64,000 bases of DNA, taken from the NCBI RefSeq assembly GCF_020102855.1, contig NZ_JADHZD010000001.1, forward strand, positions 1 through 64,000, read 5' to 3'. A model generated the notes under the pieces. That model was not told the origin of the DNA. It saw nothing but the letters and a program-made list of their open reading frames with translations, and made no database searches. The translations under genes were made by a program, and so were the position numbers. Numbering within the stretch: position 1 is the stretch's first letter; each line of letters begins with the position of its first letter. The stretch is from Nocardioides lacusdianchii (lineage in GTDB: Bacteria > Actinomycetota > Actinomycetes > Propionibacteriales > Nocardioidaceae). Positions 1 through 64,000 of the stretch are shown piece after piece.

Positions 1-120
1 GTCGCGGCCAAGCTGAACCGCCGCCCCCGCAAGACCCTGAGCTGGCAAACTCCCGCACAAGCCCTCGACGACCTACTGTCGAACCCACCAAAACCAACCG
101 GTGTTGCATCCACCGCTTGA
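1..120 (+). mobile_element. 3' end of an IS30-family transposase (5' part outside the window)
   Basis: The last 39 codons of a gene that enters from the left edge and ends at TGA 118-120. The peptide begins VAAKLNRRPRKTLSWQTPAQ, which matches the conserved C-terminus of IS30-family DDE transposases (consensus LNxRPRKxLGWxTPAE). Only this tail is visible, so integrity of the element cannot be judged. In this family the terminal inverted repeat usually lies at or just past the transposase stop, so the element probably ends within a few tens of bases of 120; no second copy of an end is visible here. It adjoins a leftward run of resistance-like genes. Confidence 0.8.
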
Positions 121-143
121 ATCCACCTGACCGCACAACGAGG

Positions 144-764
144 TCAGAGCTCGTGGAGCCAGGGATGGTCCGGGTGGACGGCGCGCAGGCAGTCCCGCAG
201 CCACGTGCGCGCCGAGGGCTCGAGCAGCGCTGCGCACGCGTCGAAGTCGGCTTGGTCCTGCGGCCGCAACGCCCTCGCCTTGTGCAGGAGCTGCACCTCG
301 GGCCGGAGGTAGGTGATGCCGTCACGGACCCACAGGATCTCCGCCAGCGGCAGGCTGATCCGGGAGTCCCGCTTGAAGGTCCAGGTCGTCCGCGTGGTGC
401 TCATCAGGATGACGTCGTACTCCCACGGGTCGGCACCGCTGCGGCGCAGCCAGAGGTTCTCGCACGTGTCCGTCAGCGGGGCAGCCCCCTCGACCAGCGG
501 ACGCAGCCTGCCCTCGTCGGCCTCCCACACGTCGAGGCGTCCGACGAGGTGGCGGCGGAGGGCGCCGACGTCGGAGCGAGGGATGCTGGGGTCGACGTCG
601 CCGTGCTCCCGCGCGATGCCGGTGAACGCCTCGATGGCCCAGCCCCCGGCGATCCACCACGGGCCTTCGTAGCCGTCGAGGAGCGCGGCTGCGTCCTCCG
701 GCGTACGACGCAGCCATGGGCCGTAGAGGCGGACGATCTCGTCGTGGTCGGGCACCGGACGCAC
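144..764 (-). CDS. Aminoglycoside-adenylyltransferase-like nucleotidyltransferase
   Basis: A 206-aa protein starting at GTG 764 without a convincing ribosome-binding site. The segment WWIAGGWAIEAF followed by EHGDVD is the nucleotidyltransferase signature (GG-W, then D-x-D metal ligands) seen in ANT(2'')-type (AadB-like) enzymes and their uncharacterised relatives. Such proteins transfer AMP to a hydroxyl of an aminoglycoside, but most genomic relatives have no known substrate, so resistance is not established. It is the last gene of a leftward group with the double-GNAT protein (23-nt gap) and the ABC-F ATPase, and it sits next to an IS30 remnant, which fits a resistance or self-protection island. 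Cytoplasmic. Confidence 0.6.
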   Translation of the reverse strand: MRPVPDHDEIVRLYGPWLRRTPEDAAALLDGYEGPWWIAGGWAIEAFTGIAREHGDVDPSIPRSDVGALRRHLVGRLDVWEADEGRLRPLVEGAAPLTDTCENLWLRRSGADPWEYDVILMSTTRTTWTFKRDSRISLPLAEILWVRDGITYLRPEVQLLHKARALRPQDQADFDACAALLEPSARTWLRDCLRAVHPDHPWLHEL

Positions 765-787
765 GGTAGCCGGATCGATCCGCCCCG

Positions 788-1825
788 TCAGCCAAGCCGC
801 TTCTGGAAGTCCCCCAGGAAGGCGACCGGACGGAAGCCCAGGGCCTCGTTGACGCCGATCATGTGCGTGTTGACCTCAGCGTTGTACGTCGTCAGCCGCA
901 CGATGTCGGGCCGTTCGCGCTGGAGCAGCTGCAGGTTGGCGACCTTGACGGCCACACCGAGGCGGTGGCCGCGGTCGCGACGGCGTACGAGCGTGCCCCA
1001 CTGATAGGCGCGCCCCGGCTCGTGGACCGTGGTCGCGAGGTCGGTGTAGGCGACGACGGTGCCGTCGACGTCCAGCGCGACGGTGTTGTACTTCGTCCGG
1101 CCCTGCCTCGCGAGCGTCGCCTCGCGCTCGCGCACCACCTCGACGCTGACGGTCTCCGGCTCGAGGTCGAGCTCCCCGGTCGGCGCCTCGGTGGCCAGGC
1201 TCGAGGTCAGCTCCGCCCAGCCGACGACCAGGTCGTCGGGGACCGGCCCGACCCACGAGCGCAGGGTGTACGCCGCGTGGGCGCGCGCCGCGTCGTCCGC
1301 GAGCCCGGCCAGCAGGGTCTCCTCGACCGGCAGCCGCAGCTCGCGCTGGACCTCCGACAGGGCCAGGTCGTAGCCGTGGGCGCCGGCGAACTCCGGACCG
1401 GAGGCCCCTGCCCCGTCCGAGCCGAGCGAGGGCTCCCAGCCGACCAGACCGGTCAGGACCCTCCGTCCGCGGGCGACGGCGGCCGCCTCCAGGACGTCGA
1501 GGACCCTGGTCCCCAGCCCGCGGCGGCGCGCGGACGGGAGCACGTGCACCGCCAGCTCGGCCAGCTCGGTGTTGTCGAGCAGGGGCGTCCGCATCCAGCC
1601 CACCGCGACGACCTCGTCGTCGAGGATCCCCGACCAGCCGCCGGACCAGGCCGCCGTGCCGGGGTGCTGCATCAGCGCCCGGATCTCCTCGAGCTGCCAC
1701 ACGCTCGCGACGTCGCCGAGCTCGTGCCGCTCGGCCGCCGCGTAGACGTGGTGCCAGGCCGCGAACGCGGCGTCGTCGTGGACGTCGAGCTCCCGCACCT
1801 CGAGGCCCGCGGGTCGTGTGCTCAT
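788..1825 (-). CDS. Tandem GNAT-domain N-acetyltransferase
   Basis: A 345-aa protein with two acetyltransferase folds. The first covers roughly residues 10-180 and has the acetyl-CoA loop RRRGLGT near 100-106. The second, roughly 200-345, has RRDRGHRLGVAVK and the typical C-terminal stretch NEALGFRPV. The two-domain plan resembles mycothiol synthase, but the substrate cannot be read from the sequence. The open frame continues upstream into the ABC-F gene; ATG 1825 was chosen because it overlaps the ABC-F stop by 4 nt (ATGA), a translational-coupling arrangement, and gives a family-like N-terminus. Cytoplasmic enzyme of unknown substrate. Confidence 0.8.
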   Translation of the reverse strand: MSTRPAGLEVRELDVHDDAAFAAWHHVYAAAERHELGDVASVWQLEEIRALMQHPGTAAWSGGWSGILDDEVVAVGWMRTPLLDNTELAELAVHVLPSARRRGLGTRVLDVLEAAAVARGRRVLTGLVGWEPSLGSDGAGASGPEFAGAHGYDLALSEVQRELRLPVEETLLAGLADDAARAHAAYTLRSWVGPVPDDLVVGWAELTSSLATEAPTGELDLEPETVSVEVVREREATLARQGRTKYNTVALDVDGTVVAYTDLATTVHEPGRAYQWGTLVRRRDRGHRLGVAVKVANLQLLQRERPDIVRLTTYNAEVNTHMIGVNEALGFRPVAFLGDFQKRLG

Positions 1826-3501
1826 CGCGACCGCGCCACCCGTCCCTCGTCCCACACGGGGCCGTCGGACTCGTAGACCTCGCCGTCGGCGCCGTAGACC
1901 AGGAACCGGTCGAAGCCGCGGGCGAACCAGCGATCGTGGGTGACCGCGAGCACGGTGCCCTCGAAGGCCTCGAGCCCGGCCTCCAGCGCCTCGGCGGACT
2001 GCACGTCGAGGTTGTCGGTCGGCTCGTCGAGCAGGAGCAGGGTCGCGCCGGACAGCTCGAGCAGCAGGATCTGGAAGCGCGCCTGCTGGCCGCCGCTGAG
2101 CGACTCGAACCGCTGCTCGCCGGCGTGCGCGAGCTCGTAGCGGTCGAGCACCCGGCTCGCCGCCTCGCGGCCCATCCCGTCGCGGTGCTCGTCGCCGCGG
2201 TGCAGGATCTCCAGCAGGGTGCGCCCGACCAGCTCGGGGTGCTCGTGGGTCTGCACGAACCACCCCGGTCGCACCCGCGCGCCGAGCTTGGCGTTTCCGG
2301 TGTGCGGCACCGGCACGGGAGGTACGCCGACGGGCTGGTGCTCGACGTCGGGGTCGCTGCCGCCGGCGGCCAGGAGCCGCAGGAAGTGCGACTTGCCGGA
2401 GCCGTTGGAGCCGAGCACGGCCACCCGCTCGCCGTACCAGACCTCGAGGTCGAACGGCCGCATCAGCCCGGACAGCTCGAGATCGGTGCACACGACGGCG
2501 CGCTTGCCGGTGCGGCCACCCTTGAGGCGCATCGTCACCTGCTGCTCGCGCGGCTGCTCGACCGGCGGACCGGCGTCCTCGAACTTCTTCAGCCGCGTCT
2601 GGGCGGCGCGGTACTGGCTGGACATGCCGTCGTTGTACTCCGACTTGATCTTCAGCCGGAGCACGAGCGCCTTGATCTTCGCGTGCTCCTCGTCCCAGCG
2701 ACGACGCATCTCCTCGAAGCGCTCGAAGCGGTCCTTGCGCGCCTCGTGGTAGCTCGCGAAGCCGCCCGGGTGGGTCCACACGAGGTTGCCGGCGCTGCCG
2801 AGCTCGACGGTCACGATGCGGGTCGCGGTGTTGTCGAGCAGCTCGCGGTCGTGGCTGATGAAGAGGATCGTCTTGGCCGACTCCCGGATCCGGCCCTCGA
2901 GCCAGATCTTGCCGGGGACGTCGAGGTAGTTGTCCGGCTCGTCGAGCAGGAGCACCTGGTCGGGCCCGCGCAGGAGGTACTCCAGCACGAGCCGCTTCTG
3001 CTCACCGCCCGACAGCGTGCTGAGCAGGCGGTGGCGGGCGCGGTCGAAGGGCAGACCCATGGAGGCGGTGGTGCACACGTCCCAGGTCACCTCGACGTCG
3101 TAGCCGCCTGCGTCGGCGTACTCCGACAGCGCGGTGGCGTAGGCCATCTGGGTGCGCTCGTCGTCGGTGTCCATCAACGCGAGCTCGGCGGCGTCGACCG
3201 CCGCAGCCGCGGTGCGCACCCGCGGCGGGGCCACCGACAGCAGCAGGTCGTGGACGGTCTCGTCACCACCTCCGTGGCCGACGAACTGGCGCATCACGCC
3301 CAGCCCGCCCGAGCGCGTCACGACGCCCGCGTGGGGGGTGAGGTCCCCGGTGACGATGCGCAGCAGGGTGGTCTTGCCCGCCCCGTTGGCGCCGACGAGG
3401 GCGACCTTCTGGCCGTCGCCGACACGGAAGCTGACGTCATCGAGCAGCACCCGCCCGTCCGGCAGCTCGTAACGCACTCCAGCGACATCCACGTGACCCA
3501 C
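1822..3501 (-). CDS. ABC-F family ATP-binding protein
   Basis: A 559-aa soluble protein with two ABC ATPase domains and no membrane segments, the plan of ABC-F (EttA/Uup-type) translation factors. Domain 1 has Walker A GANGAGKT (residues 37-44), signature LSGGEQ and Walker B LLLDEPDNYLD. Domain 2 has Walker A GSNGSGKS (364-371), LSGGQQ and LLLDEPTDNLD. The helical interdomain linker (about 250-310) is the part that enters the ribosome in this family. Members either regulate translation or protect ribosomes from antibiotics; the sequence does not decide which. It is translationally coupled to a GNAT and followed by an adenylyltransferase-like gene, so a protective role is possible. Confidence 0.85.
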   Translation of the reverse strand: MGHVDVAGVRYELPDGRVLLDDVSFRVGDGQKVALVGANGAGKTTLLRIVTGDLTPHAGVVTRSGGLGVMRQFVGHGGGDETVHDLLLSVAPPRVRTAAAAVDAAELALMDTDDERTQMAYATALSEYADAGGYDVEVTWDVCTTASMGLPFDRARHRLLSTLSGGEQKRLVLEYLLRGPDQVLLLDEPDNYLDVPGKIWLEGRIRESAKTILFISHDRELLDNTATRIVTVELGSAGNLVWTHPGGFASYHEARKDRFERFEEMRRRWDEEHAKIKALVLRLKIKSEYNDGMSSQYRAAQTRLKKFEDAGPPVEQPREQQVTMRLKGGRTGKRAVVCTDLELSGLMRPFDLEVWYGERVAVLGSNGSGKSHFLRLLAAGGSDPDVEHQPVGVPPVPVPHTGNAKLGARVRPGWFVQTHEHPELVGRTLLEILHRGDEHRDGMGREAASRVLDRYELAHAGEQRFESLSGGQQARFQILLLELSGATLLLLDEPTDNLDVQSAEALEAGLEAFEGTVLAVTHDRWFARGFDRFLVYGADGEVYESDGPVWDEGRVARSR

Positions 3502-3543
3502 GAGAAGGAATTCTCCCCTGTCCCTGGTCGCCGCGTCTCGTGG

Positions 3544-4287
3544 TTATCGCCCCGCTGCGCCGGTGGGGTGCCGGACCCACACGTTGGGCTCGACGTAGAC
3601 GGCCGTGCCGTGCTCGGCGTCGCACATCACCGGCGCCAGGGCCCCGGGCACCACGACGGGGCCCGTGGTGTCGAAGGGCAGCCCGGTCCACTCGCGCCAC
3701 TCCTCCACGGTGCCGGGGATGACCATCGAGCGGGCGCACACCCGGTCGATGCGCCCGCCGGCCCGCACGTGGACCCGCAGCCACGGGTCGACCGGGAGGC
3801 CGTCGGCGCGGGTGCGCAGGGCGTACGTCGCCATCGGCTCACCGACGTCGGCCTTGCCGTTGGGGCGCACCGGCGCGAGCAGCTCGCCGAAGCCGAGCCG
3901 GGCGGCGTTGTCCCGCAGTGCGGCGACGATGCGACCCGAGAGGCCGGCGCCCTGGAGCTCCGGCACGATGGCGATCTCCACCGCGGAGCAGGCGTTCGGC
4001 TCCTCACCCCAGAGCCGGGTGAGCAGCCCGCTGCGGATCGCGAAGTCCCAGCCGGCGTCGGGCAGCTCGCCCTCCGGCAGCACGAAGGGCACGGAGTGCG
4101 CCTTGGCGACCATCCGACCCGTCGCGTCGAGGCAGACCAGGACGAAGTCGGCGAACTCCTCCAGCGAGGCGTAGTAGCCGTTGCCGACCGGGTCGTGCTT
4201 CATGAACTCCGGCCACGACGTCTCCATGTCCCAGAAGACGTCCATGAGCTCCGGGCGCTCGGCCAGCGTGACGATCTCGAGGTCCAT
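3544..4287 (-). CDS. GNAT-family N-acetyltransferase
   Basis: A 247-aa GNAT-fold protein. The acetyl-CoA-binding region reads VPELQGAGLSGRIV near residues 115-130, after a beta-strand with SAVEIAIV. Two in-frame ATGs compete. A GGAG motif lies 1-2 nt before ATG 4296 but about 10 nt before ATG 4287, so 4287 is preferred; the longer frame upstream runs into a repeat and is unlikely to be translated. The C-terminal 80 residues (proline- and valine-rich) are not typical of minimal GNATs. It lies 42 nt upstream of the ABC-F gene on the same strand. The substrate is unknown. Confidence 0.75.
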   Translation of the reverse strand: MDLEIVTLAERPELMDVFWDMETSWPEFMKHDPVGNGYYASLEEFADFVLVCLDATGRMVAKAHSVPFVLPEGELPDAGWDFAIRSGLLTRLWGEEPNACSAVEIAIVPELQGAGLSGRIVAALRDNAARLGFGELLAPVRPNGKADVGEPMATYALRTRADGLPVDPWLRVHVRAGGRIDRVCARSMVIPGTVEEWREWTGLPFDTTGPVVVPGALAPVMCDAEHGTAVYVEPNVWVRHPTGAAGR

Positions 4288-4309
4288 GGCGGGCATTCTC
4301 CGCACCGGT

Positions 4310-4440
4310 CGGCCGCACTGCCACCGACTTGTCAGGGACTCCCGCAGGTTGTCAGGCCTTGCAAGGGCCGACAACCTGCGCGATCACCGGCCAGCCGGGG
4401 ATCCCTCAGGGGCTCGGCCGCACTGCCACCGAGTTGTCAG
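4310..4440. repeat. Intergenic element: 26-bp direct repeats flanking a hairpin
   Basis: Two 26-bp copies (4310-4335 and 4415-4440; both contain CACTGCCACCGA and end TTGTCAG) differ at one base and lie in the same orientation. Between them is a perfect 11-bp inverted repeat, CGCAGGTTGTC at 4343-4353 and GACAACCTGCG at 4370-4380, with an inner GGCC/GGCC pair. The right copy overlaps the stop codon (4437-4439) of the flavoprotein gene. The hairpin could end transcription from the flavoprotein gene, but the flanking repeats are unexplained by that and look like a small non-coding repeat element. Confidence 0.7.
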
Positions 4441-5819
4441 AGCCGCTCGGCCACCCGGCGCGCCGCCACCTGGAGGACCTCCCACGCCGTCGCGAAGGGC
4501 GGCGCGTAGGCGAGGTCCATCCACGCGAGGTCGTCGACCGATCCCCCGTGCCACAGCACCGCAGCCGCGGCGTCGATCCGCTTGCCCGCGCCGCGGCCAC
4601 CGACGACCTGCACCCCGAGCAGCCGACGGCTCGTCCGGTCCGCCATCACCCAGATGGCGATCGGGTCCGCCTCGGGCATGTAGCCACTGGCGGTGCTGCC
4701 CTCCGTGACCAGCACGACCGGGTCGTACCCGGCCACGTCCGCGTCGGCGCGCGACAGCCCGGTGCGGGCGACCTCGATGTGCACCTCGTCGAAGGCGAAG
4801 CGGGTGATCGAGGTGTCGACCATCCCGTCGAAGGACAGCGACCCGCCGGCAAGGGTGTCGCCGAGCGCACGGCCGTGCTTGGTGGCGTACGTCCCGAGCG
4901 GGCGGAACACCCACGCGCCGTCGATGCGCCGCCGCACCTCGCAGCAGTCGCCGGCGGCCCAGACGTGCTCGGCCACCCGCCCGTGCGGGTCCGGTCGCAG
5001 CGCTCCGTTGTCCGCCATCTCCAGCCCGGAGCCTGCGAGGAAGTCCGTCGCGGGACGTACGCCGATCGCCAGCACGACGAGGTCGGCCTCACGGCTCCCG
5101 CCGTCCCAGCGCACGCCCGTCACCCGGCCGTCCTCGGTGTCGAGGCCGGTCACCTCGGCGCCCAGCACGACCTCCGCGCCCGCCTCGCACAGCGCGACGT
5201 CGACGCGCTCGGCCATCTCGTCCTCGAGCATCGACATGCCCCGCCCACGGGTCAGGACGGTGACGCCGAAGCCGTGGCGCATGGCGGCCTCGGCCACCTC
5301 GACCCCGACGTAGCCGGCACCCACGACCACCACGTGGGCGCCGTCGCCGGCCTCGGCGAAGCGCTCGAGCCAGGCCGCGCCGTCGTCGAGCGTCTTCACC
5401 GTGCCCACTCCGTCGTACGTCGTCCCGTCGGGGCGCAGCGCCCAGTCGGGCACGACGGCCGGTGCGCCGGTGGCGACGACGAGCTCGTCCCAGGCCACCT
5501 CCTCGCCGCCGGCCAGCGTCACGGTGCGGCCCGCCAGGTCCGCCGCGACCACCTCGGCACCCAGGCGCAGGTCGATGCCCGACTCGCGGTGCGCGTCGGC
5601 GGTGCGCGCAACGAGCTCGTCGCCCGAGTCGACGTCGCCGGCCATCCAGTAGGGGATGCCGCAGGCGCTGTAGGAGGTGTGGGAGCCCTTGTCGAGCACG
5701 GTGATCGCAAGGTCGTTGCCGAGCTTCGCGGCGGTGCGCAGCGCCTGGTGGGCGGCCGACATCCCGGCCGCGTCGGCCCCGACCACGACGACGCGCGTGG
5801 CCTCGCTCCGGTCGCTCAC
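4437..5819 (-). CDS. CoA-disulfide-reductase-like FAD/NAD(P) oxidoreductase
   Basis: A 460-aa flavoprotein. The N-terminal FAD-binding motif VVVVGADAAGMSAA spans residues 10-23, the NAD(P)-binding motif is VVVVGAGYVGVEVAE near 160, and the second FAD motif VWAAGDCCE lies near 285; a C-terminal dimerisation domain follows. The stretch SYSACGIPYW puts a cysteine at residue 53, the single active-site cysteine of CoA-disulfide reductase, NADH oxidase and peroxidase relatives. It therefore probably reduces a disulfide or O2 species with NAD(P)H. Start GTG 5819 overlaps the aldo/keto reductase stop by 4 nt (GTGA), so the two are co-translated. Confidence 0.8.
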   Translation of the reverse strand: MSDRSEATRVVVVGADAAGMSAAHQALRTAAKLGNDLAITVLDKGSHTSYSACGIPYWMAGDVDSGDELVARTADAHRESGIDLRLGAEVVAADLAGRTVTLAGGEEVAWDELVVATGAPAVVPDWALRPDGTTYDGVGTVKTLDDGAAWLERFAEAGDGAHVVVVGAGYVGVEVAEAAMRHGFGVTVLTRGRGMSMLEDEMAERVDVALCEAGAEVVLGAEVTGLDTEDGRVTGVRWDGGSREADLVVLAIGVRPATDFLAGSGLEMADNGALRPDPHGRVAEHVWAAGDCCEVRRRIDGAWVFRPLGTYATKHGRALGDTLAGGSLSFDGMVDTSITRFAFDEVHIEVARTGLSRADADVAGYDPVVLVTEGSTASGYMPEADPIAIWVMADRTSRRLLGVQVVGGRGAGKRIDAAAAVLWHGGSVDDLAWMDLAYAPPFATAWEVLQVAARRVAERL

Positions 5820-6847
5820 TCCTCGGTCTGCTTCGCCCAGAGGTTGATGCCGGACTCGACGGCGTGGCGGTCGATCTCGGCGAGCTCGTCGTCGGTGAGC
5901 GGCGGGCCCGACAGCGCGTCGAGGTTTGCGTCGAGCTGCTCGACGCTCGAGGCGCCGATCACGGCGCTGGTGACCCGGTCGTCGCGCAGCACCCACTGGA
6001 GCGCGAGCTGGGCGAGCTTCTGCCCGCGGCGCTCGGCGATGCCGTTGAGGGCACGCACCCGGGCGAGGACGTCGTCGTCGAGACCGGTCACGGTGGAGTC
6101 CTCGCGTGCGGCACGGGAGTCCGGGGGCACCCCGTCGAGGTAGCGGTCGGTGAGCAGGCCCTGCGCCAGCGCGGTGAAGGCGATGCAGCCCATCCTTTGC
6201 TCCTCGAGCTCGTCGAGCAGACCGTCCTCGACCCAGCGGTTGAGCATCGAGTAGGACGGCTGGTGGATGAGCAGCGGTGTGCCGAGCTCACGGGCGATCG
6301 TGGCCGCCTCGCGGGTCTTCTCCGGCGAGTAGGACGAGATGCCGGCGTAGAGCGCGCGCCCCGAGCGCACCGCGGTGTCGAGCGCCGCCACCGTCTCCTC
6401 GACCGGGGTGTCGGGGTCGAAGCGGTGGCTGTAGAAGATGTCGACGTAGTCGAGCCCGAGCCGGCCCAGCGACTGGTCGAGGGACGCCAGCACGTGCTTG
6501 CGCGCTCCGCCGCCCTGGCCGTAGGGACCGGGCCACATGTCCCAGCCGGCCTTGGTGGAGATGACCAGCTCGTCGCGGTGCGACTTGAAGTCGTCGGCGA
6601 GGTAGCGCCCGACGTTCTCCTCGGCCCGGCCGTAGGGCGGGCCGTAGTTGTTGGCGAGGTCGAAGTGCGTCACACCGCGGTCGAAGGCGCGGCGCAGGAT
6701 CGCGCGCTGCACCTCCTCCGGGCGGTCGGTGCCGAAGTTCTGCCACAGCCCGAGCGAGAGGGCCGGCAGCCTCAGTCCGCTGCGGCCGGTGCGGCGGTAG
6801 TGCATGCCCGTGCGGTCGTACCTGTCCTCCGCTGCCACGTATGCCAT
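5816..6847 (-). CDS. YghZ-type aldo/keto reductase (L-glyceraldehyde-3-phosphate reductase-like)
   Basis: A 343-aa (beta/alpha)8 oxidoreductase using NADPH. It follows E. coli YghZ closely along its whole length: GRSGLRLPALSLGLW, FDLANNYGPPYG, STKAGWDMWPGPYG and FYSHRFD supply the catalytic Asp, Tyr, Lys and His of the family. YghZ reduces L-glyceraldehyde 3-phosphate and other aldehydes such as methylglyoxal. Start ATG 6847 gives the usual N-terminal extension before the RRTGRSG strand; the longer open frame upstream is low-complexity and covers the divergent sortase gene. It is the first gene of a two-gene unit with the flavoprotein downstream. Confidence 0.85.
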   Translation of the reverse strand: MAYVAAEDRYDRTGMHYRRTGRSGLRLPALSLGLWQNFGTDRPEEVQRAILRRAFDRGVTHFDLANNYGPPYGRAEENVGRYLADDFKSHRDELVISTKAGWDMWPGPYGQGGGARKHVLASLDQSLGRLGLDYVDIFYSHRFDPDTPVEETVAALDTAVRSGRALYAGISSYSPEKTREAATIARELGTPLLIHQPSYSMLNRWVEDGLLDELEEQRMGCIAFTALAQGLLTDRYLDGVPPDSRAAREDSTVTGLDDDVLARVRALNGIAERRGQKLAQLALQWVLRDDRVTSAVIGASSVEQLDANLDALSGPPLTDDELAEIDRHAVESGINLWAKQTEE

Positions 6848-6909
6848 GGCCCCATCCTGCCCGGTCCACGGTGGGCCGCCGCTCCCACCGCCGGCGTACC
6901 GTCGACGTC

Positions 6910-7632
6910 GTGGAAGCCAGGTCCGCGCTCCTCCTCGCCGCGACGGTCGTCGTGGCGACAGCGGGGTGCGCCGCACCGGAGCCGCGGTCATCCGCGCCCG
7001 CCGAGAGGCGTACGCCGTCCGCGACGACCCCGACGCCCACCCCGACCCCGAGCGCCACCTCCACCCCCACCCCCACCCCGACTCCCTCCGCCTCGCCCTC
7101 TCCCGAGGCGCAGACCCCCGAGCCACGCAGGTCGTTCGTCTCCATCCCCGAGCTGGGCATGAGCGACTTCCCGGTCGTGCGCTATCCCGGGTCGCCGGAC
7201 GACGCGCCCGGCACCGCGCTGCAGAACGCCGGCGAGATGGCGTCCCCCCGCGGCCCGCGCGGTGGGGTCGGTCCCGGCGAGGTCGGCAACTTCATCGTCA
7301 CCGGCCACCGCCTGAGCGGCACCGCTCCCCTGCGCTACTCACCCTCGCTGCGCCGCGGCGACCGGATCAGCGTCCGCAGCGGCGACACCGTCTTCGTCTA
7401 CGAGGTGCGCCGCACCCGGTGGACGTCGTTCCGCGAGCCCGCGTCGCTGCGTGCCCAGCGGGCCGAGGTCCCGGGGCGACCGGGCGAGACTGCGACGCGG
7501 GCGATGATCACGCTGTCCACCTGCGCGACGCTCGAGGACCACGCGGTGGGCAACTACTGGTCCGACGAGTTCGACAACCCCGAGCACCGCATCGACAAGA
7601 TCGGCGTGCTCGTGGCGACGCGTCCCGCCTAG
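6910..7632 (+). CDS. Sortase-family protein with lipoprotein signal and Thr-Pro linker
   Basis: A 240-aa protein starting at GTG 6910. The N-terminus is a hydrophobic signal ending VATAGC, so Cys20 is a likely lipid-anchoring residue. Residues about 35-75 are a Thr/Pro/Ser-rich stalk (TPTPTPTPSATSTP). The sortase domain has H133 (TGHR), C205 (TLSTC) and R227 (EHRID), the complete catalytic triad of class E/F-like sortases. Sortases join sorting-signal proteins to peptidoglycan or to each other. No LPxTG-type substrate is seen in the window. The gene converges on the rsmC-like gene and their stops share CTAG (7629-7632). Confidence 0.85.
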   Translation: MEARSALLLAATVVVATAGCAAPEPRSSAPAERRTPSATTPTPTPTPSATSTPTPTPTPSASPSPEAQTPEPRRSFVSIPELGMSDFPVVRYPGSPDDAPGTALQNAGEMASPRGPRGGVGPGEVGNFIVTGHRLSGTAPLRYSPSLRRGDRISVRSGDTVFVYEVRRTRWTSFREPASLRAQRAEVPGRPGETATRAMITLSTCATLEDHAVGNYWSDEFDNPEHRIDKIGVLVATRPA

Positions 7633-8231
7633 GCCCGGCCCCGCCGGGTCTCGAGCACGCGGAAACCCTTGTGGCTGGCCAGCCGCTCGGTCGGCCAGCC
7701 CTGCTCGGTGAGCCAGCGCTGCATCGAGTCGCCGCCGAGGTTCTTGCCGATCACCATGACCATCCGGCCGTTCGGCGCGAGCCGGGGCAGCCAGGTGAGC
7801 AGCAGCTCGCGCAGCGCCTCCTTGCCGATGCGGATCGGCGGGTTGGACCAGATCTCGTCGAAGACCTGGTCGCTGGGCACCTGGTCGGGCAGGCACGCCA
7901 CGAAGCGCGAGGCCACGCCGGCCGCGCGGGCGTTGTCGTTGGCCAGCAGCAGCGCCCGCTCGTTGACGTCGACGCCGATGACCGAGGCCAGCGGCACCGC
8001 GCTGGCGATCGCCAGCCCGATGACGCCGTAGCCGCACCCGAGGTCGAGGAACTGGCCCTGAACCGGCGGCTCGAGCTCCCTGAAGAGCACGGCGGTCGCG
8101 TGGTCGAGGTGGCCGCGGCTGAAGACGCCCGAGCCCGTGTCGATCGTCAGCTCGTGGCCCCACAGGTCGGCGGTGAAGGACTCCCGCTCGAAGGGCACCG
8201 CAGGGTCGGCGGAGAAGTAGTGCTCAGGCAT
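7629..8231 (-). CDS. RsmC-like class I SAM-dependent methyltransferase
   Basis: A 200-aa protein with the SAM-binding motif FLDLGCGYGVIGLAIA (residues about 65-80) and the N6/N2-guanine catalytic motif SNPP followed by IRIGK. That pair is typical of RsmC/RsmD-like rRNA guanine-N2 methyltransferases. RsmC of E. coli methylates G1207 of 16S rRNA and is about 340 aa with a duplicated domain; this is the single-domain actinobacterial form. It starts at ATG 8231, overlapping the end of truA by 8 nt, so two RNA-modification genes are translationally coupled. Specificity for G1207 is inferred from the family only. Confidence 0.8.
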   Translation of the reverse strand: MPEHYFSADPAVPFERESFTADLWGHELTIDTGSGVFSRGHLDHATAVLFRELEPPVQGQFLDLGCGYGVIGLAIASAVPLASVIGVDVNERALLLANDNARAAGVASRFVACLPDQVPSDQVFDEIWSNPPIRIGKEALRELLLTWLPRLAPNGRMVMVIGKNLGGDSMQRWLTEQGWPTERLASHKGFRVLETRRGRA

Positions 8232-9060
8232 CGATCGCCTCTCGTCGGGCTCGGGCGCGCTCGGCCTGGGCGGCCAGCTCGTCGTCGTCGGGGTAGCCGA
8301 CCTCCTCCAGCGTGAGGCCGTGCGCGTGGACGACCCGAACCCCCTGGTCGCGGCGCCGGCCGGCCAGCACCTCGGCCGGCCACGAGGCCGGCCGGCGGCC
8401 CTCGCCGACGGCGATGAGGCTGCCGACGAGCGCGCGGACCATGTTGTGGCAGAACGCGTCGGCCCGCACGGTGCCGACCGCGAGGCCGGCCTCGTCGCGG
8501 CGCCACGTGAGGTCGAGCAGCGTCCTCACCGTGGTTGCACCCTCCCGCTGCTTGCAGAAGGACGCGAAGTCCTGGAGACCGACCAGCGGCGCAGAGGCGG
8601 CGTTCATCTCGTCGAGGTCGAGGCGGCGCCCCCACGTCAGGACGTGGTGGCGGACGAGCGGGTCTCCCAGCTCCTGCGCGTCCGCGATCCGGTAGGCGTA
8701 GCGGCGCCAGGTCGCGGAGAACCTCGCGTCGAAGCCGTCGGCTGCCTCACGGACCCGGCGCACGCGCACGTCATCGGGGAGGATGCCGTCGACACGGCGG
8801 GCCAGCGCGTCCAGCGGCGCGTCGCTCGCGCGACCGGCGGACGCCTCGACGACCTCACGGTCGACGTCGAGGTGCACCACCTGGCCGCGGGCGTGCACGC
8901 CGGCGTCGGTGCGACCGGCGACCGTGACCCGCACCCGCTCCAGCCGGAGAGCGGTGGCGAACGCCGCCTCCAGCTCGCCCTGGACCGTACGCCGCCCCGG
9001 CTGGGCCGCCCACCCGGAGAAGTCGGTGCCGTCGTAGGCACAGTCGATCCGCAGGCGCAC
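8224..9060 (-). CDS. truA: tRNA pseudouridine(38-40) synthase TruA
   Basis: A 278-aa enzyme that isomerises uridines 38-40 in the tRNA anticodon arm. The catalytic aspartate is D52 in AGRTDAGVHA, and YDGTDFSGW near the N-terminus and FCHNMVRALVG in the second half are TruA signatures. In most actinobacteria truA directly follows rplQ; here it has the same orientation as rplQ but lies 3.8 kb downstream, with rightward genes between. The C-terminal tail is Ala/Arg-rich. It is coupled to the rsmC-like gene. Confidence 0.95.
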   Translation of the reverse strand: MRLRIDCAYDGTDFSGWAAQPGRRTVQGELEAAFATALRLERVRVTVAGRTDAGVHARGQVVHLDVDREVVEASAGRASDAPLDALARRVDGILPDDVRVRRVREAADGFDARFSATWRRYAYRIADAQELGDPLVRHHVLTWGRRLDLDEMNAASAPLVGLQDFASFCKQREGATTVRTLLDLTWRRDEAGLAVGTVRADAFCHNMVRALVGSLIAVGEGRRPASWPAEVLAGRRRDQGVRVVHAHGLTLEEVGYPDDDELAAQAERARARREAIDA

Positions 9061-9142
9061 GCCCCGATCCTAGGTGCAGCCCCGGGGCCGGTCCCAGCCG
9101 CGCATGGCCAGCAGCGGGAACGGCACCTACGCTGGTCGCCTG

Positions 9143-9625
9143 ATGATGTTCCGCACCCCGCGTCGCCTCGCCGCCCTGCTGCTCGTCCTCCCGCTCTCGA
9201 TGGCGGGAGCCCTGCCGACGTCCGCGACGGCGTACGCCTCCACGGCCGCGACCGCGACGGACACCGACGGCGACGGCGTGCCCGACACCGGCGACGGCTG
9301 CCCCACCGTGCCCGCCGGCAACCCGACGGGCTGTCCGACGGTGTCCCGCAAGGCGTCGCTGACCTGGCTGGACGGCAGGCAGCGCCTCCAGGTCCGGGTC
9401 ACGTCCGCGGAGAAGGCGTGCGTCGCCCGCGCGCGCATCGTCGTGTGGCGGGTGCGTCCGAACCGCGACTTCAAGGTCGCCGGCGCCAACGTCTCCTTCT
9501 CCGGCCGGGCCCGGTTCAAGGTGCCCCGGCGGGCGAGCTACTACGTGTCGGTCTCGCCGTCCTACAGCCCCGGAGTCGCCGAGTGCGGTCGCGCCACGTC
9601 GCGCACGGTCCGCGTGCCTCGCTGA
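9143..9625 (+). CDS. Secreted protein with thrombospondin type 3-like calcium motif
   Basis: A 160-aa protein starting at ATG 9143 or 9146. Residues 1-30 form a signal peptide (RRLAALLLVLPLSMAGA, then an Ala-rich cleavage region). The mature N-terminus has DTDGDGVPDTGDGCPTV, a calcium-binding aspartate-rich TSP3-like repeat with two nearby cysteines, followed by a 100-residue part predicted to be beta-rich and basic. No sorting signal or membrane anchor is present at the C-terminus. The function is unknown; the motif argues for an extracellular Ca2+-stabilised protein. The ArsR operator-promoter begins 7 nt after its stop. Confidence 0.75.
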   Translation: MMFRTPRRLAALLLVLPLSMAGALPTSATAYASTAATATDTDGDGVPDTGDGCPTVPAGNPTGCPTVSRKASLTWLDGRQRLQVRVTSAEKACVARARIVVWRVRPNRDFKVAGANVSFSGRARFKVPRRASYYVSVSPSYSPGVAECGRATSRTVRVPR

Positions 9626-9632
9626 CCCTTCT

Positions 9633-9694
9633 TCAACCATTTGGTTGACAAGACGTCGACGCCGTTCTACGTTGTTGTCAACCAATCAGTTGAC
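9633..9694 (+). promoter_or_regulatory. Promoter and two operators of the arsR operon
   Basis: A near-ideal sigma-70 type promoter: TTGACA at 9645-9650, 17-nt spacer, TACGTT at 9668-9673. Two related palindromes bracket it: TCAACCATTTGGTTGA at 9633-9648, overlapping the -35, and GTCAACCAATCAGTTGAC at 9677-9694, just past the -10. Both contain CAACCA/TGGTTG-like half sites. The placement predicts repression by the ArsR protein coded immediately downstream. Confidence 0.75.
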
Positions 9695-9708
9695 GACAAG
9701 GACGAACC

Positions 9709-10071
9709 GTGGCCGACCAGCTCTCCCGCGTCTTCGCCGCCCTGGCCGACCCGACCCGCCGCGACATGGTGGCCCGCCTCACCGAGGCCGACCACACCGT
9801 CGGCGACCTGGCCGCGCCGTACGACGTCAGCCTCCAGGCCGTCTCCAAGCACCTGAAGGTGCTCGAGGACGCCGGGCTGGTGACCCGCACCCGGGAGGCC
9901 CAGCGCCGACCGGTCCACCTGGAAGCCGAGGTGCTCGACCTCATGACGAAGTGGATCGAGCGCTACCGCCGCCGGGCCGAGGAGCGCTTCGCAGCGCTCG
10001 ACGGGGTGCTCGCGCAGATGCAGGACGACGAGCAGCCCCACCCCACCCAGCAGGAAGGAACCGCATCATGA
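9709..10071 (+). CDS. ArsR-family winged-helix regulator
   Basis: A 120-aa repressor starting at GTG 9709. The winged helix-turn-helix covers residues 5-90: LADPTRRDMVARL, then TVGDLA and the recognition helix SLQAVSKHLKVLEDAGLV. It lacks the Cys-containing metal site (ELCVCDL) of ArsR/SmtB metal sensors. It belongs to the group linked to AHSA1/SRPBCC genes, whose inducers are mostly unknown. Its stop overlaps the next start by 4 nt (ATGA), and its own promoter carries two palindromes, so negative autoregulation of the operon is likely. Confidence 0.9.
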   Translation: MADQLSRVFAALADPTRRDMVARLTEADHTVGDLAAPYDVSLQAVSKHLKVLEDAGLVTRTREAQRRPVHLEAEVLDLMTKWIERYRRRAEERFAALDGVLAQMQDDEQPHPTQQEGTAS

Positions 10072-10583
10072 GCACCGTGCAGGACCCGCAGACCCGCTAC
10101 CCCGAGGCCGCCATCGTCGCCGACGAGCACGTGCCGGCCATCCACATCTGGCGCGACTTCGCCGCCACCCCCGCCCAGCTCTTCCGCGCGCACACCGACC
10201 CCGAGCTGTTCGCCCGGTGGATCGGCCCGGTGGACGTCGGCGCCGACATCACCCACTGGGACGCGCGCGACGGCGGCAGCTGGACCTACACCGCCCGGGG
10301 CAGCGACGGACGCGAGGACTTCGCGACCTCGTTCCGCGGCTGCTTCCACACCGTGCGCGAGGACCGGATCGTCCAGACCTTCACGTGGGAGGGCATGCCC
10401 GACGGCGTGGCGCTCGAGACGATGACCTTCGAGGACCTCGGCGACGGCGGCACCCGCCTCCACGCGGTCAGCCTGTGCGACTCGTTCGAGGACCGCGACG
10501 CGTGGCTGCGCAGCGGGATGGAGGTCGGCGTCAACGACGGCTACGCCGCGGTCGACCGGATGCTCGCCGACGGCACGCTCTGA
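10068..10583 (+). CDS. SRPBCC/AHSA1-domain protein
   Basis: A 171-aa protein of the START-like SRPBCC superfamily, AHSA1 branch. It shows the family pattern: RDFAATPAQLFRAHTDPELFARWIGP at the start of the hydrophobic-cavity fold, DARDGGSWTY and a C-terminal helix with GVNDGYAAVDRM. Such proteins bind small hydrophobic ligands or act with Hsp90-like partners; in bacteria they are commonly coded next to an ArsR gene of this type, but their role is rarely known. The gene overlaps arsR by 4 nt and the next gene by 1 nt (TGATG). Confidence 0.85.
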   Translation: MSTVQDPQTRYPEAAIVADEHVPAIHIWRDFAATPAQLFRAHTDPELFARWIGPVDVGADITHWDARDGGSWTYTARGSDGREDFATSFRGCFHTVREDRIVQTFTWEGMPDGVALETMTFEDLGDGGTRLHAVSLCDSFEDRDAWLRSGMEVGVNDGYAAVDRMLADGTL

Positions 10584-11161
10584 TGTCCCTGCCGGACTCC
10601 CCTGCGGCTCGGCACGCGTCGGTCGCAGCCGGCTTCTCCCGCATCGCCGAGGGCACTACCGACTGGTCCGCGCCCACGCCGGTCGACGGCTGGACCGCCA
10701 TGGACGTCGTCGACCACCTCGTCACCTGGTTCGGCGGGTTCCTCGCCTCCGGCGGCATCGACCTCCCCGCCGGACCGCCGGTCGCCGACGACCCGGTCGC
10801 CGCCTGGCACCATCACGCCTCGGGCGTGCAGGCCCTGCTCGACGAGCGCGGAGACGAGACGTTCACCCATCCCCTCGCCGGGACGAGCCCCCTGGCCGAG
10901 GCGGTGGACCGGTTCTACACCGCCGACGTCTTCATGCACTCCTGGGACCTCGCCCGTGCCGGCGGTCTGCAGCCCGACCTCGACGAGGGCTTCGCCGCGC
11001 AGATGCTCCAGGGCATGCGGCCCGTCGAGGCGATGCTCCGCGACTCGGGGCAGTACGGACCCGCCGTACCCGTGCCCGACGACGCACCCGCCGTCGAGCA
11101 GCTGATGGGCTTCGTCGGGCGCGATCCCGGCTGGCAACCGTCGGCGAGGAGCACGGCATGA
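10583..11161 (+). CDS. TIGR03086-type DinB/maleylpyruvate-isomerase-like protein
   Basis: A 192-aa protein of the DinB four-helix superfamily. HASVAAGFSRIAEG at the N-terminus, GWTAMDVVDHLVTW with the first metal-ligand histidine, and FYTADVFMHSWDLARA with the last histidine match the TIGR03086 group, related to mycothiol-dependent maleylpyruvate isomerase. These usually bind a divalent metal with three histidines and are thought to use mycothiol, which fits an actinobacterium. Start ATG 10583 overlaps the AHSA1 stop; the end overlaps the next gene by 4 nt. Confidence 0.8.
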   Translation: MSLPDSPAARHASVAAGFSRIAEGTTDWSAPTPVDGWTAMDVVDHLVTWFGGFLASGGIDLPAGPPVADDPVAAWHHHASGVQALLDERGDETFTHPLAGTSPLAEAVDRFYTADVFMHSWDLARAGGLQPDLDEGFAAQMLQGMRPVEAMLRDSGQYGPAVPVPDDAPAVEQLMGFVGRDPGWQPSARSTA

Positions 11162-11757
11162 GCACCGTCGTGCTCCACGCCGTCGTCTCGGTGGACGGCT
11201 ACGTCGCCGACCTGCACGACGACCCGGGTCCGCTGTTCGACTGGTACTTCAACGGCGACCACCCCCTGGCGGCACAGGACATGGCCGATCCGGCTCCGGG
11301 CGGCCTCCGGGTGTCGCGGACGTCGTACGACCACGTGAGGTCCCAGTGGGACGCCACGGGGTGCATGGTGATCGGCCGACGGCTCTTCGACATCACCAAC
11401 GGGTGGGAGGGCCGGCCGCCGACCGGCCACCACGTGGTCGTGGTGTCCCACCGCCCGCGGCCCGACGGGTGGCATCCCGAAGCGGCGTACCACTTCGTCG
11501 ACGACGTGTCCGCCGCGCTCAGCACCGCGCGGGAGCTCGCCGGCGACGCCACGGTCGCGGTCGCGGCCGGGGACGTGGGCGGCCAAGCACTCGCCCTGGG
11601 GCTGGTCGACGAGGTGGCGATGGACGTCGCGCCTGTCGTGCTGGGCACCGGCAGGCCGTTCTTCGGCTCCCTCGACGCCCCGCACCTGCTCGAGGACCCG
11701 CACGTCGTCATCCAGGGCGACCGGGTGCTGCACCTGAGGTTCCGCGTCCGCCGCTGA
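11158..11757 (+). CDS. Dihydrofolate reductase / RibD C-terminal-family protein
   Basis: A 199-aa protein with the dihydrofolate-reductase-like fold of RibD C-terminal reductases: VSVDGYVAD at the N-terminus, GCMVIGRRLFDI for nucleotide binding and VAAGDVGGQALALGLVDEVAMDVAPVVLGTG near the C-terminus. Stand-alone members of this group (YwjB-like) have no assigned substrate; NADPH-dependent reduction is a fair inference. It is the last gene of the ArsR-controlled unit and overlaps the DinB-like gene by 4 nt. Confidence 0.85.
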   Translation: MSTVVLHAVVSVDGYVADLHDDPGPLFDWYFNGDHPLAAQDMADPAPGGLRVSRTSYDHVRSQWDATGCMVIGRRLFDITNGWEGRPPTGHHVVVVSHRPRPDGWHPEAAYHFVDDVSAALSTARELAGDATVAVAAGDVGGQALALGLVDEVAMDVAPVVLGTGRPFFGSLDAPHLLEDPHVVIQGDRVLHLRFRVRR

Positions 11758-11808
11758 GCAGGCGGGCTGGCACCCGGCAAGCACCCCACGTCCTCGTAGG
11801 GTCGGGTC

Positions 11809-12765
11809 ATGAAGTACGTCGTCTACGGCGCCGGCGCGGTCGGTGGGGTCATCGGCGGCCACCTCCACCTCGCCGGCCTCCCGGTCACCCTCGTCGCCCG
11901 CGGCGCGCACCTGGCTGCGATCCGCTCCGACGGGCTCGTGCTCGACGCCGGCGACGGCCGCCGCCGCATCGACGCCCCCGCCACCGACACCGCTGCGGAC
12001 GTGGACTGGAGCTCCGACACGGTGGTCGTCCTGGCGGTGAAGTCACACCAGGCGCACGAGGCGCTCGCCGACCTGCGCCGCCACGCGCCCGACGACGTGG
12101 TGCTCGTCTGCGCCACCAACGGCATCGCCACCGAGACGGCCGCGCTGCGCCTCTTCGCACGGACGTACGCCGTGTGCGTGATGCTCCCCGCCACCCACCT
12201 CGAGCCGGGAGTCGTGGTCGCGGGGTGCCACCCCACCCCGGCCATCCTCGACATCGGCCGCATTCCTGCGGGCACCGACGCGACCACGGCCGCCGTGGCC
12301 GCCGACCTGCGTGCGGCCGGCATCGCCTCCGAGGAGCGCCTCGACATCATGGCGTGGAAGCGCCGCAAGCTCCTGATGAACCTCGGCAACGGGATCGACG
12401 CCTCCTTCGCCCAGGGCGGTGCCGCTGACGACCTGGCCGAGCGGGCCGAGGCCGAGGGCGAGCGGGTGCTCGCTGCCGCCGGCCTGTCCTTCGTCACGGC
12501 CGACGAGGACCGCGAGCGTCGCGGCTCGATCCTCCAGCGCCGCACCGCCCTCGAGCGCCGCGGGGGCTCGACGTGGCAGAGCCTGAGCCGCGGCACCGGC
12601 GACTCCGAGATCGACTACCTCGCCGGTGAGATCGTCCTGCTCGGGCGCCTCCACGACGTCCCCACCCCGGTCAACGAGGCCGTGGTCGCTGCGACCCGCT
12701 CCCTGGCGTACGCCGGCGCCGAGCCGCGCAGCCTCGACGCCGCCGAGGTCCTGCGCGCCCTCTGA
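11809..12765 (+). CDS. panE: Ketopantoate reductase family protein (ApbA/PanE)
   Basis: A 318-aa NADPH-dependent oxidoreductase. The N-terminal Rossmann motif is YGAGAVGGVIGGHL (residues 5-19), and AVKSHQ and CATNGI mark the NADP-binding half. WKRRKLLMNLGNGIDA near residues 183-198 holds the catalytic lysine and asparagine of the C-terminal helical domain. Ketopantoate reductase makes D-pantoate for coenzyme A; the ApbA/PanE family also contains other 2-oxo-acid reductases, so the symbol is tentative. It lies 51 nt after the RibD-like gene and is followed by a strong terminator. Confidence 0.7.
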   Translation: MKYVVYGAGAVGGVIGGHLHLAGLPVTLVARGAHLAAIRSDGLVLDAGDGRRRIDAPATDTAADVDWSSDTVVVLAVKSHQAHEALADLRRHAPDDVVLVCATNGIATETAALRLFARTYAVCVMLPATHLEPGVVVAGCHPTPAILDIGRIPAGTDATTAAVAADLRAAGIASEERLDIMAWKRRKLLMNLGNGIDASFAQGGAADDLAERAEAEGERVLAAAGLSFVTADEDRERRGSILQRRTALERRGGSTWQSLSRGTGDSEIDYLAGEIVLLGRLHDVPTPVNEAVVAATRSLAYAGAEPRSLDAAEVLRAL

Positions 12766-12783
12766 CTCCGGCCAGACGCACGA

Positions 12784-12814
12784 AGGCCCGCCACCCCGGT
12801 GGGGTGACGGGCCT
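12784..12814. terminator. Bidirectional terminator between panE and rplQ
   Basis: A 31-nt hairpin: AGGCCCG, one C/A mismatch and CACCCC pair with GGGGTG and CGGGCCT around a GGT loop. It lies 18 nt past the rightward panE stop and 18 nt past the leftward rplQ stop, so it can close both convergent units. No T-tract follows, as is usual in high-GC actinobacteria. Confidence 0.8.
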
Positions 12815-12832
12815 CGCGATGGTGCGTGGAGA

Positions 12833-13408
12833 TCAGGCCTTGGACTCGTCCTCGGCAGCCTCGGCAGCGGCCTCGTGCTCGGCGGCAGCGGCCTCGTGCT
12901 CCTCAGCAGCAGCCTCGTGGGCCTCGGCCGCGGCCTCGTGCTCCTCGGCGGCGGTGGCGTCGGTGGTCTCCTCGACCTCCGACTCCTCGGCGGCGGGCGC
13001 CGGAGCGGCAGCGGTCTCGTTCTTCTTGGTCGAGGGCGCCTTGGGGCTGTAGGCCTCGGTCACCAGCTCGATGATCGCCATGGGGGCGTTGTCGCCCTTG
13101 CGGGGGCCGATCTTGGTGATGCGGGTGTAGCCACCGGGACGCTCGGCGAAGGTCGGCGCGATCTCGGTGAACAGCGTGTGGACGACCGACTTGTCGCGGA
13201 TGGTCTTGAGGACCTCACGACGGTTGTGCAGGTCGCCACGCTTGGCCTTGGTGATCAGCTTCTCCGCGACCGGGCGCAGCAGGCGCGCACGGGTCTCGGT
13301 GGTGGTGATCCGACCGTGCTCGAACAGGGCCGTGGCCAGGTTCGACAGCATCAGGCGCTGGTGGGCCGGGCTACCGCCGAGGCGGGGGCCCTTCTTGGGC
13401 TTGGGCAT
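12833..13408 (-). CDS. rplQ: 50S ribosomal protein L17 with acidic C-terminal heptad tail
   Basis: A 191-aa protein. Residues 1-118 are a normal L17 ([20 protein letters not shown], then [13 protein letters not shown]). About 70 residues are added: an acidic, Ala-rich linker and four exact-length heptads, [21 protein letters not shown] and HEAAAEA at residues 157-184 (DNA 12857-12940, 21-bp period). The tail would form a charged helix extending from the ribosome surface near the exit-tunnel side. Last gene of the alpha operon, 99 nt after rpoA, with two hairpins in that gap. Confidence 0.95.
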
Positions 13409-13453
13409 GGAGTGCCTTCTTTCTCTCGGGCCGTGTCAGGTACCCGGGTAGAC

Positions 13454-13501
13454 GGCCGACGCGTGTCGGCCGGTTTCGGTGGAGTCCGACCCGGAGGTCG
13501 G
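13454..13501 (-). terminator. Two short hairpins between rpoA and rplQ
   Basis: Two perfect stems lie in the 99-nt gap: CCGACC/GGTCGG at 13486-13501 with a 4-nt loop, directly after the rpoA stop, and GGCCGAC/GTCGGCC at 13454-13471 with a 4-nt loop. Neither is followed by T residues on the minus strand. They could act as partial terminators or RNA-stability elements that lower rplQ relative to rpoA; this is inference from structure only. Confidence 0.4.
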
Positions 13502-13507
13502 AGGAGG

Positions 13508-14524
13508 TCAGAGCTGCTCGTCCTCGATGAACGCATCGTCGTCGTCGTCGCCGTAGGCGGCGAGGGCGGCGTGCGGGTCGAAGCCGGGCGCGCTGTCCTT
13601 GAGCGAGAGACCCATCTCGACGAGCTTGGCCTTCACCTCGTCGATGGACTTGGCGCCGAAGTTGCGGATGTCGAGCAGGTCCTGCTCCGAGCGCGAGATG
13701 AGCTCGCCCACGGTGTGGATGCCCTCGCGCTTGAGGCAGTTGTAGCTGCGGACCGTGAGCTGCAGGTCCTCGACCGGCAGGGCCAGGTCGGCGGCGAGCT
13801 GCTCGTCGACGGGCGACGGGCCGATGTCGATGCCCTCGGCCTCGACGTTGAGCTCGCGGGCCAGGCCGAAGAGCTCGACGAGCGTCTTGCCGGCCGAGGC
13901 GATCGCGTCGCGGGGACGGATCGACGGCTTGGTCTCGACGTCGATGACGAGCTTGTCGAAGTCGGTGCGCTGCTCGACTCGGGTGGCCTCGACCTTGTAG
14001 GTGACCTTCAGCACGGGGCTGTAGATCGAGTCGACCGGCATGCGGCCGATCTCGTTGTCGGCACCCTTGTTCTGCACGGCGGAGACGTAGCCGCGGCCAC
14101 GCTCGACGACGAGCTCCATCTCCAGCTTGCCCTTGTCGGACAGCGTGGCGATCTTGAGCTCGGGGTTGTGCACCTCGACACCGGCGGGCGGGGTGATGTC
14201 GGCGGCGGTGACGTCACCGGCACCGGACTTGCGGAGGTACATCACGACCGGCTCGTCGTGCTCGGAGGAGACGACGATGCCCTTGAGGTTGAGGATGATC
14301 TCGGTCATGTCCTCGGTGACGCCCTCGATGGTCGAGAACTCGTGGAGGACGGAGTCGACCTTGATGCTGGTGACCGAGGCACCCGGGATCGAGCTGAGGA
14401 GCGTACGACGCAGCGAGTTGCCGAGCGTGTAGCCGAAGCCGGGCTCGAGGGGCTCGATGACGAACCGCGAACGGAACTCGTCGACGGTCTCTTCCGTGAG
14501 GGTCGGGCGCTGAGCGATAAGCAC
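13508..14524 (-). CDS. rpoA: RNA polymerase alpha subunit
   Basis: A 338-aa alpha subunit. The N-terminal assembly domain ([19 protein letters not shown], about residues 30-48) dimerises and recruits beta and beta-prime. The C-terminal domain (about 250-310) contains [20 protein letters not shown] and [14 protein letters not shown], which bind UP-element DNA and activators. Start GTG 14524 was chosen over an in-frame ATG 8 codons upstream because GGAAAGGA lies about 8 nt before it and VLIAQRPTL is the usual actinobacterial N-terminus. The tail is Asp-rich. Confidence 0.95.
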
Positions 14525-14609
14525 GGAGTTTTTCCTTTCCGGATCCACCCGCTATATGACGGATCCGAACATGGTGAGGAGGGCGGAGAAGAGGAGTGGG
14601 AAGAGGGGC

Positions 14610-14645
14610 GTCGGTGGCCGCCCGAGCGATCGGACGGCCACCGAC
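14610..14645 (-). terminator. Long hairpin between rpsD and rpoA
   Basis: A perfect 11-bp inverted repeat (GTCGGTGGCCG at 14610-14620, CGGCCACCGAC at 14635-14645) continues inward, after one mismatch, with CCGA/TCGG around a 4-nt loop. It begins 7 nt after the rpsD stop. On the transcribed strand it is followed by a long pyrimidine-rich run (14575-14609). It could be an attenuator or processing site that sets rpoA level; read-through must occur since rpoA has no other clear promoter. Confidence 0.5.
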
Positions 14646-14651
14646 GGTGAC

Positions 14652-15260
14652 TCACTTCTTGGAGTAGTACTCGACGATGAGCTGCTCCTGGACCGGCACG
14701 TCGATCTGTGCGCGGACCGGGACCTGGTGCACGAGGATGCGCATCCGCGAGGGGATGACCTCCATCCACGCGGGCGTCACGCGCTCGCCGTGGGTCTCAC
14801 GGGCCACGATCAGCGGCGTGAGCTCGAGGGACTTCTCGCGCACGTCGACGATGTCGTGGTCGGTGACCTGGTAGGACGGGATGTCGACCTTCTTGCCGTT
14901 GACCAGGAAGTGGCCGTGCACGACGAGCTGGCGGGCCTGGCGACGCGTACGGGCGAAGCCGGCGCGGTAGACCACGTTGTCGAGGCGGCACTCGAGGAGC
15001 TGCAGCAGGTTGTCGCCGGTCTTGCCCTGGCGACGGCTGGCTTCCTTGTAGTAGCGGACGAACTGCTTCTCCATCACGCCGTAGGTGAAGCGAGCCTTCT
15101 GCTTCTCCTGGAGCTGCGAGCGGTACTCGCTCTCCTTGATGCGCGCCCGGCCGTGCTGGCCGGGGGCGTAGGGGCGCTTCTCGAAGGCGGCGTCGCCGCC
15201 GACGAGGTCGACACCGAGACGGCGCGACTTGCGGGTCATGGGGCCGGTGTAGCGGGCCAT
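14652..15260 (-). CDS. rpsD: 30S ribosomal protein S4
   Basis: A 202-aa primary 16S rRNA-binding protein that nucleates small-subunit assembly. It begins ARYTGPMTRKSRRLGVDL, and an S4 RNA-binding domain follows (CRLDNVVYRAGFARTRRQAR, then VVHGHFLVNGKKVDIPSY). The four-cysteine zinc site of some S4 proteins is absent; only one cysteine is seen. In E. coli S4 represses the alpha operon by binding the rpsM leader; whether that holds here is unknown. It lies 30 nt after rpsK. Confidence 0.97.
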   Translation of the reverse strand: MARYTGPMTRKSRRLGVDLVGGDAAFEKRPYAPGQHGRARIKESEYRSQLQEKQKARFTYGVMEKQFVRYYKEASRRQGKTGDNLLQLLECRLDNVVYRAGFARTRRQARQLVVHGHFLVNGKKVDIPSYQVTDHDIVDVREKSLELTPLIVARETHGERVTPAWMEVIPSRMRILVHQVPVRAQIDVPVQEQLIVEYYSKK

Positions 15261-15290
15261 GTCAGTCTCTCTTTCTCAGTCTCGGGTCGG

Positions 15291-15686
15291 TCAGACGCGG
15301 CGGCGCTTGGGCGGCCGGCATCCGTTGTGGGGGGTGGGCGTGACGTCCTGGATGGTGCCGACCTCGAGGCCGATGGCACCCAGCGAACGGATCGCGGTCT
15401 CGCGGCCCGACCCCGGACCCTTGACGAAGACGTCGATCTTCTTCATGCCGTGGTCCATGGCGCGGCGGCCGGCGGCCTCCGCAGCCATCTGCGCGGCGAA
15501 GGGGGTGGACTTGCGCGAGCCCTTGAAGCCGACGGTGCCGGCAGAGGCCCACGAGATCACGGCGCCGGTGGGGTCCGTGATGGTGACGATGGTGTTGTTG
15601 AACGTGCTCTTGATGTGGGCTTCGCCCTGAGCGATGTTCTTCTTCTCCTTGCGGCGGACCTTGGTCGCGCGGCTCTTGGGAGGCAT
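15291..15686 (-). CDS. rpsK: 30S ribosomal protein S11
   Basis: A 131-aa protein of the 30S platform near the mRNA exit. Hallmarks are [39 protein letters not shown], and the C-terminal [18 protein letters not shown]. Length is normal. It sits 70 nt after rpsM and 30 nt before rpsD in the alpha operon, with GGAGTTAG upstream as a ribosome-binding site. Confidence 0.97.
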
Positions 15687-15756
15687 TCACTAACTCCTGA
15701 TGAGGTCTGGTCTGGAAGCTTCTGGGAAGTGGGCGGTGATCAGCGCAGGGCGCCGA

Positions 15757-16131
15757 TCACTTCGCCTTCTTCTTGCCGGCGACGGTGCGCTTCGGGCCCT
15801 TGCGGGTGCGCGCGTTGGTCTTGGTGCGCTGACCGCGGACCGGGAGGCCCATGCGGTGGCGGCGACCCTGGTAGCTGCCGATCTCGATCTTGCGGCGGAT
15901 GTCCGCCTGGACCTCACGTCGGAGGTCACCCTCGATCTTGAAGTTGGCTTCGATCTCGTCGCGAAGCTTGACCAGCTCCTCGTCACCGAGCGTGTGGACC
16001 CGGGCGTTCGGGTCGACGCCGGTGGCAGCGAGCAGCTGCTGGGCGCGGGTACGGCCGATGCCGTAGATGTAGGTGAGGGCGATCTCGATGCGCTTGTCGC
16101 GCGGGAGGTCAACACCAACGAGGCGTGCCAT
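15757..16131 (-). CDS. rpsM: 30S ribosomal protein S13
   Basis: A 124-aa protein of the 30S head that contacts the large subunit and P-site t[24 protein letters not shown] at the N-terminus and [20 protein letters not shown] at the C-terminus identify it. ATG 16131 gives the standard 124-aa length; an in-frame ATG 18 codons upstream would add a non-conserved peptide. The 154-nt gap to rpmJ is long for this operon and is where S4 autoregulation acts in other bacteria, but no conserved structure could be assigned. Confidence 0.97.
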
Positions 16132-16285
16132 GTGGCGGTTTCCTTGTCTGTTCTCGCTGTGGTTTCTGGTCGTGTCGCGTCCCATCCCGCCTCGGGTGGG
16201 CTCCGGCCACTGCTCCGGAGGTGACTTCGGTCAGGTGGTGCCCGACCTAGCGATCACGTTGTGGTGTTTCAGTTGTGGGTCTTGC

Positions 16286-16399
16286 TCAGCCTTGGCGCTG
16301 CTTGTGGCGCGGGTTCTCGCAGATGACCATGACGCGTCCGTGACGGCGGATGACCTTGCACTTGTCACAGATGGCTTTGACGCTGGGGTTGACCTTCAT
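16286..16399 (-). CDS. rpmJ: 50S ribosomal protein L36
   Basis: A 37-aa protein: [20 protein letters not shown], then [17 protein letters not shown]. The four zinc ligands C11, C14, C27 and H32 are present, so this is the zinc-binding (C+) form, which is replaced by a C-minus paralogue under zinc starvation in some actinobacteria. It has the usual place between infA (32-nt gap) and rpsM. Start ATG 16399 and stop TGA 16286-16288 give the exact family length. Confidence 0.95.
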
Positions 16400-16431
16400 G
16401 TCAACGAATCCTTGCTACTCGGCTGGGACTG

Positions 16432-16653
16432 TCACTTGTAGCGGTAGACGATCCGACCCCGGGTGAGGTCGTACGGCGAGAGCTCCACCACCACGCGGTC
16501 CTCGGGGAGGATCCGGATGTAGTGCTGGCGCATCTTGCCGCTGATGTGGGCGAGCACCTTGTGCCCGTTGGCCAGCTCCACGCGGAACATGGCATTGGGA
16601 AGGGCCTCCACGACGGTGCCCTCGATCTCGATCACGCCTTCTTTCTTCGGCAT
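16432..16653 (-). CDS. infA: Translation initiation factor IF-1
   Basis: A 73-aa OB-fold protein that blocks the ribosomal A site during initiation. [20 protein letters not shown], then [33 protein letters not shown] is nearly invariant in the family. ATG 16653 matches the family length; a GTG three codons upstream is possible but overlaps the GGAGGA ribosome-binding site. It heads the alpha operon. The 222-nt region upstream, up to the transglutaminase-like gene stop, must hold its promoter, but no clear -35/-10 pair was found. In many actinobacteria map lies directly upstream; here it is about 15 kb away. Confidence 0.96.
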
Positions 16654-16875
16654 GTCCTCCACAATCTGTTGCAGTGCTGTTTGATGATGCTCGGTGTCTA
16701 CCGGTGGCCCGGGAACCGCCCGGGCTCCCGCGAGCGGGTGTCCGGTGGACCTCGTGGGCGGATCCGCAGAGCCTCATCCCGGGCACGCGAGCGAGCCGTC
16801 TGGGACGAGTCGGTCGAGGTCCGGGCAGCCGCGAGGCGCCACGAAACACAGCCCACGTTGGGCCGACGAGCCAGT

Positions 16876-19338
16876 TTAGTCAGGCGCCCTGCGAGAACGC
16901 CAATCTGCGAGGCGCCGCACGCGTCCCAGCGCCGCGGCGACACGCCCGGACGCGGGGGCGCGGGTCGTCGACGTGGCGGTGTCCGGGTCGGACGCGGGGG
17001 CCGAGGACGTACGCCGCAGCGAGCGCAGGCTGATCGCGGCGCGCGCGCGCTGCCAGCGCCCGACCTCCTGCGACATCGCACGCCGTTCGGCGTCGACCGA
17101 CTCCCAATAGGTCGCGGCGGCCGAGGCCTCCGGGACGCTGGGGCCGAAGACGAAGCTGTCCGCACGCCGCGCCAGGGCCCCGGCCTGGCCCGAGACGATG
17201 CCGGCGGACTGCTCGCGCCGGGTGACCGTCGGGCCGAGCGGGACGACCTGGCCGAGGTCCCGGGCGTGGTCGACCAGCTCGCGCCAGGCGCCGACGAAGC
17301 GCGCGGAGGGCGAGTCGGCGCTGCGGCGCCGGTGCCGACGCCACGCCTTGAGGCCGACGACCGCAGCCAGGAGCAGGACGAGGAGCAGCAGCGGGCCACC
17401 GACGTAGGTGACGATGATCCCCACCCACCCGGGCAGGTCGGCGATCAGGCCCTCGTCCTCCTCCTCGGCCTTCTTGCGGGTGGCCTTGCGCTCCTTGAGG
17501 TCGGCGTCGCTCTGCTCGCCGGCGTCGCTCGGCGGCGGGATGGGGTTGGGCGGCGGGATCACCGTGCCGGACATCGGGGTGTTGGTCTCCGGCACCTGGT
17601 CGGCCGGCGGCGTCCTCGACATGAAGGCGTCGGTGGGCAACGTCTTCCACGACCCGTCGGCCGCGCGCAGCTCGACCCATGCCGCGACCTCCTGGCCGGT
17701 GATGCGTCCGCCCTCGGGCACCTCGGCCCCGAGCACGACCCGCGCCGGGACTCCGATGTCGTTGGCGATCAGCGCCATCGTGGCGGCGTACTGCTCGTCG
17801 TTGCCGACGATCTGCGGGGCGTTGACGAACTCGTCGGACAGCCTGAACACGCTGTGCCCGGCGACGTAGACGCGCTCGGTGCGCCCGACCCCGTCGGAGT
17901 ACTTGCCCTCGGTGCGCAGGTGCTCCGCGGCCGCCAGCACGCGGTCCATCGGGTCGGTGCCGGCCCCCTCGGTCCACTTCTCCGTCGGGCCCTGGATGAA
18001 GGAGGCGCCGGGAGGCAGCGGCCACGACTGCTCGGCGGAGCCGACCGTCTCGTCGGTCAGCTCGTCGTCGGGCTGCACGGCGGTGAAGGAGTAGGTGTCG
18101 CCGGGAGCGAGGCCGCTGGGGACCACCGCGGTGGACGTGGCGAGGTTGTAGCGGAAGATGTCGGCCTTGGCGCGCGCGTCGGCGGTCTCGAACCGCATCG
18201 ACTGCAGCGCGCCCACGGTGGGGAGCCAGACTCCAGTCCAGCCCTCGCCGAGGGTGACGCTGACCTCGACCTCCTCGCCCTCGACGGGGTTGTCGATGGT
18301 CGAGGAGACGCGCTGGAAGGAGTCGTCGGCCGGACCGGGCAGCGCGTTGTCGCTCGCGCCCCACACCATGCCGTCGTAGCGGTCCATGATCGCGAAGCGC
18401 ACCAGCGTCCCGGGCTCGACGCCGTCGACGTCGAGGAGGACCTTGTCGTAGACGTTGCCCGGCAGGTTGCGGCCCTGGAGGTCGATGTACTTGCGGAACC
18501 CGGCCAGTGGGGACGGGTAGCGGCCGATGTCGAAGGGCGGCTCGACCCAGTTGCGGGCCACCGCCCGCTCGTCGCCGACCCAGCCGCTCGCCGGGAGGGC
18601 AAGGCCCGCCGCGACGACCAGCATCGCGACCGCACCGGCACTGCGGAGCCACGACGTGGTGCCGCCCTGCACCGAGGCGCTCGCGCGGCGCGCGCGCAGC
18701 GCCAGCCACGCCAGCGCCAGCCCGGCGAAGACCGAGCCCTGGAGCAGCAGGGACTGGGGGTGGCGTACGCCGAGCACGATGGCGCCCGACAGCACGACGG
18801 TCATCCCGAGCACGGGCAGTGCCGCCGACAGCCACGCGCGCCGGACCGGGAGGTGGGCGAGAGCGAGGCCGACCAGCCCTGCGAGCAGGCCCGACATCCA
18901 CGGCAGCACGAGCAGCGGACCGTCGCCGTCGACCGGCGGCAGGGTAGTGAGCAGGTCCTTCCAGCCGAAGACCGCCTGGTCGGCGACACGGGCCAGGGTC
19001 GTGGAGCCCGGGAGCACGGAGGTGTCGCCCAGCGAGCGCAGGCACAGCGGCCCGCCGAGCAGGAAGAACAGGCCCAGGCAGACCACCACGGCCGAGATGA
19101 CGGGCCAGCCCGCGGCACGCGTCAGGTGGGTCACCACGACGGCGATGACGACGCCGAGCACGCCCACGACGAGGTACGCCGACCCGGTGAAGGAGGTGCC
19201 GAAGGCGGTGAGGGCGACGACCGCGAGGGCGATCGTGAACGCGATGTCGGTCCACGCATTCCGGTCGGGCAGGAGCGCGTGGGGACGCACCCGGGTGCGG
19301 GTCCCGGTGGCGCCGGAGCGTCGGGGGCTGTCCGTCAT
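16876..19338 (-). CDS. Membrane protein with DUF3488-type N-terminus and degenerate transglutaminase-like domain
   Basis: An 820-aa protein. Residues about 20-260 hold seven or so hydrophobic segments as in DUF3488/TgpA-type proteins. An extracytoplasmic part follows, with a transglutaminase-like domain at about 480-580, another membrane helix near 640-665 and a basic cytoplasmic tail. The catalytic triad is missing: D514 replaces Cys (GNDEQYAA), A553 replaces His (AAWVEL) and L567 replaces Asp (TLPTD). It therefore cannot work as a normal transglutaminase or protease and may bind a partner instead. It overlaps the DUF58 gene by 4 nt, completing a MoxR-DUF58-transglutaminase triad. Confidence 0.8.
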   Translation of the reverse strand: MTDSPRRSGATGTRTRVRPHALLPDRNAWTDIAFTIALAVVALTAFGTSFTGSAYLVVGVLGVVIAVVVTHLTRAAGWPVISAVVVCLGLFFLLGGPLCLRSLGDTSVLPGSTTLARVADQAVFGWKDLLTTLPPVDGDGPLLVLPWMSGLLAGLVGLALAHLPVRRAWLSAALPVLGMTVVLSGAIVLGVRHPQSLLLQGSVFAGLALAWLALRARRASASVQGGTTSWLRSAGAVAMLVVAAGLALPASGWVGDERAVARNWVEPPFDIGRYPSPLAGFRKYIDLQGRNLPGNVYDKVLLDVDGVEPGTLVRFAIMDRYDGMVWGASDNALPGPADDSFQRVSSTIDNPVEGEEVEVSVTLGEGWTGVWLPTVGALQSMRFETADARAKADIFRYNLATSTAVVPSGLAPGDTYSFTAVQPDDELTDETVGSAEQSWPLPPGASFIQGPTEKWTEGAGTDPMDRVLAAAEHLRTEGKYSDGVGRTERVYVAGHSVFRLSDEFVNAPQIVGNDEQYAATMALIANDIGVPARVVLGAEVPEGGRITGQEVAAWVELRAADGSWKTLPTDAFMSRTPPADQVPETNTPMSGTVIPPPNPIPPPSDAGEQSDADLKERKATRKKAEEEDEGLIADLPGWVGIIVTYVGGPLLLLVLLLAAVVGLKAWRRHRRRSADSPSARFVGAWRELVDHARDLGQVVPLGPTVTRREQSAGIVSGQAGALARRADSFVFGPSVPEASAAATYWESVDAERRAMSQEVGRWQRARAAISLRSLRRTSSAPASDPDTATSTTRAPASGRVAAALGRVRRLADWRSRRAPD

Positions 19339-20513
19339 CGCACGCTCCATCGCAGCAAGCCGCCGAGGTCTTCCTTGGCGGCGAGGTGGAGGACGGGGAG
19401 GCCACCGGTCTCGGTGACCCGGCTGGTGCCGTCGGGCTCGACCACGATGCCGAAGCGGCGCACCTCCGGCGGGAACGCCGCGGCTGCGCGCAGGAGGTCG
19501 GTGAACTCCGTGGCGCTGCCACCGACGAAGAACGCCAGGCTGGTGTCGGGCGCGAGCATGCTGGCCTGGCGTCCGGACTCCACGACGCCACGCGGACCGA
19601 AGTCGGCGCGGCACACCGCGTCGAGGGCCAGGTGGCCGTCGGAGCCGGAGGAGGCGTGCGAGCCGCAGACGAACGAGACGTCGAACTCGTCGAGGACGGC
19701 GCGCACGGCGATGGACGCAGCGACCGCCATGGCGGTCTCGAAGTCCTCGGGGTCGCTCCACGACGCGAGCCGGTCGTCGACGACGATCGTGGCGTGGCTG
19801 CGCCGGGTGTCGAGGTACTGGCGCACCAGCAGGGCCGACTCCCCCGTCGACGCCATCACCTTGGCCGACGAGCGCCAGTGGATGTGGCGCAGGTCGTCAC
19901 CGGGGACGTACTCGCGCAGCGCGTGGAAGGCGAGGTCGCTCTGGCTGACCGCGTCGGTCGAGACGCCCTCGAGGTCGCGCAGCAGGCCTGCGCCCAGCGA
20001 CTCCATCGGCACCAGGTGCGGGCGCACGAGCACCTCGCGGACCGGCGTCCACACCACGTCGCGGGAGAAGACGCCGACCGGGTCGCCGCGCCGGGTCATC
20101 GCCGGCCCGACCGGGATCACGCCGCGCCGCTCGGTGCGGATGGTGAAGGACTCCTCGTGGGTGGCACCGGGCGCGAGCGAGGAGATGCCGTAGCGGTGGA
20201 TGGCGGAGCCGACCGGCACCTCGAGCGTCGTCGGGACCAGGCGCGAGGACGCCCGGTTCGTCACCGCGACGCCGGCCGCCACGGACTCCCCCGCTGCCAC
20301 CCGCTCGGGCTGCAGGCGCAGGTCGACCGCCACCGACGTCCTGCCGAGCAGGAACGGCAGTGCCAGCACCAGGAGGGCGAGGCACGCCACGGACAGCACG
20401 GCGAGCTCGCGCCACTGCGCGACCTCGGCGACGACGCCCGTGCCGAGCCCGATCACGAGGAGCAGCCAGCCGATCGGCCGAACGACCTCGAGTGCCTGGG
20501 TGATGCGCTTCAT
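19335..20513 (-). CDS. DUF58-domain membrane protein
   Basis: A 392-aa protein. Two N-terminal membrane helices (about residues 12-30 and 36-56) are followed by a beta-rich region, then the DUF58 signature LREYVPGDDLRHIHWRSSAK near residue 200 and a von Willebrand A-like C-terminal half. DUF58 proteins are almost always coded beside a MoxR AAA ATPase and often a transglutaminase-like protein, as here. The MIDAS-like part is thought to bind a metal or partner protein during MoxR-assisted assembly. The gap from moxR is 7 nt; the end overlaps the next gene by 4 nt. Confidence 0.9.
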   Translation of the reverse strand: MKRITQALEVVRPIGWLLLVIGLGTGVVAEVAQWRELAVLSVACLALLVLALPFLLGRTSVAVDLRLQPERVAAGESVAAGVAVTNRASSRLVPTTLEVPVGSAIHRYGISSLAPGATHEESFTIRTERRGVIPVGPAMTRRGDPVGVFSRDVVWTPVREVLVRPHLVPMESLGAGLLRDLEGVSTDAVSQSDLAFHALREYVPGDDLRHIHWRSSAKVMASTGESALLVRQYLDTRRSHATIVVDDRLASWSDPEDFETAMAVAASIAVRAVLDEFDVSFVCGSHASSGSDGHLALDAVCRADFGPRGVVESGRQASMLAPDTSLAFFVGGSATEFTDLLRAAAAFPPEVRRFGIVVEPDGTSRVTETGGLPVLHLAAKEDLGGLLRWSVR

Positions 20514-20520
20514 CGCCTCC

Positions 20521-21492
20521 TCAGGCCCCCACGCGGTCCGTCGGCGGCGCGACGGCGTCGAGCAGGCGCGAGATCACGGTCTGGACGTCGACCCCGCTGA
20601 ACTGTGCCTCGGCGTCGAGCAGCACACGGTGCGAGAGCACCGGCTCGGCGAGGTCCTTGACGTCGTCGGGCACGACGTGGTCGCGGCCGTCCGCTGCCGC
20701 CCAGGTCTTGGCGACGCGGACCAGCGCGAGGCAGCCGCGGGCCGACAGGCCGAGCTTGACGTGGGGCTGGCGACGTGACTCCTCGGCCAGCTCGGCGACG
20801 TAGCCGATCACGGCCGGGTCGACGTAGACCTGGTCGGCCAGGCCGCTCATCTGGGCGATGGTCGCGGCCGTGATCACCGGGGTGACCAGGGATGCGCGGT
20901 CGCGCACCGCGGCGTTGTTGAGCAGCTCGACGGTGGCCTGCCGGTCGGGGTAGCCGATGGAGCTCTTCATCAGGAAGCGGTCCAGCTGGGCCTCGGGCAG
21001 GCGGTAGGTGCCTGCCTGCTCGATCGGGTTCTGGGTGGCGATCACCAGGAACGGCTTGCCCACCGGGTGCGCGACGCCGTCGACGGTGACGCGTCCTTCC
21101 TCCATCACCTCGAGCAACGCGGACTGGGTCTTGGGCGAGGCGCGGTTGATCTCGTCGGCCAGGACGATCGTGTGGAAGATCGGCCCGGGGTGGAACTCGA
21201 AGGTGCCTTTGTGCTGGTCGTAGACCGTGACGCCGGTGACGTCGGAGGGCAGCAGGTCGGGCGTGAACTGGATGCGCGCGTGACTGCCCTGCACCGTGTT
21301 GGCGAGGGCGCGGGCCAGCATCGTCTTGCCCGTGCCGGGGAAGTCCTCCAGCAGGATGTGGCCCTCCGAGAGCAGGCAGGTCAGCGCCAGGCGTACGACG
21401 TGGCGCTTGCCGAGCACGGCCTTCTCCATGTTGTCGGTGAGCTGGTCGAAGGTGGACTTGAACCACTCGGCCTGTTCGGGGCTGATCGTCAT
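20521..21492 (-). CDS. MoxR-family AAA+ ATPase
   Basis: A 323-aa cytoplasmic ATPase. Walker A is G53-T57 (FPGTGKT), Walker B LADEIN with D113/E114, followed by RASPKTQSALLEVMEE and sensor 1 ATQNPIEQAGTYRLPEAQLDRF, the MoxR-family pattern. These ATPases act as chaperones that remodel or insert cofactors into partner proteins, usually DUF58/VWA proteins. ATG 21492 was chosen because it gives the family N-terminus; the longer frame upstream is low-complexity. It lies 61 nt after the giant rod-protein gene and is probably co-transcribed with it. Confidence 0.93.
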   Translation of the reverse strand: MTISPEQAEWFKSTFDQLTDNMEKAVLGKRHVVRLALTCLLSEGHILLEDFPGTGKTMLARALANTVQGSHARIQFTPDLLPSDVTGVTVYDQHKGTFEFHPGPIFHTIVLADEINRASPKTQSALLEVMEEGRVTVDGVAHPVGKPFLVIATQNPIEQAGTYRLPEAQLDRFLMKSSIGYPDRQATVELLNNAAVRDRASLVTPVITAATIAQMSGLADQVYVDPAVIGYVAELAEESRRQPHVKLGLSARGCLALVRVAKTWAAADGRDHVVPDDVKDLAEPVLSHRVLLDAEAQFSGVDVQTVISRLLDAVAPPTDRVGA

Positions 21493-21553
21493 GCGTGGGG
21501 TCCTCTGCTGGTGGCGGGCTCGCGGTGCAGGCGTGGAGCGTGGCGGTGGGGCG

Positions 21554-24500
21554 TCAAGGGAACGACACGTCGAAACCGGCTGCGGTGTAGATGCTGGAGA
21601 AGGTGCACCGTCCCGAGACGCGCTGGCCCGAGGAGTAGAAAGGCGCCACCTGCCCCGAGAAGTCCCCGTCGCCGCTCGGGTCGCGGCGGAAGTCGAACTG
21701 GTCGAAGTCGCAGGACCAGCGGGTCTGCGGGGCACCCTCGGCGAACCTCACGGTCAGGAGGACATAGGCGCAGGAGTCCACGGTGCACTTCGTCTCGAGC
21801 GCTTGCGCACACGCGGGCTGGTCGGGGTTGTCGTCCTGGCAGCGCGCGCCACGGCCGATCGCGATGCTCGGGGTGGGGGGTGCTCCCGACGTCGCACTGC
21901 TTCTGCCCTCACGTTGACCTCTGTCGCCCGGGGCGTCGTCGTAGACGGTCACGAAGATCTCCTGCTCCTGCAGGTAGTTCGGCGTGGTGAAGGCCGGGGT
22001 GGTGAAGGTGAACGCGCCCACGCCCGTGGGACGGAAGGTCTGCACTGGCAGCTCCCTATCCCCATCATTACGGACCTGGTAGGCGACCACCGCGGGGTTG
22101 CCGTTGCTGCTGCCCGAGATCGTCCACTGGATCGACCTGCCGTTGACCGAGGACTGGATCGACAGTGGCGTGTCCCTGAGCGGACCGTAGGTCTGCACGT
22201 TCTGCACGCCACTGAGGGTGCACCCGACAGGCGCGTCCTCGTTGCACACCCGCAGCTGGACGGCGTACGCCTGCTCGTTGCCCGGCGTGGGGATCCTCAC
22301 CGAGGCCGCGCCGGTCTGCTGCGGGAACGTGCGGACCACGAGGCCGGCGACCAGGATCTCGACCTTGCTGGTGCTGCCTCGGGAGTCGGGCACGGTGTAG
22401 GAGACCTCGGCCTCCTGGTTGGACCCGGTGGGCGCCACCTGGAAGGCGCCCCACGCGGCGGGCCGGCCGACGGCCTGGATCGCCGTGCCCTCGCTGGGGA
22501 CTGAGCTGTTGGAGACATTGGCGGCGACGACACGGTAGGTATAGGTCCGGCCGTCGTAGGGCACCCCGCTGTGGATGCACGTCAGGGAGGTGATCCCCTG
22601 GCAGCCCGGCACGCCGGCGGTGGTGGCGCCGTTGCTGTAGCTCACCGAGTAGACGGTCGGGCCGGGGCCTTCCGGCATCACCGACTGCCACGCGATGCGC
22701 AGGTCGGTCTGGTTCGGGCCCGACTCGAGGTCGGCGACGGCGGGCGCTGCCGGGGGCGGGGGCGTGCCGAGCGGCTGGAACTCCGGCGACTGGCGCACCC
22801 CGGAGTAGCCGGCCTCGTTCTGGGCCTTGATGAAGAAGACGTACTTCGTGTTGTTGTCGAGCCCGCTCGCGGGGAAGCTGGTCTTGTCGCCGGGCACCGT
22901 CACGCCGTTGGGACTGCCGACGTAGGTGATCGTGTAGTCGATGATCTTGGACGTCGTCGTGGTCGGCTTGTCCCACGCGATCGTGATCGACCCGTCGCCC
23001 CGGTCGGTCATCCGGATGTCCTGCACGCGGCCCGGGGCCGTGTCGGCCTGCGCCGTCTTCGAGAGGTCGCTGAACTCGCTCGGACCGACGCGGTTGACCG
23101 CCTGCACCCGGAAGTTGTAGTTGCGGCCGTTCTCGAGGTTGCGGAAGACGCACTCGTTGGTGTCGCAGCGCTGCTTGGCGCCGGTCTTCTCCTCGCGGAC
23201 CACGTAGTAGAGGACGGGCGCTCCGCCGTCGTCGTCCGGCGGCGGCCAACCCATCTCGACCGCTCCAGAGCGCTGGGCGTCAGGGTAGGGACGCGGCGCG
23301 CCGGGGGCCTCGGGAACGCCGACGACCTGGAACTCGATGCGCCCCTCGGCGCGACGCGAGCTCGGCGGGTCGTCGGTGGACACGTCGCTGACCACCAGCC
23401 GGAAGCTCGCCCGGACCCCGCGGGCGTCCTTGGCCGCGGTGAGCGTGAGCCGGCTGCCGCTGACCGAGGCGCGTACGCCGGGACTTCCGGTGTTGTCCAC
23501 CGTCACGATCCTCGGGTCCGGGTCGGCCACCCCTGCCTGGAGGTAGGACGCGATGTCGAAGGTGCGGGTCTGGCCGGCCTCCATCGTCTCGACCCGGATC
23601 GGCTGCAGGCGCGGCGCCGGGGCCTGGTCGAGCAGGAATCGGATCTCTTGGGTGTTGCTGTCCTCCGCCTGCACGGTGAGGGACGCCTCGCCGCCCTCGG
23701 TCGCGGTGTCGGCCACCGTGATCGCGACGACCGAACCGTCGGGGTCGCCGACGTCCACGCCGTCGACTCCCTGGGACCACTCGGCGCTGTAGGACAGGCC
23801 AGCGACGTCGCGGGGGTCAGGGGTCGACACGGTGCAGAAGGTCGCGATGTCGAGGTCGTAGCGCTGGCCGGCCGTGATCGGCACCACCGTCGAGGGGCAC
23901 TCCAGCGTCGGGGTGTCGTCGCCGACCTGGACCGGGATCGACAGCAGGACCGTCGCTCCGTCCTCGGTGGTCGAGGAGTCCTCGTTGCCGCTGGCGTTGC
24001 GCGCCGAGGTCACCTCGACGAGCAGCGCCCCCGGTCCGCGGAAGCCGGCGGCGGCGGACAGCGAGAAGCCGTTGTCGCCGTCGGGACCGACCTGCAGCTC
24101 CTGCGGCGACGCCGAGTAGGAGCGCCGTCCCGACGCCAGGCGTACGTCGGCACCGCCGGGCGCGGCGACGTAGTCGGAGATCCTGCCGGTCACCGTGTCC
24201 CCCGCGTCGAGCGTGATCTGGGCGTCCGGCAGGACGTAGGGCAGGCCGTTGCCGGTCGGCGGGATGTAGACCGAGGCCACGGCGGTGGCACCGTCGGCGT
24301 CACGCACCTCGAACGGCAGCACCTTCGGCGCCTCGCCGCGGTTGGCGCGGACCTCCACGCCGTCGACGACGCGGGCCGACGGGTCGCCGCCCACGCCGGT
24401 CACCTCGAGCGACTCGGCGTCGCCGTCGGGGTCGTAGGCGCCCTCGAGCACGTCGACCACGACGCTGCCGCTGTCGTCGGCGCGACCGAACGCGTCGTAG

Positions 24501-27500
24501 ACGATCGGCGGGTTGTTGAAGCGGTCGGCCGTCTCGAGGGTCATCGTGGAGCGGGACTCGTTGAGCCCGTTGGTCACCCGGTAGACGAGGGTCGTGGGGG
24601 GGCCGTCGAGCGTGTCCGGCGCCGGCACCGTCACGAGGTTGGTCTCGGGGTCGAGACGAGCGCCGTCCGGCTTCTCGACCAGCTCGATCTCCACGGAGTC
24701 GCCCGGGGCGATGAAGTCGTTGGCGAGCGGGTCGAAGGTCGCCGTGCGCCCCGGCTCGACGGTGAGGCGGTCCTCGACGGCCAGTGGCGGCTGAGGCTGT
24801 CCCGGCTCCACCACGGCCACGCGCACGGTGCCGGTGGCGAAGGCACCCTGGGAGTCGACCACGGCGTAGGTGAACTCGTCGGTGCCGGTGGTGCGCGGGT
24901 AGGCCTGGTACTCGAGGACGTTGCCGCCGTAGGACACGATGCGCCCCAGCCGCGGGGCGGAGGTGATGCCGGTGACGGTGACCGGGTCGCCGTTGCGGTC
25001 CACCCCGACGCCGGGCACGCGGATCTTGACCTCGTCGCCGGAGACCACCCGACCCTCCAGGGTCGGCGGCTCGGGCGGGTCGTTGGGGTCGTCGGTCGGG
25101 ATGACGGTCACCTGAAGGCGGCCGTTGGCGCGCTCGCCGTCGAGGTTCTGCGCGACGTAGGTGACGGTGTAGGTGTCACGCTCCTCGACCTGCTCGGGAG
25201 CGACGTAGCGCACGATGCGGCCCGACACGAACGCCTGGCCGACGTCGCCGGTCACGTCGATCGGCGCGACCACCTCGAGCTGGCCCGGGGCGGGGCTGTC
25301 CACCAGGTCGCCCAGCAGCGTCAGCCGGTCGCCCGACGGCGACACGTCGTTGTCGAGCACGGGCGCGGAGACGGAGGCGCCCGCGCGCACGACCACCCGG
25401 TCGGCCACCGTGATGGGCGTGTTGTCGGCCGGCTTGGGTCGCTGGGTCACCACGACCTCACCGCGTACGCCGGAGCTGGTGCCGTTGCTGATCGTATAGG
25501 AGACGGTCTGCGTCACCGCCGCTGCATCCGGGCGCAGCGCGGAGATCCGCAGCCACCGGCCGTCGATGATCGCCACGTCGAGGTCGCCGACCCTGTCGGC
25601 GGCGGCGCGCTGCACGACCAGGAGGCCCCCGGCGGGGTCGAGGTCGTTGGCCAGCACGTCGACGATGCCCGGGGCCTGGCCGTAGACCGTGAGCGTGTCG
25701 GGCATCGCGATGGGCTCCGCGGCCCGCTTGGGCCTGGGCTTCACGTCCACCCGGATGGTGCCCAGGTCGAGCGGGGCGTTGCCGTAGCCGGCGTTGTAGT
25801 TGAGGAAGAAGGTGCCGGCTCGCTCGCCCGTGAAGGTCAGCTGGCCCGCGTCGAGGTCGGAGACGACCTTCGCGCCCGGCTGCTGCGGTACCTTGCCCGC
25901 GAGCGAGAGCTCGGCGTTGGGCGCGTTGGGGTCCGAGCCCGGCAGGTCGTTGAGCAGGGGACGGATCTTGATCGGCTGCCCGACCTCGCCACGCACCACG
26001 TCGGGCTCGGCGCGGGGCGCGAAGGTCTTCTGGTCCTTGGGCGCCTGGACCTGGAACCCGATGGACTTGCGGACCGGCTCGGACCGGCCGTCGGTGACCG
26101 CGAACTCCACGCGCACCAGCTGCTGGCCCTGGGAGTCGGTCCTGGGCGCGGTGAAGCGGATCCGGCCGTCAGCCGTGGTCCGGGCCGACGCCCCGGTCGC
26201 CTCGCCGTTGACGGCCGTCGCCGAGTCCAGCAGCAGGGTGTCGCCGTCGCTGTCGTCGCGCCAGTCGGCGAGCACGGGGACGGACAACGCACCGCCGTGG
26301 GGGACCTTGTAGGTCGGCTTCTCGTAGCCCTCGCGCAGGTCCGGGGCCTCGTTCTGCAGCTCGCCACGCACCCTGACGTCGACGCTGGCGTTGGCCGCGA
26401 CACCGTTGCGCCCGTCGTCGATGAAGTAGTCGAAGGTCGCGGGTCGCGCATCCTCCGGCATCTGCAGCACCAGCGTCTGGCCGTCGGGGCTGATCTCGAC
26501 CCTGGCCCCGCCGCCGGGCTGGTCGACGTCGACGATGCTGAGGATCCGGCCCTCGGGGGCGGAGTCGTTGTCGAGCGGGTGCAGGACAGTGGTGCGACCG
26601 GCGCGCACGCCGTAGGAGTCGGGCTCGGCCCGGGGCGGGCGCTGGTCGGCGTCGGTCTGGTTCTCGTTCTCGTTCTCGTCGTCCTGGTTCTTCTTCTTCG
26701 AGGTGAAGGACTCCCAGTTGTCGATCCGCTGCGGACTGTCCTGCTGGACGTCCCACACCGTGCCGCTGTTGGCGTCGTTGAGCACGATCTCGTCCCGGTT
26801 GACCCGGAAGGCGAGGCTGGTGGCGTCGCCGCCCAGGGCGTCCTGGTTGACCTCGTCCGACCCACACTGCACGGCCACGGCACCCTCACCGCCGGACCAG
26901 GCGCCGAAGACGCAGGCGCCGAGGCGTACGGGCTCCACGGGCGTTCCGGACCTGTCGGAGATGGACGTGTCGTCGCCGGAGTCGAGGTCGACGCCCAGCA
27001 GTCCGTCGGGCGCACCCACGAGCACGGCGTCGGCGGAGGGGCCGGCCTGCTGGAGCACGCTGTCGACCGGCACAGTGGCGGTCGCGCCGCCGACGACGCT
27101 GAGCACGCCGGCGTCGGCGTCGAGGGTCACGATCCGGTCGCCGACCGTGGTCACCTGAGTGACCTGGCCGGCGCCGCCGGGCAGGTCGCGGGTCTCGGGC
27201 TCGGCGAACCCTGCGTCGCGGGGGGCCACCGTCGTGACGGTGCCCTCCTCCGAGGAGGTGACGACGATCGTGCCGTCCTGGGAGACGGCGAGCGCCGCGC
27301 CCTCACCGGCCTCGGCGATCGGGTCGGCCTGGCTGTCGACGGCGCTCATCACCGGCTTGCCCAGCTGGTCGTCGTAGCGCACGGCCCAGAACTGGCCGGT
27401 CTCCGCGTCGAGGCTGGCCAGGGTCGACCCGGCCATCTGCACGTCGCCTGCGGTGGGGATCGCGGCGGTGCCGCCGTCCTGGGACTCCAGCTTGCTGGTG

Positions 27501-27814
27501 TCGATGGCCTGGCCGCGGCTGGCGTTGGTGTTGATGCTGACGACGGCGGCGCCGTCCTGGACGACGTCGAGGCGCGTCCTGCCCTCGGGGCTCGGCACGA
27601 CGCCGTCGAGCTGGTTGATCGGCTTGTTCAGCCGGCCCGACCAGCCCTTCTTGCCGTTGACGACCCAGATGCCGCCGTCGTTGAGCTCGGCCTCGTGCTT
27701 CTTGTAGCCGCTCGCCGTGACGGCATAGACGACGACCGCGCCGGTCGCGATGGTGAGCGCGACACCCGAGGCGATGCCCACCCGGTGCCGGCGCACGAAA
27801 GCCCCACGTGCCAC
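21554..27814 (-). CDS. Giant anchored Ig-like / fibronectin type III repeat protein
   Basis: A 2086-aa protein. GTG 27814 has AGGGGG six nt upstream. Residues about 12-33 are one membrane helix after a basic stretch (FVRRHR), predicting a cytoplasmic N-terminus and an exported body. Residues about 45-370 are beta-rich with short repeats of propeller type; then an Asn/Asp/Glu-rich linker. From about 400 to 1500 lie roughly ten Ig/cadherin-like modules carrying the VLxND or PLxND motif (VLANDLDPAGG, VLDNDVSPSGD, PLANDF). From about 1500 to 1960 are fibronectin type III modules (NGRNYNFRVQAVNRVGPSEF, NNTKYVFFIKAQNEAGYSG). The last 120 residues contain six or more cysteines. It likely forms a long extracellular rod; the ligand is unknown. 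No sorting signal is present. Confidence 0.88.
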   Translation of the reverse strand: MARGAFVRRHRVGIASGVALTIATGAVVVYAVTASGYKKHEAELNDGGIWVVNGKKGWSGRLNKPINQLDGVVPSPEGRTRLDVVQDGAAVVSINTNASRGQAIDTSKLESQDGGTAAIPTAGDVQMAGSTLASLDAETGQFWAVRYDDQLGKPVMSAVDSQADPIAEAGEGAALAVSQDGTIVVTSSEEGTVTTVAPRDAGFAEPETRDLPGGAGQVTQVTTVGDRIVTLDADAGVLSVVGGATATVPVDSVLQQAGPSADAVLVGAPDGLLGVDLDSGDDTSISDRSGTPVEPVRLGACVFGAWSGGEGAVAVQCGSDEVNQDALGGDATSLAFRVNRDEIVLNDANSGTVWDVQQDSPQRIDNWESFTSKKKNQDDENENENQTDADQRPPRAEPDSYGVRAGRTTVLHPLDNDSAPEGRILSIVDVDQPGGGARVEISPDGQTLVLQMPEDARPATFDYFIDDGRNGVAANASVDVRVRGELQNEAPDLREGYEKPTYKVPHGGALSVPVLADWRDDSDGDTLLLDSATAVNGEATGASARTTADGRIRFTAPRTDSQGQQLVRVEFAVTDGRSEPVRKSIGFQVQAPKDQKTFAPRAEPDVVRGEVGQPIKIRPLLNDLPGSDPNAPNAELSLAGKVPQQPGAKVVSDLDAGQLTFTGERAGTFFLNYNAGYGNAPLDLGTIRVDVKPRPKRAAEPIAMPDTLTVYGQAPGIVDVLANDLDPAGGLLVVQRAAADRVGDLDVAIIDGRWLRISALRPDAAAVTQTVSYTISNGTSSGVRGEVVVTQRPKPADNTPITVADRVVVRAGASVSAPVLDNDVSPSGDRLTLLGDLVDSPAPGQLEVVAPIDVTGDVGQAFVSGRIVRYVAPEQVEERDTYTVTYVAQNLDGERANGRLQVTVIPTDDPNDPPEPPTLEGRVVSGDEVKIRVPGVGVDRNGDPVTVTGITSAPRLGRIVSYGGNVLEYQAYPRTTGTDEFTYAVVDSQGAFATGTVRVAVVEPGQPQPPLAVEDRLTVEPGRTATFDPLANDFIAPGDSVEIELVEKPDGARLDPETNLVTVPAPDTLDGPPTTLVYRVTNGLNESRSTMTLETADRFNNPPIVYDAFGRADDSGSVVVDVLEGAYDPDGDAESLEVTGVGGDPSARVVDGVEVRANRGEAPKVLPFEVRDADGATAVASVYIPPTGNGLPYVLPDAQITLDAGDTVTGRISDYVAAPGGADVRLASGRRSYSASPQELQVGPDGDNGFSLSAAAGFRGPGALLVEVTSARNASGNEDSSTTEDGATVLLSIPVQVGDDTPTLECPSTVVPITAGQRYDLDIATFCTVSTPDPRDVAGLSYSAEWSQGVDGVDVGDPDGSVVAITVADTATEGGEASLTVQAEDSNTQEIRFLLDQAPAPRLQPIRVETMEAGQTRTFDIASYLQAGVADPDPRIVTVDNTGSPGVRASVSGSRLTLTAAKDARGVRASFRLVVSDVSTDDPPSSRRAEGRIEFQVVGVPEAPGAPRPYPDAQRSGAVEMGWPPPDDDGGAPVLYYVVREEKTGAKQRCDTNECVFRNLENGRNYNFRVQAVNRVGPSEFSDLSKTAQADTAPGRVQDIRMTDRGDGSITIAWDKPTTTTSKIIDYTITYVGSPNGVTVPGDKTSFPASGLDNNTKYVFFIKAQNEAGYSGVRQSPEFQPLGTPPPPAAPAVADLESGPNQTDLRIAWQSVMPEGPGPTVYSVSYSNGATTAGVPGCQGITSLTCIHSGVPYDGRTYTYRVVAANVSNSSVPSEGTAIQAVGRPAAWGAFQVAPTGSNQEAEVSYTVPDSRGSTSKVEILVAGLVVRTFPQQTGAASVRIPTPGNEQAYAVQLRVCNEDAPVGCTLSGVQNVQTYGPLRDTPLSIQSSVNGRSIQWTISGSSNGNPAVVAYQVRNDGDRELPVQTFRPTGVGAFTFTTPAFTTPNYLQEQEIFVTVYDDAPGDRGQREGRSSATSGAPPTPSIAIGRGARCQDDNPDQPACAQALETKCTVDSCAYVLLTVRFAEGAPQTRWSCDFDQFDFRRDPSGDGDFSGQVAPFYSSGQRVSGRCTFSSIYTAAGFDVSFP

Positions 27815-27972
27815 GCCATTCCCCCTTGGCCACACCCGATGACGTGCGCCCGCCGCAGTCAACCACAGGAGGGTAAGTATGCAGTCGAGGTTCCGACAAG
27901 TCGGGACCTCCTGCGGCGGACGTGGACGATGGGTGATGATGGAGGCGTGGGCGTGCACGAGGGGAGCCGACG
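27815..27972. promoter_or_regulatory. Divergent intergenic region of the rod-protein and FHA-kinase units
   Basis: This 158-bp gap must hold promoters for both directions. It contains the palindrome TTCCGACAAGTCGGGA (27891-27906, 7-bp arms with one G-T) and, around it, a 9-bp inverted repeat CCGCCGCAG/CTGCGGCGG whose right arm adjoins CCTCCTG, complementary to CAGGAGG further left. The nested symmetry suggests a shared operator. No confident -35/-10 pair was found on either strand. Confidence 0.45.
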
Positions 27973-29157
27973 TTGATCGTGGAAGCGAGGTACACCGGGG
28001 GGACCGGTGTGCTGCTCGGCAGTGGCGCCCACTGGGTGCTGATGACCGACCCCGGCGACGAGCAGGTCGTGGAGGAGGTCTGGGAGGCCCTGTCCATGAC
28101 CGCGCCGACCGGGGCCGGTGTGGTCGAGCGCGTGCTGGCAATCGTCGAGAAGGCCTTCGCGGGCGACCCTCCGGGACTCGCGGTCGTCGACTTCACCTCC
28201 GGTGCCTCCACGACGTTGTCGCGCGGTGCCGGGCACGTACGCCTGTCCGGACCGGCGCGGGTCCTGAGCCTGGACGCCGGGGCCGACCCCGAGGGCCTGT
28301 CGAGCACCCGGCGCCTCGTCGGCGGCGTGGTGGGCGCCGATCGTGTCGAGCTGCGGCCGTTGTCGGTCCGCACCGCGCCAGCGGTGCAGCAGGCCGAGAC
28401 ATCCGCAGCACCCGCGCCCGCAGGTGCTCCCCTCATCGACGGCATCCCGGCCGCGATCCTCGCCGCGAAGGGCCCGGACGGGCCTCCGCCGCGCACCCGG
28501 ACCATGCGTCCGGCGCAGGACACCGGCTCGCTCACCGACACCTCCGAGCCCGACCCGCTGCTGGTGCAGCGCATCGAGGAAGGTGCCCACACCACGATCC
28601 GGCCGGCCTCCGCGCCCCACACCACCCCCGAGCCCGACGACCACGACGGGTCCACCACCTTCCGGCCCGCCCACCTCTCCCACCCGACCGCGCCCACGGT
28701 GCTGGCGGTGAGCTGCCCGCTCGGCCACCTCACGCCCCCGGCCTCGCCGCAGTGCCGCGTCTGCCACCAGCGGGTCGCGCCGCAGGAGCCGCGGCGCGTG
28801 GACCGGCCGCCGCTCGGTGGCCTGCGCCTGCCGACCGGGGAGGTCGTGCCGCTCGACCGTGGCGTCATCCTGGGCCGCAAGCCCGCGCCGGCCAAGGACA
28901 GCACCGACTGGCCGCACCTGGTGCACCTGCCCGCCGACCACTCGTTCGTCTCGCGCCGGCACCTGCAGATCGAGCTCGACGGCTGGGACGTGGTGGCCCG
29001 CGACCTCGACAGCCGCGGCGGCACCACCATCGCCCTGCCCGGGCGGGAGCCGCAGCGCATGACGGCCGGCGACGCCTATGTGCTCGAGGCAGGTACGGTC
29101 CTCGACATGGCGCACGTCTACGCGGTCCGCTACGAGACGGGGGCGACCGCCCGGTGA
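27973..29157 (+). CDS. FHA-domain adaptor with zinc ribbon and repeated Thr motifs
   Basis: A 394-aa cytoplasmic protein starting at TTG 27973, with GAGGGGAG about 8 nt before it. Residues 1-130 form an unrecognised alpha/beta domain. Residues 140-245 are low-complexity and hold three similar motifs: TMRPA (177-181), TTIRPA (207-212) and TTFRPA (228-233). A zinc ribbon follows (C248, H252, C261, C264). The C-terminal FHA domain (about 297-385) has GVILGRK and SRRH (327-330), the phosphothreonine-binding loops. The Thr motifs are plausible phosphorylation sites for the kinase coded next, read by this or another FHA domain. The end overlaps the kinase by 4 nt. Confidence 0.82.
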   Translation: MIVEARYTGGTGVLLGSGAHWVLMTDPGDEQVVEEVWEALSMTAPTGAGVVERVLAIVEKAFAGDPPGLAVVDFTSGASTTLSRGAGHVRLSGPARVLSLDAGADPEGLSSTRRLVGGVVGADRVELRPLSVRTAPAVQQAETSAAPAPAGAPLIDGIPAAILAAKGPDGPPPRTRTMRPAQDTGSLTDTSEPDPLLVQRIEEGAHTTIRPASAPHTTPEPDDHDGSTTFRPAHLSHPTAPTVLAVSCPLGHLTPPASPQCRVCHQRVAPQEPRRVDRPPLGGLRLPTGEVVPLDRGVILGRKPAPAKDSTDWPHLVHLPADHSFVSRRHLQIELDGWDVVARDLDSRGGTTIALPGREPQRMTAGDAYVLEAGTVLDMAHVYAVRYETGATAR

Positions 29158-30566
29158 GCGCTCCGGTCATCCCCGGGTTCGCGTTCGTCGAGCACCTGGG
29201 CAGCGGCGGCTTCGCCGACGTGTTCCTCTACGAGCAGCAGTGGCCGCGCCAGCGGGTCGCGGTGAAGGTCGTGCGTCCCGACGTGCCCCTCACCGACCGC
29301 GAGAAGTACCTCTTCACCGCCGAGGCCAACGCGATGGCCCGCCTGGCCGACCACCCCTACATCGTCTCGGTGATCACCGCCGGCGTCACGGCGGAGGGCG
29401 GCCGGCCGTTCCTGGTCATGCGCTACTGCCCGCCGCCGGACCTGGGGATCCGGGTGCGCTCCAACCCGATGGCGCCGGTCGACGCCGTCGCCACCGGCAT
29501 CAAGCTGGCCAGCGCCATCGAGACCGCCCACCGCTCGGGCATCCTGCACCGCGACATCAAGCCGAGCAACGTGCTCGTGACGACCTACCACGAGCCGGCC
29601 CTCACCGACTTCGGCATCGCCGGCCACATGGCCGACGTGGAGGGCGACAACGACGTCAGGATCTCCTACCCCTGGTCGCCGCCCGAGCTCCTCGACGGCC
29701 GTTCCAACGGATCGGTGGCCTCCGACGTCTACTCGCTCGGCGCCACGATCTGGCACCTGTTGGTGGGGCGCTCGCCCTTCTCCATCCCCTCCGGCGACAA
29801 CTCCACCCGGGCGCTGAGCGCGCGCATCCTGCATGCCGCTCCCCCGGCCACCCAGCGACCCGACGTGCCGCCCGCCCTCGACCGCCTGCTCCAGCAGTGC
29901 CTGGCCAAGCGCCCCGAGCACCGGCCCTCCAGCGCGCTCGAGCTCGCCCGCGCGCTCCAGCGCATCGAGTCGGCCGCCGGCTGGGCACGCACCGCGGTCG
30001 CGGTGGAGGGCGACCGGCCCGACTCCTCGGTTGCGGCACCCGAGGTCCCGGAGTCCCCCGAGGACGCCACCGCGATGAAGCCGGTGACCGTCATCTCCGC
30101 CAGCGGACCGCGCCGCATCGCTCCGCAGGTCTCCACCCCGCCCACCGACGAGGACGAGCAGGACCGCAGCCGGGTCTCGGGCCTCGTGTGGGCCGGTGTC
30201 GGTGCGGCCGTGCTCGCACTCGTCGTGGGCTACCTGGTCCTCGGCGGCGGGGGTGAGCGCGAGGAGGACCCGGGAGTCGTGCTCCCGTCCGGCTCCCAGA
30301 CGCCGAGCGCCGTCGTGCCGGACGTGCTGACCGAGGCGCCGAGCCTCACCGGGGCTCGTACGCCGCGCGGTGTGCTCTTCGAGTGGCGTCCACCGGTCCC
30401 CCCCGAGCCGGGCGACTCCTTCAGCTATCGCCGCGACGACACCGGCGCCTACGGCAGCACCACACGGCAGCAGCTGCTGGTGCGCACCGACGAGCCGATC
30501 TGCCTCGACGTGCGGATGACGCGTGGGTCGGACAACTCCCCCACCGCCTCGGAGTGCGTCACCTGA
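29154..30566 (+). CDS. Transmembrane Ser/Thr protein kinase (PknB-like)
   Basis: A 470-aa Hanks-type kinase. The Gly-rich loop is residues 16-23 (GSGGFADV), the ATP lysine K38 (VAVKVV), the catalytic loop HRDIKPSN with D134, and DFG with D152. The activation segment reads VRISYPWSPPELLDG, where most PknB-like kinases have a GT-x-x-Y-x-APE motif, so control may differ. After a Ser/Thr/Pro-rich linker, one membrane helix spans about 342-366 and about 100 residues lie outside, ending in a fibronectin-like segment (TPRGVLFEWRPP) with two cysteines. It is coupled to the FHA adaptor and faces the rod-protein operon. Confidence 0.9.
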   Translation: MSAPVIPGFAFVEHLGSGGFADVFLYEQQWPRQRVAVKVVRPDVPLTDREKYLFTAEANAMARLADHPYIVSVITAGVTAEGGRPFLVMRYCPPPDLGIRVRSNPMAPVDAVATGIKLASAIETAHRSGILHRDIKPSNVLVTTYHEPALTDFGIAGHMADVEGDNDVRISYPWSPPELLDGRSNGSVASDVYSLGATIWHLLVGRSPFSIPSGDNSTRALSARILHAAPPATQRPDVPPALDRLLQQCLAKRPEHRPSSALELARALQRIESAAGWARTAVAVEGDRPDSSVAAPEVPESPEDATAMKPVTVISASGPRRIAPQVSTPPTDEDEQDRSRVSGLVWAGVGAAVLALVVGYLVLGGGGEREEDPGVVLPSGSQTPSAVVPDVLTEAPSLTGARTPRGVLFEWRPPVPPEPGDSFSYRRDDTGAYGSTTRQQLLVRTDEPICLDVRMTRGSDNSPTASECVT

Positions 30567-30586
30567 CCGGAGGGTGACGTGCCGAT

Positions 30587-30619
30587 GCCCCGGCGCGCTC
30601 GTGGTGAGCGCACCGGGGC
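30587..30619. terminator. Bidirectional terminator between the kinase and terC
   Basis: A 33-nt hairpin: GCCCCGG, one mismatch and GCGCTC pair with GAGCGC and CCGGGGC around a 5-nt loop. It begins 20 nt past the kinase stop and ends 22 nt before the terC stop on the other strand, so it serves both convergent genes. Confidence 0.8.
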
Positions 30620-30641
30620 GGCGTAGGGCTGCGTCAGGGCG

Positions 30642-31673
30642 TCAGTCGTCCTGGAAGTCGCGGCGCGGACCCGACTTCGCGTCCTGCTCCGCGGCGGACA
30701 TCCGGCTGGACGCCCACAGCGACAGCACCGCGGTGATCGCCAACGTGGCGATGATGACCACGAGCGAGAGCCAGATCGGGATCTCGAGCCACGGGTAGTC
30801 GAGGTGCTGGCCACCGTTGATGAAGGGCAGCTCGTTCTCGTGGAGCGCGTGCATGAACAGCTTCACGCCGATGAAGGCGAGCAGGAAGGCCAGGCCGTAC
30901 GACAGGTAGATCAGGCGCTGGAGCAGGCCACCGATGAGGAAGTAGAGCTGGCGCAGGCCCATCAGCGCGAAGATGTTGGCCGTGAGCACCAGGTAGGGCT
31001 CCTTGGTGATGCCGAAGATCGCCGGGATCGAGTCGAGGGCGAACAGCAGGTCGGTGGTGCCGAGCGTCAGGATCACGATGAACATCGGGGTGATCATCCG
31101 CTTGCCGTTGTCGACGGTGAACAGGCTCTTGCCGTGCCACTCCGAGGTGGCCGGGAAGCGACGCTCGATGAAGGCGACGAGCTTGTTCTCCTCGAACTCG
31201 TCCTCGTCCTCGTCCTCGGCGCCCTCCTTGGCCAGCTTGACCGCCGTGTAGACCAGGAAGATGCCGAAGAGGTAGAAGATCCAGCTGAAGTTGCTGATGG
31301 CCGCGGCACCGACGGCGATGAAGATCGCGCGCATGACCAGCGCCATCACGATGCCGATCATCAGGGCGTACTGCTGCAGCTCCCGCGGCACGGCGAACTT
31401 CGCCATGATGATGATGAAGATGAAGAGGTTGTCGATGGAGAGCGAGTACTCCACGAGCCAGCCGGAGTAGAACTCCAGGGCCGACGTGCCACCCGAGGTG
31501 TACCAGACGCCGAGGCCGAACAGGACGGCCATGCCGACGTAGATGGAGAGGTAGGTCGCGCACTCCTTCATGCTCGGCTCGTGCGGGCGGCGCCCGACGA
31601 CGGCGAGGTCGAAGGTGAAGATCGCGAGGGTCACCACGGCCGTGGCGATCCAGACCCAGGTGGGGACGTCCAC
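30642..31673 (-). CDS. TerC-family integral membrane protein
   Basis: A 343-aa membrane protein with about nine hydrophobic segments. It has both family motifs with membrane-embedded acidic residues, EYSLSIDNLFIFIIIM and LFALDSIPAIFGIT. An acidic cytoplasmic loop (EDEDEDEFEENK) lies between. TerC/Alx relatives export Mn2+ or help metalate exported proteins. GTG 31673 has AAGGAG seven nt upstream and starts DVPTWVW. A predicted yybP-ykoY riboswitch lies in the leader, which supports a manganese-linked role. It sits between the rod-protein cassette and map. Confidence 0.9.
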   Translation of the reverse strand: MDVPTWVWIATAVVTLAIFTFDLAVVGRRPHEPSMKECATYLSIYVGMAVLFGLGVWYTSGGTSALEFYSGWLVEYSLSIDNLFIFIIIMAKFAVPRELQQYALMIGIVMALVMRAIFIAVGAAAISNFSWIFYLFGIFLVYTAVKLAKEGAEDEDEDEFEENKLVAFIERRFPATSEWHGKSLFTVDNGKRMITPMFIVILTLGTTDLLFALDSIPAIFGITKEPYLVLTANIFALMGLRQLYFLIGGLLQRLIYLSYGLAFLLAFIGVKLFMHALHENELPFINGGQHLDYPWLEIPIWLSLVVIIATLAITAVLSLWASSRMSAAEQDAKSGPRRDFQDD

Positions 31674-31704
31674 TCTGTTGCTCCTTGGGATGGGTGGGGT
31701 GCGG

Positions 31705-31828
31705 GTCCGCGCAGCACGCGGACGCCGGAGGTCTCTTCCGCTCGCGTCAGCGCGAACCAGTGGCACCGGGCCCTGCTCGCGCAAGGGCCGTGCTGACGAC
31801 ACCACCACTACGGGGAATACTCCCCTCC
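31705..31828 (-). promoter_or_regulatory. yybP-ykoY (Mn2+) riboswitch with downstream hairpin
   Basis: On the minus strand the leader begins GGAGGGGAGTA (31828-31818), has GTCGTCAG in the middle and ends AGAGACCTCC (31736-31727). The ends GGAGG and CCTCC pair as stem P1. GGGGAGTA and GAGACC are the two conserved loops that bind Mn2+ in the yybP-ykoY class; the P1 ends in B. subtilis yybP are AAAGG/CCTTT in the same positions. A perfect 7-bp hairpin (GTCCGCG/CGCGGAC, 31723-31705) follows before the ribosome-binding site and may be the switching element. Recognised by eye, without a covariance search. Confidence 0.75.
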
Positions 31829-31876
31829 AACCCGCTCAGTCTTCCACGCACCCCTGGCGGGACGTGAAATCGCCGT

Positions 31877-32701
31877 TCAGCGTCCGCCGAATGGGACACC
31901 CAGCGCGGCGAGCCGCTGCTCGCCGCCGTCCACGGCGGTGAGCACCCACATGCCGGTCGGCGTGACGGTGAAGGTGTGCTCGAAGTGGGCGGCGTACGAG
32001 CCGTCGACGGTCGCCACGGTCCACTCGTCCTCGAGGAGGTCGGTGTGCTTGCTGCCGAGCGTCACCATCGGCTCGACGGCCAGCGCCAGGCCCTCGACGA
32101 TCGAGGGGCCGCGGCCGCGACGCCCGAAGTTCGGCACGTTGGGGGCCATGTGCATCTCGGTGCCGATCCCGTGGCCGGTGTAGTCCTCGAGGATGCCGTA
32201 GCGCCCCTCGGAGCGGACGTGCGACTCGATCGCGTGGCTGATGTCGCTCACCCGCCCGCCGAGCCGGGCAGCGGCCATGCCGCGCCACAGCGACTCCTCG
32301 GTGACCCGCAGGAGCTCGCGGACGTCGTCGGCGATCTCGCCGACCGGGACGGTGATGGCTGCGTCGCCGTGCCACCCCTCGACGATCGCGCCGCAGTCGA
32401 TGGAGATCACGTCACCGTCGGCGAGCACGCGGTCCCCGGGGATGCCGTGCACGACCTCGTGGTTGACCGAGGCGCAGATCGTCGCCGGGAAGGGCGGGTG
32501 GCTGTAGCCCTTGAACGACGGGATGCCGCCGTGGTCGCGGATGTTGGCCTCCGCGAGCGTGTCGAGCTGGAGCGTCGTCACCCCGGGGCGGACCGCAGCG
32601 CGCAGGAGCTCGAGGGTCTCCCCCACGAGTCGGCCGGCGACCCGCATCAGGTCGATCTGCTCGGGGGTCTTGATCTCGATCCCGCGGTCGCGGAAGCCCA
32701 C
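31877..32701 (-). CDS. map: Methionine aminopeptidase, type I
   Basis: A 274-aa metallopeptidase that removes initiator methionine. The five metal ligands are visible: Asp in ISIDCGA, Asp in HGDAAI, His in TGHGIG, Glu in LAVEPM and Glu in HFEHTFTV. FKGYSHPPFPATICASVNHEV is the type I substrate-pocket signature. It starts at GTG 32701, 7 nt after adk. It is the last gene of the spc operon here; infA, its usual next neighbour, is about 15 kb away. Confidence 0.96.
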   Translation of the reverse strand: MGFRDRGIEIKTPEQIDLMRVAGRLVGETLELLRAAVRPGVTTLQLDTLAEANIRDHGGIPSFKGYSHPPFPATICASVNHEVVHGIPGDRVLADGDVISIDCGAIVEGWHGDAAITVPVGEIADDVRELLRVTEESLWRGMAAARLGGRVSDISHAIESHVRSEGRYGILEDYTGHGIGTEMHMAPNVPNFGRRGRGPSIVEGLALAVEPMVTLGSKHTDLLEDEWTVATVDGSYAAHFEHTFTVTPTGMWVLTAVDGGEQRLAALGVPFGGR

Positions 32702-32708
32702 GGCAGGC

Positions 32709-33284
32709 TCAGCTCTGCGGGATCGCGTCGAGAGCGGCGAAGATGCGGGCCGTCACGTCGTCGACCTCACCCATCCCGTCGACCTCGATGAGGATGCCGC
32801 GCTCGCGGTAGACACCGATGAGCGGCTCGGTCTGCTCGGAGTAGACCTCCTGCCGGCGCCGGATGACGTCCTCGGTGTCGTCGGCACGACCGTCGGTCTG
32901 CGCGCGCTGGAGCAGGCGCTGCACGAGCTCCTCGGGGTCGACCGTCAGCACCACGACGGCGTCGAGCTGGTGACCGGTGAAGCCGATCATCCCGTCGAGC
33001 TCGGTGACCTGCGCGAGGGTTCGCGGGTAGCCGTCGAGCAGGAAGCCCGGGCGGGCGTCCTCCTCGTCGATCCGGTTGCGGACCATGCGGTTGGTGACCT
33101 CGTCGGGGACGTACTCACCGGCGTCCATGTAGCCCTTGGCCTCCACGCCGAGCGGCGTGTTCTGCGAGACGTTGGCCCGGAAGATGTCGCCGGTGGAGAT
33201 CGCCGGCACGCCGAAGTGGTCGGCCACGAAGCGGGCCTGCGTGCCCTTGCCCGCACCCGGCGGGCCCATGAGGATGAGTCTCAT
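32709..33284 (-). CDS. adk: Adenylate kinase
   Basis: A 191-aa short-form adenylate kinase (AMP + ATP to 2 ADP). The P-loop is GPPGAGKGTQ (residues 7-16), the AMP-binding NMP domain begins ISTGDIFRANV, and the signature GFLLDGYPRTLAQ follows. The LID is short and lacks the zinc cysteines of long-form enzymes. Its ATG immediately follows the secY stop (TAGATG, no gap), so it is translationally coupled to secY, the common arrangement in this operon. Confidence 0.97.
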   Translation of the reverse strand: MRLILMGPPGAGKGTQARFVADHFGVPAISTGDIFRANVSQNTPLGVEAKGYMDAGEYVPDEVTNRMVRNRIDEEDARPGFLLDGYPRTLAQVTELDGMIGFTGHQLDAVVVLTVDPEELVQRLLQRAQTDGRADDTEDVIRRRQEVYSEQTEPLIGVYRERGILIEVDGMGEVDDVTARIFAALDAIPQS

Positions 33285-34580
33285 CTACTTCAGGAATCCT
33301 TCGTAGTTTCGCTGCTGGAGCTGGCTCTCGATCTGCTTCACCGTGTCGAGCGCGACGCCGACCATGATGAGGATCGAGGTGCCTCCGAACGGGAAGTTCT
33401 GGCTGGCCTCGATCGCTGCGAAGGCGATCAGGGGCACGAGCGAGATCAGGCCGAGGTAGATCGCTCCAGGGAACGTGATGCGGGACAGGACGTAGGACAG
33501 GTAGTCCTCGGTCGGCTTGCCCGCCCGGATCCCGGGGATGAAGCCGCCGTACTTCTTCATGTTGTCCGCCACCTCGACAGGGTTGAAGGTGATCGAGACG
33601 TAGAAGTACGTGAAGAAGATGATCAGCGCGAAGTAGGTGATCATGTAGAGCGGGTGGTCGCCGCCCACGAGGTAGGTGCCGATGAAGTCCAGCACGGGGT
33701 TGCTGGTCTCGGGGTTGAACTGCACCGCCATCGCCGGCAGGTAGAGCAGCGACGAGGCGAAGATGACCGGGATGATGCCGGCCTGGTTCACCTTGAGCGG
33801 GATGTAGGTCGAGTTGCCGCCGAACATCTTGCGCCCGACCATGCGGCGGGCGTACTGCACCGGGATGCGCCGCTGCGCCTGCTCGATGAAGATGACGGCC
33901 GCGACGAGGATCAGGCCGATGACCATCACGACGCCGAAGACGAGCCAGCCGCGGGAGGTCTGCACGCCCCACAGGGCGGCCGGGAACGTCGCGACGACCT
34001 GGGTGAAGATCAGGATCGACATGCCGTTGCCGATGCCGCGGTCGGTGATGAGCTCACCGAGCCACATGATCACGGCCGTGCCGGCGGTCATCGTGACGAC
34101 CATGATCAGGAAGGTGCTGGTGCCGTTGTCGTGGAGCAGGTCGCGGGTGCAGCCCTCGAGAAGCGCGCCGTTGCGCGCGAGGGCCACGATGCCGGTCGCC
34201 TGGAGCACCGCGAGGCCCAACGTCAGGTAGCGCGTGTACTGGGTGATCTTGGCCTGACCGGCCTGACCTTCCTTCTTCAGCGCCTCGAGCCGTGGGATCA
34301 CCACGACGAGCAGCTGCAGGATGATCGAGGCCGTGATGTAGGGCATGATCCCCAGCGCGAAGATGGTGAGCTGGAGCAGCGCACCACCGGAGAAGAGGTT
34401 GATGAGGCTGTAGAGCCCACCCTCCTCCAGCTGGCTGATGCAGGCCTGGACGTTGGCCACGTTGACACCCGGGGTGGGCACCTGAGAGCCGAGCCGGAAG
34501 ATCGTGATGATCAGCAGCACGAACAGCAGCTTGCGCCGCAGGTCCGGCGTCCGGAAAGCGTTGGCGAACGCGCCTAGCAC
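33285..34580 (-). CDS. secY: Protein translocase subunit SecY
   Basis: A 431-aa channel subunit with ten membrane helices. LGIMPYITASIILQLL (helix 2 and plug region), GLGELITDRGIGNGMS-like text (here WLGELITDRGIGNGMSILIF) and FNPVEVADNMKKYGGFIPGIR are SecY signatures. GTG 34580 has GAGG 5 nt upstream and gives the actinobacterial N-terminus; nine extra codons upstream are not conserved. A strong hairpin lies 137 nt upstream, between rplO and secY, so secY-adk-map may have a promoter of their own in that 200-nt gap. Confidence 0.96.
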   Translation of the reverse strand: MLGAFANAFRTPDLRRKLLFVLLIITIFRLGSQVPTPGVNVANVQACISQLEEGGLYSLINLFSGGALLQLTIFALGIMPYITASIILQLLVVVIPRLEALKKEGQAGQAKITQYTRYLTLGLAVLQATGIVALARNGALLEGCTRDLLHDNGTSTFLIMVVTMTAGTAVIMWLGELITDRGIGNGMSILIFTQVVATFPAALWGVQTSRGWLVFGVVMVIGLILVAAVIFIEQAQRRIPVQYARRMVGRKMFGGNSTYIPLKVNQAGIIPVIFASSLLYLPAMAVQFNPETSNPVLDFIGTYLVGGDHPLYMITYFALIIFFTYFYVSITFNPVEVADNMKKYGGFIPGIRAGKPTEDYLSYVLSRITFPGAIYLGLISLVPLIAFAAIEASQNFPFGGTSILIMVGVALDTVKQIESQLQQRNYEGFLK

Positions 34581-34717
34581 TGGTTCCTCTTTCGTAAGGG
34601 TGCCCAACCAGGATCGGCGGGCGGACGAGGGTCCCGCACCGTTGCACGGCGCGAAGCCCGGGGAAGCCTAACAGTCGGGGTCGGACCCGCTTCCCCCCGA
34701 GACACAAGGAGAACGAC

Positions 34718-34758
34718 GAAGGCCCGGCCGACAGTTCCCACTGTGCGGCCGGGCCTTC
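34718..34758 (-). terminator. Strong hairpin terminator between rplO and secY
   Basis: GAAGGCCCGGCCG (34718-34730) pairs perfectly with CGGCCGGGCCTTC (34746-34758), and ACAGT/ACTGT extends the stem inward around a TCCC loop with one bulged G. It is the most stable hairpin seen in the window and lies 22 nt after the rplO stop. It divides the spc operon into an rplN-rplO part and a secY-adk-map part, at least partially. Confidence 0.85.
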
Positions 34759-34780
34759 ATCAGATGAGCGATCTGTGGCC

Positions 34781-35221
34781 TCAGGCCACGGTCGCGGTGC
34801 CGCCTGCAGCCTCGATCTTCTCCTTGGCGGAGGACGAGAACGCGTTGGCGCTGACCTGGACGGCCACCGAGATGTCACCCTGGCCCAGCACCTTGACGGG
34901 CTGGCCCTTGCGGACCGCGCCCTTGGCGACGAGGTCGGCGACGGTCACGGTGCCGCCCTCGGGGAAGAGCTCCCCGAGGCGGTCGAGGTTGACGACCTGG
35001 AACTCCACGCGGAAGGGGTTCTTGAAGCCCTTCAGCTTGGGCAGGCGCATGTGGATCGGCATCTGGCCACCCTCGAAGGCGACCGGAACCTGGTAGCGCG
35101 CCTTGGTGCCCTTGGTACCACGGCCGGCAGTCTTGCCCTTCGAGGCCTCACCGCGACCCACACGGGTCTTCGCGGTCTTGGCACCCGGAGCGGGACGCAA
35201 GTGGTGCAGCTTGAGCGTCAT
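34781..35221 (-). CDS. rplO: 50S ribosomal protein L15
   Basis: A 146-aa protein binding 23S rRNA late in assembly. [30 protein letters not shown] and [20 protein letters not shown] are L15 signatures. Length is normal. It starts 1 nt after rpmD and ends just before the strong hairpin at 34718-34758. Confidence 0.97.
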
Positions 35222-35222
35222 G

Positions 35223-35405
35223 TCACTCCACCTCCTCGAACGTCACCAGGTGACGGACGGTGTTGATCATGCCCCGGATCTCCGGGCGGTCTTCCTTGAC
35301 GACGACGTCGCCGATCCGCTTGAGACCGAGCGAGCGGAGCGTCTCGCGCTGGTTGGCCTTCAGGCCGACCAGGCCGCGCTTCTGCTGGACCTTGAGCTGT
35401 GCCAT
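35223..35405 (-). CDS. rpmD: 50S ribosomal protein L30
   Basis: A 60-aa protein: [20 protein letters not shown], then [20 protein letters not shown], the bacterial L30 pattern. ATG 35405 shares one base with the rpsE stop (TAATG), so the two are translationally coupled. A longer open frame upstream overlaps rpsE and is not coding. Confidence 0.96.
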
Positions 35406-36025
35406 TACTGCTGCACCCCCGCCGTCGCCTCGAGCTGGCCCTCGGCGCGCGCACGGAGCAGCGCAGCCGGGGTGACGTCCTCGACCCGCATGCCGCGGCG
35501 AGCAGCCACGGCCTCGGGCTCCTCGAGCATCCGCAGGGCCTCGACCGTCGCGTGGACGATGTTGATCTGGTTGGACGAGCCGAGCGACTTGCTCAGCACG
35601 TCGTGGATGCCGGCGCACTCGAGCACCGCTCGCACCGGACCACCGGCGATCACACCGGTACCGGGAGCGGCGGGACGCAGCAGGACGACGCCTGCGGCCT
35701 TCTCGCCCTGCACCGGGTGCGGGATGGTGCCCTGGATGCGGGGGACCTTGAAGAAGTGCTTCTTGGCCTCCTCGACACCCTTGGCGATCGCGGCCGGAAC
35801 TTCCTTGGCCTTGCCGTAGCCGACGCCGACCAGTCCGTCACCGTCGCCGACGATCACGAGGGCGGTGAAGCTGAAGCGACGACCACCCTTCACGACCTTG
35901 GCGACACGGTTGATCGCCACGACTCGCTCGATGTAGACAGACTTCTCGGCCTGGCCACGACCGTTGTCGCGTCCGCGACGGTCGCCCGAGCCACCGCTGC
36001 GCTGTCCGCGCTGGGCTCCGCTCAT
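35405..36025 (-). CDS. rpsE: 30S ribosomal protein S5
   Basis: A 206-aa protein of the decoding-site side of the 30S subunit, important for fidelity. The first 28 residues are a Gly/Arg/Gln-rich extension ([18 protein letters not shown]); then [20 protein letters not shown] and [20 protein letters not shown] mark the RNA-binding domain, and [15 protein letters not shown] the C-terminal domain. ATG 36025 is the first start giving this N-terminus; upstream frame is non-conserved. 46-nt gap to rplR. Confidence 0.96.
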
Positions 36026-36071
36026 GAGATGTGCTCCATATCTAAGTTCTCTCTCTGGTCGCGTGAGGCGA

Positions 36072-36455
36072 TCAGAAGGACAATCCGCCCTCCCGGGCGG
36101 CATCGGCGAGGGCCGCGATGCGACCGTGGTACTTGTTCCCGGCACGGTCGAAGACGACGTCCTCGATCCCGGCCGCCTTGGCGCGGGAGGCGACGAGCTC
36201 GCCGACCTTCTTCGCCTTGGCGGTCTTGTCGCCGTCGGTGCCGCGGACGTCGGCCTCCATCGTGGAGGCGTAGGCCAGCGTGGCGCCCTGGAGGTCGTCG
36301 ACGACCTGCACCGAGAGGTGCTTGGCCGACTTGGTGACCACCAGGCGCGGACGCTCGGCGGTGCCGTTGATGCGCTTGCGACCACGCGCCTGTCGGCGCA
36401 GCCGGGCACGGACGCGGTTCGCGGTGTGCTTGTTGTTGCTCAGCGAGATCGCCAT
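36072..36455 (-). CDS. rplR: 50S ribosomal protein L18
   Basis: A 127-aa 5S rRNA-binding protein. [40 protein letters not shown] and the ending [20 protein letters not shown] are L18 signatures. With L5 it places 5S rRNA in the central protuberance. It follows rplF by 1 nt and ATG 36455 matches the family N-terminus ([10 protein letters not shown]). Confidence 0.97.
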
Positions 36456-36456
36456 G

Positions 36457-36999
36457 TCACTTACCGGCCTTTCCGACCTTGCGACGGATGTGCTCGCCGG
36501 CGTAGCGCACGCCCTTGCCCTTGTAGGGCTCGGGCTTGCGGAGCTTGCGGATCTTGGCCGCAGTCTCTCCGACGAGCTGCTTGTCGATGCCGACGACACC
36601 GAGCTTGGTCGGGCCCTCGACGGTGAAGGTGATGCCCTCGGGGGCGTCGAAGATGATCGGGTGCGAGTAGCCGAGCTGGAACTCCAGCTGGGTCGGCCCC
36701 TTCGGCAGGACGCGGTAACCCACGCCCACGATCTCGAGCTTCTTCTCGTAGCCCTCGGTGACACCCACCACCATGTTGTTGATGAGCGTGCGGGTCAGGC
36801 CGTGGAGCGAGCGGCTGTTGCGCTCGTCGTCGGGACGCTGCACCTCGAGGATGCCGTCCTCGCCCTTGGCGACCGTGATCGGGGACGCGATGGTGTGGGA
36901 CAGGGTGCCCTTGGGGCCCTTGACCGTCACCAGCGACTCGTCGATCGCGACGTCGACACCGGACGGGACCGCGATGGGGAGCTTGCCAATGCGCGACAT
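36457..36999 (-). CDS. rplF: 50S ribosomal protein L6
   Basis: A 180-aa protein with two L6 folds. It begins [20 protein letters not shown], and the signature [20 protein letters not shown] and the C-terminal [20 protein letters not shown] are conserved. It lies near the factor-binding site of the 50S subunit. The gap from rpsH is 34 nt and to rplR 1 nt. Confidence 0.97.
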
Positions 37000-37033
37000 G
37001 CTTCTCTCTCTTCCTGGTCTCAGTTGGTCCGGG

Positions 37034-37453
37034 TCACCAGACGTAGGCGAGGACTTCGCCGCCCACGCCCTTCTGGTTCGCCTGGCGGTCGGTCAGCAGT
37101 CCCTGCGACGTCGAGATGATCGCGACGCCGAGGCCACCGAGGACCTTGGGCAGGTTGGTGCTCTTGGCGTAGACGCGCAGGCCGGGCTTGCTGATGCGGC
37201 GTACGCCGGCGATCGAGCGCTCCCGGTTGCGGCCGTACTTCAGCGTCACGGTCAGCGTCTTGCCGACGGCGGGCTCGCCCTCGGCGGACAGGTTGTCGGC
37301 CACGTCGTAGGAGGTGATGTAACCCTCCTGCTTGAGGATCTCCGCGAGGCCGGCCTTCATCTTGCTGTAAGGCATCGACACCACGTCGTGGTACGCCTGG
37401 TTGGCGTTGCGCAGACGCGTGAGCATGTCTGCGATCGGGTCAGTCATCGTCAT
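37034..37453 (-). CDS. rpsH: 30S ribosomal protein S8
   Basis: A 139-aa 16S rRNA-binding protein. [20 protein letters not shown], then [20 protein letters not shown] and [20 protein letters not shown] are S8 signatures; the second ATG (T-D-P-I) is an alternative start two codons in. In E. coli S8 represses the spc operon at the rplE leader; nothing seen here shows that. It lies 85 nt after rpsN. Confidence 0.97.
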
Positions 37454-37538
37454 GATGGGTTCTTTCTCGTCGTGGTTTCGAGCGGCACACGGCCGGCCCG
37501 ACCTTCAACGTGTTGAGGTGGTTACCAGGAGACCGTGG

Positions 37539-37724
37539 TCACCAGGAGGACTTGGTGACTCCGGGCAGCTCGCCGCGGTGTGCCATCTCGCGCAGGCAGA
37601 TGCGGCACAGGCCGAACTTGCGGTAGACGGACTTCGGACGGCCGCAGCGCTGGCAGCGGGTGTAGCCGCGGACAGCGAACTTCGGCTTGCGAGCGGCCTT
37701 GACCTTGAGGGAAGTCTTCGCCAT
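37539..37724 (-). CDS. rpsN: 30S ribosomal protein S14, zinc-binding type
   Basis: A 61-aa short S14 (type Z). [20 protein letters not shown], then [20 protein letters not shown] shows the four-cysteine zinc ribbon (CxxC...CxxC). This is the form used when zinc is plentiful; a longer zinc-free paralogue, if present, lies elsewhere in the genome. ATG 37724 is 1 nt after the rplE stop. Confidence 0.97.
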
Positions 37725-37725
37725 G

Positions 37726-38295
37726 TCAGTTCTCCTTGAACGGGAAGCCGAGCTGCTTGAGCAGCGCACGACCCTCGTCGTCATTGGTGGCGGTGGTCAC
37801 GATGGTGATGTCCATGCCACGCGACCGGTCGATCTTGTCCTGGTTGATCTCGTGGAACATGACCTGCTCGGTGAGACCGAACGTGTAGTTGCCGCGACCG
37901 TCGAACTGCTTCGGCGAGAGACCGCGGAAGTCACGGATGCGGGGCAGCGCCAGGGACAGCAGGCGGTCGAGGAACTCCCACATGCGGTCGCCGCGCAGCG
38001 TGACGTGCGCACCGATCGGCATGCCCTCGCGCAGCTTGAACTGCGCGATGGACTTGCGGGCCTTCGTCACGGCCGGCTTCTGGCCGGTGATCGCGGTGAG
38101 GTCGCGGATGGCGCCCTCGATCAGCTTGGAGTCGCGAGCAGCCTCGCCGACGCCCATGTTGACCACGATCTTGGTCAGGCCGGGGACCTGCATGATGTTG
38201 GCGATGTCGAACTCGGTGCGCAGGGCGGGGACGATCTCCTCGCGGTAGCGCGCCTTGAGCCGAGGAATCTCGGTGGTCTGGGTGGTCTCGGCCAT
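37726..38295 (-). CDS. rplE: 50S ribosomal protein L5
   Basis: A 189-aa 5S rRNA-binding protein that also contacts P-site t[43 protein letters not shown], and [20 protein letters not shown] are L5 signatures. ATG 38295 gives [20 protein letters not shown], normal for actinobacteria; the open frame upstream overlaps rplX. Spacing is 1 nt on each side. Confidence 0.97.
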
Positions 38296-38296
38296 C

Positions 38297-38650
38297 TCAG
38301 ATCTCCTTGCCGGTCTTGCGGGACACGCGGACCGAGCGGCTGGCGGTGTAGGTCGAGCCGTCGGGACGGCGCTTGGTGACCTCGTCGCGGCGGAAGCCGA
38401 CGCGGGTGACGCCGTCACCCTCGACCAGCATCACGTTGGACACGTGGATCGGCGCCTCGCGGGTGATGATGCCCCCGGTCGTGCCGGTCTGCTGGACGGA
38501 CTTGGTGTGGCGCTTGACGAGGTTGACGCCCTCGACGATCAGCCGGTCCTCCTCGCGGAGCACCGAGATGACCTTGCCCTGGGCACCCTTGTCCTTGCCG
38601 GCGATGACCTTGACGGTGTCGCCCTTCTTGATGTTCATGCTCTTACCCAT
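38297..38650 (-). CDS. rplX: 50S ribosomal protein L24
   Basis: A 117-aa assembly-initiator protein with a KOW motif ([20 protein letters not shown]) followed by [12 protein letters not shown] and [12 protein letters not shown]. Two starts are possible: ATG 38650, with GGAGG about 11 nt upstream and 3 nt after the rplN stop, or ATG 38638 (MNIKKGD), which matches the usual family N-terminus. The C-terminal 20 residues ([18 protein letters not shown]) are a little longer than in E. coli. Confidence 0.94.
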
Positions 38651-38653
38651 CTC

Positions 38654-39022
38654 TCACAACACCTCCGGGGCGAGCGAGATGATCTTCATGAAGCGCTTCT
38701 CGCGCAGCTCACGACCGACGGGGCCGAAGATGCGCGTGCCGCGCGGCTCACCGTCGTTCTTGAGGATGACGGCGGCGTTCTCGTCGAATCGGATGTAGGA
38801 ACCGTCGGCGCGGCGACGCTCCTTGACGGTGCGTACGACCACGGCCTTGACGACGTCGCCCTTCTTGACGTTGCCACCGGGGATCGCGTCCTTGACGGTG
38901 GCGACGATGACGTCACCGATGCCGGCGTAGCGACGCCCAGAGCCACCGAGAACACGGATGCAGAGGATCTCCTTCGCACCGGTGTTGTCGGCGACCTTGA
39001 GTCGCGACTCCTGCTGGATCAT
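38654..39022 (-). CDS. rplN: 50S ribosomal protein L14
   Basis: A 122-aa protein at the subunit interface. [40 protein letters not shown] and [20 protein letters not shown] are near-invariant. It lies 124 nt after rpsQ, the usual boundary between the S10 and spc operons; that gap may hold a promoter, though none is clear. rplX follows after 3 nt. Confidence 0.97.
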
Positions 39023-39146
39023 TGGTTTCTCCTGGTTGTCGAGCTGGTTCTCATGCCCTCGCGGGGCACGAGCCTGGCCGAACTGGTGGGGTTCTGTGCT
39101 GGGAGTGGGTCCGGGCGGGGCGAGCGGGGCTCACCTCACCCGAGGC

Positions 39147-39431
39147 TCACTTGGCCTTCTCGAGGACCTCGATCAGGCGCCAGCGCTTGGTGGCGGACAG
39201 CGGGCGGGTCTCCATGATCAGGACCCGGTCACCGATGCCGCACTCGTTGGTCTCGTCGTGGGCCTTCAGGCGCGACGTCTTGCGCATGACCTTGCCGTAG
39301 AGCGCGTGCTTCACGCGGTCCTCGACGGCCACGACGATGGTCTTGTCCATCTTGTCGCTCACGACGAGGCCCTCACGGACCTTGCGCTGGTTGCGCTCGT
39401 CGGCCGACTGGGTCGCAGTGTTCTCGCTCAT
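39147..39431 (-). CDS. rpsQ: 30S ribosomal protein S17
   Basis: A 94-aa OB-fold 16S rRNA-binding protein. After a 15-residue hydrophilic N-terminal extension comes [20 protein letters not shown], then [20 protein letters not shown] and [23 protein letters not shown] 39431 overlaps the rpmC stop by 4 nt. Last gene of the S10 operon proper. Confidence 0.97.
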
Positions 39432-39670
39432 GCCTTCGCCTCTTCGTTGGTGCCCGGCGTGGTGCGGATGCCGAGCTCGCGCTCGCGGACCACGGTGTAG
39501 ATGCGGGCGATGTCCTTCTTGACCACGCGGAGCCGGCCGTGGCTGTCCAGCTGGCCGGTGGCCGCCTGGAACCGGAGGTTGAACAGCTCCTCCTTGGCCT
39601 CGCGCAGCTTCGCCTCCAGGTCGGTGGCGTTGAGCTCGTCGAGCTCGTGGGCGTTCAGCTTGGTAGCCAT
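39428..39670 (-). CDS. rpmC: 50S ribosomal protein L29
   Basis: An 80-aa helical-hairpin protein at the exit tunnel, where SRP and trigger factor dock. [20 protein letters not shown] and [20 protein letters not shown] are L29 signatures. The start shares a base with the rplP stop (TGATG), and the end overlaps rpsQ by 4 nt. A short hydrophilic C-terminal tail ([11 protein letters not shown]) is typical of actinobacteria. Confidence 0.96.
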
Positions 39671-40089
39671 CAGAATTCACCGGCCTCACGGGAGATGAAC
39701 CGGCACTTCATCGGAAGCTTGTGCATCGCGCGGCGCATGGCCTCACGAGCAGTCACCTCGTCGACACCGGAGAGTTCGAACATGACGCGGCCGGGCTTGA
39801 CGTTCGCCACCCACCACTCGGGGGAACCCTTGCCGGAACCCATGCGGGTCTCGGCAGGCTTCTTGGTCAGCGGGCGGTCCGGGTAGATGTTGATCCAGAC
39901 CTTTCCGCCACGCTTGATGTGACGGGTCATGGCGATACGGGCCGACTCGATCTGTCGGTTGGTCACGTAGTGACCCTCGACCGCCTGGATGCCGAAGTCA
40001 CCGAAGGCCAGCGTGGTGCCGCCCTTGGCAACGCCACGGCGCTTGGGGTGGTGCTGCTTGCGGTGCTTGACGCGACGGGGCATCAACAT
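39670..40089 (-). CDS. rplP: 50S ribosomal protein L16
   Basis: A 139-aa protein near the peptidyl-transferase centre and A-site t[43 protein letters not shown] and [20 protein letters not shown] are conserved. ATG 40089 (with a second ATG two codons later) gives the usual start and lies 4 nt after rpsC. It is coupled to rpmC. Confidence 0.97.
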
Positions 40090-40093
40090 GAGG

Positions 40094-40915
40094 TCAGGCC
40101 TCCTGTCCGGTGCTCGGTGCAGCCTCGGCGGCGGGGGCCGCTGAAGTCTCGGCGGTGGCCTCGCTGCGAGGTGCGCGGTCGCCGCGCGAGCCACGGCTCG
40201 GACGGTCGCCGCCACGGGTGTTGGGACGGCCGCCGCTGCGACCGGGGGCACCGGCGCGGGCGGCCTGCTGGGCCTGGCGCTCGGCACGGGTGCCGGCGAC
40301 CTCGCCCTTGTAGATCCAGACCTTCACGCCGATGCGGCCGAAGGTGGTCTTGGCCTCGTAGAAGCCGTAGTCGATGTCGGCGCGGAGGGTGTGCAGGGGC
40401 ACGCGGCCCTCGCGGTAGAACTCCGTACGCGACATCTCGGCACCGTTGAGACGACCCGAGCACTGGATCCGGATGCCCTTGGCACCGGAGCGCATCGAGG
40501 TCTGCATGGCCTTGCGCATGGCGCGGCGGAACTGCACGCGGCCCGCGAGCTGCTCGGCGACGCCCTGGGCGACCAGCTGAGCGTCGATCTCGGGCTGCTT
40601 GACCTCGAGGATGTTCAGCTGGACCTGCTTGCCCGTGAGCTTCTCGAGCTCGCCGCGGATGCGGTCGGCCTCGGCGCCACGGCGACCGATGACGATGCCC
40701 GGACGTGCGGTGTGGATGTCCACCCGCACACGGTCACGGGTGCGCTCGATCTCGACCTTGGAGATGCCGGCCCGCTCCATGCCCTTGGAGAGCAGCTTGC
40801 GGATGGCGACGTCCTCACCGACGTAGGACTTGTAGAGCTTGTCGGCGTACCAACGGCTCTTGTGGTCGGTGGAGATGCCCAGGCGGAACCCGTTCGGGTT
40901 GATCTTCTGGCCCAT
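40094..40915 (-). CDS. rpsC: 30S ribosomal protein S3 with Arg/Gly- and Ala-rich tail
   Basis: A 273-aa protein at the mRNA entry site. [20 protein letters not shown] and the KH motif [20 protein letters not shown] are followed by the C-terminal domain ending [13 protein letters not shown] near residue 215. The last 58 residues are a basic Gly/Arg-rich and then Ala/Glu-rich extension, longer than in E. coli and common in actinobacteria. ATG 40915 shares a base with the rplV stop. Confidence 0.96.
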
Positions 40916-41364
40916 CAGGCACCCTTTCCGTTCTTCGAGGCGCGGGCCTTCTTGCCCGGCGCGGTGAGCGCGTCGGCCGGCTGCACCGCGAGGGTGATGT
41001 GGCTGGTGCGCTTGTTGATACGGGTGGCACGGCCCTGGGCACGCGGACGCCAACGCTTCATCGTCGGGCCCTCGTCGACCATCGCGACCGAGAGCACGAG
41101 GTCGGCCCGGTTGAGCCCCTCGGTGGTCTCGGCGTTGGCGACGGCGCTCTCCAGCACCTTGTAGACGGTCTCGGAGGCGGCCTGCGGCGCGAACTGCAGC
41201 AGGGTGAGGGCCTCGTCGACCTGGAGGCCGCGGACCATGTCGACGACACGGCGGGCCTTCATCGGGGTGATCCGCACGTAGCGTGCGCTGGCGAAGGCGC
41301 CCGGCTGGTCGCCGAGCAGCGACTCGCGGCGCGCGCTGGTGCGGCTGCGCTCGGTGGTGCTCAT
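40915..41364 (-). CDS. rplV: 50S ribosomal protein L22
   Basis: A 149-aa exit-tunnel protein whose hairpin affects macrolide action. [20 protein letters not shown], then [20 protein letters not shown] and the hairpin [20 protein letters not shown] are L22 signatures. The first 22 residues are a non-conserved Ser/Arg-rich extension. The start overlaps the rpsS stop by 4 nt and the end shares one base with rpsC. Confidence 0.96.
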
Positions 41365-41642
41365 CGACGACGTCCCTTCCGGTCTTCCTTCACGTGCCCG
41401 CGGTAGGTGCGGGTCGGTGCGAACTCCCCGAGCTTGTGGCCGACCATGGAGTCGGTCACGAAGACGGGGACGTGCTTGCGACCGTCGTGCACGGCGATGG
41501 TGTGACCGATCATGTCGGGCACGATCATCGACCGGCGCGACCAGGTCTTGATGACGTTGTGGCTGCCCTTCGCGTTCTCGGCGTCCACCTTCTTCTGAAG
41601 GTGGTCGTCGATGAAGGGGCCCTTCTTCAGGCTGCGAGGCAT
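41361..41642 (-). CDS. rpsS: 30S ribosomal protein S19
   Basis: A 93-aa protein of the 30S head, partner of S13. [20 protein letters not shown], then [20 protein letters not shown] and [20 protein letters not shown] are near-invariant. Length is normal. It lies 5 nt after rplB and overlaps rplV by 4 nt. Confidence 0.97.
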
Positions 41643-41647
41643 GTCGG

Positions 41648-42484
41648 TTACTTCCTACCCTTGCCGGACTTGCGACGACGGATGATCTGGGAGTCGCTGG
41701 CCTTGCGCTTGCGCGTACGGCCCTCGGGCTTGCCCCAGGGGGAGACGGGGTGGCGACCACCGGACGTCTTGCCCTCACCACCACCGTGCGGGTGGTCGAC
41801 CGGGTTCATGACGACACCGCGGACGGTTGGGCGAACGCCCTTCCACCGCATGCGGCCGGCCTTGCCCCAGTTGATGTTGGACTGCTCGGCGTTGCCGACC
41901 TCACCGATCGTGGCGCGGCAGCGCACGTCGACGAAGCGCATCTCGCCCGAGGGCAGGCGCAGCGTGGCGCGGCTTCCCTCACGGGCGACCAGCTGGGCGG
42001 AGTTGCCGGCCGAGCGGGCGATCTTCGCGCCGCCGCCCGGACGCAGCTCCACGCAGTGGATGGTCGTACCGACCGGGATGTTGCGCAGCGGGAGGTTGTT
42101 GCCGGGCTTGATGTCGGCGTTGGGGCCCGACTCGACCGGCGTGCCCTGCACGAGGCCCTTGGGGGCCACGATGTAGCGCTTCTCGCCGTCGGCGTAGTGC
42201 AGCAGCGCGATGCGGGCGGTGCGGTTGGGGTCGTACTCGATGTGAGCGACCTTGGCCGGCACGCCGTCCTTGTCGTAGCGACGGAAGTCGATGATGCGGT
42301 AGGCGCGCTTGTGCCCGCCACCCTTGTGACGGGTGGTGATGCGGCCCTGGTTGTTGCGGCCGCCGTTCTTGGGCAGCGGACGCGTCAGCGACTTCTCGGG
42401 CGTGGTCCGGGTGATCTCGACGAAGTCGGCCACCGACGAGCCACGACGGCCCGGGGTGGTCGGCTTGTACTTGCGGATAGCCAT
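41648..42484 (-). CDS. rplB: 50S ribosomal protein L2
   Basis: A 278-aa protein close to the peptidyl-transferase centre and needed for subunit joining. [20 protein letters not shown], then [20 protein letters not shown] and the C-terminal catalytic-region motif [20 protein letters not shown] with the conserved histidine are visible. Normal length. 24 nt after rplW, 5 nt before rpsS. Confidence 0.98.
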
Positions 42485-42508
42485 ATCAGTTCCTAGTCAG
42501 GAGCCCGG

Positions 42509-42814
42509 TCAGGAGACCGGACCTCCGAAGATGTCGATGCGGTGACCCTCGGCGAGGCTGACGATCGCGCGCTTGGTGTTCGGACGCTTGCCCATGCCGT
42601 AGCGGGTACGACGGGTCTTGCCCTGGCGGTTGATCGTGTTGACCGAGGTGACCTTGACTCCGAAGACCTTCTCGACCGCGATCTTGATCTCGGTCTTGTT
42701 GGCGTCCGGGTGGACGATGAAGGTGTACTTGTTGGCGTCGAGCAGGCCGTAGCTCTTCTCCGACACGACCGGCGCGATCAGGACGTCGCGGTGGTCCTTG
42801 TGCAGGGTGCTCAC
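42509..42814 (-). CDS. rplW: 50S ribosomal protein L23
   Basis: A 101-aa protein at the exit tunnel, docking site for trigger factor and [23 protein letters not shown], then [20 protein letters not shown] and [20 protein letters not shown] are signatures. GTG 42814 overlaps the rplD stop by 4 nt, so it is translationally coupled to the extended L4. Confidence 0.96.
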
Positions 42815-43734
42815 TTGTCGTCCTCCTTCGGACCACCGGCACGCACGAAGCCAGCGGCCTCGGCGTCCTCGGCGCTCTTGAACCAGAACTCCGCCTCGGT
42901 GGCGTCGTACCACTGGCCGTCGGGCTCGTGGTACTTGCCCGAGTCGGCGTTGCCCTTGACCTCGTAGCCCTTCGGGGCCTTGCCGCTCTTCAGCGGGGCC
43001 TTGGCGCCCTTCGGCAGGGCCGGGGCGTCGGACTCGTCGTCGGCCGGCACGTCGGCGAATGCGGCGACCTCGGTCTTCGCCTCGGCCTTCGCAGCGACGG
43101 GCTTCTCGGTCTTCGTCCCGGCCTTGGCCGGGGCGGCAGACACGCCACCCACGAACGCGTCGTAGGCGCCCTGGGTGAACACGATGTCGTCGGCGTTCAG
43201 CACGTCGTAGGTGTTGAGCTGGTCGACGGCGACGATGTGGACCTCGGGCGCGTTGCGCAGCGAGAGCCAGGTGATCGCGTCGGTCCGCTCGAGCACCACG
43301 AGGTAGCCCACGCGGTCGGTCAGCGAGGTCAGCGCCGTGATCGCGGCCTTGGTGGAGGGCTTGTCGCCCGACACCAGGGAGTCGACCACGTGGATGCGAC
43401 CGTTGCGGGCCCGGTCCGAGAGGGCACCGCGCAGGGCGGCGGCCTTCATCTTCTTGGGGGTGCGCTGGTCGTAGCTGCGCGGCTGCGGGCCGTGGACGAC
43501 GCCACCGCCGGCGAACTGCGGAGCGCGGGTCGAGCCCTGACGGGCGCGGCCGGTGCCCTTCTGCTTGTAGGGCTTGCGGCCACCACCGCGCACGTCGGCG
43601 CGGGTCTTGGTGGCGTGCGTGCCCTGGCGCGCAGCAGCCTGCTGGGCGACCACGACCTGGTGGATCAGGGGGATGTTGACCTCGACGTCGAAGATCTCGG
43701 CGGGGAGGTCGACCTTGACGGTCTTGACAGCCAT
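42811..43734 (-). CDS. rplD: 50S ribosomal protein L4 with extra C-terminal domain
   Basis: A 307-aa protein, about 100 residues longer than usual L4. Residues 1-203 are a normal L4: [40 protein letters not shown], then [21 protein letters not shown] Lys/Ala-rich linker (about 204-255) leads to a small domain at 256-299: [20 protein letters not shown], then [20 protein letters not shown]. Its KGN-xx-S-x-x-YH-x-P and AE-x-WF pattern is also known at the ends of some actinobacterial secreted and DNA-associated proteins, so it is a mobile module, not part of L4. It would sit on the ribosome surface. Confidence 0.94.
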
Positions 43735-43736
43735 GC

Positions 43737-44402
43737 TCAGGCCTCCTGCGTCTTCTTGGCAGCCGAACGGAGCATGACGAGCCCGCCGCGGGGGCCGGGA
43801 ACGGCACCCTTGAGCAGGATCAGGCCCTTGTCGGCGTCGACGGCGTGCACCGTCAGGTTCTGGGTGGTCACCGTGTCGTTGCCCATGCGGCCCGCCATGC
43901 GGGTGCCCTTGAACACGCGACCCGGGGTGGCGCAGGCGCCGATCGAGCCCGGCTTGCGGTGGTTGCGGTGGGCACCGTGCGAGGCGGAGACACCGTGGAA
44001 GCCGTGACGCTTCATGACACCGGCGAAGCCCTTGCCCTTGCTGGTGCCGGTGACGTCGATCTCCTCGCCGGCGGCGAAGGTGTCGACGCCGATCTCCTGG
44101 CCCACGGTGTAGCTCGCGGCGTCAGCGGTGCGGATCTCCGCGACGTGACGGCGCGGCGTGACACCGGCCTTGGAGAAGTGACCGGCCTCGGGCGAGTTGA
44201 CCTTGCGGGCCTCGATCTCGCCGAACGCGACCTGGATGGCGTTGTAGCCGTCCACCTCGGGTCGACGGACCTGGGTCACGACGTTGGTCGCGGCCGCGAT
44301 CACGGTGACGGGGACGACCTTGTTGTTCTCGTCCCACAGCTGGGTCATGCCGAGCTTGGTGCCCAGCAGTCCCTTCGCGTTGCGCTCAAAAGTGTTCGTC
44401 AT
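43737..44402 (-). CDS. rplC: 50S ribosomal protein L3
   Basis: A 221-aa protein reaching to the peptidyl-transferase centre. [40 protein letters not shown] and [20 protein letters not shown] are signatures. ATG 44402 has a ribosome-binding site (GAGGCTGAC) upstream and is 7 nt after rpsJ; the frame continues upstream through rpsJ without conservation. rplD starts 2 nt after the stop. Confidence 0.97.
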
Positions 44403-44409
44403 GTCAGCC

Positions 44410-44718
44410 TCAGAGCTTGATCTCGATGTCGACACCGGCAGGCAGGTCGAGACGCATCAGCGAGTCGACGGTCTTCGGCGTCGGGTCGATGATGTCGATG
44501 AGGCGCTTGTGGGTGCGCATCTCGAAGTGCTCGCGGGAGTCCTTGTACTTGTGGGGCGAGCGGATGACGCAGTACACGTTCTTCTCGGTCGGCAGCGGCA
44601 CAGGGCCGGCGACCTTCGCACCCGTGCGGGTGACGGTGTCCACGATCTTCCGCGCCGAGGTGTCGATCACCTCGTGGTCATAGGCCTTGAGCCTGATGCG
44701 GATCTTCTGTCCCGCCAT
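44410..44718 (-). CDS. rpsJ: 30S ribosomal protein S10
   Basis: A 102-aa protein that is also NusE, partner of NusB/NusG in antitermination. [20 protein letters not shown], then [20 protein letters not shown] and [20 protein letters not shown] are invariant. ATG 44718 gives normal length. It opens the S10 operon. tuf, usually close upstream in this gene block, is 16 kb away here, so the promoter must lie in 44719-45185. Confidence 0.97.
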
Positions 44719-45185
44719 AGGTCCGTGTCCTCTTCGATCTCGTACGCCTGGTCTGGTTTCGGCTCTCGGCCCCTGGTGGGCGAGCGCCGCCTGTCTCTCC
44801 TCCACCCCCGACCCCCGCGGTCGGGCGTGTCGCGGCGATTGCTCCGGACACGACCCCTCGGGGAAGCGGTACTGCTCTGGGTGGCACCCGACGGCTGTCG
44901 GATCTGGTCGGGTCTCCGATCAAGAAGCTTCTCGATCCGGTGCGGAGCACGCAGGACGACTGTTTCGATCAAGGAGACGCGATTCAGAAGTCAAGGTGTG
45001 CCGCACCCCGGCGACCCGCCGGAGCAACCGGAACATCTTGACAGACTCGGCGTGCCCACGCCAAATCGCAGTGGAGGCACGCCCAGCACGTCGTCCCGGG
45101 GGCCCTGGAGGACCCGTCCGGGGAGTGCACCGGTAGGGCACACCCTACGCCCAGGTCGCTGTTGCACCCTGATCGCGGGCCCGCC
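44719..45185 (-). other. 467-bp leader region of the S10 operon
   Basis: No open frame on either strand looks coding. The region must carry the rpsJ promoter on the minus strand; candidate elements are TTGACT near 44990 and repeated TTGATCG blocks near 44927 and 44970, none convincing. A 6-bp hairpin GTAGGG/CCCTAC (45133-45148) lies 38 nt after the trmB stop and, with surrounding GTGCA/TGCAC complementarity, may terminate trmB. The length leaves room for an autoregulatory leader, but none was recognised. Confidence 0.4.
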
Positions 45186-45920
45186 CTACGAGGAGCGGCG
45201 GTAGAGGAAGTCGCTGATGTCGCGGCCGACCTCGAGGCCCTTGCGCTCGAAGCGGGTGACCGGGCGCTCGGACCACCGCTCGACCGGCCCGCCCTCGAGG
45301 GTCGGCTCGCCGTCGAGGACCTCGCGCATCTGCTCGGCGTAGTCGGCCCAGTCGGTGGCCAGGCGCCACGCTCCCCCCGGCACCAGGCGGGAGGAGGCCA
45401 GCGCGGCGTTGGCCGGGTTCACCAGGCGCCGCTTGTGGTGCTTGGTCTTGCGCCAGGGGTCGGGGAAGAAGGTCCAGAGCTCGGCGAGGCTGTCCGGTGC
45501 CAGCAGGTGCTCGAGCGACCAGACGGCGTCGACCGAGCAGAACCGCACGTTGTCGGCGCCCGCCTCGGCCACCCGCCACAGCGAGTCGGCCACCCCGGGC
45601 AGCCACACCTCCAGCGCGAGGACGTTGTGGTCGGGTCGCGCGGCGGCGAGCACGGCCGTCGCCTCGCCGATGCCCGACCCGATCTCCACGATCAACGGGG
45701 CCTCGCGCCCGAAGCGCTCGGCGAGGTCGAAGTCGGGCCGGTCGACGGCCTCCTCCGGGATCACCCAGTCGGCCTGGTGCGCCGCCCACGCCTCGGCCTG
45801 CCGCGGGGTGAACCGGCTGCCGCGTCGCGAGTAGGTGAGGACCTCGCGCATGCGCCGCCCGTCCGCGGTGAGCTTGTGGTGCGGTCGGGCAGGGCGTACG
45901 GCGTCGTTCACGCCGGACAT
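45186..45920 (-). CDS. trmB: tRNA (guanine-N7-)-methyltransferase TrmB
   Basis: A 244-aa SAM-dependent enzyme that makes m7G46 in tRNA. IVEIGSGIGEATAVLAAARP is the SAM-binding motif, and LWTFFPDPWRKTKHHKRRLV is the TrmB signature with the catalytic PDPW. The start is uncertain: ATG 45920 directly abuts GGGGAGG, a GTG three codons later (45911) has ideal spacing from it, and ATG 45950 is also open. It lies alone between the S10 leader and the aminotransferase gene (15 nt after that gene's stop region on the same strand is not coupled). Confidence 0.92.
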   Translation of the reverse strand: MSGVNDAVRPARPHHKLTADGRRMREVLTYSRRGSRFTPRQAEAWAAHQADWVIPEEAVDRPDFDLAERFGREAPLIVEIGSGIGEATAVLAAARPDHNVLALEVWLPGVADSLWRVAEAGADNVRFCSVDAVWSLEHLLAPDSLAELWTFFPDPWRKTKHHKRRLVNPANAALASSRLVPGGAWRLATDWADYAEQMREVLDGEPTLEGGPVERWSERPVTRFERKGLEVGRDISDFLYRRSS

Positions 45921-45965
45921 CCTCCCCGCTTCCCCGGGTCCGGCGCACATCGGCCGGCCGGTGGC

Positions 45966-47357
45966 TCAGAGGTGCGCGAGGGCTCCGGTGAGGACCGACC
46001 GCAGCCGCTGCTCGATGTCGTCGAACTCGGGCTGGCCGATGATCAGCGGCGGAGCGAGCTGGATGACCGGGTCGCCGCGGTCGTCGGCACGGCAGTAGAG
46101 GCCGGCCTCCCACAGAGCGCCGGAGAGGTAGCCGCGCAGCAGCCGCTCGGACTCGGCGTCGTCGAACGTCTCCTTGGTCTCGCGGTCCTTCACCAGCTCG
46201 ATGCCGTAGAAGTAGCCGTGGCCGCGCACGTCCCCGACGATCGGGATGTCGAGCAGCTTCTCCAGCGTCGAGCGGAAGGCCGGCGCGTTCTGCTGGACGT
46301 GGTCGGTGAGGCCCTCGCGCTCGAAGATGTCGAGGTTGGCCATCGCCACCGCCGACGACACCGGGTGGCCACCGAACGTGTAGCCGTGGGCGTACGCCGT
46401 CGTGCCCTCCTTGAACGGCTCGAAGAGCCGGTCGCTGGCGATCATCGCGCCGATCGGCGAGTAGCCCGAGGTCATGCCCTTGGCGCACGTGATGATGTCC
46501 GGCTGGTAGCCGAACTCGGCGGCGCCGAACATCTCCCCCACCCGCCCGAAGGCGCAGATGACCTCGTCGGAGACCAGGAGCACGTCGTACTCGTCGCAGA
46601 TCTCGCGGACCCGCTCGAAGTAGCCGGGCGGCGGCGGGAAGCACCCGCCGGCGTTCTGCACCGGCTCGAGGAAGACGGCCGCGACGGTGTCGGGGCCCTC
46701 GAACTCGATGGCCTCGGCGATGCGGTCGGCGGCCCAGCGGCCGAAGGCCTTCTCGTCGTCGCCGAGGTAGTCCGGGCGGCGGTAGAAGTTGGTGTTGGGC
46801 ACCTTGTGCGCGCCCGGGACCAGCGGCTCGAACATCTCCTTCAGCGGCGGGATGCCGGTGATGGAGAGCGCGCCCTGCGGGGTGCCGTGGTAGGCCACGG
46901 CGCGTGAGATGACCTTGTGCTTGTTGGGCTTGCCGGTGAGCTTGAAGTACTGCTTGGCCAGCTTCCAGGCCGACTCGACCGCCTCGCCGCCGCCGGTGGT
47001 GAAGAAGACGCGGTTGAGGTCACCGGGCGCCATCGCCGCGATCCGGTCGGCGAGCTCGACCGCGCGCGGGTGCGCGAAGGACCAGAGCGGGAAGAAGGCG
47101 AGCTCCTTGGCCTGCTTGGCGGCGGCCTCGGCCAGCTCGTCGCGGCCGTGGCCGACCTGGACCACGAACAGGCCCGCCAGGCCGTCGATGTACTCGCGGC
47201 CGTGGCTGTCCCAGATCTTGTGCCCCTCGCCCTTGACGATGAGCGGCATCTCGCCGCCCTTCTCGTAGGTCGAGTGCCGGGTGAAGTGCAGCCAGAGGTG
47301 GTCGCGGCCGGCGGTCTGGTAGTCGAAGGACTCACCTTCGGAGGAGTGGAGGCTCAT
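45966..47357 (-). CDS. Class III aminotransferase, putrescine/omega-amino acid:pyruvate type
   Basis: A 463-aa PLP enzyme. DGLAGLFVVQVGHGRDELAE, TTGGGEAVESAWKLAKQYFK, SDEVICAFGRVGEMFG and ITCAKGMTSGYSPIGA with the PLP lysine match SpuC-like putrescine or omega-amino-acid transaminases. It would convert putrescine to 4-aminobutanal with pyruvate as acceptor. That product is the substrate of the dehydrogenase coded divergently at 47982, and GabT/GabD follow, which supports the role. It starts at ATG 47357, overlapping the Lrp gene by 4 nt. Confidence 0.85.
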   Translation of the reverse strand: MSLHSSEGESFDYQTAGRDHLWLHFTRHSTYEKGGEMPLIVKGEGHKIWDSHGREYIDGLAGLFVVQVGHGRDELAEAAAKQAKELAFFPLWSFAHPRAVELADRIAAMAPGDLNRVFFTTGGGEAVESAWKLAKQYFKLTGKPNKHKVISRAVAYHGTPQGALSITGIPPLKEMFEPLVPGAHKVPNTNFYRRPDYLGDDEKAFGRWAADRIAEAIEFEGPDTVAAVFLEPVQNAGGCFPPPPGYFERVREICDEYDVLLVSDEVICAFGRVGEMFGAAEFGYQPDIITCAKGMTSGYSPIGAMIASDRLFEPFKEGTTAYAHGYTFGGHPVSSAVAMANLDIFEREGLTDHVQQNAPAFRSTLEKLLDIPIVGDVRGHGYFYGIELVKDRETKETFDDAESERLLRGYLSGALWEAGLYCRADDRGDPVIQLAPPLIIGQPEFDDIEQRLRSVLTGALAHL

Positions 47358-47812
47358 CGTGTTCCCCAGTTGTAGTGCTGCTTGTTGAGCTTGAGGTAGA
47401 CGAAGGTCTCCGAGGAGACCACGCCGTCGAGCTCACGGACCTGACGGATGACGTCGAGCAGGTGCGGATCGTCCTCGCACACCACCTCGACGAGGAGGTC
47501 GAAGCTCCCCGCGGTGGTGACGACGTAGTCGACCTCGGACACCTCGGCGAGGCGGTCCCCCACCTTCATCGGGTCGCCCTCGGTGCGCACGCCGATCATC
47601 GCCTGACGGGTGAACCCGACCTGGGTGGGATCGGTGACCGCGACGACCTGCATGACGTCGGAGTCGAGGAGCTTCTGCACGCGGGCACGGGCTGCGGCCT
47701 CCGAGAGGCCGACCGCCTTGGCGATCGCGGCGTACGAGATGCGTCCGTCCTCCTGGAGGAGCTCGATGATGCGCTTGGCGGTCGCGTCGAGGCGCACATT
47801 TCCCTCACTCAT
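47354..47812 (-). CDS. Lrp/AsnC-family regulator
   Basis: A 152-aa regulator. The N-terminal HTH (DATAKRIIELLQEDGRISYA, AIAKAVGLSEAAARARVQKL) is followed by the RAM ligand-binding domain (YVVTTAGSFDLLVEVVCEDD). ATG 47812 has no clear ribosome-binding site, so leaderless translation or a start slightly upstream is possible. It is co-transcribed with the SpuC-like aminotransferase and divergent from the dehydrogenase-transport operon. By position it likely controls both in response to an amine or amino acid. Confidence 0.88.
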   Translation of the reverse strand: MSEGNVRLDATAKRIIELLQEDGRISYAAIAKAVGLSEAAARARVQKLLDSDVMQVVAVTDPTQVGFTRQAMIGVRTEGDPMKVGDRLAEVSEVDYVVTTAGSFDLLVEVVCEDDPHLLDVIRQVRELDGVVSSETFVYLKLNKQHYNWGTR

Positions 47813-47981
47813 GGACACATCGTGCTGTGCGCCAGGCCCGATTCGCAAGCCGCCGGGCGCGGAATCCGCATTTCCGGGGCGTTAAATCCACGATTCCGAC
47901 AGTTTTGTTCCGCTCATCTATGGCGATCTGGCCGCGCGTCGTCCTACTCTCCCTTCACCGCACCCGACCGGGAGGACCCAC
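47813..47981. promoter_or_regulatory. Divergent control region of the polyamine genes with two spaced repeats
   Basis: The 169-bp gap holds two similar 14-mers, AATCCGCATTTCCG (47863-47876) and AATCCACGATTCCG (47885-47898), whose starts are 22 bp apart, about two helical turns. Lrp-family octamers often bind such phased sites. The region between 47880 and 47925 is also the most AT-rich of the gap and may hold the promoters. GGGAGG seven nt before GTG 47982 is the dehydrogenase ribosome-binding site. Confidence 0.5.
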
Positions 47982-49427
47982 GTGACCAGCCCACGCACGC
48001 TGCGCAACTTCATCGGCGGCACCTTCGTCGACGCCGGTGCCGGCGCCCTGAGCGACGTCGTCAACCCGGCCACCGGCCAGGTCGTGGCCCGCGCGCCCAT
48101 CAGCGGCGCCGAGGAGGTCGACGCGGCCTACGACGCCGCCGACCGGGCCTTCGGCGAGTGGGGGCGTACGACGCCCAGCGAGCGCCAGCAGGCGCTGCTG
48201 AAGATCGCCGACGCCGTCGAGGCGCACGCGGACGAGCTCATCGCCCTGGAGTCGGAGAACACCGGCAAGATCAAGGCGCTCACCGCGAGCGAGGAGATCC
48301 CGCCGATGGTGGACCAGCTCCGGTTCTTCGCCGGGGCCGCGCGGGTACTGGAGGGCAAGGCGGCGGGCGAGTACATGGCCGGCCACACGTCGTGGATCCG
48401 CCGTGAGCCCATCGGCGTCGTGGGCCAGGTGACGCCGTGGAACTACCCCCTCCTCATGGCCGTCTGGAAGATCGGGCCGGCGCTCGCCGCCGGCAACACC
48501 GTCGTCCTCAAGCCCAGCGACACCACCCCCGAGAGCACCCTGCGCCTGGCCGAGCTCGCCTCGGACTTCCTCCCGGCGGGCACGCTCAACGTCGTGACCG
48601 GTGACCGCGAGACCGGACGCCGGCTCGTCGAGCACCGCACGCCCGCCCTGGTCGCGATCACCGGCTCGGTGCGCGCCGGCGCGGAGGTGGCGGCCAGCGC
48701 CGCGCCGAACGTGAAGCGCGTCCACCTCGAGCTCGGCGGCAAGGCACCCGTCGTCGTCTTCGACGACGCCGACATCGAGGCCGCGGTGGAGGGCATCGCG
48801 ATCGCGGGCTACTTCAACGCCGGCCAGGACTGCACGGCCGCGACCCGGGTGCTGGTGGCCGAGGGCATCCACGACGAGTTCGTGGCCGCCCTGGCCGACT
48901 ACGCCCGCACCTCGGCACCGGTCGGCCTGCCCGACGACGCGGACGCGCTCTTCGGCCCGGTCAACAACGCCCGCCAGCTCGCGCACGTCAGCGGCTTCAT
49001 CGACAACCTGCCCTCCCACGCCACGGTGTCGGCCGGCGGCAACCGGCGTACGGACCTCGGCGACGGCTTCTACCTCGAGCCCACCGTGCTCTCGGGGCTG
49101 CGCCAGGACGACGTCGCCATCCAGAACGAGATCTTCGGTCCCGTCATCACCGTGCAGCGCTTCGCCGACGAGGCCGAGGCGACCCGGTGGGCCAACGGCG
49201 TGGACTACGGGCTCGCCTCCTCGGTGTGGACCCGCGACTTCGGACGCGCGATGCGCATGTCGAAGGCCCTCGACTTCGGCTGCGTGTGGATCAACACCCA
49301 CATCCCGCTGGTGGCCGAGATGCCGCACGGCGGCTACAAGAAGTCCGGCTACGGCAAGGACCTGTCGATGTACGGCTTCGAGGACTACACCCGGATCAAG
49401 CACGTGATGGCCAACATCGAGAGCTAG
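47982..49427 (+). CDS. Gamma-aminobutyraldehyde dehydrogenase
   Basis: A 481-aa NAD-dependent aldehyde dehydrogenase. [20 protein letters not shown] (cofactor pocket), [20 protein letters not shown] with the general-base Glu, and [16 protein letters not shown] with the catalytic Cys are visible; the ending [20 protein letters not shown] is characteristic of the PatD/Prr group that oxidises 4-aminobutanal to GABA. It starts at GTG 47982 and heads a rightward operon of transporter and GABA genes, 63 nt before potD. Confidence 0.88.
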
Positions 49428-49489
49428 ACACCAGAGCTGGACGGCACCACACCAGAGCAGCTCGGGGGCTGAGCGGAGGACCTGAACAC

Positions 49490-50740
49490 ATGACACCCAT
49501 CCCGCGCCGGTCACGGCGTCACATGTCGCCCCCGGCGGCCGCGCTGGCCCAGGCGGCCTCCGGCTCGCTGAGCCGACGCGCGCTGCTCGGCACCGGCCTC
49601 GCCGCCGGCACCGGGCTCGCGCTCACCGGGTGCGCCCCGCCCGAGCCGCCGTCGGGCGGCGTCGCCAGCCTGGACCTGCCGACGGACCTCTCGGACGAGG
49701 AGAAGATCCTCAAGTGGGCCAACTGGACGGCCTACCTCGACATGAACGGCAAGGAGACCAGGTCCCCGACGCTCGAGGCCTTCATGGAGCAGACCGGCAT
49801 CGAGGTCAGCTACACCGAGGACATCGACGACAACGACTCCTACTACGCCAAGGTCGGGCCGCAGCTGCGCGCCGGGCAGAGCATCGACCGCGACATCATC
49901 ACCCTCACCGACTGGATGGCCGCGCGGGTCATCCGCGACCAGCTCTGCCAGCCGCTCGAGCTGATCCAGATGCCCAACGTGGTCAGCAACCTGCTCCAAC
50001 CGCTGAAGGACGTCTCGTTCGACCCGGGGCGGCAGAACTCGATCACCTGGCAGAGCGGCTTCGCCGGGATCGGCTACAACCGGGAGAAGGTCGGCCGCGA
50101 GCTCCGGTCGCTCGACGACCTCTGGACCGACGACCTCAAGGGCCGCATCGTGGTGCTCTCGGAGTTCCGCGACACCGCCGGGCTGGTCATGCAGTCGCAG
50201 GGCGTCGACATCGACAGCGACTGGGGGCGCGCCGAGTTCGAGAGCGCGCTGGACTTCATCGAGCAGAAGATCGACGAGGGCTACATCCGCCGGGTGAAGG
50301 GCAACTCCTACATGGAGGACCTCACCAGCGGCAACGCTGTCGCGGGCATCACCTGGAGCGGCGACATCTTCGTGCTGGCCTACGACACCGAGGACCCCAA
50401 CTGGACCTTCACCATCCCCGAGTCGGGCGGCACGCTCTGGTCCGACAACATGATGGTGCCGATCACCTCCACGCACCGGCGCAACGCCCAGAAGCTGATG
50501 GACTACTACTACGACCCGGCCGTGGCCGCCCAGGTCGCCGCATGGGTCAACTACGTGTGTCCCGTCGACGGCGCGCAGGCCGAGATGGAGAAGATCGACC
50601 CGGAGCTGGCCGAGAGCCCGTGGATCTTCCCGACCGCCGAGTTCATCGCCGACAGCAACATCCAGCAGTTCCGGGTGCTGAGCGCCGACGAGGACATCGA
50701 GTTCGCCGACCTGTGGTCCAGCAACGTGATGGGGAACTGA
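49490..50740 (+). CDS. Spermidine/putrescine-binding lipoprotein (PotD-like)
   Basis: A 416-aa extracellular solute-binding protein. A Tat-type signal SRRALLGTGLAAGTGLALTG is followed by Cys (lipobox LTGC), so it is folded before export and lipid-anchored. The mature part (ILKWANWTAYLDMNGKETRS, FSMW-like binding residues) follows PotD/PotF. ATG 49490 has GGAGGA 9 nt upstream; the second ATG (MSPPAAA) lies 11 codons in. It delivers polyamine to the PotABC transporter coded directly downstream. Confidence 0.88.
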   Translation: MTPIPRRSRRHMSPPAAALAQAASGSLSRRALLGTGLAAGTGLALTGCAPPEPPSGGVASLDLPTDLSDEEKILKWANWTAYLDMNGKETRSPTLEAFMEQTGIEVSYTEDIDDNDSYYAKVGPQLRAGQSIDRDIITLTDWMAARVIRDQLCQPLELIQMPNVVSNLLQPLKDVSFDPGRQNSITWQSGFAGIGYNREKVGRELRSLDDLWTDDLKGRIVVLSEFRDTAGLVMQSQGVDIDSDWGRAEFESALDFIEQKIDEGYIRRVKGNSYMEDLTSGNAVAGITWSGDIFVLAYDTEDPNWTFTIPESGGTLWSDNMMVPITSTHRRNAQKLMDYYYDPAVAAQVAAWVNYVCPVDGAQAEMEKIDPELAESPWIFPTAEFIADSNIQQFRVLSADEDIEFADLWSSNVMGN

Positions 50741-50741
50741 C

Positions 50742-51842
50742 ATGGCCGGATTCCGAGAAGCCCGCGGCGACCTCAGGCTCGAGAGCGTGACCAAGTCCTT
50801 CGGCGACTTCGTCGCCGTCGACGGCATCGACCTCCACGTCCCCCGGGGCTCCTTCTTCGCGCTGCTCGGCCCGTCGGGCTGCGGCAAGACCACCACCCTG
50901 CGGATGGTCGCCGGGCTGGAGCAGCCCACGGCCGGCCGGGTGATGATCGGGGAGACCGACCTGACCGGGTCGCGCCCCTACGAGCGCCCGGTCAACACCG
51001 TCTTCCAGTCCTACGCCCTCTTCCCGCACCTGACGATCCGCGACAACGTCTCCTTCGGGCCCAAGCGCCGCAAGGAGAAGGACGCCGCCGCCCGGACCGA
51101 CGACGCGCTCGAGCTGGTGCAGATGACCCAGTTCGCCGGGCGCAAGCCCCACCAGCTCTCCGGCGGCCAGCAGCAGCGCGTCGCGCTGGCGCGCGCGCTG
51201 GTCAACCACCCCGAGGTGCTGCTGCTCGACGAGCCGCTCGGTGCGCTCGACCTCAAGCTGCGCCGCGAGATGCAGGTCGAGCTCAAGCGCATCCAGACCG
51301 AGGTCGGACTCACCTTCATCCACGTCACCCACGACCAGGAGGAGGCCATGACGATGGCCGACACGGTCGCGGTGATGAACAGGGGCCACATCGAGCAGCT
51401 CGGCCCGCCGGCCGAGCTCTACGACCTGCCCCGCACGCGCTTCGTGGCCAACTTCCTGGGCCAGGCCAACACCGGGGTCGGCGCGATCGAGGACACCGAC
51501 GGCGACCACCTCGTCGCCGACGTGCTCGGCACCAAGGTGCGGATCCTCAAGTCCCGCTCGCAGGTGCACGAGGGCCAGGTGCTGTTCGGCGTACGCCCCG
51601 AGAAGGTGACGGTGTCGCGCAAGCAGCCCGACGGCGTCGGCAACGACGTCAAGGGCGTGGTGCGCGACGTGTCGTTCCTCGGCGTCGCGACGAGCTACCT
51701 GGTCGACATGCCGAGCGGGACGACCTGGAGCTGCTACGAGCAGAACCTCGACGTCGAGCCGCTCGACCTCCGTCCCGGTGACGAGGTCTGGCTGACCTGG
51801 AACCCCGGGCACGCGTTCGGTGTCGCGGTGGACGAAGGATGA
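50742..51842 (+). CDS. potA: Polyamine ABC transporter ATPase (PotA-like)
   Basis: A 366-aa ATPase. Walker A GPSGCGKTT, Q-loop NTVFQSYALFPHLTIRDNVS, signature LSGGQQQRVALARAL, Walker B LLLDEPLGALDLKLR and switch HVTHDQEE are complete. The C-terminal TOBE domain (about 280-366) is the regulatory part of PotA/UgpC-type ATPases. It starts 1 nt after potD and overlaps potB by 4 nt. Acts at the inner face of the membrane. Confidence 0.92.
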   Translation: MAGFREARGDLRLESVTKSFGDFVAVDGIDLHVPRGSFFALLGPSGCGKTTTLRMVAGLEQPTAGRVMIGETDLTGSRPYERPVNTVFQSYALFPHLTIRDNVSFGPKRRKEKDAAARTDDALELVQMTQFAGRKPHQLSGGQQQRVALARALVNHPEVLLLDEPLGALDLKLRREMQVELKRIQTEVGLTFIHVTHDQEEAMTMADTVAVMNRGHIEQLGPPAELYDLPRTRFVANFLGQANTGVGAIEDTDGDHLVADVLGTKVRILKSRSQVHEGQVLFGVRPEKVTVSRKQPDGVGNDVKGVVRDVSFLGVATSYLVDMPSGTTWSCYEQNLDVEPLDLRPGDEVWLTWNPGHAFGVAVDEG

Positions 51843-52759
51843 GCGCCCTCGCGCCGGTCTCGCAGGTGGCGGGCGACCCGGGGATCCACCCCGTCGCGTC
51901 CGCCCCCGAGACGCAGAAGCGGAGCTGGACGGCGTACCTGCTGCTCCTGCCGGGTGTGCTGTGGCTCGGCGTCTTCTTCCTGCTGCCGCTGGTGCAGCTG
52001 GCCGCGGTCAGCCTGCAGAGCCGCTACCCCGGCTTCCCCGGCTACTACTACCGCGACGTGAACTTCTCGAACTACGCCGCCGCGCTGACCGACTACGCAC
52101 CGCACTTCGCGCGGTCGTTCCTCTACGCCGGGCTCGCGACGTTCCTCGCGTTCGTCATCGCCTACCCGCTGGCCTACGCGATGGCGTTCAAGGCCGGCAA
52201 GTGGCGCAACCTGATGATGATCTGCGTCATCGCGCCGTTCTTCACCTCCTTCATCCTGCGCACCTTCGCGTGGTCGCAGATCCTCGCTGACGAGGGCTGG
52301 GTGGCCGGCACGCTGAACTTCCTCAACCTGCTGCCCGGCGGCGCGATCATCAACACGCCGGTCGCGGTCGTCGCGGGCCTGACCTACAACTTCCTGCCCT
52401 TCATGGTGCTGCCGATCTATGCCTCGCTCGAGCGTGCCGACCCGCGGGTGATCGAGGCGGGCGGCGACCTGTACGCCAACGGCTTCACCACCTTCCGCAC
52501 CGTGACCCTGCCGATGTCGATGCCCGGCGTGCTCGCCGGCACCCTCCTGACCTTCATCCCGGCGGCCGGCGACTTCGTCAACATGGAGCTGCTCGGCCCC
52601 CAGCGCGGGAAGATGGTCGGCAACGTCATCAACGACCAGTTCCTCGCCATCCCCGGCGGATACCCCGTGGCGGCCGCGCTGTCGTTCACGCTGATGGCCG
52701 CGATCCTGGCCATGGTCTTCCTCTACGTACGCCGTTTCGGCACCGACGAGCTGGTCTGA
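51839..52759 (+). CDS. potB: Polyamine ABC transporter permease (PotB-like)
   Basis: A 306-aa permease with six membrane helices; the first is LLLLPGVLWLGVFFLLPLVQ near residues 38-58. The cytoplasmic EAA loop is present as EAGGDLYANGFTTFRTVTLP, the ATPase contact. The N-terminal 30 residues are hydrophilic and variable. It overlaps potA by 4 nt; potC follows after 10 nt. Order and sequence fit the PotABCD class of type I importers. Confidence 0.9.
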   Translation: MSALAPVSQVAGDPGIHPVASAPETQKRSWTAYLLLLPGVLWLGVFFLLPLVQLAAVSLQSRYPGFPGYYYRDVNFSNYAAALTDYAPHFARSFLYAGLATFLAFVIAYPLAYAMAFKAGKWRNLMMICVIAPFFTSFILRTFAWSQILADEGWVAGTLNFLNLLPGGAIINTPVAVVAGLTYNFLPFMVLPIYASLERADPRVIEAGGDLYANGFTTFRTVTLPMSMPGVLAGTLLTFIPAAGDFVNMELLGPQRGKMVGNVINDQFLAIPGGYPVAAALSFTLMAAILAMVFLYVRRFGTDELV

Positions 52760-52769
52760 GGTGGCCACC

Positions 52770-53639
52770 ATGACGACGACGTCCACCACCGGGCAGTCCT
52801 CCCCGGCCTACCGCCCGTCCACGGCCAAGCGGGCCCAGCTGTGGCTGGCCAGCCACTTCGCGATGCTCTCGGCGATCCTGGTGCTGCTCTACCTGTTCCT
52901 GCCGGTCGCCTACACCTTCGCGTTCTCCTTCAACGACCACGGCAAGACCAACATCGTGTGGCAGGGCTTCACCTGGGAGCACTGGCAGGACCCGTGCGGC
53001 GTGCCCGGGGTCTGCAGCTCGCTGGTGACCTCGCTGCAGGTCGGCGCGATCTCCACGCTCGTGGCCACGGTGCTCGGCACCATGATGGCGCTGGCGATGG
53101 TGCGCTACCGCTACCGCGGCAAGGCCGCGAGCAACGTGCTGATCTTCGTGCCGATGGCGACCCCCGAGATCGTGATGGGTGCCGCGCTGCTGACGATCTT
53201 CGTGCAGGGCTTCTCCAACGTCGGGATCAGCCTGGGCTTCACCACGATCGTCTTCGCCCACATCATGTTCTGCCTGAGCTTCGTGGTGGTGACGGTGAAG
53301 GCGCGCATCCAGTCCCTCGACCCGCGGATCGAGGAGGCGGCGCAGGACCTCTACGCCAGCCCCGTGCAGACCTTCTGGAAGGTCACCTTCCCGCTGATCC
53401 TGCCCGGCATCGCGGGCGCCGCGATGCTCGCCTTCTCGCTGTCATTCGACGACTTCATCATCACCAACTTCGTCTCCGGCAACGAGAACACGTTCCCCAA
53501 GTTCGTCTACGTCGCATCACGCCGCGGCATCCCCGCCGAGGCCAACGTCATCGGCTTCTCGATGTTCGTCCTCGCCGTCCTGCTGGTGGTGGGCGCCCAG
53601 CTGGTCGGCTCGGCACGGGCGTCGCGGACCAAGGAATAG
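52770..53639 (+). CDS. potC: Polyamine ABC transporter permease (PotC-like)
   Basis: A 289-aa permease with six membrane helices. First helix FAMLSAILVLLYLFLPVAYT; EAA loop EEAAQDLYASPVQTFWKVTF; then the PotC-like FSLSFDDFIITNFVSG. ATG 52770 is preferred because GAGG lies 8 nt before it; GTG 52761 is in frame three codons upstream but sits inside that ribosome-binding site. It ends 10 nt before the saccharopine-dehydrogenase-like gene. Confidence 0.9.
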   Translation: MTTTSTTGQSSPAYRPSTAKRAQLWLASHFAMLSAILVLLYLFLPVAYTFAFSFNDHGKTNIVWQGFTWEHWQDPCGVPGVCSSLVTSLQVGAISTLVATVLGTMMALAMVRYRYRGKAASNVLIFVPMATPEIVMGAALLTIFVQGFSNVGISLGFTTIVFAHIMFCLSFVVVTVKARIQSLDPRIEEAAQDLYASPVQTFWKVTFPLILPGIAGAAMLAFSLSFDDFIITNFVSGNENTFPKFVYVASRRGIPAEANVIGFSMFVLAVLLVVGAQLVGSARASRTKE

Positions 53640-53649
53640 GAGCAGAGCC

Positions 53650-54933
53650 GTGCCAGAGCCGATGAGGGTGCTGATGGTCGGGGCCGGCGGTGTCGGTGAC
53701 GCCGCCGCCCGGATCGCGGTCGAGCGTGACTTCTTCGAGGCGTGGGTGGTCGCCGACTACGACCTCACCCGCGCCGAGCGGACGGTCGCCGCGGCCAGCG
53801 AGCGGCGTACGGGCGAGGAGCGATTCACCGCCGCTCAGGTCGACGCCTCCGACGCCGATGCCGTGGCCGCGCTCGCCCGCGAGGTGCGGGCCACGCACGT
53901 CTTCAACGCCGTCGACCCTCGCTTCGTGATGCCGATCTTCACCGGCGCGCTGGCGGCCGGGGCCGACTACCTCGACATGGCGATGAGCCTGTCCGCGCCG
54001 CACCCCGACGCGCCCTACGAGAAGGTCGGGGTCAAGCTCGGCGACGAACAGTTCGCGCAGGCCGGTGCGTGGGAGTCGGCCGGCCGGCTCGCGCTGCTCG
54101 GCATCGGCGTGGAGCCCGGGCTCTCCGACATCTTCGCGCGCTACGCCGCCGACGAGCTCTTCGACCACATCGACGAGCTCGGCACCCGCGACGGCGCGAA
54201 CCTGGTGATCCGCGACGACGACGGCAACGAGGTGTTCGCACCCGGCTTCTCGATGTGGACGATCATCGAGGAGTGCCTCAATCCCCCGGTGGTGTGGGAG
54301 CGGGAGAGGGGCGGTGGCGAGCTGGAGCAGGGGTTCTTCACGCTGCCGCCCTTCTCCGAGCCGGAGGTCTTCGACTTCCCCGAGGGCATCGGGCCGGTCG
54401 AGTGCGTGCACGTCGAGCACGAGGAGGTGCTCCTGATGCCGCGGTGGGTGGAGGCCGACCGGGTGACCTTCAAGTACGGCCTCGGCGAGGAGATGATCAC
54501 GATCCTGCGCACGCTCCACACCCTGGGCCTCGACTCGACCCAGCCGGTGACGGTGAAGGGCGTGGAGGTCTCGCCGCGCGACGTCGTGGCGGCCTGCCTG
54601 CCCGACCCGGCCACCATCGGTCCGCGGATGGAGGGCAAGACCTGTGCGGGGCTCTTCGTCACCGGCACCGGCAAGGACGGCGCGCCGCGGTCGACGTACC
54701 TCTACCACGTGGTCGACAACGCCGACTCGATGCGCGACTACGGCGCGCAGTGCGTGGTCTGGCAGACGGCCATCAACCCGGTCGTGGCCCTCGAGCTGCT
54801 GTCGGACGGCACGTGGAAGGGCACCGGCGTGCTCGGCCCCGAGGCGCTGCCGCCGAAGCCGTTCCTCGACCTGCTGTCGGCGCCGAAGCCCGAGGGCTAC
54901 GGCTCCCCGTGGGGAATGGACGAGCGCGGATGA
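53650..54933 (+). CDS. Saccharopine dehydrogenase-like NAD(P) oxidoreductase
   Basis: A 427-aa protein starting at GTG 53650 (GGAGCAG upstream). The Rossmann motif VLMVGAGGVGDAAARIAVER spans residues 7-27; VFNAVDPRFVMPIFTGALAA and LLGIGVEPGLSDIFARYAAD are saccharopine dehydrogenase family features. Relatives include lysine-pathway saccharopine dehydrogenases and carboxy(nor)spermidine dehydrogenases, which reductively couple an amine with an aldehyde. In this operon a substrate derived from putrescine or an aminoaldehyde is a reasonable guess, but the reaction is not known. It overlaps gabT by 4 nt. Confidence 0.8.
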   Translation: MPEPMRVLMVGAGGVGDAAARIAVERDFFEAWVVADYDLTRAERTVAAASERRTGEERFTAAQVDASDADAVAALAREVRATHVFNAVDPRFVMPIFTGALAAGADYLDMAMSLSAPHPDAPYEKVGVKLGDEQFAQAGAWESAGRLALLGIGVEPGLSDIFARYAADELFDHIDELGTRDGANLVIRDDDGNEVFAPGFSMWTIIEECLNPPVVWERERGGGELEQGFFTLPPFSEPEVFDFPEGIGPVECVHVEHEEVLLMPRWVEADRVTFKYGLGEEMITILRTLHTLGLDSTQPVTVKGVEVSPRDVVAACLPDPATIGPRMEGKTCAGLFVTGTGKDGAPRSTYLYHVVDNADSMRDYGAQCVVWQTAINPVVALELLSDGTWKGTGVLGPEALPPKPFLDLLSAPKPEGYGSPWGMDERG

Positions 54934-56282
54934 GCCTCTCGCAGGAGCGGATCCTCGCCACCGAGATCCCCGGGCCGCGCTCGCAGGCCCTCCACGCCCG
55001 CAAGGTCGCAGCCGTGTCCGCCGGCGTCGGCACCACGCTGCCCGTCTACGTCGAGCGCGCCGGGGGCGGGATCCTGCGCGACGTCGACGGCAACCAGCTC
55101 ATCGACTTCGGCTCCGGCATCGCGGTGACCACCGTCGGCAACGCCGCGCCCCGCGTGGTGGAGGCGGTCCAGCGCCAGGTCGCGGACTTCACCCACACCT
55201 GCTTCATGGTGACGCCGTACGAGGAGTACGTCGCGGTCTGCGAGAAGCTCGCCGAGCTCACCCCGGGGACCCACGAGAAGCGCTCGGCGCTCTTCAACTC
55301 CGGGGCCGAGGCGGTCGAGAACGCCGTGAAGGTCGCCCGCCACCACACCGGTCGCGACGCCATCGTCGTCTTCGACCACGCCTACCACGGGCGTACGAAC
55401 CTCACGATGGCGCTGACCGCGAAGACCATGCCCTACAAGCACGGCTTCGGCCCGTTCGCCGGGGAGATCTACCGCTCCCCGATGGCCTACCCCTACCGGT
55501 GGCCGGGCGGGCCCGAGGCGTGCGCCGAGGAGGCCTTCGACGCCTTCGTCTCGACCGTGCACACCCAGGTCGGCGAGGACAGCTGCGCGGCCGTGCTCAT
55601 CGAGCCGATCCAGGGCGAGGGCGGCTTCATCGTGCCACCGCCCGGTTGGCTCCCGCGCGTGGCCGAGTGGTGCCGCGAGCAGGGGATCCTGCTCATCGCC
55701 GACGAGATCCAGACGGGCTTCGCCCGCACCGGCGACTGGTTCGCCTGCGACCACGAGGGCGTCGTGCCGGACCTGGTGACCACCGCCAAGGGCATGGCAG
55801 GCGGGCTGCCGCTGGCCGCGGTGACCGGCCGGGCCGAGGTGATGGACTCGGTGCACGTCGGCGGCCTCGGCGGCACCTACGGCGGCAACCCGGTCGCGTG
55901 CGCGGCCGCGCTCGCCGCGATCGAGACCATGCAGGCCGACGACCTGCCGTCGCGGGCCCGCGCCATCGAGGCGGCCTTCGTGCCACGCCTGCGGGCGTTG
56001 GCCGAGCGCCACCCGGACCGTGTCGGGGACATCCGTGGCCGCGGCGCGATGCTGGCCGTCGAGCTCGTGTCCGACGGCCCGGGTCGTACGCCCGACGCAG
56101 CGCTCGCCGGTGCCATCCACCGGGCCTGCTCGGCCCAGGGCCTCGTCACGCTGACCTGCGGCACCTACGGCAACGTGTTCCGCTTCCTCCCGCCGCTGGC
56201 GATCGGCGACGACCTGCTCGCCGAGGGCCTCGACATCTTCGAGGCCGCCTTCGACGCGGCGGCGGATGGCAGGGTGGGGTGA
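54930..56282 (+). CDS. gabT: 4-aminobutyrate aminotransferase
   Basis: A 450-aa class III PLP transaminase. FGSGIAVTTVGNAAPRVVEA, FNSGAEAVENAVKVARHHTG, LLIADEIQTGFARTGDWFAC and VTTAKGMAGGLPLAAVTGRA with the PLP lysine follow GabT closely. It converts GABA and 2-oxoglutarate to succinate semialdehyde and glutamate, the step after the dehydrogenase at 47982. Coupled by 4-nt overlap upstream and 1-nt overlap (TGATG) with gabD downstream. Confidence 0.93.
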   Translation: MSLSQERILATEIPGPRSQALHARKVAAVSAGVGTTLPVYVERAGGGILRDVDGNQLIDFGSGIAVTTVGNAAPRVVEAVQRQVADFTHTCFMVTPYEEYVAVCEKLAELTPGTHEKRSALFNSGAEAVENAVKVARHHTGRDAIVVFDHAYHGRTNLTMALTAKTMPYKHGFGPFAGEIYRSPMAYPYRWPGGPEACAEEAFDAFVSTVHTQVGEDSCAAVLIEPIQGEGGFIVPPPGWLPRVAEWCREQGILLIADEIQTGFARTGDWFACDHEGVVPDLVTTAKGMAGGLPLAAVTGRAEVMDSVHVGGLGGTYGGNPVACAAALAAIETMQADDLPSRARAIEAAFVPRLRALAERHPDRVGDIRGRGAMLAVELVSDGPGRTPDAALAGAIHRACSAQGLVTLTCGTYGNVFRFLPPLAIGDDLLAEGLDIFEAAFDAAADGRVG

Positions 56283-57739
56283 TGGCCAGCAACGAGACCG
56301 TCCTGACGACCGTGCCCCGCCAGCTCCTCGTCGGCGGGGAGTGGGTCGACGCCACCGGCGCGGCGACCTTCGAGGTGCACAACCCCGCCGACGGCAGCGT
56401 GCTCACCTCAGTGGCGGACGCGACGCCCGCTGACGGCGAGCGCGCGCTCGCCGCGGCGGCGGCCGCCCAGCGCGAGTGGCGCGCCACCGAGCCGCGCGTG
56501 CGCGGGGAGATCCTGCGCAGCGCCTTCGAGCTGCTCACCGAGCGGGCCGACGACTTCGCGCGGCTGATGACCCTCGAGATGGGCAAGACGCTCGCCGAGG
56601 CGAAGGGCGAGGTGGCCTACGGCGCCGAGTTCTTCCGGTGGTTCTCCGAGGAGGCGGTGCGCATCCACGGCCGCTACTCCCCCGCGCCTGCCGGCAACAC
56701 CCGGCTGATCACGATGAAGGGGCCCGTCGGCCCGACCCTGATGATCACGCCCTGGAACTTCCCGCTGGCGATGGGCACCCGCAAGATCGGGCCGGCCATC
56801 GCCGCCGGGTGCACCATGGTCGTCAAACCGGCCGCGGAGACCCCCCTCACGATGCTCGCGCTGGCGGGCCTGCTGGAGGAGGTCGGCCTGCCTGCGGGAG
56901 TGCTCAACGTCGTCACCACGACCGACTCCGGCGGGGTGTGCGAGCCGCTGATCCGCGACCCGCGGCTGCGCAAGCTGACCTTCACGGGCTCGACCGCGGT
57001 CGGCAAGGTGCTCGTCGCCCAGGCGTCCGACCAGCTGCTCCGGGTGTCGATGGAGCTCGGCGGCAACGCCCCGTTCCTGGTCTTCGCCGACGCCGACCTC
57101 GACGCCGCGGTCGACGGCGCGATGCTGGCCAAGATGCGCAACATCGGCGAGGCCTGCACCTCGGCCAATCGTTTCCTGGTCCACGAGTCGGTCGCCGACG
57201 AGTTCTCGTCCCGGCTCGCCGAGCGGATGGGCGCGCTGACGGTCGGTGACGGCACCGAGGACGGCGTCGACGTCGGCCCCCTCATCACCGAGAAGGCCCG
57301 CGCCGGGGTGCACGAGCTGGTCGACGACGCCGTGTCCGGCGGTGCCCGCGCCCTGGTCGGCGGCGAGGTCCCCGAGGGGCCCGGCCACTTCTACCCGCCC
57401 ACGGTGCTGGTCGACGTACCTGCCTCGGCGCGGGTGTTCCGCGAGGAGATCTTCGGTCCCGTCGCGCCCGTCTCGACCTTCAGCGACGAGGACGACGCGC
57501 TTGCGCGGGCCAACGACACGGAGTACGGCCTCGTCGCCTATGTCTTCACCCGCGACCACGCCCGCGTGCTGCGGGTCAGCGAGGCGCTGGAGTTCGGGAT
57601 GGTCGGCATCAACACCGGCATCGTCTCCAACCCCGCCGCCCCCTTCGGCGGGGTGAAGCACTCCGGCTTCGGTCGCGAGGGCGGCTTCGAGGGCATCGAG
57701 GAGTACCTCGAGACCAAGTACGTCGGCAGCGCGCTGTGA
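56282..57739 (+). CDS. gabD: Succinate-semialdehyde dehydrogenase
   Basis: A 485-aa aldehyde dehydrogenase. LMITPWNFPLAMGTRKIGPA, SMELGGNAPFLVFADADLDA with the general-base Glu, and MRNIGEACTSANRFLV with the catalytic Cys match GabD-type NAD(P)-dependent enzymes, as does the ending KHSGFGREGGFEGIEEYLET. It oxidises succinate semialdehyde to succinate and completes the GABA route into the TCA cycle. It shares one base with gabT. Confidence 0.92.
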   Translation: MASNETVLTTVPRQLLVGGEWVDATGAATFEVHNPADGSVLTSVADATPADGERALAAAAAAQREWRATEPRVRGEILRSAFELLTERADDFARLMTLEMGKTLAEAKGEVAYGAEFFRWFSEEAVRIHGRYSPAPAGNTRLITMKGPVGPTLMITPWNFPLAMGTRKIGPAIAAGCTMVVKPAAETPLTMLALAGLLEEVGLPAGVLNVVTTTDSGGVCEPLIRDPRLRKLTFTGSTAVGKVLVAQASDQLLRVSMELGGNAPFLVFADADLDAAVDGAMLAKMRNIGEACTSANRFLVHESVADEFSSRLAERMGALTVGDGTEDGVDVGPLITEKARAGVHELVDDAVSGGARALVGGEVPEGPGHFYPPTVLVDVPASARVFREEIFGPVAPVSTFSDEDDALARANDTEYGLVAYVFTRDHARVLRVSEALEFGMVGINTGIVSNPAAPFGGVKHSGFGREGGFEGIEEYLETKYVGSAL

Positions 57740-57746
57740 GGACCAC

Positions 57747-59105
57747 GTGACGATCGACCGCACCCGCCTGGCCGCGCTCCACGCCGAGGAGGAGCAGCGG
57801 TTCGTCGACCTGCACCCGACGTCGGCGCTGCTGGCGCGCACCGCGAGCGAGCACCTGCTGGCCGGCGTCCCGATGCCGTGGATGACGCGGTGGCCGGGCT
57901 CGTTCCCGCTGTTCGTCGAGTCGGCGGGCGGCGGTCGCTTCACCGACGTCGACGGCATCGACTACGTCGACCTCTGCCTGGGCGACACCGGCTCGATGAC
58001 CGGCCACTGCCTGCCCGCCGTGGCGGAGGCGGTGCGCGAGCGCACGGAGCGCGGGATCACCACGATGCTGCCCTCGACCGACGCGGCCTGGGTCGCTGCG
58101 GAGCTCAGCCGCCGCTTCGGCCTGCCGCGCTGGCAGATGGCGATGACCGCCACCGACGCCAACCGCTTCGTGCTGCGCTTCGCCCGCCACCTCACCGGGC
58201 GCCCGCGCATCGCGGTCATGGACTGGTGCTACCACGGCACCGTCGACGAGACGCTCGGCGTGCTCGAGCACGGCCGGGCCGGTGACCGCGTCGTGGCCCG
58301 CCCGGGCGCGCTCGGGCCGCAGGTCGACGTCGCGCAGACCACGGCGGTGGTGCCGTTCAACGACCTCGACGCCCTCGACGCCCGCCTCGCCGCGGGTGAC
58401 GTCGCCTGCCTGCTGATGGAGCCGGCGCTCACCAACATCGGCATCGTGCTTCCTGATGAGGGCTACCTCGCCGGGGTCCGCGAGATCACCCGGCGCCACG
58501 GCGTGCTGCTCGTCAACGACGAGACCCACACGATCTGTGCGGGCCCGGGCGGGGCCACCGCGGCGTGGGACCTCGAGCCTGACTTCGTCGTCATCGGCAA
58601 GCCCATCGGCGGCGGGATCCCCGTCGCGGCGTACGGCATGACGGCGGAGGTCGCCGAGCGCCTCGAGGGCCCGATGCTCGGTCACGACATCGACGTCGCC
58701 GGGGTCGGCGGCACGCTGTCGGGCTCCGCGCTCGCGATGGCAGCGGTGCGCGCGACCTTGTCGACCGCCCTGCGCCAGGAGGACTTCGACGTCGCGATCC
58801 CGCTCGCCGAGAGCTTCACCGACGGCATCCGCGGGGTGATCGACGAGCACGGCCTGCCGTGGCACGTCCAGCGCCTCGGCTGCCGTGCGGAGTACTGGTT
58901 CTGCCCGCCACCGCGCGCGGGAGCGGAGGCGGCCGCCGCCGTCGACGAGGAGCTCGACGCCTTCTTCCACCTCTGGACGGTCAACCGCGGGGTGCTGCTC
59001 GCCCCGTTCCACAACATGTCGCTCTTCTCGCCGTTCCACGACCAGACCGACGTCGACGCCCACACCTCGGCCTTCCGGGGCGCGGTGGAGGCGCTGCTCG
59101 GATGA
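57747..59105 (+). CDS. Class III aminotransferase, glutamate-1-semialdehyde aminomutase-like
   Basis: A 452-aa PLP enzyme starting at GTG 57747. GGGRFTDVDGIDYVDLCLGD, VMDWCYHGTVDETLGVLEHG, NDETHTICAGPGGATAAWDL and VVIGKPIGGGIPVAAYGM with the PLP lysine place it near HemL, but in a catabolic operon it is unlikely to serve heme synthesis. Such HemL-like enzymes act on various amino acids or polyamines. It follows gabD by 7 nt and overlaps the AraC gene by 4 nt. The substrate is unknown. Confidence 0.82.
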   Translation: MTIDRTRLAALHAEEEQRFVDLHPTSALLARTASEHLLAGVPMPWMTRWPGSFPLFVESAGGGRFTDVDGIDYVDLCLGDTGSMTGHCLPAVAEAVRERTERGITTMLPSTDAAWVAAELSRRFGLPRWQMAMTATDANRFVLRFARHLTGRPRIAVMDWCYHGTVDETLGVLEHGRAGDRVVARPGALGPQVDVAQTTAVVPFNDLDALDARLAAGDVACLLMEPALTNIGIVLPDEGYLAGVREITRRHGVLLVNDETHTICAGPGGATAAWDLEPDFVVIGKPIGGGIPVAAYGMTAEVAERLEGPMLGHDIDVAGVGGTLSGSALAMAAVRATLSTALRQEDFDVAIPLAESFTDGIRGVIDEHGLPWHVQRLGCRAEYWFCPPPRAGAEAAAAVDEELDAFFHLWTVNRGVLLAPFHNMSLFSPFHDQTDVDAHTSAFRGAVEALLG

Positions 59106-59551
59106 GCCACCCGCGTCGCGTCCCGGGCGACGTGCTGGTCCACCTGCGTCGCGCGCGCGACCACCTCGACCGGCACTTCGCCGAGCCCTTCGACCTCGAC
59201 CACGTCGCCGCCCTCGCGGGGATGAGTCGCTACCACTTCATCCGGTCCTTCGCGACGACGTACGGCGTGACGCCGGCGGCGTACCTCGCCCAGCGCCGGG
59301 TCGAGCGTGCGCAGGACCTGCTGCGGGCAGCGAACCTGACGGTCACCGAGGTCTGCCACGCGGTGGGCTACAGCAGCCTCGGGTCCTTCAGCTCACGGTT
59401 CCGCGAGATCGTCGGCGAGAGCCCGAGCGACTTCCAGAGGCGCTACGCCGCGGCCGGCAACCCGCGCATCCCCGGCTGCTACGTCTTCATGGCCGGGCTC
59501 GTCGAGCGCACCGCAACGCAGGAGAAGCGCGAGGGGGCGGACGGTCCGTAG
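59102..59551 (+). CDS. AraC-family regulator (DNA-binding domain only)
   Basis: A 149-aa protein that is almost only the AraC/XylS double HTH (FDLDHVAALAGMSRYHFIRS, then VTEVCHAVGYSSLGSFSSRF). It lacks an N-terminal sensor. The tail NPRIPGCYVFMAGL is typical of short actinobacterial AraC proteins coded directly before a VOC gene, as is the case here (10 nt). It is also coupled by a 4-nt overlap to the aminotransferase upstream, so it may control the polyamine operon, the VOC gene or both. Confidence 0.85.
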   Translation: MSHPRRVPGDVLVHLRRARDHLDRHFAEPFDLDHVAALAGMSRYHFIRSFATTYGVTPAAYLAQRRVERAQDLLRAANLTVTEVCHAVGYSSLGSFSSRFREIVGESPSDFQRRYAAAGNPRIPGCYVFMAGLVERTATQEKREGADGP

Positions 59552-59594
59552 GTTCGTCGCATGATCACCAACATCTCCCTCCTGTCCGTCGCAG

Positions 59595-60005
59595 GTGTTG
59601 GACATCGACGAGTCCCTCGCCTTCTACACCGACGTCCTCGGCTTCGAGGTCGGCGACGACCTCCAGCTCGGGCCCGACTTCCGCTGGTGCACGGTGTTCC
59701 ACCCGAGGCAGCCGGAGATCCACCTCCACCTCACGACCCCGAGCGGTCCGCTCCCGGACTACCTGATCGAGGCGATGGCGCGCGCGCAGGACGAGGGCGG
59801 TCTCCCCGGGGTGGGGTTGAACGTCGACGACTGCCACGCGACCTACGAGGAGCTGCGGGCCAAGGGCGTGGAGTTCCTCCAGGAGCCGGAGGAGCGGCCG
59901 TACGGCGTCGAGGCGCTGATGCGTGACAACTCGGGCAACTGGATGGTGCTCGTCGAGAAGCGCGACTACTCCCCCGAGGACTTCGAGGGCGTGGACATGG
60001 GCTGA
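59595..60005 (+). CDS. VOC-family (glyoxalase/bleomycin-resistance) protein, 5' frameshift suspected
   Basis: The frame from 59595 codes for 136 residues of a VOC protein: DIDESLAFYTDVLGFEVGDD, FRWCTVFHPRQPEIHLHLTT and YGVEALMRDNSGNWMVLVEK. The natural start appears to be ATG 59561, whose first ten codons read MITNISLLSV, the usual beginning of this family, but in another frame. Removing one base within 59591-59594 would join both parts into a 147-aa protein. Either the gene is frameshifted, the sequence has an extra base, or translation begins at GTG 59595 without the first beta strand. It belongs with the AraC gene upstream. Confidence 0.75.
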   Translation: MLDIDESLAFYTDVLGFEVGDDLQLGPDFRWCTVFHPRQPEIHLHLTTPSGPLPDYLIEAMARAQDEGGLPGVGLNVDDCHATYEELRAKGVEFLQEPEERPYGVEALMRDNSGNWMVLVEKRDYSPEDFEGVDMG

Positions 60006-60589
60006 GGCCCGGGGGCCGCGACCAGCCCGGCGGCCTTGGCCGCATCGGCGTACGCCTCGGCCAAGGACTCCACCGTCTCGTGCGCGTTGAGCCCGGACGG
60101 GTTCGGCACCACGAAGACGCGCGATCCGTCCCAGCGTCCGGGCTGCTCACCCGCCCGGGCACTGCGCTCGTCGAACGCCGCCCGGTAGGCCGTGATGCCC
60201 GCGACCGCCACCACGTCGGGGCGCCGCTCGGCGACCAGGGCGCGCAGCCGCACCCCGCCCTCGCGCAGCTCCACCGCGGTGAGCTCGTCGGCCCGGGCCG
60301 TGGCGCGGGCCACCACGTTGGTGATGCCGATCCCGCGCCGCCGGAAGGCGTCGCGGTCCTCGTCCGTCATCCCGGCGGAGGGGTCGACGGGGTGCTCCAG
60401 GATCCCGGCCCGCAGGAGGGCGGGGTAGAACCGGTTGCCGGGGCGGGCGAAGTGCGTCTGGGTCGCGGCGGTCCACAGCCCGGGGTTGATCCCCACGAAG
60501 AGGAGCCGCAGCGGCTCTCCCACCTCCGGGAGCAGGTCGGGCACCACGGCGTCCCGGTACGACTCGAGCTCGGCCCTCGTGAATCCCAT
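59966..60589 (-). CDS. mug: G/U mismatch-specific uracil-DNA glycosylase (Mug family)
   Basis: A 207-aa DNA-repair enzyme of the uracil-DNA glycosylase superfamily. FVGINPGLWTAATQTHFARP carries the GINPG active-site motif and NRFYPALLRAG follows; VVPNPSGLNAH is the second motif (NPSGLN) that enters the DNA minor groove. Mug removes U or T opposite G. ATG 60589 gives the family N-terminus. The last 13 codons overlap the 3' end of the convergent VOC gene by 40 bp, so its C-terminal tail (QPMSTPSKSSGE) is probably not functional. Confidence 0.88.
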   Translation of the reverse strand: MGFTRAELESYRDAVVPDLLPEVGEPLRLLFVGINPGLWTAATQTHFARPGNRFYPALLRAGILEHPVDPSAGMTDEDRDAFRRRGIGITNVVARATARADELTAVELREGGVRLRALVAERRPDVVAVAGITAYRAAFDERSARAGEQPGRWDGSRVFVVPNPSGLNAHETVESLAEAYADAAKAAGLVAAPGPQPMSTPSKSSGE

Positions 60590-60661
60590 GGGGCCATCGT
60601 GCCGTGGCGGCGGTGACGCTGGCCCGGTGACGAGGCGCCCGGCCGGGCGTACCGTGGACGG

Positions 60662-61090
60662 ATGACGGGTCTGCTCGCGACGATCGCAGTCCTGCTGCTC
60701 GTCGCCGTGGTCCTGCGGGTCGCCCTCGCGGTCCTCGTCGGGGAGCTCGATGAGTGGCGCACCTATCGCGCCCTGGCGCGTCTGGCACGTCGGCTGCGGC
60801 GCCGGCGTACGCCTGCCGCCGAGGAGCGCCCCACGCGGCGACCCATCGAGGAGGTGGGTGCGGACCTGCGGCGGCTCAACGCGTCCTTCCACCGCGACGA
60901 CATGCGCTTCGCGAAGTACGAGGGATGTCGTCAGGCCTACGACGGCGTCCTGGCCGAGGCCGCGGACATGGCGGGCCTGGCCCACCTCATGGAGGTGCTC
61001 CCCCCGGGGCGCGAGCTCGACCGCGAGCGGCAGCGCGTCGAGATGCTGCTCCAGCACCACGGCCTCCTCCCGCCGCCGTACGCCGCCTGA
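60662..61090 (+). CDS. Small membrane-anchored protein of unknown function
   Basis: A 142-aa protein. Residues about 3-27 form one membrane helix (LLATIAVLLLVAVVLRVALA). An Arg-rich stretch (RLARRLRRRRT, about 40-50) follows, predicting a cytoplasmic body. The rest is helical and charged, with RLNASFHRDDMRFAKYEGCR and EVLPPGRELDRERQRVEMLL. No known domain was recognised. It is divergent from mug (72 nt apart) and followed by the terminator shared with tuf. Confidence 0.7.
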   Translation: MTGLLATIAVLLLVAVVLRVALAVLVGELDEWRTYRALARLARRLRRRRTPAAEERPTRRPIEEVGADLRRLNASFHRDDMRFAKYEGCRQAYDGVLAEAADMAGLAHLMEVLPPGRELDRERQRVEMLLQHHGLLPPPYAA

Positions 61091-61111
61091 GCCCGGCGGA
61101 GCCTGGACGCA

Positions 61112-61148
61112 CGAGACCCCGCCTCCCTTGCGGGAGACGGGGGTCTCG
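61112..61148. terminator. Bidirectional terminator between the small membrane gene and tuf
   Basis: CGAGACCCCG (61112-61121) pairs with CGGGGGTCTCG (one bulged G), and CTCCC pairs with GGGAG inside, around a TTGC loop. It ends 33 nt after the tuf stop on the minus strand and begins 22 nt after the rightward gene, so it can serve both. Confidence 0.8.
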
Positions 61149-61180
61149 AGGTGGAGCTGGTGCGCCCTCAGGCGCTCAGA

Positions 61181-62374
<1,194 letters not shown>

Positions 62375-62454
62375 TGGGGCTCCTCCTGGTTGGTTTGGTA
62401 CTTGAACTCATGGGTGTGGGACGGGTGGTGCTGGACCGAGGGGTCCGGGTCGAG

Positions 62455-64000
62455 CTACTCGCCGCGAACCTTCTTGACGATCTCTTCGGCGATGTTCGAG
62501 GGAACCTCGGCGTACGAGTCGAACTCCATCGAGTACGACGCCTGACCGGAGGTCTTGGACCTCAGGTCGCCAACGTACCCGAACATCTCCGACAACGGCA
62601 CAAGGGCGTTCACGACCATGTCGCCGTGACGCTCCTCCTGCGCCTGGATCTGGCCGCGGCGCGAGTTGATGTCGCCGATGACCGTGCCGAGGAAGCTCTC
62701 GGGGGTGGTCACCTCGACGGCGAACATCGGCTCGAGCAGCACCGGCTTGGCCCTGCGTGCGGCCTCCTTGAAGGCCTGGTTCCCGGCGATCTTGAACGCG
62801 AGCTCGGACGAGTCGACGTCGTGGTAGGCGCCGTCCTCGAGGGAGAACTTCACGTCGACCATGGGGTAGCCGGCGAGGACGCCGAACTCCATGGCCTCCT
62901 GGCCGCCCTGGTCGACCGAGGGGATGTACTCCTTGGGCACGCGGCCGCCGGAGACGTTGTTGACGAACTCGTAGCCCGCGCCCTGGCCGGTCTCGGGGTC
63001 GATGTTCGGACCGAGGTTGATGACGACCTTGGCGAACTGACCCGAGCCACCGGTCTGCTTCTTGTGGGTGTAGGAGTGCTTCTCGACCGTGTTGCGGACG
63101 GTCTCGCGGTAGGCCACCTGCGGCTTGCCGACGGTCGCCTCCACGCGGAACTCACGCTTCATGCGGTCGACGAGGATCTCCAGGTGGAGCTCGCCCATGC
63201 CGGCGATGATCGTCTGGCCGGTCTCTTCGTCGGCCTTGACCGTGAAGGTCGGGTCCTCGTCGGAGAGGCGCTGGATCGCGGTGCCGAGCTTCTCCTGGTC
63301 GCCCTTGGTCTTGGGCTCGATCGCGACCTCGATGACCGGGGCCGGGAACGTCATGGACTCGAGGACGACCTGGTTCTGCGGGTCGCACAGCGTGTGACCG
63401 GTCTTGGTGTCCTTCAGGCCCATCACGGCCACGATCTGGCCGGCGCCGACCGACGCGATCTCCTCACGCTTGTTGGCGTGCATCTGATAGACCTTGCCGA
63501 TCCGCTCCTTGCGGCCGTTGACCGAGTTGACCACGGTCGAGCCGGCCTCGAGCTTGCCGGAGTAGACGCGGACGTAGATCAGCTTGCCCAGGTGCGGGTC
63601 GGAGGCGATCTTGTAGGCGAGGCCGGAGAACGGCTCGTCGTCGGACGGCTGGCGGACGATGACCTCGTCCTCGTCCTTGACCGAGTGGCCCTGGATCCCG
63701 TCGATGTCGAGCGGCGAGGGCAGGAACTTGACGACCGCGTCGAGCAGGGGCTGGACGCCCTTGTTCTTGAACGCGGTGCCACAGAGGACCGGGTTCAGCT
63801 TGTCGGCGAGCGTGGCGCGACGGATCGCGGCCTCGAGCTCGGCGACGGTGAAGTTCTCGTCGCCCTCCTCGAGGTACTTCTCCATGATCTCGTCATCGGC
63901 CTCGGCGAGCGTCTCGATGAACTTCTCGCGGTACTCGGCAGCCTGCTCGGCGAGGTCGGCGGGGATCTCCTCGACCTCGTAGTCCTCACCCATCGTGGTC
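62455..64000 (-). CDS. fusA: Elongation factor G, C-terminal three quarters (5' end outside window)
   Basis: About 514 codons of EF-G, open to the right edge. Visible parts are the end of the G domain ([20 protein letters not shown], then [20 protein letters not shown]), domain II, domain III ([20 protein letters not shown]), domain IV ([20 protein letters not shown] and [20 protein letters not shown]) and domain V ([20 protein letters not shown]). The GTP-binding P-loop lies beyond 64000. EF-G drives translocation and, with RRF, ribosome recycling. It precedes tuf in the str operon. Confidence 0.97.

Follow-up and report, generated by a model that had tools for sequence, protein, structure and literature searches.

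The Pro/Thr-rich linker of an FHA-domain adaptor from Nocardioides lacusdianchii probably carries, judging by the alignment of its relatives, one core threonine motif, one accessory motif and one incidental motif, rather than three equal repeats. The core motif is strongly conserved in the genus, and the adjoining gene encodes a membrane Ser/Thr kinase with a similar motif in its juxtamembrane segment. The adaptor gene lies in the window, by which we mean the whole stretch of 64,000 nucleotides analysed (contig NZ_JADHZD010000001.1, positions 1 to 64,000). Its product consists of an N-terminal domain (fold unassigned, residues ~1-130), the linker, a zinc-ribbon-like knuckle and the FHA domain:

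27973..29157, forward strand: FHA adaptor gene, 394 aa (ORF with a TTG start; Pfam FHA match; alignments)
28501..28515, forward strand: site 1, T177-M-R-P-A, residues 177-181 (Thr in 6/60 sequences)
28591..28608, forward strand: site 2, TTIRPA from T207, residues 207-212 (T207 in 49/60, invariant among the 31 closest)
28639..28677, forward strand: site 3, DHDGST228TFR231PAHL (T228 and R231 each in 58/60); its TTFRPA is residues 228-233, nucleotides 28654-28671
28714..28764, forward strand: zinc-ribbon-like knuckle C248-x2-G-H252 ... C261-x2-C264, after site 3 and ahead of the FHA domain
28810..29145, forward strand: FHA domain, limits approximate (Pfam FHA, residues 318-377, E 5.8e-6)

Our counts draw on a genus search that found a match in 123 of 196 genomes, together with 12 loci from a second collection. 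We fetched the loci given by the genus search and 40 further regions, leaving unfetched the weaker genus-search matches and the second copies in genomes G019, G046 and G141. From 83 loci we dropped one paralogue (L002), nine duplicates and two truncated proteins (L070 and L071), and retained 60 group A sequences, counting the one from the window, and 11 group B sequences. The two groups were separated by hand, and group A includes one sequence (L081) with a normal NGT turn in its FHA domain. The kinase set keeps L070 and L071, giving 62 group A kinases; kinase tails without a recognised domain end were dropped (4/11 in group B and 1/8 in another family). All counts are inflated by kinship of the sequences and do not represent independent events.

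The three motifs are present at residues 177-181, 207-212 and 228-233, as originally predicted, but they are unequal. Site 3 is the most constant in group A: alongside T228 and R231, G226 is found in 57 sequences, D225 in 55 and H224 in 54. Site 2 follows, with R210 in 47 sequences and T208 in 40. The equality of the three repeats is ruled out by site 1, which shows no conservation: the count of six for T177 includes the window's own sequence, and 25 of the 31 closest sequences have Arg in place of Met178. The alignment check proposed beforehand, that the motifs be kept while the linker drifts, is thus borne out for site 3, mostly so for site 2 and not for site 1. Among the 31 closest sequences (own included; the closest named relative's protein, from N. 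furvisabuli, is 94% identical to the adaptor), T207, T208, I209, R210, T228 and R231 are invariant, and identity to the window protein averages 99% over the 11 motif columns that we chose and 69% over the remaining linker columns. In the same sequences Thr228 is encoded by ACC or ACG and Arg231 by four codons, so it is the amino acid itself that has been held. In a diverse alignment of 28 sequences with a mean column identity of 37%, few linker columns are conserved at >=90%, T228, R231 and L235 among them. T, V and S are the usual residues at position 229 in group A; hence the acceptor would be the first threonine, and the "TT" is no defining feature.

We also compared the linkers with shuffled sequences. 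In 20,000 composition-preserving shuffles of the adaptor's 88-residue linker, none equalled its three copies of T.RPA and five reached its two copies of TT.RP; both patterns were picked post hoc, once the sequence was known, and conservation in relatives is therefore the better test. Across group A, DHDG.T[TVSI] occurs in 51/60 linkers (shuffle mean 0.01) and T[TVSI].R in 57/60 (shuffle mean 11.2, maximum 19), the three group A linkers without the latter being L047, L066 and L069; some matches in distant linkers, such as L056, fall off the aligned site. None of the 11 group B relatives has T[TVSI].R, and seven of the 11 have T-L/M-x-R, followed by residues resembling A-[DE]-L, at the same place ahead of the zinc knuckle.

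The FHA domain retains most of the residues that contact phosphothreonine in this fold: R302, S327 and H330 are found in 60/60 group A sequences, and R328 and T351 in 59/60. The Asn of the usual NGT turn is replaced, position 349 being Gly in 56 sequences, Ala in two, Ser in one and Asn in one; the turn in the window reads SRGGTT (29008-29031). Because the Ser, Arg, His and Thr of the site are invariant or nearly so, conservation suggests that the domain still binds phosphothreonine. The nearest solved FHA structure by profile is that of TB39.8 (E 0.004), also known as FhaA. The knuckle residues C248, G251, H252, C261 and C264 are present in 60/60 sequences, and the knuckle would be expected to bind zinc. 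An AlphaFold model built from 13 close sequences has a mean pLDDT of 43, too low to read docking.

The expectation that the overlapping next gene encodes a Ser/Thr kinase holds, with a Pfam Pkinase match at E 6.3e-39 and the adaptor's TGA stop overlapping the kinase's GTG start:

29154..30566, forward strand: membrane Ser/Thr protein kinase gene, 470 aa (Pfam Pkinase)
29607..29687, forward strand: kinase activation segment DFGIAGHMADVEGDNDVRISYPWSPPE, without Thr
30060..30092, forward strand: juxtamembrane motif EDAT306AMKPVTV (T-x-[VILMF]-[KR] conserved)
30168..30251, forward strand: stretch with a likely transmembrane segment (hydrophobicity by script and by eye)

The kinase gene directly follows the adaptor gene in every one of the 82 Nocardioides loci that were fetched (L001 and L003-L083). 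The kinase is Hanks-type by its protein kinase domain, with the activation-segment Thr missing; the segment ends in PWSPPE, and most relatives read alike. The juxtamembrane pattern T-x-[VILMF]-[KR], which the original prediction did not mention, is present in 62/62 group A kinases (shuffle mean 4.4, maximum 12), in variants such as DATYVKP, DRTVMKA, DVTSVKP and DATRVKP, and its Thr is encoded by three codons among the 31 closest. In group B, seven kinase tails hold 26 copies of T..R[PAR] (shuffle mean 6.5, maximum 14), and four of the group B kinases (L072, L073, L074 and L076) have repeated TTARP or TAARP in the juxtamembrane tail. Of 13 kinase matches in the window's own genome, 10 are readable, the window kinase among them, and by eye only the window kinase has D-x-T-x-hydrophobic-[KR]; looser forms occur in L157 (T-P-V-K) and L159 (T-T-A-R), and a fallback offset served to locate the compared stretch in L155, L157 and L160. 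The adaptor and kinase motifs of group A are alike in having a Thr, often a hydrophobic residue at +2, a basic residue at +3 and mostly Pro at +4. We sought co-variation at +3 between the two motifs by eye and found none that was consistent across distant lineages; in L118, L141 and L146-L148, the +3 residue stays basic in the kinase and not in the adaptor. Since the motifs do not co-vary residue by residue across those lineages, a reader shared by both is putative.

We propose that motifs in the linker, one of them a core site, become phosphothreonine ligands of an FHA domain through the action of the neighbouring kinase, with Thr306 of that kinase as a second ligand. We give this reading slightly less than an even chance. 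In its favour are the selective conservation of the motif through synonymous codon change, the kinase gene next door, the kinase's own conserved motif, the lack of Thr in its activation segment, the FHA residues kept for phosphothreonine, the related motifs in class loci and in an FHA paralogue, and the precedents of FhaA with PknB and of the self-binding tails of GarA, OdhI and DgcB. The overlapping membrane kinase would phosphorylate its own juxtamembrane Thr306, in D-x-T-x-hydrophobic-K-P; the adaptor's FHA domain would dock on phosphorylated Thr306 and bring the linker to the kinase; and the kinase would then phosphorylate Thr228, in DHDGxT[TVS]xRP, and Thr207 where it is present. The phosphorylated linker could bind the FHA domain of its own or of another adaptor molecule, such that the adaptor closes or clusters and the kinase is freed. 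A PP2C-type phosphatase might reset the system; its gene, ~48 kb away, neighbours that of an FHA paralogue. We infer the phosphorylation events, the binding partners, the role of the phosphatase and the order of the steps. Several observations count against the proposal: the Arg at +3 is unlike the hydrophobic +3 residue of the self-binding tails described in passages of PMC6733907, the FHA Asn is Gly in 56/60 sequences, the +3 residues of adaptor and kinase do not co-vary, three group A linkers and all of group B lack T[TVSI].R, a matching kinase was not found in the fetched stretch at 12 of 20 loci of another family, and the adaptor family is patchy.

The phosphorylated core site may instead be read by a different FHA protein, with the adaptor serving as a scaffold. 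The window's own genome offers six FHA matches, five of which were read as proteins; the sixth lies in a 171-residue frame on contig 50. Two of the five proteins have D-x-DG-x-T: the adaptor and a PP2C-linked paralogue ~48 kb away. The paralogue combines its own motif, DRDGQTQV, with a normal NGT turn. Its locus (L002, beyond the window at about 76.5 kb on C1) encodes a PP2C phosphatase, this second FHA protein and then an RDD-like FHA protein, RDD being assigned by eye; when 20 regions were fetched for the paralogue, 13 gave a match, and D-x-DG-x-T is present in 13 of 14 sequences, own included. These features, together with the Gly in the adaptor's own FHA domain, make the paralogue a candidate reader of phosphorylated Thr228. 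However, the adaptor's domain keeps the Ser, Arg, His and Thr of the site, which suggests that it binds phosphothreonine itself, and we consider another reader somewhat unlikely. DHDGxTxxR might also be a docking or metal-binding peptide that acts independently of phosphorylation, since all of its D, H, D, G, T and R are conserved and not the Thr alone; D-x-DG loops can bind calcium. We regard this as improbable, given that the kinase gene adjoins the adaptor and that no residues are more constant than T228 and R231, with Ser at position 228 in 0/60 sequences, as an FHA ligand would need.

Multiple phosphothreonine motifs in the adaptor and kinase tails may alternatively build a multivalent cluster or condensate. 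In support of this, two copies of T[TVSI].R are found in 44/60 linkers and three in one, the group B kinase tails are rich in T..R[PAR], and clustering with a phosphorylated linker and FHA domains has a precedent in Rv1747, as reported in part of PMC9312465. Nonetheless, 12/60 linkers have a single copy and three have none, so multivalency is not general, and as an account of the family it seems quite doubtful. The further prediction that three copies give graded self-binding finds no support either, because copy number varies and one of the copies is incidental. Lastly, the motifs could be chance repeats, without function, in a Pro/Thr/Ala-rich linker encoded by GC-rich DNA. For site 1 chance is the likely explanation, given its rare Thr177 and its replaced Met178, but sites 2 and 3 exceed shuffled expectation and have been held through synonymous change, making chance highly improbable for the linker as a whole. 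Our preferred reading remains that of an FHA ligand with one core site.

The adaptor-kinase pair stands beside four genes on the opposite strand:

21554..27835, reverse strand: large Ig/cadherin-like and fibronectin type III protein, the fn3 counterpart, divergent from the adaptor (Pfam Big_9, fn3; start approximate)
20521..21735, reverse strand: MoxR-type AAA ATPase (Pfam AAA_3, E 3.5e-62; start codon not settled)
19335..20513, reverse strand: DUF58-like protein (Pfam DUF58, E 5.1e-4, 19.7 bits, below the cut-off of 23.4)
16876..19464, reverse strand: transglutaminase-like protein (Pfam Transglut_core, E 1.2e-8; start approximate)

The cluster sits amid ribosomal-region genes (13508-34607), flanked by those for SecY, adenylate kinase and an M24 peptidase at one end and those for ribosomal S4 and RNA polymerase alpha at the other; a TerC gene adjoins the kinase. 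In bifidobacteria, the PFNA cluster comprises pkb2, fn3, aaa-atp/MoxR, duf58 and tgm, with prpC and fha added in some species, according to passages of PMC8430577 that treat such clusters as host-sensing operons and give the FHA protein a generic phosphopeptide-binding role.

Beyond the genus, the adaptor family is patchy. At the cut-offs used, matches were found in 42/117 genomes of the order and 66/296 of the class, as compared with the genus count given above, and none was found in any of the 16 listed genomes from other genera of the same family. The class figures on motifs concern only the 21 new loci returned by that search that were read. Seven of these 21 (L137, L138, L139, L141, L146, L147 and L148) have a literal DHDGxT[IV] immediately ahead of the zinc knuckle and FHA domain, and in class kinases T-x-[VILMF]-[KR] and T[TVI].R are each found in 10/11. 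A looser acidic-G-T-[IV] pattern (DHDGATIF, AHDGATVF, EDDGGTIF) was seen by eye in 10 of 20 order loci, which belong to another family; at 12 of those 20 loci, a matching kinase was not found inside the fetched stretch. A broader, speculative reading of these patterns is a PFNA-type module, patchy in the class, in which one phosphothreonine code, acidic-x-T-x-x-(basic)-P, would serve both adaptor and kinase; the FHA domain, whose Asn is replaced by Gly and which in Nocardioides would prefer Arg or Lys at +3, would pick either the adaptor itself or the kinase, and copy number would tune valency. We think it rather unlikely that this holds in full. We found neither a DHDG motif associated with an FHA domain nor a Nocardioides FHA domain linked to a kinase and a threonine in the open-licence literature. 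The conserved threonines of adaptor and kinase provide handles for dissecting PFNA-type wiring in Nocardioides; because the usual Asn is missing from its FHA domain, the adaptor also offers a probe of what that residue is needed for.

Among known systems, the bifidobacterial PFNA cluster resembles the window in gene set: genes for a kinase, an FN3 protein, a MoxR ATPase, a DUF58-like protein (with its match below the Pfam cut-off), a transglutaminase-like protein and an FHA protein occur together in both, as far as the cluster is set out in passages of PMC8430577. The order and single direction given there are not shared, since in the window the FHA and kinase genes form an overlapping pair on the forward strand, divergent from the other four genes on the reverse strand. 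Moreover, the PP2C gene lies ~48 kb away beside a second FHA gene, and the organism is a Nocardioides, no gut commensal; the likeness is one of gene set.

The original prediction drew an analogy with GarA and OdhI, which holds in layout, a Thr motif lying just ahead of an FHA domain, and fails in detail. Passages of PMC6733907 describe GarA, OdhI and DgcB as having self-binding Thr tails with a hydrophobic +3 residue; in the adaptor, residue 229, the second Thr of the motif, is variable, the residue at +3 from T228 is Arg, and the FHA Asn is mostly Gly. The genome also has a true homologue elsewhere, a separate ORF that matches the NCBIfam OdhI model at E 1.2e-55 (186.9 bits, against a cut-off of 200), and hence the adaptor is not GarA; the adaptor itself has no NCBIfam match above cut-off and does not hit the OdhI model. 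Membership of the GarA/OdhI family is thus ruled out for the adaptor on orthology and on its +3 Arg. What the systems may share beyond layout is kinase-controlled self-binding, here a working model; they differ in that the adaptor has DHDGxT[TVS]xRP with Arg at +3, an FHA domain without the Asn, and a neighbouring membrane kinase as its partner.

Rv1747 and DgcB provide a further parallel, in that a phosphorylated linker or tail acts with the FHA domain of the same protein, as passages of PMC9312465 and PMC6733907 report and as may happen here; the adaptor differs from Rv1747, an ABC transporter that has two FHA domains, and from DgcB, a diguanylate cyclase. FhaA binds the phosphorylated juxtamembrane domain of PknB, as stated in part of PMC12077195, and FHA docking on a juxtamembrane phosphothreonine is the step that we propose for the adaptor and its kinase. 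The two pairs differ in domain layout and gene context, and in Nocardioides the adaptor's linker has a similar motif too.
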